Virus record (IMG/VR): IMGVR_UViG_3300046747_000116
Location: 1 to 27,693 of that record
Source: a virus
Reading direction: 5' to 3' (one strand)
DNA length: 27,693 nucleotides
Position numbers and translations under genes: made by a program. The notes below the pieces were generated by a model. It was not told the DNA's origin. It worked only from the letters and a program-made list of their open reading frames with translations, and did no database searches. This document shows positions 1 through 27,693 of this stretch, one piece after another. Every line of letters starts with the position of its first letter. The stretch's first letter is position 1.

Positions 1-2
1 CC

Positions 3-491
3 GGCCACGGCATCGCCGGCGTGCTCGAGCGCGGCGAGCGCGTCAAGAAGCTGCGCGCGGCCGTGACCGAAGCCGAGATCGCGCAGCGCATCGAGGTCCT
101 ACGGGATCTCGAAGGCTGCCGCAACGTCTCGATCTTCGACTACTTCACCCGCGACGCGAAGGGGATGATCCAGCCCAAGAGTCGCGAAGAGCTCGAGCAA
201 ATGGGCGGATCCCACGCGACCTTCCTGAAGAAGCTCAAGGTGACGACCATCGTGCTCTCGAAGGAGAAGGACGAGCGGACCCAGGTCGTGAAGGAGATCA
301 CCCAGCAGAACGTCGAGATCGAGATCGGCGACCACCTGGCCGTCCTCAAGATGCTCGGCGAATACCTGGGGCTGTGGGACCCCAAGGAGAACAAGCTCCG
401 CGGTGCCGGCAACCGGCTGCTCGCCGACAAGACCGACCAGGAGCTCGAAGAGATGATCCGCGCAGCGGAGAAGGAACGGGTGAAGGCATGA
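3..491 (+). CDS. Terminase small subunit (5'-truncated)
   Basis: The frame is open to the left edge, so the true start lies outside the window; the GTG at 21 is only the first candidate start visible. The visible protein is charged and helical. Its C-terminal half contains the pattern EIGDHLAVLKMLGEYLGLWD, which resembles the segment following the DNA-binding part in Terminase_2-type small subunits (a K/H-x-x-ALELLGKHLG-like motif). Known family role: recognising the packaging site and loading the large subunit onto phage DNA. The context fits, with the large terminase about 1.4 kb downstream in the same gene run. The missing N-terminus would hold the helix-turn-helix domain, so that part cannot be checked. 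The stop overlaps the next start (ATGA at 488-491), implying coupled translation. Confidence 0.7.
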   Translation, partial: GHGIAGVLERGERVKKLRAAVTEAEIAQRIEVLRDLEGCRNVSIFDYFTRDAKGMIQPKSREELEQMGGSHATFLKKLKVTTIVLSKEKDERTQVVKEITQQNVEIEIGDHLAVLKMLGEYLGLWDPKENKLRGAGNRLLADKTDQELEEMIRAAEKERVKA

Positions 492-772
492 ACGAAGGCC
501 ACACCAACGACGACGGCACGCAGATCTGGCGCGATGACATCGACTGCGGCACGAAGATTTTTATCCCCGACAGCGTCTTTCACCGCGCTGGCGCGCTTGA
601 GCCGCGCAGTCCGCTGTTCCAACTGCCGTCAAGCATCCATAACTCGGCGATCTTCGCCGCGCTCGAGGTCGCTCGCGATGCTACCTGTCCACCGATGGTG
701 CGAGAAGCCCGCGAGCAGCGCCGTCGCAACTACCTGCGCCGGTTCCCCTACCTGAAGGCGTTCATCCAATGA
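488..772 (+). CDS. Hypothetical protein, 94 aa
   Basis: I do not recognise this protein. The start is the ATG of the ATGA overlap with the small terminase gene, preceded by a purine-rich stretch (GAAGGAACGGGTGAAGGC) that can act as a ribosome binding site. The protein is soluble, with an acidic N-terminus and an arginine-rich C-terminal part (EQRRRNYLRRFPYLKAF) and no membrane segment. Its own stop overlaps the next ATG at 769-772. It belongs to a run of small genes inserted between the two terminase genes. That is a common place for accessory phage genes, but function cannot be inferred. Confidence 0.6.
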   Translation: MNEGHTNDDGTQIWRDDIDCGTKIFIPDSVFHRAGALEPRSPLFQLPSSIHNSAIFAALEVARDATCPPMVREAREQRRRNYLRRFPYLKAFIQ

Positions 773-1071
773 ATCATTTGCCATCGAGCAGCGCGTACCA
801 CCACCCGAAAGAGAAGCTGATTGTTTCAAGCGAGTCGGTGATGGCGTTCATCGACCGCGCCATCGCAGAGAAGCTACGTCAAGGCGCCCCGCTGCTCATC
901 ATCGGGCTGGGGTGGGACCTGTGGAAGCCGTTTCGCAACGAGTTCGACGCCTTCGTTCGCATTCCGCCAGGCATGACGCCACGCCCAGCCGTCGCGCTGG
1001 TGGTGGAGATACCGGCGCGCGGATACATCCTGGTCGACGACAAGGACCAGGTTTCAAGGGGTGAGCTATGA
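769..1071 (+). CDS. Hypothetical protein, 100 aa
   Basis: I do not recognise this protein. It starts at the ATG of an ATGA overlap with the preceding gene and ends in another ATGA overlap (1068-1071). It has a moderately hydrophobic centre (APLLIIGLGWDLW) followed by alternating hydrophobic residues (PAVALVVEIPARGYILVDD), which suggests a small alpha/beta fold rather than a membrane protein. Base usage is less GC-biased at wobble positions than in the large structural genes (for example TTTGCCATCG at the start), in line with an accessory gene of different history. No function is proposed. Confidence 0.6.
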   Translation: MNHLPSSSAYHHPKEKLIVSSESVMAFIDRAIAEKLRQGAPLLIIGLGWDLWKPFRNEFDAFVRIPPGMTPRPAVALVVEIPARGYILVDDKDQVSRGEL

Positions 1072-1403
1072 TGGCACCCATTCACGCCAAGAAGGCGGTC
1101 AAGCTCGCCGAGCGCTGGATGCGCGCGAAGATGCTCGAGAATTTTATCGAGCCGAAGGCGATGATCGTCAGCGCTTCACAGGCGGTCGAGCGCGATCCGG
1201 CGACCGGCAAGATCGTCACCAAGAAGCGGCCGTCTTTGTCGGTCTACCTGCGCGACATCGTGCAAAACACCGACTTCCGCTACACCTTCAGGATCCCGCG
1301 GCCGCTCGACGTCGACGACGCGCGCGCGATCATCATGGCGGTCTTCGCGTCGATCACCGCCAAGGCCAAGAGCGAGGCGAAGAAGGACGCGGAGAAGAAT
1401 TGA
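1068..1403 (+). CDS. Hypothetical protein, 111 aa, basic
   Basis: I do not recognise this protein. Two adjacent ATG codons are possible (1068 and 1071); the first overlaps the upstream stop as ATGA. The protein is basic, with lysine/arginine-rich ends (HAKKAVKLAERWMRAKM near the N-terminus, AKAKSEAKKDAEKN at the C-terminus). A central segment (SVYLRDIVQNTDFRYTFRIP) could form a strand-rich core. The charge pattern would suit nucleic-acid binding, but that is inference only. The stop TGA at 1401-1403 overlaps the TTG start of the next gene. Confidence 0.6.
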   Translation: MMAPIHAKKAVKLAERWMRAKMLENFIEPKAMIVSASQAVERDPATGKIVTKKRPSLSVYLRDIVQNTDFRYTFRIPRPLDVDDARAIIMAVFASITAKAKSEAKKDAEKN

Positions 1404-1909
1404 CCCCCCACTCGCGACTTGTCGCTCTAGCCGCCGCCTGGCTGCGCAAGCGTAAGCTCTGCTCGGTGGTCGTCACGGAATTGACGCACAGCGGCCCGGA
1501 GAGCGCGGATGCAATCGGGTTCCGCATGGGGCTATCCTGGCTCTGTGAGTGCAAGGCCAGCCGCGCCGACTTTCTCGCCGACAAGAAAAAGCACTTTCGC
1601 CGGTATCCAGCGAGCGGGATGGGGACGCGCCGGTTTTATGTTTGCGATGATGGCGTTATCGAACCAGTCGATCTACCCGAAGGCTGGGGATTACTCGTGC
1701 TGCGCGACGGCTTTCTGAACGAGCTCCGGGATTCAGAGATTCACGAGTGCGATCACCGTCGCGAGCTCGAACTGATGACGAGTTGCCTACGTCGAATGCT
1801 CTGCCAGCCCAGCGTGCGCGCCATTCGTTGCAAGACCTACGTGTGGGACGAGGGCGGTGAGCCCAGGGCTACCATATGGGCAGAAACCACCAAGGCGGAG
1901 GTTGTTTAA
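1400..1909 (+). CDS. PD-(D/E)XK nuclease-like protein (MmcB-like)
   Basis: The best start is the TTG at 1400, which overlaps the upstream stop and has GGAG at 1391-1394 as ribosome binding site; the frame is open further upstream but is only a shadow there. The 169-aa product shows a nuclease-like core: D37 in the ADAIGF segment, then E50-x-K52 in WLCECKASRADFLADKKK. This fits the D...ExK signature of restriction-like nucleases and resembles MmcB-type proteins, where an E-x-K-x-S-R-x-D-F segment is typical. A further FY...PEGWGLL stretch also matches that group. The role is probably DNA processing or repair, or an accessory to packaging; the substrate is unknown. It lies immediately before the large terminase gene, and its wobble-base usage is more AT-rich than its neighbours, hinting at separate acquisition. 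Confidence 0.6.
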   Translation: MTPHSRLVALAAAWLRKRKLCSVVVTELTHSGPESADAIGFRMGLSWLCECKASRADFLADKKKHFRRYPASGMGTRRFYVCDDGVIEPVDLPEGWGLLVLRDGFLNELRDSEIHECDHRRELELMTSCLRRMLCQPSVRAIRCKTYVWDEGGEPRATIWAETTKAEVV

Positions 1910-3466
1910 TTGCTCATCCTGGTCGACATGAAGGCCGAAGCCGCGGAGCGCGAGATGGCTCGCCGCCACCTGGCGCACTTCGTCCGCTACCGGTTCAAGC
2001 GCGAGAAGAAGCCGCTGCTCTGGAATTGGCACCTGGACTACGTCTGCGAGCACCTGGAAGCCGTGACCCTGCGGCAGATCCTCCGGCTCATCATCAACAT
2101 CCCGCCGCGGTTCCTGAAGTCGATCGTCGCGTCCCAGTGCTGGCCGGCGTGGATGATCGGCCGCGAGAACGACCCGCGGAGCTCGATGGTGAGCGCCAGC
2201 TACGCCGCCGACCTGGCCTTCCGCGACTCGCGAAAGACCAAGGAGCTCGTGCGCGCCGACTGGTACACCGATCTCTTCCCGGCCGTCGACCTGGTGAAAG
2301 ACACCGAAGCCGAGTGGGAGACGTCCGGCGGAGCCTCGCGAGTCGCTGCCGGCGCGAACGGCGTCGTCACCGGCAAGGGCGGCGACCACCTGCTCGGCGA
2401 CGACCTACTGAAGCCCAAGGACGCCGGCAGCGAGGTCGTGCGCGAGAACACGAACGAATGGATCGGCGACACCTTCTACTCGCGATTCAACGACATCAAG
2501 ACCGGCACCATGACCCACATCGCGCAGCGGCTCCACGAGCGCGATCCCTCCGGCTATCTGATGGAGCTCGAGGGCAATCCCGACGCCGACAAGTGGACCA
2601 AGGTGATCCTGCCCATCGAGGGCCCGAGCAAGCCCACGGTCTACCACTACGGCCGCGTCTTCCACCTGCGCCGCCGGCACGAGCTCTTGCACGAGGCGCG
2701 CTTCGGCGCCGACCAGGTGAAGCGCTACAAGGCGATGCTCAAGACCAGCTACGAAGGGCAGTACAACCAGCGGCCGAACAAGATGGAAGGCGGAGCGCTG
2801 CGGCCGCGCATGCTGGTACGCCACCAGCGCACCGCTGAAGAGATCGTCAAGGAGTGGGGCCTCATCCCGAACATCTACCTCGATCTCGCGACCAAGGACA
2901 AGGAAGTAAACAAGGACGACCCGGACTACAACGTGATCGAAGTATGGGCGCGCGACCAGCTGCAACGGCTCTGGCTGCTCTTCGTGTGGCGCCTCCAGTG
3001 CTCGATGGACGTCATGGCCCGCCGGTTGATCGACGTGCGCAAGAAGTGGAAGCCGCGCTACATCAAGGGCGAGAAGATCGGGCTCCAGCACAGCTTCCGG
3101 TCGGTGCTGACGCTCCAGTGCAAGATCAAGAACATCCCGATGCTCCCGCTGCTCGACATGGACGCGAGCGAGGACCCGGTCCAGAAGGTGATCCCGTTCG
3201 AGGGCGCGCTCAACGGCGGCACGGTGAACATCCCCGGCAACACCACCTGGGAGCACGACTACTGTGCGGAGATGCGCGCCTGGCCGAAGGGCCGGCACGA
3301 CGACATGATCGTGACCAGCGGTTACGCCTGCAACGATCTCGATAAGACGCCGCCCGGCGACGCGCCCGGCAAGGTCGACCCGGAATGGGATCCCGGCAAG
3401 GTCACGGGCTCGCAGCTGCTCGCCGAGATCGAGAAGCGGGACGCCAAGAAGAAAGGTAAAAAATGA
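1910..3466 (+). CDS. Terminase large subunit
   Basis: This is the 518-aa packaging motor ATPase/nuclease. Residues 63-71 (NIPPRFLKS) are the Walker-A-like loop typical of large terminases, followed by a Walker-B-like acidic pair in HLLGDDLLKP (D164, D165). The segment YEGQYNQRPNKMEGG (281-295) is typical of the region before the nuclease domain. The nuclease domain begins around YLDLAT (D325) and ends with HDD (463-465), matching the RNase-H-fold nuclease of this family. The start is TTG 1910, directly after the upstream stop, with GGAGG at 1897-1901; an ATG at 1928 is possible but has no clear ribosome binding site. The length is normal. It moves DNA into the prohead through the portal and cuts concatemers. 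The stop overlaps the next ATG at 3463. Confidence 0.93.
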   Translation: MLILVDMKAEAAEREMARRHLAHFVRYRFKREKKPLLWNWHLDYVCEHLEAVTLRQILRLIINIPPRFLKSIVASQCWPAWMIGRENDPRSSMVSASYAADLAFRDSRKTKELVRADWYTDLFPAVDLVKDTEAEWETSGGASRVAAGANGVVTGKGGDHLLGDDLLKPKDAGSEVVRENTNEWIGDTFYSRFNDIKTGTMTHIAQRLHERDPSGYLMELEGNPDADKWTKVILPIEGPSKPTVYHYGRVFHLRRRHELLHEARFGADQVKRYKAMLKTSYEGQYNQRPNKMEGGALRPRMLVRHQRTAEEIVKEWGLIPNIYLDLATKDKEVNKDDPDYNVIEVWARDQLQRLWLLFVWRLQCSMDVMARRLIDVRKKWKPRYIKGEKIGLQHSFRSVLTLQCKIKNIPMLPLLDMDASEDPVQKVIPFEGALNGGTVNIPGNTTWEHDYCAEMRAWPKGRHDDMIVTSGYACNDLDKTPPGDAPGKVDPEWDPGKVTGSQLLAEIEKRDAKKKGKK

Positions 3467-4032
3467 ACTACGCCACCATTGTCGCCGATCCGCCGTGGCC
3501 CTACGGCGGCGAAGGGCGATTCGCCGCGTCGAAATCGTCCAAGGGGGACACCGGGTTAAGCGGAAAGGCTTCTAGCGCCAACCGCTATGGAGCCATGTCC
3601 ATCGACGCGATCTGCGATTTACGCCCACCAGCGGCCGATAACGCGCACTTGTACCTATGGTTTACTAACAGCTTCGCCGTCGAGGCGCATGGGATAGCTC
3701 AAGCCTGGGGCTTCGATCCTAAGACGATACTCACATGGACCAAGGTCAAGGGCGACGGCAAGCCGTCCATGAAGATGGGCTACTATTTCCGCGGCGCGAC
3801 CGAGCATGTGTTGTTCGCCGTGCGCGGATCGCTGCGCCTTCTGCCGCGTGAGGGAGTCCCGACTGCTATGTTCTGGCCGCGCACCGCGCACAGCGTCAAG
3901 CCCGACGCATTCTATGAGTTGGTCGAGCGGTGCTCGCCGGGTCCCTTTCTTGAACTCTTCGCGAGACGGAAGCGCCAGGGCTGGCACCACTGGGGAAACC
4001 AGGTGAAGAGCGATGTAGTCTTGGGTGGGTAG
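3463..4032 (+). CDS. MT-A70-family adenine N6-methyltransferase
   Basis: This 189-aa protein has the catalytic DPPW motif at residues 9-12 (ADPPWPY), as in MT-A70-type N6-adenine methyltransferases. Family-typical elements follow: AHLYLWFTN, GF.PKTILTWTK, a YYFRGATEHVLFAVRG block, HSVKPDAFYELVE and PFLELFARRKRQGWHHWGN. It would use S-adenosylmethionine to methylate adenine, most likely in phage DNA. Protection from host restriction is a common role of such phage genes, but the target sequence cannot be read from the gene. The start overlaps the terminase stop (ATGA). It lies between terminase and head genes, and uses codons rare in the neighbours (TTA, several A/T wobble positions), which suggests an acquired gene. 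No partner restriction enzyme is visible. Confidence 0.9.
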   Translation: MNYATIVADPPWPYGGEGRFAASKSSKGDTGLSGKASSANRYGAMSIDAICDLRPPAADNAHLYLWFTNSFAVEAHGIAQAWGFDPKTILTWTKVKGDGKPSMKMGYYFRGATEHVLFAVRGSLRLLPREGVPTAMFWPRTAHSVKPDAFYELVERCSPGPFLELFARRKRQGWHHWGNQVKSDVVLGG

Positions 4033-4035
4033 CGG

Positions 4036-4045
4036 TTCTTACTGT
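4036..4045 (+). promoter_or_regulatory. Decamer TTCTTACTGT, copy 1
   Basis: Exact copy of TTCTTACTGT in the 96-base gap between the methyltransferase stop and the gene starting at 4129. The same decamer is at 7918 and 17672, with a shorter copy at 15125. Its AT-rich composition stands out in this GC-rich sequence. It could be a phage promoter core or regulator site; that function is inferred. Confidence 0.45.
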
Positions 4046-4128
4046 GGTGCTGGCGCCGGCAGGGACGCTTCAGGCACAACCCGGAGGTCGATTCCTCGCC
4101 TCCACCACCACGACTGGAGAATCGTCCC

Positions 4129-4764
4129 ATGTCCAATTCCCGCCTGCTCAAGCTGCTCGACACCGCCGCCATCGCGTCGGCCGGTCCTGCCGCGTTCACC
4201 CCTGTCATCGGCTCGCGCAATGGCCAGGGCTCCGAGTGCTTCGGCGCCGGCCGCCCCGCGATCCTGGAATGCCTGCGCATCCAGGACGGCGCCTTCGATG
4301 CCACCAGCGGCACCGTGCCGATCCTCAACGGCACCATCGGTGTGTGGGGAGCGGATCTCGCGCATCCCGTCACCGGCGCCCCGTCCAAGGTCCAGCGCTT
4401 CCCCGGCTCCGCCGGCGCCACCGGCCGGACGGTCTTCACCACCACGACCGACATGCCCTACGTGGCGCTCTCGGCGAACAACTACATCGTGCTCGTGAAC
4501 GGTGTCCCGCTCCCGCCCATCGCCGGCGCCACCGGCTTCGCGATCTCCGATGGCACCCTGAAGACCATCATCACCCTGGGCACCGCCATCGCGGTGAACG
4601 ACCAGCTGGATGTCTACTTCGTGACCCCGGTCCAGATCCTCGCCGATGGCGGTCACACCGTCGAGAAGACGCAGATCGACCGCTGCTACGACGCCATGTG
4701 GGTGATCCCGGCCTACACGAGCTCGAAGCTCAGCCGGACCCTGGTCAGCCTGCGCCCGATCTAG
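4129..4764 (+). CDS. Putative virion structural protein, 211 aa
   Basis: The start ATG has GGAG at 4116-4119. I do not recognise the family over its whole length. Residues about 93-169 (from TGRTVFTTTTDMPYV through QLDVYFV) look like a small beta-rich module. A very similar module is present twice in the nozzle-like protein encoded at 12361 (for example GGATVFTTTGVAP with VYVGTTLKTN). This pattern (Gly-rich, VFTTT, a V-x-V-N/D-G turn, a D/G-T turn and a final hydrophobic strand) is frequent in phage tail and decoration proteins, so a virion surface or decoration role is plausible. The gene sits just before the portal gene and is followed by a strong hairpin terminator, so it may be expressed as its own unit from the motif at 4036. 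A role as a minor head protein is inference. Confidence 0.65.
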   Translation: MSNSRLLKLLDTAAIASAGPAAFTPVIGSRNGQGSECFGAGRPAILECLRIQDGAFDATSGTVPILNGTIGVWGADLAHPVTGAPSKVQRFPGSAGATGRTVFTTTTDMPYVALSANNYIVLVNGVPLPPIAGATGFAISDGTLKTIITLGTAIAVNDQLDVYFVTPVQILADGGHTVEKTQIDRCYDAMWVIPAYTSSKLSRTLVSLRPI

Positions 4765-4785
4765 TCGGCGCCGCCGAATGAACGC

Positions 4786-4821
4786 GCCCCTGGCTGGCTT
4801 CCCCGGCCAGGGGCTTTTTTT
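4786..4821 (+). terminator. Rho-independent terminator after 4129 gene
   Basis: A perfect 9-bp stem, GCCCCTGGC (4786-4794) with GCCAGGGGC (4806-4814) around an 11-base loop, is followed directly by seven T residues (4815-4821). It lies between the stop at 4764 and the portal start at 4831, so it would limit read-through into the portal gene. Confidence 0.85.
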
Positions 4822-4830
4822 GGAGCCGAC

Positions 4831-7410
4831 ATGGACCCGATGAACCCCGCCGCCACCGCGGTCGCCGATCCCTCCGCCGCCTCCTCACCGCAGCCGCTCG
4901 GCGCACCGTCGAAGCTGCTCGAGGCGAAGGGGCTCGACCCGACCGAAGCGCAGAGCACCGGGCCCGCCGGCGAGGACTACCCGACCCGCCCCGCGGTCGA
5001 CGCGAAGATCGCCTCGTGGGTACAGGACTGGTGGAAGAAGACGAACGACCTGCCGCAGAAGGTGATCGCGACCAAGGGCGCCCGCGCCTGCACGCAGATC
5101 CTCTTCCCGGCCTGGTGGGACCCCGAAGACCCGTGGGCTGGTCGCAAGCCGCGCGAGCTCCGCGACGGTGAGGACGACCGCCGGGTGAACGCGCCCATCG
5201 CCTACCTCAACGTCCAGCAGACGGTCGCCATGACCGTGCCGCAGAACCATCGCGCCCGCTGGCGCCCCGAAGAGACGATGGAGGACGATCTCGGCGGCGA
5301 TCCGTTCCTCAAGAAGTACGGCAAGGGGCTCGGTCTGGTGGTCCGCACCTACCTGCGCGAGAGCGACTTCCAGAACCGTCTCGAATCGTGGGTATTCAAC
5401 GGCTCCGCCTACCCGATCGGCATCGTGAAGGTGAACTACAGCCGCGAGCTCCAGAAGGACGCCATCCGCAACGGCGGCCGCAACGACGAGCAGGCGCTAC
5501 TCGCGAGGATCCGCGTCCTCGCCGAAGATCTCGCCGCCGGCCGGCTGCACGAGCTCAGCCCCGAGATGGTCGAGCTCAAGAAGCTCTGGCAGACGGTGAT
5601 CGACAAGAACGAGATCGTGATGATGGAGTCGCTGGTGGTCCAGACGATCGAGCTCGAACGGTGGGGCTTCGACGGCCGCATCACCAAGCTCGAAGACGTC
5701 TACGACGCCGACTTCATGTATCACGACATCGACATGCCGATCGACAAGATCCGCGAGCTCTACCCCTACAAGGTCGTCGAGAACCCGGACGCTCCGACCA
5801 AGCCGGCCTTCACCGGCGTTCACCCGGACGATCTGCACCGCATGCAGAACCAGGACCGCTCGAAGCTCTACCGGGAAGGCGCAGCCAACCGCGAGCAGGA
5901 GGTCGCGAACTACAGCGGCACCACGGCGTCGACCAACACCGCGGCTTCGCCGAACGCCAAGCTGCGGAACACGCTCCTGGTGCGCGAGGTCGAATGCAAG
6001 GCCGACCGCAAGGTGTACGTCTTCATCGAAGGGCTCGACTACCCGGCGCTCAGCTACACCCCGGACAATCCGCCCGAGCAGTGGTACAGCTACGTCGTGC
6101 TCGTGCCGAACGAGGTCCCGAAGTCGGTCTACGGCATCAGCGACGTGGAGCTCATCGGCGACGAGCAGCACGCCGTCAACCGCAAGCGCACCGACGCCGA
6201 GCGCTACCGCTACGAGGCGATGCCGCGCCGGTTCTACAACTCCAGCTTGATGGACGAGAAGCAGGCGCAGGCGGCGCTCACCGTGGGCCCGTGGAAGTGG
6301 AACGCGCTCCCGCTGCCGGTGAACATGAAGATGGGCGACGTGATGATGCAGTTCGAGGTCGCCGTGCGACCGGAGACGTTCGAGATCGAGTCGAACATGC
6401 AGCAGATCCAGCGCGGCAGCCGCCAGCCGGACTCGATGAACGGCGTCACCGGCACCGCTCACTTCGCCGCGGAGGTCAACGTCGCCGCGCAGGGGACGAG
6501 CATCCAGTCGAAGTTCCGCGCCGGCCGCATCACCCGCGCGCTCGAACGGTTCTACACCGTGGTCGCGCAGATCTTGATCCAGGTCGTCACTCCCGAGCAG
6601 GCGCGCGAGATCGCCGGCGAGAAATGCCCCTGGCCGATCATCTACGGCGAAGAGGACGCCAAGGCGAAGCTGCGCGAGATCAAGCAGCAGGCGATCCACG
6701 AGTCGATGCCGGAGTTCATGGCGGCCGTCCCGCGCGACCCTGTGACCGGCGCCCCGCAGATCCCGGCGCCCGAGCAGATCAAGGCCGGCGTCGACGCGAT
6801 CATCGGCCCGAAGGTCGAGCAGAAGTGCATCGAGGTCTACGGCTTCCCCGAACCGCTCAGCCGCGAAGGGCTCTTCAAACGCCTGAAGGTCCGCGTCTCG
6901 ATCGCGATGGACCAGCAACTCGACGCGCAGCAGCGCATGCAGGAGATGAACCAGGTCTTTCAGGCGATGGCCGGCGCCGTCCAAGCCTGCCAGCTGGCCG
7001 GGATCCAGCTGAACGTGAAGCCGTTCGTGAAGCGGATCTGCAAGATCCTCGACGACGACGACCTCGAAGAAGAGATGTTCACCGAGGACCCCAACAAGGC
7101 CGGCGCCGTCCTGCTCCAGGCGCTCATGGCCGGGCAGCCGGTCGACCCCGAGCTCGAACTCCAGCTGTTCAAGACCATCCAGCCGCTCATCCCGCAGATC
7201 GTGGCGCAGCTGCAACAGCAGCAGGCGGCCGCGGCGCCGGGGCCCGGTGGCAAGCCGGTGGCAAAGGGTGGCAAGGTGGCAGGTCCGGGCGCGGCTCCGC
7301 CGCCGGCGGGCGCCGGGCTGCCGGCCGACGACGGCGGCAAGGCGGTGAACGAGTCGGCGCCGAGCGCCACCCCCTCGATCTCGCCGAATGGCGCTGGAAT
7401 GGCCGCCTAA
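4831..7410 (+). CDS. Portal protein, 859 aa
   Basis: The start ATG at 4831 has GGAG at 4822-4825, immediately after the terminator T-run. Size, composition and position (after terminase, before a scaffold-like protein and capsid) point to the head portal, the dodecameric ring through which DNA enters and leaves. Visible features are an N-terminal Pro/Ala-rich tail (about 1-50), a tryptophan-rich segment (WVQDWWKKTNDLP) then RRVNAPIAYLNVQQTVAMTVPQ, and a long mixed core including YGISDVELIGDEQHAVNRKRTDAERYRYEAMPRRF, which fits the stem/wing part of large podovirus portals. The C-terminus is glutamine-rich (QIVAQLQQQQAAAA) and then a Gly/Pro/Ala tail, resembling barrel or disordered portal tails. 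It is long for a portal but within the range of P22-like and environmental podovirus portals. The family is assigned from overall pattern, not from a single motif. Confidence 0.8.
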   Translation: MDPMNPAATAVADPSAASSPQPLGAPSKLLEAKGLDPTEAQSTGPAGEDYPTRPAVDAKIASWVQDWWKKTNDLPQKVIATKGARACTQILFPAWWDPEDPWAGRKPRELRDGEDDRRVNAPIAYLNVQQTVAMTVPQNHRARWRPEETMEDDLGGDPFLKKYGKGLGLVVRTYLRESDFQNRLESWVFNGSAYPIGIVKVNYSRELQKDAIRNGGRNDEQALLARIRVLAEDLAAGRLHELSPEMVELKKLWQTVIDKNEIVMMESLVVQTIELERWGFDGRITKLEDVYDADFMYHDIDMPIDKIRELYPYKVVENPDAPTKPAFTGVHPDDLHRMQNQDRSKLYREGAANREQEVANYSGTTASTNTAASPNAKLRNTLLVREVECKADRKVYVFIEGLDYPALSYTPDNPPEQWYSYVVLVPNEVPKSVYGISDVELIGDEQHAVNRKRTDAERYRYEAMPRRFYNSSLMDEKQAQAALTVGPWKWNALPLPVNMKMGDVMMQFEVAVRPETFEIESNMQQIQRGSRQPDSMNGVTGTAHFAAEVNVAAQGTSIQSKFRAGRITRALERFYTVVAQILIQVVTPEQAREIAGEKCPWPIIYGEEDAKAKLREIKQQAIHESMPEFMAAVPRDPVTGAPQIPAPEQIKAGVDAIIGPKVEQKCIEVYGFPEPLSREGLFKRLKVRVSIAMDQQLDAQQRMQEMNQVFQAMAGAVQACQLAGIQLNVKPFVKRICKILDDDDLEEEMFTEDPNKAGAVLLQALMAGQPVDPELELQLFKTIQPLIPQIVAQLQQQQAAAAPGPGGKPVAKGGKVAGPGAAPPPAGAGLPADDGGKAVNESAPSATPSISPNGAGMAA

Positions 7411-7510
7411 ACCCGGTATAAGCCGCCCGCAGAACGCCAGGCAGGGCAGCGGGCAGAGAATCCGCCGCGTGGAAGCCTGGAAGTCGGCGAGCGATCGACG
7501 ACGCGATAGA

Positions 7511-7540
7511 CCCCGGCCGTAGCGCACGGCTGGGGTTTTT
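7511..7540 (+). terminator. Rho-independent terminator after portal
   Basis: A 10-bp stem, CCCCGGCCGT (7511-7520) with ACGGCTGGGG (7526-7535), including one G-T pair, closes a 5-base loop and is followed by five T residues. It lies 100 bases after the portal stop and upstream of the tRNA gene. Confidence 0.88.
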
Positions 7541-7588
7541 CGTTGAATGGCCACTGGCGTTTGCCAGGATCGCCGGCGTTGGCCGCCT

Positions 7589-7682
7589 GGGGCCGCTGCT
7601 CGGCGGATAGGAGCTTCCGGCGTTGTAAACCGGACGGATGTCCCGCAAGGGCTCCCAGCAGGTTCGACACCTGTCGGCCTCG
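7589..7682 (+). tRNA. Class II tRNA, Ser-like body, anticodon probably UGU
   Basis: The cloverleaf can be drawn by hand. The acceptor is GGGGCCG (7589-7595) with CGGCCTC (7675-7681), 7 pairs with one G-T. The D stem is GCTC/GAGC (7598-7601, 7611-7614). The T arm is GCAGG/CCTGT around the canonical TTCGACA loop (7658-7674). The discriminator is G7682; CCA is not encoded. Between the anticodon and T arms are 24 bases that form their own arm, so this is a class II tRNA (Ser/Leu/Tyr type). G at the discriminator and a CCGG-rich anticodon stem resemble tRNA-Ser. A 7-base loop GTTGTAA gives anticodon TGT (threonine ACA codons) but needs a C-A mismatch at the last stem pair; a 9-base loop would give a perfect TCCGG/CCGGA stem and an unclear anticodon. 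Identity is therefore uncertain. Confidence 0.7.
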
Positions 7683-7890
7683 ACGGTCAACATCAAAAAC
7701 GTTCTCCCGGTTTTGACGGGGGCGCCGAGGCGGCAAGATCCCGGCCGGCGTGGTGATGGTCAGCGAGGACGGTAGACGGTTCGACTCCCAGCGGGCGACG
7801 GCCCTATAGCTCAGCGGATAGGGGTAGCCAATCCCCGACGTGTCGCGAGCGATCTCGGCACGATAGAGCGGCCTCGACATCACCACGATC

Positions 7891-7917
7891 CCCCAGCCTT
7901 CGGGCTGGGGTTCTTCG
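7891..7917 (+). terminator. Rho-independent terminator before scaffold gene
   Basis: A perfect 8-bp stem, CCCCAGCC (7891-7898) with GGCTGGGG (7903-7910), is capped by a TTCG tetraloop and followed by a T-rich run interrupted by C/G (TTCTTCG). It probably ends the transcript carrying the tRNA region, and the decamer motif starts right after it at 7918. Confidence 0.85.
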
Positions 7918-7927
7918 TTCTTACTGT
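7918..7927 (+). promoter_or_regulatory. Decamer TTCTTACTGT, copy 2
   Basis: Exact copy of the decamer, placed between a terminator and the gene starting at 7961. This arrangement (terminator, motif, gene 34 bases later) is what a promoter for the scaffold/capsid genes would look like. Function is inferred from position and repetition. Confidence 0.5.
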
Positions 7928-7960
7928 CGGCGCACGGGCCCGCCGGCCATCGTCGCCGGC

Positions 7961-9328
7961 ATGACCACCGCAACCGACGAGAGCACCGGCGTCAAGCCGG
8001 AGGACTCGACGACCAAGCCCGACGACCAGGAAGCCCTCAAGCCGGCGGCAACGCCAGCGGAAGAGCCCTCCGAGCCGATCGAGCCCGCCGCTGGCGCGGA
8101 TCCAGCGACGACCCCGAAACCCGAAGGCGACGACGCCGCGACCGAGAAGGAGCCGGCCAAGCCCGACCCCTACAAGGCCGCGGTCCTCGATCGCTTCTCA
8201 GGCAAGCCCGCCGAGGACGCGGCTGGCGACGAGGACGAGCCCGAAGAGGACCCGGCGAAAGCCGCGGATCCTGCCAAGGCCGCCGACCCCGCCGCTGCCA
8301 AACCCGGCGACAAGCCCGCGGAGAAGCCGAAAGAGGGGCAGCAGCCGCCCGCCGATCCGACTCAAGCCTGGTCGAAGAAAGAACGGCAGCACACCCCTGG
8401 CGCAGTGAAAGAGCGCTTCCGGGCGATGCACACCGAGCTCTCCAAGACCAAGAAGGACCTCGAAGAGGCCACGCCGCACATCAACGCGGCGAAGACCTGG
8501 AACGGATTCATCGACGAGCACAAGGTCCGCGACGACCTGCTGACGCTGAGCGACGAGCAAGCCGCCTGGAGTCTCAAGACCCAGGCTGCCATCGTCCGCT
8601 CGGTCGCCAACGTGAAGGCCGGGAAGCCGGTCAGCAAGGAAGACGGGGACGTGCTCGACCTGGTGCGCGAAGGCATGCAGGCGCTCGACAAAGCGCTGGG
8701 CAAGCCGAGCTCCACCGGGTCGCTCGACGAGATCGCCAAGAACTTCAAGGGGAAGATCCCCGACGAGATCAAGGTCCTGAAGGACCTCTACGGCGAGCTC
8801 GGCGACGATGAACTCTCGCTTATCGCCGCGTTCAGGGCGCAGAAGGAAGCCGCGAAGACCGGGAAACCGGCCGCCGAGACTCCCCCTGCCGCTCCCGCGG
8901 TGAAGCCGGCAGCCGCACCAGCGGCCGCTGCTGCGCCAGCCGGCGGGCAGCGTTGGAGCGAGTACGAGCTCAACCGAGCATCGACTCTCATGCAGCAGGA
9001 CATCGTGAAGGCCTTCAGAGTCGAGCCCGCCAAGGCCGACGCCTTCTTCGACGCGAACCTGGCTGGCATCTCCGAGCGCCTGCTGCGCGAGACGTTCCCC
9101 GAGATCAAGACGCCGGCGCAAGCCCGCGCCAAGTTCTTCGACTTGAGCCCGACCGACAGGCGAGCGCTGTTGACCGACACCATCGCGACGTTTCAGGAAG
9201 AGCAGGAAGCCAAAGCCGGCGCACCGCCGCGCTCTGGCCGCGCCCCCGTCCTCCGGTCGACCTCCGGCGCTCCGCCGGCGGCGAAGCCGGTGGACCTCAA
9301 ATCCAAAACTCTCGCCCGCTTCGGCTAG
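7961..9328 (+). CDS. Scaffolding-type head assembly protein, 455 aa
   Basis: Assigned mainly from position between portal and capsid genes and from composition. Residues 1-135 are disordered and rich in Pro, Ala, Glu, Asp and Lys, with short repeats such as PAKAADPAKAADPAAAKPGD. From about 140 the chain is helical and charged (KERFRAMHTELSKTKKDLEEAT, a likely coiled coil). A second Pro/Ala linker lies around 305-330, followed by a helical C-terminal part (ELNRASTLMQQDIVKAF...FFDLSPTDRRALLTDTIATFQEEQE). The C-terminus is basic (KSKTLARFG), as expected for a capsid-binding tail. Scaffolds guide capsid assembly around the portal and leave the prohead. No strong ribosome binding site is seen before ATG 7961. 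Sequence alone does not prove the role. Confidence 0.7.
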   Translation: MTTATDESTGVKPEDSTTKPDDQEALKPAATPAEEPSEPIEPAAGADPATTPKPEGDDAATEKEPAKPDPYKAAVLDRFSGKPAEDAAGDEDEPEEDPAKAADPAKAADPAAAKPGDKPAEKPKEGQQPPADPTQAWSKKERQHTPGAVKERFRAMHTELSKTKKDLEEATPHINAAKTWNGFIDEHKVRDDLLTLSDEQAAWSLKTQAAIVRSVANVKAGKPVSKEDGDVLDLVREGMQALDKALGKPSSTGSLDEIAKNFKGKIPDEIKVLKDLYGELGDDELSLIAAFRAQKEAAKTGKPAAETPPAAPAVKPAAAPAAAAAPAGGQRWSEYELNRASTLMQQDIVKAFRVEPAKADAFFDANLAGISERLLRETFPEIKTPAQARAKFFDLSPTDRRALLTDTIATFQEEQEAKAGAPPRSGRAPVLRSTSGAPPAAKPVDLKSKTLARFG

Positions 9329-9352
9329 ACCGAGGCAGAAACGGACCCCTCC

Positions 9353-10612
9353 ATGCGTTCCCTCATCACCGCTGCCATGCTCTTCGGGCTGGCCATCCTC
9401 TGCGGGCCGGCGCTCAACGCCGCGGACCTGCATTCCATCCACCAGCACGCGGACATGACCGGCTTCGGCCTGGTCGCGCTCTGCGGTGCGCTCTACCTGG
9501 GCATCCAGTGGGCCAGCGGCACGACCAGCTTCACCCAGGAAGAGATCGATTACATCGCCGAGAACGTCCTGAGCCGCCGCATCGCCGACAAGAAGGTGAA
9601 CCCCCTCGACCGCGTCGAGGACCCGGTGATGGAGATGATGATGGCTCGATCGAAGGAAGTGGGCCCGCCCGTCAAGGACGGCTTCAAGTTCTTCGTCAAG
9701 GGCAAGCGCGGGCAGAAGCTCCAGTTTTGGGACGGCGCGGACATCCTCACCTTCGAGAACCGCCACACCGTCACCGAGATGGTCTTCGACGTCGGCCGCT
9801 GCCACATGGGCTTCGAGCTCCTGTACCAGTTCCTCGAACAGCAGGGGATCGTGATCGACTACCGCAAGGGCATCCAGCAGGGCGGTCCCAGCCGCGCCAT
9901 CGGCGCCGAGGTCGTCTGGAACGTCGTCGAGGATCATCTCGACAGCGTGATGGACGACTGGGCGACCGACATGCGCAAGCGCTTCTGGCGCGCGAACACC
10001 GACCAGGCGAAGGCCTGGGCCGGCGTCGACGCGCTCTTCCCGGCGACGACCACCTTCACCGGCACCATCGGCGGGCGGCCGCGGTCGAACCCGCTCTTCC
10101 AGCACCACGTCGTCACCGCGCTGACCAAGACGAACTTCCAGCTGAACTTCGTCAACCAGGTGAAGCTGGCGAACCGTCGCGCCGGCAAGTCGAAGATCGA
10201 GATCTTCGCCTGCGGCGACGACGCCATGCAGGTGCTCGTCGACCTGTTCAGCGGGACCGACACCGTGGCCGGCAAGTTCGACTACAGCCGCGCGAAGGAC
10301 ATGGCGGCGAAGAAGGGCGAGAAGTACAACGTGGCGCTCCCGCAGGACTGCTTCATGTACGAGAACTCGCTCATCATCAACTCGCCGGTCTTCGAGGAGC
10401 TCGACGTCGAAGAGCCGACCGCCAACCCCACCTGGGGCAAGCGGCTCTACGGCTTCAACCCGGCGCACTTCGGCATCATCCCGGTGAAAGACCAGGAGAA
10501 GGTGATGCACGGCGCCCCGTACAACCAGATGCTCGAACGGACGAGCCTGCATGGTCAGTACGTCGAGTGGTGCAACCAGCCGGGCACCCAGCTGGTCGGC
10601 GTCTTCAGCTAG
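9353..10612 (+). CDS. Major capsid protein with N-terminal hydrophobic leader
   Basis: The 419-aa protein directly follows the scaffold-like gene. From about residue 56 it reads like a capsid protein of podovirus type: FTQEEIDYIAENVLSRRIADKKVNPL, then a long alpha/beta body with PLFQHHVVTALTKTNFQLNF and, near the end, HFGIIPVKDQEKVMHGAPYNQM. Residues 1-23 (MRSLITAAMLFGLAILCGPA...) look like a signal peptide, and residues 36-52 (TGFGLVALCGALYLGIQ) form a second hydrophobic stretch. Such a leader is not usual in capsid proteins; it could be removed by a protease or the real start could lie inside. No clear ribosome binding site precedes the ATG at 9353 (GAGG is 17 bases away) nor the alternative ATG at 9455. 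It would form the head shell. Confidence 0.75.
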   Translation: MRSLITAAMLFGLAILCGPALNAADLHSIHQHADMTGFGLVALCGALYLGIQWASGTTSFTQEEIDYIAENVLSRRIADKKVNPLDRVEDPVMEMMMARSKEVGPPVKDGFKFFVKGKRGQKLQFWDGADILTFENRHTVTEMVFDVGRCHMGFELLYQFLEQQGIVIDYRKGIQQGGPSRAIGAEVVWNVVEDHLDSVMDDWATDMRKRFWRANTDQAKAWAGVDALFPATTTFTGTIGGRPRSNPLFQHHVVTALTKTNFQLNFVNQVKLANRRAGKSKIEIFACGDDAMQVLVDLFSGTDTVAGKFDYSRAKDMAAKKGEKYNVALPQDCFMYENSLIINSPVFEELDVEEPTANPTWGKRLYGFNPAHFGIIPVKDQEKVMHGAPYNQMLERTSLHGQYVEWCNQPGTQLVGVFS

Positions 10613-10634
10613 CCCGCGGTAGCTGAATCGACGG

Positions 10635-10664
10635 GCCCCGGCGCTGTAGTGGCGCCGGGGCTTT
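10635..10664 (+). terminator. Hairpin terminator after capsid gene
   Basis: A perfect 10-bp GC-rich stem, GCCCCGGCGC (10635-10644) with GCGCCGGGGC (10652-10661) around a 7-base loop, is followed by only TTTG. It lies 22 bases after the capsid stop. The short T-run suggests partial termination, which would give a higher capsid than downstream transcript level. Confidence 0.75.
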
Positions 10665-10714
10665 GTCGTCGATAGCTGTCTTCAGCCACCGCAAACAACC
10701 CCGGAGTCTTCGAC

Positions 10715-11620
10715 ATGGCCATCTCACCCAAGAACACCACCGCCGCCATCGACGAAGCCTTCGTCATCGGCAAGGAGACGACCAACGCGCGGGACAGCGC
10801 CAAGGTCGCGTGGGTCATCACCACGAACTTCCAGCTGAAGGACGGCTCGAAGGAGCGCTCGCACAGCTGCCCCATCCACGAGATCCCCTTCATGCGGCGC
10901 ATGTACCCGGACGGCGAAGTGAAGCCCGAGGCGAATTGGGCGCCGGGCATCATGCGCTGCCGCCAGGTGAGCCGCGCCGAGATCGAGCGCGAGATCGAGC
11001 GCCTGGGGCTGACCTACATCATCCGCACCACCGGCGCCACCCGCTTCCTCGTCAAGGAGCTCCTGGGCGAGGATCCCGGCAAGCAGCTGGTGCGGCTCCA
11101 TCAGCTGATGCACGAGGCGCACAACGCCTGGCTGCTGCTCGAAAAGCAGGGCGTGATCCGGGTGAAGGAGCGCCTGCGCACCAACGCCAAGGCGATGGGC
11201 AAGGTGTGGGACGGCAAGATGCCGTCGACCTTGCGCATGCAGGGGCTCATCGGCGACACCATCACCGCCGACGAGATGGATTCGATCGTGAAGATCTTCG
11301 ACCCCACCCCGGACAAGCTCGCGAGCATCGACCTGGCCACGATCGAGCTCGAAGCGCCGACCGAAGGCGAGGACGAGGCGATCACCACCGGCTCGTCGAC
11401 CGGCGACAAGGACCTCATCGACAAGCTCATCGCCAACAAGTTCGACAAGGAGACGGCCGAAGAGATCGCCGCGGTCGCCGCCGCCACGCCGCCGCAGGCG
11501 CTCGGCGAGTACCTGGGCCAGGTGCCGGGGCTCAAGAAGGGCGACGTCCCCAACGTGGCGCGCGTGAAGCTCGCCGTGAAGATCTGCAACGCCTTCCAGA
11601 AGGCCACCGCCGGAGCCTAG
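10715..11620 (+). CDS. Hypothetical virion-region protein, 301 aa
   Basis: The start is ATG 10715 after CGGAGTCTTCGAC (GGAG at 10702-10705). I do not recognise the family. The protein is soluble, with HSCPIHEIPFMRRMYPDGE near residue 50, a helical middle part (EIEREIERLGLTY, LVRLHQLMHEAHNAWLLLEKQGVI) and a C-terminal third with an acidic linker (PTEGEDEAITTGSSTGDKD) followed by a compact helical segment (IDKLIANKFDKETAEEIAAV). It lies between the capsid and adaptor-like genes, where podoviruses usually carry head-completion or hypothetical genes. A minor head or assembly protein is possible but unproven. Confidence 0.6.
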   Translation: MAISPKNTTAAIDEAFVIGKETTNARDSAKVAWVITTNFQLKDGSKERSHSCPIHEIPFMRRMYPDGEVKPEANWAPGIMRCRQVSRAEIEREIERLGLTYIIRTTGATRFLVKELLGEDPGKQLVRLHQLMHEAHNAWLLLEKQGVIRVKERLRTNAKAMGKVWDGKMPSTLRMQGLIGDTITADEMDSIVKIFDPTPDKLASIDLATIELEAPTEGEDEAITTGSSTGDKDLIDKLIANKFDKETAEEIAAVAAATPPQALGEYLGQVPGLKKGDVPNVARVKLAVKICNAFQKATAGA

Positions 11621-11623
11621 CGC

Positions 11624-12361
11624 ATGGAGATCTACCTGAGCCGTGCGGAGATCCGCAACCTGGTCCGGGCCACCCTGGGCCAGGTTGTCACCGAAGCGCT
11701 CGGGACGCTCACCCGCAACAAGCTCGACGCCAACATCAACGCCGCCGCGCTCAAGGCTTCCGGGGACTGCACCTGGATCTCGAAGCAGAAGCGCGCGACG
11801 ATCGACATCACCACGGCGCAGTACAAGGTGATCTGGCCGGCTGATTGCTCGGTCGGCGGCTTCATCGAGGCGAGCCTGTGGGATCCGGTGAACGAGCGGT
11901 ATTACCCGCTCAACAAGGCACCGCTGCCGACGCAGCTGGACCTCGATCAGATCGCCGCGATCGGCGGCGACGACTTCCTCGCCGTCCAAGGCATGCCGCG
12001 ATGGGTTGACCCACGGCAGGACTTCATCTGGCTCTACCCGGCCAACGACGACACCGCGCGCAAGATCACCATCGCCTACAACATCAACACCTACTTCACC
12101 GACGAGGACACCAAGAGCGCCGTCGATGGGCAGCTGATTATGATGTGGACGATGGCGCTGATGAACCGCGACGACGAGGGCGAGCGGCAGATCTGGCAGG
12201 GGCAGTACGCCGATCGCCTGGTCATGCTCCGCCGGCAGTCGAACACCGGCAAGGGCGTACCGATCGACCCGATGATGTCGGGCAAGCGCGACTGGCGCGA
12301 ATACCCGCCGGGCGTGCTCGGCAACGTCCCGAATTGGGACATGCGCCCAAGGACCCCGTAA
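11624..12361 (+). CDS. Head-tail adaptor-like protein, 245 aa
   Basis: This gene lies between the capsid region and the large nozzle-like gene, the position of the adaptor (T7 gp11 or P22 gp4 type) that joins the portal to the tail. The N-terminus is helical (SRAEIRNLVRATLGQVVTEALG, ALKASGDCTWISKQKRATI), then a strand-rich part contains KITIAYNINTYFTDEDTKSAVDG. The C-terminal helix (QLIMMWTMALMNRDDEGERQIWQGQYADRLVMLRRQSN) resembles adaptor C-terminal helices, followed by a short tail. Start ATG is 3 bases after the upstream stop. The stop overlaps the next ATG by one base (TAATG at 12359-12363). The assignment is by pattern and context, not by a diagnostic motif. Confidence 0.6.
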   Translation: MEIYLSRAEIRNLVRATLGQVVTEALGTLTRNKLDANINAAALKASGDCTWISKQKRATIDITTAQYKVIWPADCSVGGFIEASLWDPVNERYYPLNKAPLPTQLDLDQIAAIGGDDFLAVQGMPRWVDPRQDFIWLYPANDDTARKITIAYNINTYFTDEDTKSAVDGQLIMMWTMALMNRDDEGERQIWQGQYADRLVMLRRQSNTGKGVPIDPMMSGKRDWREYPPGVLGNVPNWDMRPRTP

Positions 12362-15120
12362 TGGGCCGCGTTCAGACCTGGACGCAGTCGAACTTCCTTG
12401 GCGGGCTCAACCTGCAAGAAGGCATCTTCAGCGACGTCGCCAACTGCTTCGCCGTGCTGAAGAACTACCATATCCGCGAGGGCGTGAAGGGACTCAGCCG
12501 GCGGCCGCCGTGCAAGGCGCTCGACGGCGACTTCGACAGCGACACCCAGGGGATGATCTACCTGAACGGGATCTGGTACACCATCGCCCGCAAGTTCGCC
12601 ACCGTCTCGAACACCGTCGCCGGCATCAGCGTGACCACGCTCTTCTTCACGCCGCCGGACTACGACAACAACGGCACCTGGCAGCTGATGGATCTCCGGG
12701 TTCACAACAGCAAGATCGTCGCCTGGATCCGCCACGAGTTTGGCGGCGATCTGGTTACGCAGCGCACCTTCCTGCACACCTGGGACGGCAGTCTGCTCAA
12801 GCCGACCTTCAGCGAGGACGGCGCGGCGCCGAACGAATGGAGCAACTTCCCGCTGCACGTCTACGGCCGCAATCCCGACCCGAACAAAGCGATCCCGGTC
12901 TACGTCGGCGATTTCGATCCCAGGACCAAGGTCGTCGGCGCGAAGCTGCGCACCGCCAACGCCGACAAGAACCTGAGCTTCTGCCGCACCAATCGGCCGC
13001 GGTACTGGAACACCCGCAAAAACACCGACATCCTGGCGGAGGGTGAATGGTGGTATTACGTCCTGCCCAAGGTGGCGACCTTCGGGCCGACGTTCACCTT
13101 CACCGTCTCGGAGCGTTACCACGATCTCGGGCTCGACCGCAAGTGGGCCGGCTACGTCTTCGAGTACCTGGACGCCACCGGCGCGTGGCAGCGCTTCACC
13201 CAGCAGTGGACGACCCCGAGCTCGGACCTGCATTACAGCATCAATCCGACGATCAGCCGGACCTTCCCCGGCGGGCAGCGCGACGCCGCGACGCTCATCG
13301 GCGCCCAGGTGATCGACGACACGATCATCACCTACGCCGACTGGATCGCCAACCCGACCGCGGTCTATATCGACGGCGAGCTCAAGATCCTGACGACCGA
13401 TTACACCGTTTCCGACCACTCCGGCATCGCGCGGATCACCTGGGGCTCGGCGCCCGGCGCCGGCAAGGTGCGCTGGGCGCTGGTCGGTGTGCCGGAGGCC
13501 TTCGAGTTCCAGCTGCAACTCTATTGGGCTGCGGGAATCAGCGACACCATCCTGCGCTTCCGCATGCTCGCGACGCCGGTGAACGTGCTCACCGAGGTCA
13601 ACGCGCCGGTCGTCAAGTTCCAGCAGTTCAACGGCACCGGCGGTGCGACCGTCTTCACCACGACCGGCGTCGCGCCGACCGAGGGCTTTGCCCCGCTGGT
13701 CTACGTCGGCACCACGCTCAAGACCAACATCACCGACTACACCTACACGATCAACGGTAGCGACGAGTACGTGGTGACGTTCGGCACGCCGCCGGCGTCG
13801 GGGACGAACAACATCCTCATCCAGCCGCCCGTCTTCGAGGGCTACCCCAACCGCGGAGTTTACGAGGGCGAGCCCTACGGACTGGCCCCGGCGACGCTTC
13901 GGCTCTCGATCCTTCCCGAGAACTTTCTCGGGAAGACGATCGTTTCCGGCATGCTCAACACGCCGGTCGCGGACATTTACCCGCGCCTCGCGAACCCCGT
14001 GCTCAGCCCGGTGCCGCTCGGCGACACGCGCTACCGCACGGCGCTGGCGTACGAGTACGTGGTTCCGGCGTCCTTGCCGAACGTCACCGTCTCGACGCCG
14101 TATCTCTACGCCAACGCCGTCAACAACGAATCGTCCTGGTATCTCGCGAAGGCCGCGCTCTACCTCACCGAGTACGCTGGTTTCGGCGACGCCGGCTTCA
14201 TTACAACCTCCGGCAACAACCCGCGAGGGGGTTACATCAGCGGGCTCGCGGTGATCGGCAAGAACCTGGCCGTCTTCTACCCGGATCTCGCGCAGATCTG
14301 GAGCCTGCCGAGCAACGACCCGAGCCAGGACTCGCTCGTGGACGTCGGGCCGATCGGCAGTGGCCAACAGCCCAAGTGCTCGGGCGAGCTCGTCGATATG
14401 TTCAGCCTGGTCGCGCTCGGCAAGGGCTTCAGGACGATCGACCTGTCGCGCACGCTCGTCCAGCGCCTCCAAGACAACAACCTGGGCGCCAAGATCCAGC
14501 CGCTCGGGCAGATCATGCTCGAAGAGATGGCGCTGTGGCCGGCGATCGGCGCGGTGGTCGCGAGCGTCTACATCGACGGCGTCCAATCGTTCGTGGCGCT
14601 CGACTACTCCCGCGAGCTCAAGTATGAATCGTGGTCGCAGTGGACCGGGATCGAGTTCGACGAGCACACCGATGCCCGCGGCAACGTCTGCGTGGACTTC
14701 CAGACGATGACGCCGCTCGGCGACCGGCTCTACTTCCGCAGCGGGACGAAGGTGTGCTACTTCGACGCCGCGGCGACCGACTACCACGACTTCAGCGACG
14801 CCAGCCAGAGCTCGATCGCGCTCCAGACCGATGCCGAGGTCATCTGGCACTTCAATCACTTCAAGAACCCCGGCAAGCTGCTCGAAGCCGTGGGCGCCAA
14901 TCTCTCGCAGATCGGCACCTGCCGGCTCGCGATCCGCTACAGCACCCAGGACGCGAGCGTAGAAACCACCGAGATCCCGCTCGACGGTGAAACCTACGGG
15001 CTCGGCTCGATCCCGGCTGAAGGCTGGGGCGCCGGCTTGGCGCTGGTGATCCGCTCGAACGACCCGGCCGGCAATAATCTCCAAGAGGTCGGGCTGTCCT
15101 ACGTGGTCCACAATCACTGA
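12361..15120 (+). CDS. Tail nozzle/tubular-B-like protein, 919 aa
   Basis: ATG 12361 overlaps the previous stop by one base; the frame is open upstream but composition changes there, so 12361 is the start. A large beta-rich protein directly after the adaptor gene is expected to be the tail nozzle (T7 gp12 type). The N-terminus TQSNFLGGLNLQEGIFSDVANC and REGVKGLSRRPPCKALDG resembles the opening of nozzle proteins, where a glycine-rich GGLN segment and RRP are frequent. Two small beta modules are inserted at about residues 304-377 and 423-490 (FNGTGGATVFTTT), related to each other and to the 4129 product. The C-terminal part (KGFRTIDLSRTLVQRLQDNNLGAKI, LYFRSGTKVCYFDA) is propeller-like. It would form the tube end contacting the cell surface. 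Confidence 0.7.
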   Translation: MGRVQTWTQSNFLGGLNLQEGIFSDVANCFAVLKNYHIREGVKGLSRRPPCKALDGDFDSDTQGMIYLNGIWYTIARKFATVSNTVAGISVTTLFFTPPDYDNNGTWQLMDLRVHNSKIVAWIRHEFGGDLVTQRTFLHTWDGSLLKPTFSEDGAAPNEWSNFPLHVYGRNPDPNKAIPVYVGDFDPRTKVVGAKLRTANADKNLSFCRTNRPRYWNTRKNTDILAEGEWWYYVLPKVATFGPTFTFTVSERYHDLGLDRKWAGYVFEYLDATGAWQRFTQQWTTPSSDLHYSINPTISRTFPGGQRDAATLIGAQVIDDTIITYADWIANPTAVYIDGELKILTTDYTVSDHSGIARITWGSAPGAGKVRWALVGVPEAFEFQLQLYWAAGISDTILRFRMLATPVNVLTEVNAPVVKFQQFNGTGGATVFTTTGVAPTEGFAPLVYVGTTLKTNITDYTYTINGSDEYVVTFGTPPASGTNNILIQPPVFEGYPNRGVYEGEPYGLAPATLRLSILPENFLGKTIVSGMLNTPVADIYPRLANPVLSPVPLGDTRYRTALAYEYVVPASLPNVTVSTPYLYANAVNNESSWYLAKAALYLTEYAGFGDAGFITTSGNNPRGGYISGLAVIGKNLAVFYPDLAQIWSLPSNDPSQDSLVDVGPIGSGQQPKCSGELVDMFSLVALGKGFRTIDLSRTLVQRLQDNNLGAKIQPLGQIMLEEMALWPAIGAVVASVYIDGVQSFVALDYSRELKYESWSQWTGIEFDEHTDARGNVCVDFQTMTPLGDRLYFRSGTKVCYFDAAATDYHDFSDASQSSIALQTDAEVIWHFNHFKNPGKLLEAVGANLSQIGTCRLAIRYSTQDASVETTEIPLDGETYGLGSIPAEGWGAGLALVIRSNDPAGNNLQEVGLSYVVHNH

Positions 15121-15124
15121 ACCA

Positions 15125-15132
15125 CTTACTGT
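15125..15132 (+). promoter_or_regulatory. Shortened decamer motif (CTTACTGT), copy 3
   Basis: The last eight bases of the decamer (CTTACTGT) occur four bases after the nozzle stop and 39 bases before the spike gene start. The two upstream bases differ (CA instead of TT). As with copy 2, a G/C-rich CGCCG-type sequence follows. A weaker version of the same site is the simplest reading. Confidence 0.35.
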
Positions 15133-15163
15133 CGCCGCCACCTGAATAGCCAAGGATCGAGCC

Positions 15164-17227
15164 ATGCCGACGTCACTGCCAACGCTGAAGATCGCGCATA
15201 TCTTCGGGACTGACGTCAACCCGACGAGGAAGATCAACGACGCCGATCTCGACCTGGTGCTCGCCGAGATCGCGCGCGTGGTCAATGAGCAGCTGGACCA
15301 GCTGAACACGCTCTTCCGCAGCGACGATACGGTGGTCGACGCGCTCATTCGCCTGCGCAACCTCCACCCCGAGGTCCTGGCCTCGATGAAGGACGGGGGA
15401 GGCTTCCCGATCGCCTGGATCAACGCGCGCAGGATCGACCAGCTGCCGGCGCCTTCGCTCGCCATCGACGGCACCGTGACCCTCGTCACCGACGCCTACG
15501 GCGGCGCCACGCTGGCCTACTGCGACCAGGCGGCGAACGAGTGGCTGCGCTGCTACGATCGCTTGCCAGTGTGGAAGGCGCCCGACTTCGAGGGCCGCCG
15601 GATGGCCATCGGCGTGCCGCTCTACAGCTACCCGCCAACCGTCTGGTCGACCTATACCGCGCTCGGGCTTCCCGACATCGGCGTGGCCATCCTCAACCCC
15701 AACAGCGGACCCGGCGATGCGCCGGACCCTGGCTACGTCACCGCCTACGCTGCGCTCGCCGACAAGGGGACGCGCGTCATCGGCTACGTCCACACCAGCT
15801 ACGGCGCGCGGCCGATCGCCGAAGTGAAGGCCGAGATCGACAAGTACAAAGTCTGGTATCCCAGGGTCGCCGGCATCTTCTTCGATGAAACCGGCGACGA
15901 GGGCAGCCCGGCCGCGGACGACCCGACCTTCCTGTACTATAAGGAGCTTTGGGACTACGTGCTCGCCACGCTGTCCTACCCTGGTCAGTACGTCGCGCTC
16001 AACCCCGGCGCGACCATCGCCGAGCGCTTTATGACCATCAGCAGCGCGATCATCCTGTCGGAGGACGACGCCGCCAACTACCTGACCCACGAGAACCCCG
16101 AATGGCTCATCAACTACGATCGCAAGCGGATCTGGCACTTGATCCACTCCGTCCTGTCGGCGGGGCAGATGCAGAACCTCTTCGATCGGGCGCGCGAGCT
16201 CAACGTCGGGACGATCTATATCACCAGTGACACGCTGCCGAATCCCTGGGACGCGCTCAGCGCCTACCACGCGCAACAGCTGGTCAAGCTCGCCGAGACT
16301 GACGACGCCTTCGCGGTGATCGACATCCCCGGCCGCGCGTCGGAGTGGTGGGCGTCGGCGTACAACGTCCACACCGCAATCGCCAACGGCGTGGTCAACG
16401 CCGTGCTCAACAACGATCCGGGCGCCAACGGCTACAGCGCTGGCCAGGATGTTCCGGTCGTCGGTGGCACCGGAACCGCGGCCGTGATCCGCGTGCTGGC
16501 TGTCGACGGGCTCGGCGGCCCTACCCGCATCGGCTGGACGCCTGGCGATTACAGCGTGGCGCCGTCGACCTCGCAGGATTTCGGCAGCGGCTTCAAGGTG
16601 ACGCTCACCATCGCCGCGACGAATCTCATCACCAGCATCACCGACGCCGCCGCCATCCCGAACGCGCTGAACACCACGGGGGCGGCAAAACCGTTCACCG
16701 TGGCCGGGCCCGGCGCCGACGTGGCCGCGCGCTTCACCGGCATCCAGAAGATCTCGACGTATCCCTTCTGGCACGATCAGCGGGCCACCGGCGGCCGGAC
16801 GATGTGGATGGTGTGCAAGGCCTACCTGGCCGACGCGATCCTCATGGGCGGCATCAGCAACCAGTGGGGCATCTACTGTGCCGCCCCTGGGCTCAGCGTG
16901 GCCTTCCAGGCTGGCAACTTCATCGGCGGCAGCGCGGACATCGCCGGGATCTGGTCGATCATCGTCGCCATCTTCGACACCGTCACCGGCCGCTACCGGC
17001 TGCGCGTGAACGGCTCGACGGTGGCGACCGCCAACCCCGGCGCCGGCGGCGATCTGCCGAATGTCGTCTGCCTGGGCGACTATGCTGACGGCGGCGCGAC
17101 CCCTACCGGCAACGCCACGCACGCGGACATCGTCGCGGCCGGCGTCTACAACCGGCCAATCACCGACACCGAGATCGCTGCGCTCGAAGCCTTGCTGGCG
17201 ACGCGCACCGGCATCGTTCTAGGCTAA
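15164..17227 (+). CDS. Tail spike with spherulin-4-like glycosidase domain
   Basis: The start ATG 15164 lies after AAGGATCGAGCC (AAGG at 15151-15154). Three parts can be seen. Residues 1-140 are an attachment region with a helical stretch (INDADLDLVLAEIARVVNEQ). Residues about 147-375 match the spherulation-specific family 4 fold: GVPLYSYP, VAILNPNSGPGDAPDPGYV, RVIGYVHTSYGAR, GIFFDE (D241, E242), YVALNPGA and IILSE (E300). The D-E pair and the later E correspond to acidic residues reported as important in Sph3-type (GH135) enzymes. Residues about 540-687 form a lectin-like (LamG-type) domain, with WSIIVAIFD and TDTEIAALEALL. The likely role is binding and cutting a surface polysaccharide during adsorption; the substrate is unknown. 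A copy of the decamer lies at 15125. Confidence 0.75.
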   Translation: MPTSLPTLKIAHIFGTDVNPTRKINDADLDLVLAEIARVVNEQLDQLNTLFRSDDTVVDALIRLRNLHPEVLASMKDGGGFPIAWINARRIDQLPAPSLAIDGTVTLVTDAYGGATLAYCDQAANEWLRCYDRLPVWKAPDFEGRRMAIGVPLYSYPPTVWSTYTALGLPDIGVAILNPNSGPGDAPDPGYVTAYAALADKGTRVIGYVHTSYGARPIAEVKAEIDKYKVWYPRVAGIFFDETGDEGSPAADDPTFLYYKELWDYVLATLSYPGQYVALNPGATIAERFMTISSAIILSEDDAANYLTHENPEWLINYDRKRIWHLIHSVLSAGQMQNLFDRARELNVGTIYITSDTLPNPWDALSAYHAQQLVKLAETDDAFAVIDIPGRASEWWASAYNVHTAIANGVVNAVLNNDPGANGYSAGQDVPVVGGTGTAAVIRVLAVDGLGGPTRIGWTPGDYSVAPSTSQDFGSGFKVTLTIAATNLITSITDAAAIPNALNTTGAAKPFTVAGPGADVAARFTGIQKISTYPFWHDQRATGGRTMWMVCKAYLADAILMGGISNQWGIYCAAPGLSVAFQAGNFIGGSADIAGIWSIIVAIFDTVTGRYRLRVNGSTVATANPGAGGDLPNVVCLGDYADGGATPTGNATHADIVAAGVYNRPITDTEIAALEALLATRTGIVLG

Positions 17228-17240
17228 GGGGACGTGACTC

Positions 17241-17627
17241 ATGGAGATCGACTTGATGGCGGTAGCCGCGGAGCTCGGGCGCCTGGCGGGAATGCTGGGA
17301 GCCGGGGGCTGGGGCCTGAAGTGGCTCGTGAAGCGCTACGACAAGCAGACGGCCGAGATCCGGCAGCTGTCGTCCCAGGCGAAGGAGGAATGCCTGAAGC
17401 GCGAAGAAACCAACCGCGACGAGTGCATGAAGCGGGAGGCCGCGATCGTCAAGAGGCTCCAGAGCGTCGAGGACGAGCAGCGCGGGGACAGCCGCACCCT
17501 ACTCCTGCGCTCGGCGAGCGCCCTGGAGATGAACGGCAAGGCTTTCAAAGCCCTGGCGGAGAACCCCAGCGGTTTGCATCCCGCCATCTCGGACGGCCGC
17601 GCCTCACCTGGATCAAACGGGACGTGA
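17241..17627 (+). CDS. Small coiled-coil protein, possible membrane/lysis role
   Basis: The start ATG 17241 has AAGGGG at 17226-17231. The 128-aa product has a weakly hydrophobic Gly/Leu-rich N-terminal segment (LAGMLGAGGWGLKWL, about 14-28) followed by a charged coiled-coil-like region (KQTAEIRQLSSQAKEECLKR through RLQSVEDEQRGDSR). One N-terminal membrane-like stretch plus a charged coil is seen in small phage holin-like and spanin-like proteins, but the hydrophobic stretch is short and I cannot assign it. The stop overlaps the GTG of the following small frame (17624). It lies between the spike gene and a lipoprotein gene, so a lysis cassette is one possibility. Confidence 0.55.
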   Translation: MEIDLMAVAAELGRLAGMLGAGGWGLKWLVKRYDKQTAEIRQLSSQAKEECLKREETNRDECMKREAAIVKRLQSVEDEQRGDSRTLLLRSASALEMNGKAFKALAENPSGLHPAISDGRASPGSNGT

Positions 17628-17734
17628 CCACCACCGGAGGATGCCGCCCGCCGACCGTGGGATTACTGCTGTTCTTACTGTGTCTCGCGATCCTGGTCGC
17701 TGCACTGCTGTCCAGAGCCTTCGGCCACTCCTAG
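17624..17734 (+). CDS. 36-aa single-span membrane peptide
   Basis: A GTG at 17624 overlaps the upstream stop as GTGA and opens a frame ending at 17734. The peptide begins MTTTGGCRPPTVG, then has one strong membrane segment (LLLFLLCLAILVAALL) and a short polar tail (SRAFGHS). This layout and the lipoprotein gene 9 bases downstream suggest a small phage membrane protein (holin-like or lysis accessory). The ribosome binding site is weak. Two TTA codons occur in this GC-rich phage, and the second lies in the TTCTTACTGT motif, so the frame and a regulatory motif overlap here. It could be a real gene, a coincidence of the motif, or both. Confidence 0.45.
   Translation: MTTTGGCRPPTVGLLLFLLCLAILVAALLSRAFGHS
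17672..17681 (+). promoter_or_regulatory. Decamer TTCTTACTGT, copy 4
   Basis: Exact copy of the decamer, 63 bases upstream of the lipoprotein start at 17744. Unlike the other copies it lies inside a small potential gene, where it encodes FLL of the membrane segment. Either the copy is functional and tolerated by the peptide, or it is a chance match in leucine codons. Confidence 0.3.
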
Positions 17735-17743
17735 GAGCTCCCC

Positions 17744-18574
17744 ATGCGTCTCGTTCTGCTCGCGCTCGCCGCGCTGATCCTGTTCACCGGCTGCGACAAG
17801 ACCGCGTCCGATCGCTCCGATGCCGTGGTGAAGGATGCCGGGCAGGTCGCCGACGACCGGGTGGACCTCCAGCTGGCGCTCGACAACGTCAAGGCCGCGC
17901 AGGTCAAGCTCGCGCATGCCAAGACCCCGGAGGCCAAGGCCGCCGCGCAGGCGGAGATCGACGAGTTCGCTCCGATCGCCGCCGCCGCCGACAAGAAGCT
18001 CAAGCACGACGACGGCGTTCGCGAGGAAGAGCGGCGCCAGCAGGCGATCACTTCCAAGGAGCAGGAGGACGCGCGGGCCCGCTGGTATCTGCGGATCCTG
18101 GGCGCGGTCGCCGCCGTGCTCGGGGGCGTGCTGCTGTGGGAGGGCATGAACAAGCTCGGCGGGGCGCTGCTCGCCGCCGGCGCCGGCTTCGGCGCGTGCG
18201 CCTACTTCGTCGGTCGCGAGTGGGTCCTGGTGATCCTCATCGCCGGCTGTCTCGGCGTGCCGGCCGTCTACGGCTGGGCCCGCAAGAAGCTCAAGGACGA
18301 GAAGGCGACCGTCCAGGCCAAGCTCGCCGACGCCGAGCACTTCGCCGAAGGCGTGGTCGCCAAGGTGCCGATCGAGCTCCAGACCTTCAGCCACCGGGCA
18401 CAGAACTGGTTCAGTAACTTCTGGTATCGCCTCCACGGCGACAACCACGACCACGGCGAGCTCGCGAATGGCTCCTACGGGTCACAGACGCCGCCGGCGC
18501 CTCCCTTCAATGCCAACGAGAACACCAACCTGCCCGGCCAGGCGGCCGCTACCCCCACCAATCTCGCGAAGTAG
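17744..18574 (+). CDS. Lipoprotein with membrane segments, 276 aa
   Basis: The start ATG 17744 has AGGAG at 17733-17737. The N-terminus is a signal peptide ending in a lipobox, LFTGC with C17 as the expected lipidated cysteine. Residues 18-110 are a charged alanine-rich coiled-coil stretch (QLALDNVKAAQVKLAHAKT, EEERRQQAITSKEQED). Three hydrophobic segments follow, about 114-133, 138-156 and 160-178. A positively charged helix (ARKKLKDEKATVQAKLADAEHF) and a polar, proline-rich tail complete it. A lipoprotein after a small membrane peptide recalls outer-membrane spanin arrangements, but three membrane segments after a lipobox are not typical of an outer spanin. It could be a lysis, superinfection or virion membrane protein. 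A host origin cannot be excluded. Confidence 0.6.
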   Translation: MRLVLLALAALILFTGCDKTASDRSDAVVKDAGQVADDRVDLQLALDNVKAAQVKLAHAKTPEAKAAAQAEIDEFAPIAAAADKKLKHDDGVREEERRQQAITSKEQEDARARWYLRILGAVAAVLGGVLLWEGMNKLGGALLAAGAGFGACAYFVGREWVLVILIAGCLGVPAVYGWARKKLKDEKATVQAKLADAEHFAEGVVAKVPIELQTFSHRAQNWFSNFWYRLHGDNHDHGELANGSYGSQTPPAPPFNANENTNLPGQAAATPTNLAK

Positions 18575-18582
18575 AGGATCCC

Positions 18583-18918
18583 ATGGACAACCGCGGCACC
18601 ACGCTCCCGATCTCGTTCTTCATCGGGGACGCCACGATCGACGACACCGGCTCGCTCATCGCGACCGATCGCGCGAGCGGCGCCACCAACCCCTTCGACA
18701 TCCCGACCGATTTCGAGGTCCTGTCGATGCTCATCAAGGCCGACGTCGACCTGAAGTACAGCAACGCCTCGGGCGGTGTCTTCAAGACCATCGCCGCCGG
18801 CGTCGAAAAGCGCATCGACCTCATCGACGGCGAGCGCAAGATCTGGCTCAAGCGGTCGACCTCCGGCAACGCCGCCGTGGTGATCGAGTTCAGCGGCAAC
18901 AAGCTGTCGGACGCCTAA
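18583..18918 (+). CDS. Small putative structural protein, 111 aa
   Basis: The start ATG 18583 has AGAGGATCCC upstream (GAGG at 18574-18577). I do not recognise the family. The sequence is strand-rich without membrane segments: LPISFFIGDATIDDTGSLIA, FEVLSMLIKADVDLKYSN, VFKTIAAGVEKRIDLIDGE, KIWLKRS, and AAVVIEFSGNK. This compact beta pattern suits a small tail, fibre-associated or decoration protein. The gene lies 1 base before the start of the Ig-repeat/lectin-like protein (TAAGATG), so the two are probably co-translated and may function together; that is inferred from position. Confidence 0.55.
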   Translation: MDNRGTTLPISFFIGDATIDDTGSLIATDRASGATNPFDIPTDFEVLSMLIKADVDLKYSNASGGVFKTIAAGVEKRIDLIDGERKIWLKRSTSGNAAVVIEFSGNKLSDA

Positions 18919-18919
18919 G

Positions 18920-20494
18920 ATGCGAGGCCTCGGGCTCGGTCTTGGCTGGTCGCTCGGCACCTACGGCGAAGCCTTGGCTACCGATGTGCCGGTGAACGTC
19001 GTCGCGCCGACCGTCACGGGAACGGTCGTCCAGGGCACGGAGCTCGCCTGCTCCGCCGGCATCTGGTCGCAGATCCCCTTCAGCTTCACCTACCAGTGGC
19101 AGCGCGATGGCGTCGACATCGGCGGCGCCACCAGTCAGACCTACACCACCGGCGGCAGCGACCACGGCAAGGCGATCGGTTGCGTCGTCACCGCGCACAA
19201 CGCCTTCGGCGCGAGCTCGGCGACCGCGAGCTCGAACACCATCGGTCCGATCATCGTCGCCCCGGTCAACAGCGTCGCGCCGGCGATCACCGGGACTACC
19301 GGCATCGGCGACACACTCACCTGCTCGACCGGCACCTGGTCGGACACCCCGACGTCCTACGCCTACCAGTGGAAGCGAGACACGGTCGCCATCGTTGGCG
19401 CCAACGCGAGTACCTACGTGCTGGTGACTGCTGACGACACTCACTCGATCACCTGCACCGTTACCGCGACCAATCTCGCCGGCTCGACCGCAGCGACGTC
19501 GAACGCCGTCACTGGCGGAGCCTCTGGCCCGGTGAACACCGTCGCTCCTGAAATCACCGGAGGGGCCAGCGCGGCTTTCGCCTACGCCGGGCAAACGCTG
19601 GCCTGCGACGATGGCACCTGGACCGGAACGCCAACCTCCTTCACCTACCAGTGGACCAGCGATGGGGTCGACATCGGCGGCGAGACGGCCAACACCTATG
19701 CCGTCGTTCTCGCCGACGAGACGCACACCCTCGATTGCATCGTCACCGCCCACAATGCCGGCGGCGACACTCCGGCATCGTCGCAGGACATCGGCGTTCT
19801 GGTGTGGTCGCCGAACGCCTTTGGTGCCAACCTCCTGGCCTGGTACAACGCGAGCAAGTTGCAGGACGGCGGCGGCAGCCCCATCTCTGTCGATGGCACG
19901 TCGATCAAGCGCCTCGTCGACAACAGCCCAGGCGGCACCAACTATCACGATTACGCCGTCGCTGCCGGCACCTTCCCCAAGTACCGGAAGGCGAAGACCG
20001 ATACCAATTTCGGCCCGGCTGACTGCTTCGAGTTCGACGGAACGCAGGTAATCACCGTGCCGGCCCCGGCCATTTCCCTCTCCCAGCCGTTCACGGTATG
20101 GGTGGTCGCGCGCAGCGACGTCGGCGACAAGGCGCAGATGGGCGGGCTCGGCGCCTGGGCGCTCTTCATCGCTTCCGGCAGCGGGCAGCAAGCCTACCAG
20201 GCAGGTTCGTTCCGCGGCAGCACCGTGGTCAATCTCGGTTTGTGGTCCATCGTCATCATGCGCTTCGACAACGCAGGCTCCCCGAAGCTGCGCGTCGATG
20301 GGACGACCGCGGCAACCGCCACCCCCGGCACCGGCGCGGGCAGCAGCGTTGGCATCGGTGACTACGCATGGGGCGGCAACGCCATGACTGGATTCATGGC
20401 CGACGCCGGCGTTGTCGATGGCGCGGTGAGTGATGCCGACATCGCCCGCCTCGAACACTATCTCTCCGTCACCTACGGAGTCGACAGCCTGTGA
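18920..20494 (+). CDS. Ig-repeat and lectin-like virion protein, 524 aa
   Basis: The start is ATG 18920 after an overlapping TAAG. Residues 1-22 are a short glycine/leucine-rich leader. Three tandem repeats of about 90 residues follow, each with PVN-V-AP-ITG, a TLTCS-type turn with G-W, Y-Q-W-R-D-G, a T-Y strand and an IxCxVTAxN strand; this is the pattern of bacterial/phage Ig-like domains. The C-terminal region from about residue 300 is lectin-like (LamG-type), containing AYQAGSFRG, LWSIVIMRFD and LRVDGTTAATATPG, and closely resembles the C-terminus of the 15164 spike protein. Such proteins decorate the tail or head and bind surfaces. The product would be secreted or virion-bound; no classical signal peptide is present. 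The stop overlaps the next GTG at 20491. Confidence 0.7.
   Translation: MRGLGLGLGWSLGTYGEALATDVPVNVVAPTVTGTVVQGTELACSAGIWSQIPFSFTYQWQRDGVDIGGATSQTYTTGGSDHGKAIGCVVTAHNAFGASSATASSNTIGPIIVAPVNSVAPAITGTTGIGDTLTCSTGTWSDTPTSYAYQWKRDTVAIVGANASTYVLVTADDTHSITCTVTATNLAGSTAATSNAVTGGASGPVNTVAPEITGGASAAFAYAGQTLACDDGTWTGTPTSFTYQWTSDGVDIGGETANTYAVVLADETHTLDCIVTAHNAGGDTPASSQDIGVLVWSPNAFGANLLAWYNASKLQDGGGSPISVDGTSIKRLVDNSPGGTNYHDYAVAAGTFPKYRKAKTDTNFGPADCFEFDGTQVITVPAPAISLSQPFTVWVVARSDVGDKAQMGGLGAWALFIASGSGQQAYQAGSFRGSTVVNLGLWSIVIMRFDNAGSPKLRVDGTTAATATPGTGAGSSVGIGDYAWGGNAMTGFMADAGVVDGAVSDADIARLEHYLSVTYGVDSL
18989..19801 (+). repeat. Three tandem Ig-like coding repeats
   Basis: Three approximate direct repeats of about 270 bases encode Ig-like modules, starting near 18989, 19262 and 19529. 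Conserved positions include CCGGTGAAC/CCGGTCAAC at each start, CTACCAGTGG in the middle and an ATCGNCTGC-type stretch near the end. The copies differ at many wobble positions, so the duplications are not recent. Confidence 0.7.
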
Positions 20495-20958
20495 TCTGCA
20501 ACCTCACCCGCCTGGATGCCGTGACCATCTCGCACCACCTGCGGGCGAAAGACCGCCAGGAGGTCCTGGCGTCGACCGCGCTGGCGTCGATCGAGGCATG
20601 GGCCAACGCCGTCTATGCGCAGTCGCAGGTATCGGGCTGCGTGCGAGATCTCGACGGGCCCGTGGCGATGGGCGGCGCGGTGATCTTCCCGCAAGGCCAC
20701 ATGGCGAGCACCTGGTTCGTCGCCACGCCGCGGGTCACTGAGCCGAAGATGGCGATCCAGTCGCACCGCATGGCGCTCCAGCTTCACCACGATCTCGAAG
20801 GGCGGGGCGTGAAGCGGTGCATGGCGTGGGTGATGGAGTCGTACAAGAGCTCGTGCCGCTGGCTCGAACGCCTGGGCTACCAGCGCGAGGGACGGCATCA
20901 GTGCTGGGGCATCGCCGGCGAGACGTTCCTGAGCTACGCGCGCTTGGCGGGAGGGTAG
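20491..20958 (+). CDS. GNAT-fold protein like T7 gp13
   Basis: GTG 20491 overlaps the upstream stop (GTGA). The 155-aa product contains acetyltransferase-type features: a central strand segment AMGGAVIFPQGHMASTWFVATP, then a helix (KMAIQSHRMALQLHHDLEGRGV) and the ending YKSSCRWLERLGYQREG, which is the usual C-terminal GNAT motif. Phage proteins of this shape occur as gp13-like internal or assembly proteins of T7-type phages, often encoded just before the internal virion proteins, as here. An active acetyltransferase with a free substrate is unlikely from context alone; a structural or assembly role is more probable. It lies 3 bases before the next gene. Confidence 0.65.
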   Translation: MICNLTRLDAVTISHHLRAKDRQEVLASTALASIEAWANAVYAQSQVSGCVRDLDGPVAMGGAVIFPQGHMASTWFVATPRVTEPKMAIQSHRMALQLHHDLEGRGVKRCMAWVMESYKSSCRWLERLGYQREGRHQCWGIAGETFLSYARLAGG

Positions 20959-20961
20959 ACT

Positions 20962-21765
20962 ATGAGCTTCCACCTGCGGCACTTTATCAATACGAACGTC
21001 GTCCCCGGCGGCGGTGGCGGCAACTTCTTCGGCAACGTCGCGAAGCAAGCCTTCGGCGTTCAGGGGCTCAAGGGGACCGAAGAGGTCTACCGCGGCTTCA
21101 AGACCCACAACACCGGCAACGCCGAGCGCGCAGCGGCCGCAGCGCAGGCGGCGACCGTTGGATCGACGAACGACCGCATCGCGAGGATCCGCGCGCTCTA
21201 CGGCATCGACCCGACCGACGTCGGCGGTGCCGGCATGCACGCCGGGCTCGCCGGCGAAGCCGCCAGCAACAAGGCGGTGATCGACCGGCTGCTCGGCAAC
21301 CAGGAGACGGCCACGCTGAAGACCGGCGGGAACGAGCTCGACCAGCGCTTCGCCGGCGTCCAACGCGGCAACGAGCAGAACCTCGCCGACCGCGGGCTCT
21401 CCGGCGGCAGCGTCGACCAGGGCGCCTCGCGCTCGACCCTCGCCGACTTCCTCAAGGGCAAGACCGACCTCGCGCTGGCGGCGAGCAACGAGAAGAGCGC
21501 GGCGCGCGGCAATCTCGACCAGCAGCGCATGGGCTTGGAGACGCAGGTGCTCGCCGGCGGCGATCCGACCACGATCAACACCTTGACCCAGCAATCGAGC
21601 GCTATCAACCAGGCCGGCGCCAACGTCGTGCCGAACGCGCTGGCCGGCGTGCTCCAGCAGGGCGCCAACGTCTACGCGCAGGGCCAGGTCGCCAACGCCT
21701 ACGGTCGCCGCGGGCTGCCCGGTTCGACTCCCTACGTCCCGCGCGTCACCGGGAGCTACACCTAG
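20962..21765 (+). CDS. Putative internal virion protein, 267 aa
   Basis: ATG 20962 has GGGAGGG at 20949-20955 as ribosome binding site. The protein is Gly/Ala/Asn/Gln-rich, with a glycine run (VVPGGGGGNFFGN, about 14-26), an alanine-rich helix (AERAAAAAQAATVG) and a long low-complexity helical part (QRGNEQNLADRGLSGG, NEKSAARGNLDQQRMG, INQAGANVVPNALAG). Such composition is typical of DNA-ejection proteins of short-tailed phages. It sits between a gp13-like gene and a gp14-like gene. I cannot match it to one T7 protein, so the call is by composition and context. Confidence 0.55.
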   Translation: MSFHLRHFINTNVVPGGGGGNFFGNVAKQAFGVQGLKGTEEVYRGFKTHNTGNAERAAAAAQAATVGSTNDRIARIRALYGIDPTDVGGAGMHAGLAGEAASNKAVIDRLLGNQETATLKTGGNELDQRFAGVQRGNEQNLADRGLSGGSVDQGASRSTLADFLKGKTDLALAASNEKSAARGNLDQQRMGLETQVLAGGDPTTINTLTQQSSAINQAGANVVPNALAGVLQQGANVYAQGQVANAYGRRGLPGSTPYVPRVTGSYT

Positions 21766-21767
21766 CC

Positions 21768-22595
21768 ATGTGCGAACCACTCACCATCGCAGCGCTCGCT
21801 ATGGCCGCGGTCGGCACGGGCGCGACCATCGTCGGGCAGCAGGAAGCAGCCAGCGCCCAGCGCCGGACGATCTCGAACGCGCTGAACTACCAGGCGCAGT
21901 TGCAGCAGCAGCGCGGCAAAGCGGCCGACCAGCTGATCGGCAAAGCCGGGCCGCAGCAGGTCGCCAAGGACATCGGCGCGCAGCAGAGCGTTGCCACCGG
22001 CGCCATCGACCGCTCGGGGCAGATGCTCGACCAGCTGGCGAGCGGGCCGGGGACGGCGAGCAGCTACGCCGGTGTCACCACCGGGGCGGCTCGCGATGCC
22101 GCGGCCGCTGGCCAAGGCGAGGCGACGAACCAGGGCTTCCAGCAGTCGCTTCTCCAGGGCAATCGCAACCTGGCCGGGCTCGCCGCGAATCAGCAACTCA
22201 TCAATTACAGCGGCAACGCAGCGCTCCAGACGCTTCCGCAACAGCTGGAGCTCGCCGGGAACGAGGGCGAGGGGCTGCGCGTCGCCGGCGGGCTCGCGTC
22301 CGGGCTCGGTGGCGGCATGCTCAACTCTGCCATGTTCCGGGCCCCCGAGGGCTACGCTGGTGGCGGAGGTCCTGGCGTGACCCGCAACGCCGCCGGGCTC
22401 CCCAACACCGGCAGCTTCGGCGAGACGCCGGGCGCCGTGCCGGCCGGGGCTTCGCAGAACGGCAGCGCGGCCGCTGGCGGCGCTCTGGCGGCTCTCGCCG
22501 ATGGTCCGAACGGAGCGAAGAAGCCGCTCAAGCCGAAGAGCGCGGCGCTGGCCGACGCCTACAGGAAGAAACGAGCGCAGTATGCCAGTGCGTAG
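21768..22595 (+). CDS. Internal virion protein, T7 gp14-like, 275 aa
   Basis: ATG 21768 is 3 bases after the upstream stop; the open frame extends upstream but with shadow-like composition. The N-terminus MCEPLTIAALAMAAVGTGAT is typical of gp14-type internal virion proteins, which begin MC followed by a hydrophobic helix. A glutamine/alanine-rich helical part follows (QQEAASAQRRTISNALNYQA, QLQQQRGKAADQLIG), then glycine-rich segments (GGLASGLGGGML) and a basic C-terminus (KKPLKPKSAALADAYRKKRAQ). In T7, gp14 forms the outer-membrane pore during ejection; the same role is inferred here. Its stop overlaps the next gene, whose ATG is at 22582. Confidence 0.6.
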   Translation: MCEPLTIAALAMAAVGTGATIVGQQEAASAQRRTISNALNYQAQLQQQRGKAADQLIGKAGPQQVAKDIGAQQSVATGAIDRSGQMLDQLASGPGTASSYAGVTTGAARDAAAAGQGEATNQGFQQSLLQGNRNLAGLAANQQLINYSGNAALQTLPQQLELAGNEGEGLRVAGGLASGLGGGMLNSAMFRAPEGYAGGGGPGVTRNAAGLPNTGSFGETPGAVPAGASQNGSAAAGGALAALADGPNGAKKPLKPKSAALADAYRKKRAQYASA

Positions 22596-23601
22596 AATCC
22601 CCATAGGCGGCACGTCGTTCAACTACGACTTCCAAGACGAGCCCACCGGCATCGCCGGCGGAGTCGGCAACGCTATCTCCACCTTCCTGAAGGCTCCGCT
22701 CGCCCGCGCGCAGATCGAGCAGGACGAGGACGACCGGGCGCAGAGCAACTACGACCGCGCCCAGCGGCTCCGCATCGCGCAACAGCGCACCGACGACGAG
22801 CACCAGTACCGCATGGGGCTGATTCAGGAGCGGCAGAACGACAACGCGCGCAAGTGGATGGCCACGATCGGCACCGGGCTGAAGGGCGTGCTCGGGCCGC
22901 TCTTCGGCATGCACCACGGTTCGATGACCGACGCGCAGCGCGAACACCTGGCGCTGGAGATCGCGAAGGCGCGCAAGGAGAAGAAGGATTTCGGCGCGCA
23001 GGATGCGCTCAACGATCAGGACATCGAAGACGCGCACTACTACATCGACCACGGTGTTTTCCCGCATCGCGCGCCGGCGCCCGCTCCTGTGGTGCCGCAC
23101 GCGGCTGCTCCGCCGGAAGGCGCCGGGCTGGTCGGAGCGCTCAAGACCGTCGACCAGTACAACCCGGCGAACCTCATCCCCGACATCGACCCGACCGGGT
23201 TCACCGACCACGACGCCGTCCCGGCCGAGGAAGACCAGACCTTCCTCAAGCATCCCATCAGCCAGGCCGCGCGCTTCGTCGGCGACCAGATCTTCGGCGG
23301 AGGCGAGAAGAGCGTGCAACGGGTGAACCAGGCTTCACCCGTGAACGCCGGTTCACCCGTCCAGGCCGCGGCGCCGGCGATGCCCGCCACGCCGCCGGCC
23401 GCCGGCGCCCCCGTCGCTGGCAACGACATGCAGAGCGTCCAGATCGAGCGCACGCTCAAGGGACTGCACCCGAACGACCAGGCGAAATTCAAGGCGATTC
23501 TCGCCAGCGGCGACCCGCAAAAGATCGAGATGGCGAAGCACAAGCTCTTGACCCTGGCGGCGCAGCCGGCGCAGGGCGACAGCGGCGATACCAGCGAGTA
23601 G
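22582..23601 (+). CDS. Putative internal virion protein, 339 aa
   Basis: ATG 22582 lies inside the end of the previous gene (14 bases overlap) with GAAGAAACGAG upstream as weak ribosome binding site. The N-terminus MPVRRIPIGGTSFNYDFQDE is followed by a glycine-rich hydrophobic patch (GIAGGVGNAISTFL). A long charged coil comes next (RAQIEQDEDDRAQSNYDRAQ, RLRIAQQRTDDEHQYRMGLI), then a Pro/Ala-rich section (about 165-290) with an embedded VQAAAPAMPATPPAAGAPVA linker. A compact C-terminal helix region ends LKGLHPNDQAKFKAILAS. The arrangement fits a DNA-ejection protein between a gp14-like and a giant internal protein, similar to the gp15 position in T7-type gene order. I recognise no specific family. 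Confidence 0.55.
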   Translation: MPVRRIPIGGTSFNYDFQDEPTGIAGGVGNAISTFLKAPLARAQIEQDEDDRAQSNYDRAQRLRIAQQRTDDEHQYRMGLIQERQNDNARKWMATIGTGLKGVLGPLFGMHHGSMTDAQREHLALEIAKARKEKKDFGAQDALNDQDIEDAHYYIDHGVFPHRAPAPAPVVPHAAAPPEGAGLVGALKTVDQYNPANLIPDIDPTGFTDHDAVPAEEDQTFLKHPISQAARFVGDQIFGGGEKSVQRVNQASPVNAGSPVQAAAPAMPATPPAAGAPVAGNDMQSVQIERTLKGLHPNDQAKFKAILASGDPQKIEMAKHKLLTLAAQPAQGDSGDTSE

Positions 23602-23604
23602 CGC

Positions 23605-26600
23605 GTGAAGCCTGGCTTCTTCGACGACATCCTGCCGGATCCGCCGGCGCCTGCTCCCGCACCAGCGCCGGAGCCGCCAGCCCCCGTGCCGGCCGAAACC
23701 GGGATCTTCGACGACCTGCTGCCCGACGAGGGTCCCGCGCCGGCCTACGGCACGAACGCCGGGCTCACCGACGAGCAGGGCCAGCCGACCACGCCGGCTC
23801 CGTCCGGCTTCGGCTCGCTGCGCGGGATCCTCGACCCGAACGGCCGCGCGCCCGTGGTGCCCCGCCGCTCGATCGCCGAGCAGCTGGGCAAGCAGCCGCT
23901 CAACGGCTCCGAGATCTCGACCATCCTGGCGCAGCACGGCATCGACCCGGCGCAGGGCCCGGCGCTGCTGAAGGGGCTCACCAGCCAGGATCCGGGCGAC
24001 GTCGATGCGGCGCTGGCGCAGCTACCCCCGATCGAGCGCGCGACCGCGGCGAAGGTGCTGCGCGACACCAAGAAGCCGGGCGCCGGCGACCCGCTGAAGG
24101 ACGTCCTCGACTTCCATCAACGCCAGGCCGAGGGCCACGTCGGCAGGCTCCAGCGTGACGGCGGAGATCTCGAACCGGCGGCGCCGGTGCCGAACTCGAC
24201 CGCGGGCTCGACTCCGTTCCACGAGGACCCGCTGGCGCGCATCCAGTCGGCGCTGGCCGGCGTCATGGCGCCCCAGGGAGAGCCGGCGATGCCGACCACC
24301 GGCAGCAGCCAGGACAGCGTCGCCAGCCGCATCGGCGACACCCTGGCGGGCGTGGCGAAGACCCCGGCCGCGGTCCTGAACGAGGCGAAGCTCTCGATGA
24401 CCGGCGGCTTGACCGGCGCCTTGCGCGTCGGCGGCATGCCCGGCATGGAAGAGGTCGCCAAGCAGGAACGCGAGGATCGCGAGCGGCAGGCGAACGAAAC
24501 CGAGCAGACGGCCAGCCCGGAGCTCACCCGGCTCGCTGGGCAGTCGATCCCGTGGATGATGGGGCCCGGCGGGGCGCTGCTCGGCGCGACCGCGGCCGGC
24601 GGCGAGCGTGCCAACGAGGTCATGGACGAGGGCGGCAGCCGCGGCAAGGCGGCGACGATGGGACTCGGGGAGGCGGCGCTGTCGCTCCTGGCGCCGGCCG
24701 CGGTCCACAAGGTCGCCGGCGGCGCTGCGGGGCAGGTCGGGAAGGCGGTCGCCCGCGGGCTCGGCGACACCGCTGGTGCGGCCGCGGAACATGCCGTACT
24801 CGGCGCTCCCACCGGCGCGGCGCTGGCCGCGTCGACGGCAGCCGTCACCCTGGCCGGCGGCGACGCCGATCGGGCCGCCGAGCAGCTGAAGGACATCCCC
24901 AGCCAGGCGCTCGTGATGCTGGTCATGGGCGCCGGCACCGGGGCCGCCGGCCACGCGCTCACCAACGCGGACCACCGCTTGATCCTGCAAGAGCTCCAAG
25001 ACCGGGTGAACTTCGAGCAGCACGGCGCGGAGCGCGACCTCGAGCAGGCGAAGCTCGACCTGCTGTGGAAGCACATCAGCGACGAGCAGCCGCCGGACGA
25101 GTCGATTCCCGGCGAGCCGCCGAAGCCCAGCCCGAAGGGCCCGATCTCGCCGCAGGACGCCGCCACGCTGGCGAACACCAGCAAGGACACGTTCACGCCG
25201 CTGGCGCACGAAGCCGGCATCAGCCCCGACGTCCGCGGGCTCACTCGCGAGGCTCCGCTCGCCGACGAGCAGATCGTCCAGGCGCAGAAAGACGCGGAAG
25301 ATGCCGCCTTCGACAAGGCTTTCAAAGAGCGGCGCAACGACACCGCCGCCGGCGAGACGCAGGCGATGGGCGCGATGAAGACCGGCGCCTTCGAGCCCGT
25401 CGCGCGTCCCAACATCCAGCCCGAGCAGCGCGCCCCCACCGCCTCCATCGACGTCCCGATCGCGAAAGGAGAACCCCGTGCCGCAGGCGATAATCGACCA
25501 GTTCGAGAAGAAGTACCCCGGCCGGGGCAAGCAGGTCTACTACGCGACCGCGAACAAGGAGGGGCGCGACCCCGAGACGTTCAAGCCGAAGGCCAAGGCC
25601 AAGAAGAAGCCGCCGCGCAACGGGGACAAGAAGGCGGTGATCGGCTACCTGAGCGGCCGCCCGTAGCACCACCGCTGCCGCTGAAGGTCAAGGCCGACGA
25701 GGGCGAGGCCGGCTGGCAGCGCTTGCTCGCGGGCATGACCGACGCCGAGCGCGCGGATCCTCGCAACCGGGCGGTGATCGAGAGCGTCGGCAAGATCCCC
25801 GGCGACGAGCCCGGCAATCCGGTGAGCTCGCTCGGAGCGCTGTCGATGATGGTCGACGGTCGGCGCGAGCGCGCGATCCGCGAGGCCAAGAAGGTGGCCG
25901 CCGACAAAACCAACCAACCCACGAAAGGGGCTGAACATGGGCGTAATCCCGATCAACTTCCGCGGCAAGACCGCGCAGAACAAGGCCAAGGCGAAGGGCA
26001 AGGGCAAGCACAAGAAGCCCGTCCCGCCGAGGAACGGCAACAAGAAGGACGTGCTCGGCTTCCTGGCGGGCGGGCCGGGGGCGAGGGGGCAGAACACCCT
26101 CCAGGGCGACAGCATCCCGCGGTCGTCGAGCCCGGAGACGGAGCCGGACCCGGAGGACCCGAACGAGGAAGCGGAGAACGCGGCCGGGGAGCCGTAGCCG
26201 GACCCCAGCAGCCGGCGAGGGAGCCGATCGAGGCGCCCAAGGCACCCCGCCGCCGCGGTCCCAGGATCCCCGAGCTCGACAGCGGGCCGGACATCCTGAA
26301 CCACATCGCCGACGCCGGCGGGATCCGATCGAAGGCATCGGCGGCCGGCGAGCGGGCGAAATTCGGCGACTACGACGCGCTTCCTGACCTGCCCGGCGTC
26401 TACAACCGGATCATGCGCGGGAGAGGCCTGGGCGGCTCGGCGCCGGACGACATGGCCAGCCAGCTGAAGCGCAGCCACGGCATCGGCGACGGCACCACCA
26501 ATACCATGTGGAGGCTGATCCGCGAGGCGGTGAACGGGCGCCGGCACACCAGGGCGCAGGACAAGACCGGGTTCAACGACGAGCGCAACCGCGAGGTTCC

Positions 26601-27693
26601 TCGCGAGGACTCCACGAAAGGTCGCGAGACGGCCAACCCGGAGCCGGAAACGCCGTCTTCGGGCGAGGACAGCCGGGACAACCCCGACTTCCCGACGCCG
26701 TTCCGCGTGGAGAAGCCGGCCGAAGCCGGCGCTGCGCCACGTGGAACCGCATCACCTGCACCGATTGCAACGGAATCCGTCGAGCGCCTGGTCGGGCGCT
26801 ACGGGAAAGTTCGCGAGCATGCGGACGGCACGATCGAGATCGAGGGCCGGGGCGGCGCCACGATTCACGTCAAGCGCGTCGGCGAGCTCGGCCAGGGCGG
26901 CGCCGTGGGACAGTTCCAGCTGCTCGACCGGGACGGCCACCCGATCGGCGAGATCTCGCTGCTGAACGGCAAGGCGCAGGCGAAGACCCTGAGCCACGAG
27001 CTCGTCCACGCCTTCCGGGCGATGGGGCTCATCAACGACGCCGAGTGGCGGGCGCTCGCCGACCACCTGGCGACCCCCGACCGGATGGACGAGATCAACC
27101 GCCGGTATCGCGAGCACGGGATCGAGCTCACCCACGACCAGCTTCAGGAAGAGGCGGTCGCCGAGGCGATCGAGGACCGCAGCGCGGCCGGGCCGCTGCC
27201 GCCGGTCGGGATCTGGAAGAAGATCGCCGAGTTCTTCCACCGCATCGGCCGCGCGCTCGGGCTGGTGAAGCCCAGCGGCGAGCAGGTGGCGCGCGACGTC
27301 CAAGAGGGGCGGCCGCTGGAGCGCGAGCCGCGGGCCGCCGGCGACGGCGAGCGGCGCAACGCGTTACTGCCGGAAGAGGAAGATCCGGCGATCAAACACC
27401 AGCAGAAGCTCCCCTTCGACGAGAACGGCAACGAGGTCGCGCAGCCCGCGGAGAAGCCCGCGCCCGAGCCGCCGCCGGTGGCACCCGCTGCCGACTACCG
27501 GGAGGACATCAACCGCGGCAAGAGCAAGCGCGAGATGGGGCAGCAGGGGCTCTTCGACGAGGACAGCGAGGGCACCGCCGGCCAGCAGAAGCTTTTCAGC
27601 GTGCCGAAGCATCAGCTACCGGCCGGCGCCCTCGAGGCCGCCGTGAAGCACTTCGGCACCACGGACGACTTGAGCGAATCCGGCTATGTTCTG
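23605..27693 (+). CDS. Giant polyvalent internal virion protein (3'-truncated)
   Basis: A single frame is open from GTG 23605 to the right edge (at least 1363 residues, no stop); I checked it codon by codon. The N-terminus has two FDD(I/L)LPD copies (FFDDILPD, IFDDLLPD), typical of large phage virion proteins. Then come a disordered section, a hydrophobic Gly/Ala-rich stretch (about 312-450: GPGGALLGATAAGG, ALVMLVMGAGTGAAGHAL), and linkers. Around residues 894-980 (PDILNHIADAGGI...PGVYNRIMRGRGL) it resembles a large polyvalent protein associated domain. A zinc-peptidase motif HELVH (1131-1135) is followed by QEEAVAEAIED (third-ligand candidate E1183 or E1187). The visible end, SESGYVL, fits another polyvalent module. 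Two small genes are overprinted within residues about 625-687 and 778-864. The role is probably ejection or early host modification. Confidence 0.75.
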   Translation, partial: MKPGFFDDILPDPPAPAPAPAPEPPAPVPAETGIFDDLLPDEGPAPAYGTNAGLTDEQGQPTTPAPSGFGSLRGILDPNGRAPVVPRRSIAEQLGKQPLNGSEISTILAQHGIDPAQGPALLKGLTSQDPGDVDAALAQLPPIERATAAKVLRDTKKPGAGDPLKDVLDFHQRQAEGHVGRLQRDGGDLEPAAPVPNSTAGSTPFHEDPLARIQSALAGVMAPQGEPAMPTTGSSQDSVASRIGDTLAGVAKTPAAVLNEAKLSMTGGLTGALRVGGMPGMEEVAKQEREDRERQANETEQTASPELTRLAGQSIPWMMGPGGALLGATAAGGERANEVMDEGGSRGKAATMGLGEAALSLLAPAAVHKVAGGAAGQVGKAVARGLGDTAGAAAEHAVLGAPTGAALAASTAAVTLAGGDADRAAEQLKDIPSQALVMLVMGAGTGAAGHALTNADHRLILQELQDRVNFEQHGAERDLEQAKLDLLWKHISDEQPPDESIPGEPPKPSPKGPISPQDAATLANTSKDTFTPLAHEAGISPDVRGLTREAPLADEQIVQAQKDAEDAAFDKAFKERRNDTAAGETQAMGAMKTGAFEPVARPNIQPEQRAPTASIDVPIAKGEPRAAGDNRPVREEVPRPGQAGLLRDREQGGARPRDVQAEGQGQEEAAAQRGQEGGDRLPERPPVAPPLPLKVKADEGEAGWQRLLAGMTDAERADPRNRAVIESVGKIPGDEPGNPVSSLGALSMMVDGRRERAIREAKKVAADKTNQPTKGAEHGRNPDQLPRQDRAEQGQGEGQGQAQEARPAEERQQEGRARLPGGRAGGEGAEHPPGRQHPAVVEPGDGAGPGGPERGSGERGRGAVAGPQQPAREPIEAPKAPRRRGPRIPELDSGPDILNHIADAGGIRSKASAAGERAKFGDYDALPDLPGVYNRIMRGRGLGGSAPDDMASQLKRSHGIGDGTTNTMWRLIREAVNGRRHTRAQDKTGFNDERNREVPREDSTKGRETANPEPETPSSGEDSRDNPDFPTPFRVEKPAEAGAAPRGTASPAPIATESVERLVGRYGKVREHADGTIEIEGRGGATIHVKRVGELGQGGAVGQFQLLDRDGHPIGEISLLNGKAQAKTLSHELVHAFRAMGLINDAEWRALADHLATPDRMDEINRRYREHGIELTHDQLQEEAVAEAIEDRSAAGPLPPVGIWKKIAEFFHRIGRALGLVKPSGEQVARDVQEGRPLEREPRAAGDGERRNALLPEEEDPAIKHQQKLPFDENGNEVAQPAEKPAPEPPPVAPAADYREDINRGKSKREMGQQGLFDEDSEGTAGQQKLFSVPKHQLPAGALEAAVKHFGTTDDLSESGYVL
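25478..25666 (+). CDS. Nested small basic protein, 62 aa (copy 1)
   Basis: GTG 25478 has AAAGGAGA at 25465-25472, an excellent ribosome binding site with 6-base spacing. The gene lies wholly inside the giant gene in the next frame (+1 relative to it). The product is basic, with IIDQFEKKYPGRGKQVYYAT followed by NKEGRDPETFKPK and a lysine cluster (KAKAKKKPPRNG), then DKKAVIGYLSGRP. The (K)KYGKKKG...YYA pattern is seen in small phage proteins of unknown role. Its C-terminal PPRNGxKKxVxGxLxG motif recurs in the nested gene at 25937. In this stretch the giant frame reads low-complexity E/Q/G/R sequence, so this frame looks like the constrained one. Confidence 0.6.
   Translation: MPQAIIDQFEKKYPGRGKQVYYATANKEGRDPETFKPKAKAKKKPPRNGDKKAVIGYLSGRP
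25937..26197 (+). CDS. Nested small protein, basic then acidic, 86 aa (copy 2)
   Basis: ATG 25937 has AAAGGGG at 25924-25930 with 6-base spacing. It is nested in the giant gene in the same alternative frame as the 25478 gene. The first 50 residues are lysine-rich (TAQNKAKAKGKGKHKKPVPP, then RNGNKKDVLGFLAGGPG) and share the PPRNGxKKxVxGxLxG motif with that gene. The C-terminal 36 residues are strongly acidic (SSSPETEPDPEDPNEEAENA), which copy 1 lacks. The giant frame across this part is again G/Q/R/E-rich linker-like. The function is unknown. A basic head with an acidic tail could suit nucleic-acid or virion-protein binding. Confidence 0.55.
   Translation: MGVIPINFRGKTAQNKAKAKGKGKHKKPVPPRNGNKKDVLGFLAGGPGARGQNTLQGDSIPRSSSPETEPDPEDPNEEAENAAGEP

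Follow-up and report, generated by a model that had tools for sequence, protein, structure and literature searches.

The analysis presented here points to an unusual gene arrangement in an unclassified bacterial virus, in which two small paralogous genes, each with its own SD sequence (ribosome binding site), start and stop, lie inside linker-encoding stretches of a single giant gene. The small genes appear to hold the primary reading frame, with the giant frame overprinted on them, so that one locus would give three products; we consider this the probable reading of the region, and hold it with good though not full confidence. The window analysed is the whole IMG/VR record IMGVR_UViG_3300046747_000116, 27,693 bases long with 67% G+C. 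Its landmarks include genes for a terminase large subunit (1910-3466, phrog_38 match), a capsid protein (9353-10612, phrog_9953 match), an Ig-like or decoration protein (18920-20494, PHROG matches) and an internal virion protein (20491-20958, phrog_308 match, E 3e-13). The product of 18920-20494 contains repeats and matches both decoration and tail families of PHROG (Hoc-like head decoration, virion structural protein). Elsewhere in the record, the frame directly after the terminase gene (3463-4032) has a DPPW motif and, as we read its sequence, resembles an MT-A70-type adenine methyltransferase, and at 7411-7960, where the probable portal gene and the probable scaffold gene leave a gap, the forward coding phase is inconsistent and the minus strand is favoured in parts.

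The giant frame begins at a GTG at 23605 on the plus strand, downstream of the phrog_308 gene, and runs for 1363 codons off the contig end at 27693; it contains no in-frame stop, just as a sequence-only reading of this DNA had claimed. The SD sequence at its start is weak (-3.1). Its product is probably of a late structural, ejection or polyvalent type. It has no match in Pfam, NCBIfam, PDB, PHROG or INPHARED, and in comparisons with the T7-like ejection proteins (gp14/gp15/gp16) the neighbouring phrog_308 protein was the only one to match. The C-terminal part of the gene (26198-27693) encodes a zincin-like HELVH motif at about 26992-27006. An AlphaFold2 model of the segment around it (26764-27345) reached a pLDDT of 77 and a pTM of 0.64, and a fold search with this segment gave low-Z matches only, none of them significant. 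The label 'polyvalent protein' would draw on the HELVH motif and gene order alone, and the zincin-like domain is putative. At 26725-26790 the coding-phase signal of the giant gene is weaker and other frames are briefly favoured; this short stretch may be another insertion or an atypical linker.

Both small frames are in the +1 frame relative to the giant frame and lie wholly within it. Nested gene 1 (25478-25666, plus strand) starts with GTG at 25478, ends with TAG at 25664-25666 and encodes a 62-aa phage protein with a YYATANK motif; its SD sequence, AAAGGAGA, occupies 25465-25472 (dG -8.7). Nested gene 2 (25937-26197, plus strand) runs from ATG at 25937 to TAG at 26195-26197, encodes an 86-aa paralogue of nested 1, and is preceded by AAAGGGG at 25924-25930 (dG -7.2). 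The positions that the sequence-only reading had given for both frames, their SD sequences and their starts all hold, as does its placing of the two in the same alternative frame. It had also called the ribosome binding sites near-ideal, and this description is borne out: among 472 internal start codons the SD of nested 1 ranks in the top 2% and that of nested 2 in the top 4%, and these two are the only AAAGGRG sites on the plus strand of the 27.7 kb. Local structure at the starts is also low, being weaker than at about 94% (nested 1) and about 97% (nested 2) of sampled positions in the giant gene.

Codon phase also shows the nested frames to be genes. A codon-usage segmentation was trained on the other genes of the same phage, with phase log-likelihood expressed as giant minus nested frame. 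The best-fit breakpoints were 25465, 25672, 25924 and 26191: the switches from giant to nested phase fall exactly on the two SD sequences, and the switches back come no more than 6 nt from the nested stops. The nested 1 stretch scored -71.5 nats and the nested 2 stretch -90.1 nats, whereas windows of equal length in the other coding stretches of the phage never fell below +13.9 nats (n=6254) and +38.8 nats (n=5870), respectively; no other 63- or 87-codon stretch in the phage's genes approaches the nested scores. The GC3 of the giant frame, about 0.9-1.0 over most of the gene, drops to 0.40-0.65 over the nested stretches, where that of the nested frame is 0.90-1.00 (0.93-1.00 for nested 1). The coding signature of the inner frames is thus confirmed as an observation. 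The giant-frame signature returns at the nested stops, in the middle segment (25667-25923) and in the C-terminal part, with +99.1 nats over 25666-25935 and +97.9 nats over the first 101 codons after nested 2, in keeping with the earlier view that the giant frame is constrained again outside the nested stretches.

How the giant frame is kept together bears on the best surviving alternative, namely that its segments are distinct genes on either side of the small ones, joined because the frame happened to be open or because stops were lost, in a recent and possibly non-functional fusion. We think this improbable. Open giant frames arise easily here: in the phage's genes the +2 frame is open in 81% of 62-codon and 75% of 86-codon stretches, and when the K-rich nested peptides were recoded with random synonymous codons the giant frame stayed open in 39% and 21% of cases, or 8% jointly, which is not rare. 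Openness alone is therefore weak evidence. There is also a precedent in the hepatitis B polymerase and surface genes, where two genes on either side of a small one were subsequently joined by a newly arisen linker frame (PMC8227390). Against separate genes, the three giant segments share one frame with no stop anywhere and abut the nested genes with no non-coding gap. Moreover, after nested 1 the giant frame offers no start codon for 57 nt (the first is TTG at 25723, and the middle segment has no SD-bearing start), and after nested 2 it offers none for 215 nt (the first is ATG at 26413). Because the coding signature precedes any start codon, the middle and C-terminal parts would be translatable only by readthrough of the nested genes, and the sequence as it stands implies that the segments cannot be separate present-day genes, a candidate that was rejected on these readthrough-only segments. 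A fusion origin is possible; separate genes in the present day are a misfit. Finally, the third positions of the nested codons contain no T (0/148, with about 7.6 expected; P=0.0006 by recoding; 0/4925 gene windows), which hints that the giant frame has been kept open, although the test was picked post hoc and partly reflects the generally high GC3.

The suggestion that the nested products resemble real proteins is well supported by the phage homologues of nested 1 and by the paralogy of nested 2. Homologues of nested 1 are encoded by other phages in IMG/VR, with 156 candidate stretches passing tblastn with the family alignment. The invariant residues of that alignment are Y13, K18, Y22, A23, T24, A25 and K27 (Y..K...YATA.K). 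The relatives L003 and L097 begin MPQEII and L118 begins MPEEII at the same residue at which nested 1 begins MPQAII, so its start is conserved; nested 1 resembles the YYATANK proteins of L003 and L118 both in this start and in having every invariant residue. Stand-alone relatives of 49-73 aa exist, and the motif is also found within long proteins. Nearly all YYATANK relatives are AT-rich, and they are free-standing or fused in long proteins; unlike nested 1, none is nested in a long frame.

The YYATANK motif has no Pfam or NCBIfam model, and the family may be an undescribed head-associated one. In L118 and L010 the motif gene stands between the portal and head maturation protease genes, followed by the scaffold gene, in L003 it is immediately upstream of the major head protein gene, and in L114 it is beside the terminase gene. 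In these T4-like phages (L003, L010, L118) the genes near portal, protease and scaffold occupy the position of T4 gp67/gp68. In L003 (1014-1952), L118 (3001-4056) and L010 (887-1654) the motif is N-terminal in, or adjoins, head core, protease or scaffold genes. The position varies, with L007 and L113 among the relatives outside a head-gene setting and the copy in the window placed in a late gene after the internal-virion-protein gene. Since the motif gene sits among head genes in L118, L010 and L003, our best guess for nested 1 is that this small protein is probably associated with the head or core; as long proteins elsewhere contain the motif too, this role stays one that we infer. Structure prediction for nested 1 gave two helices, with low confidence beyond them.

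Nested 1 and nested 2 share the C-terminal motif PPRNG(D/N)KK.V.G.L.G, their alignment scores 83, whereas shuffled sequences reached at most 54, and tblastn pairs them with an E value of 3.5e-5 at 52% identity. We conclude from this that they are paralogues. The sequence-only reading had recognised neither this paralogy nor the membership of nested 1 in a phage protein family. Beyond the shared motif nested 2 is without known relatives, and a search with a DNA pattern for the motif gave no match. Substitutions between the paralogues number 10/6/10 by codon position over 90 nt, too few to tell the frames apart.

A second alternative, which we judge quite unlikely, is programmed +1 frameshifting at the SD-like sites, by which ribosomes would run into the nested TAG codons and yield two C-terminally truncated isoforms of the giant protein and no separate small proteins. 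At 25467-25477 the sequence AGGAG-AA-CCC-C looks like a +1 site stimulated by an SD, of which prfB is an example, and CCC-C can re-pair in the +1 frame. However, a slip site of this kind is missing from nested 2, each SD sequence is followed at a spacing of about 6 nt by a GTG or ATG in frame, the residue at which nested 1 starts is also where its homologues have a free start, and stand-alone relatives exist, as described above. Still less credible is a sequencing or assembly artefact in which compensating indels mimic the phase shift. The data are a single metagenomic contig with no relatives for comparison, but such an artefact would require two compensating indel pairs placed exactly at SD and stop, twice, and the nested units carry their own SD, conserved start and stop; assembly indels were rejected for this need for paired indels. 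The sequence-only reading had itself offered a frame correction or assembly error joining separate genes as its alternative, and a frameshift or assembly error is unlikely because the giant segments share a frame, are stop-free and are start-less for 57 and 215 nt. The idea that the small frames are open merely by chance, as GC-rich DNA allows, with the giant protein as sole product, can hardly be entertained and was rejected on the phase inversion: although 28% of 62-codon stretches in the phage's genes have an open +1 frame, the inversion of codon phase is unmatched in this phage and in eight other records, the SD sequences are unique, and there is homology to the proteins of other phages.

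Returning to small genes carried within a giant gene, codon usage suggests which frame is older. Across the nested stretches the nested frame correlates with the genome at r=0.91 and the giant frame at r=0.08 (Hotelling-Williams t=7.75, p=7e-10). Under a published criterion, by which a de novo frame resembles genome codon usage less (PMC8227390), the nested frame would be ancestral; with the small genes primary by this measure, the giant frame would be an overprint on them. The earlier proposal that the small genes occupy disordered linker segments of one giant gene is retained, whereas its notion that they were printed over the giant gene is reversed. The giant-frame product of these stretches is indeed linker-like: it had been described as low-complexity E/Q/G/R sequence, and we find it to be rich in Q/E/G/R/P, with 5-10% hydrophobic residues and 39-46% Q+G+P, whereas the N- and C-terminal parts of the giant protein have 21% and 23-26%, respectively. 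Published reviews note that proteins encoded by overlaps tend toward disorder (PMC8227390).

Based on these data we can outline how the locus might work. Ribosomes starting at 23605 would stay in the giant frame across both nested genes and produce a single huge protein, with the nested stretches as hydrophilic Q/E/G/R/P-rich linkers, while other ribosomes would start at the internal SD sequences and make basic proteins of 62 and 86 aa. Judging from sequence features, all three products are predicted to be translated. The small genes probably entered as SD-to-stop units of a length that preserved the giant frame, either both by insertion or one by insertion followed by duplication; insertion, rather than fusion, is the origin that we infer. 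More tentatively, and with less than even confidence, we suggest an SD-to-stop cassette that duplicates into the linkers of a giant virion protein, with GC-rich third positions keeping the giant frame open so that the cassette reads as a disordered linker.

The phage itself stands isolated among the genomes searched. No close relative was found in IMG/VR (queries: nested 1, the middle segment, the C-terminal part, the neighbouring virion protein, the capsid protein and a terminase alignment), in GTDB contigs (nested 1 and terminase), in INPHARED by tblastn (nested 1, parts of the giant protein, portal and terminase) or by blastn with 20000-27693. Relatives of the terminase reach no more than about 30-34% identity, and 47 terminase-related records gave no match to the C-terminal part of the giant gene. 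The same criteria, applied to 149 long genes in eight other high-GC phage records, gave no case, as against two in the window. The usual account of overlapping genes has a new frame arising inside an old gene, and the evidence here points the opposite way: intact small genes are carried in a giant gene whose frame is printed over them as linker, which suggests a cheap means of gene gain for GC-rich phages, with genes acquired at no extra length and a large protein left unbroken. Nested genes of this sort would probably escape gene callers that do not allow overlaps.

Same-strand, out-of-frame nested genes are well known in phages, as in phiX174 (B in A, E in D, and K) and lambda (Rz1 in Rz). 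The genes described here are like them in that a complete small gene with its own start signal lies in another frame inside a larger gene; they differ in that two paralogous small genes share one giant gene and in that the small genes, not the host frame, are primary by codon usage. We found nothing in the literature specifically on similar nested genes in phage giant genes. Zincin peptidases with HExxH are common in phage polyvalent proteins, and the parts of that account considered here mention no nested genes for them (Iyer et al., 2017; PMC5512222). The giant protein resembles those proteins, as far as they are described there, in being a giant late-region phage product with a zincin-like HExxH motif, here with no profile or fold match. 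A parallel in origin may be the spacer of the hepatitis B polymerase, for which the birth of a comparable linker over the surface gene has been proposed from codon usage (PMC8227390). In both systems a large multidomain protein reads across a small gene, and the overlapping stretch would be a de novo linker, although the viruses and proteins are unrelated, and the phage has two separate internal genes with SD-driven initiation.
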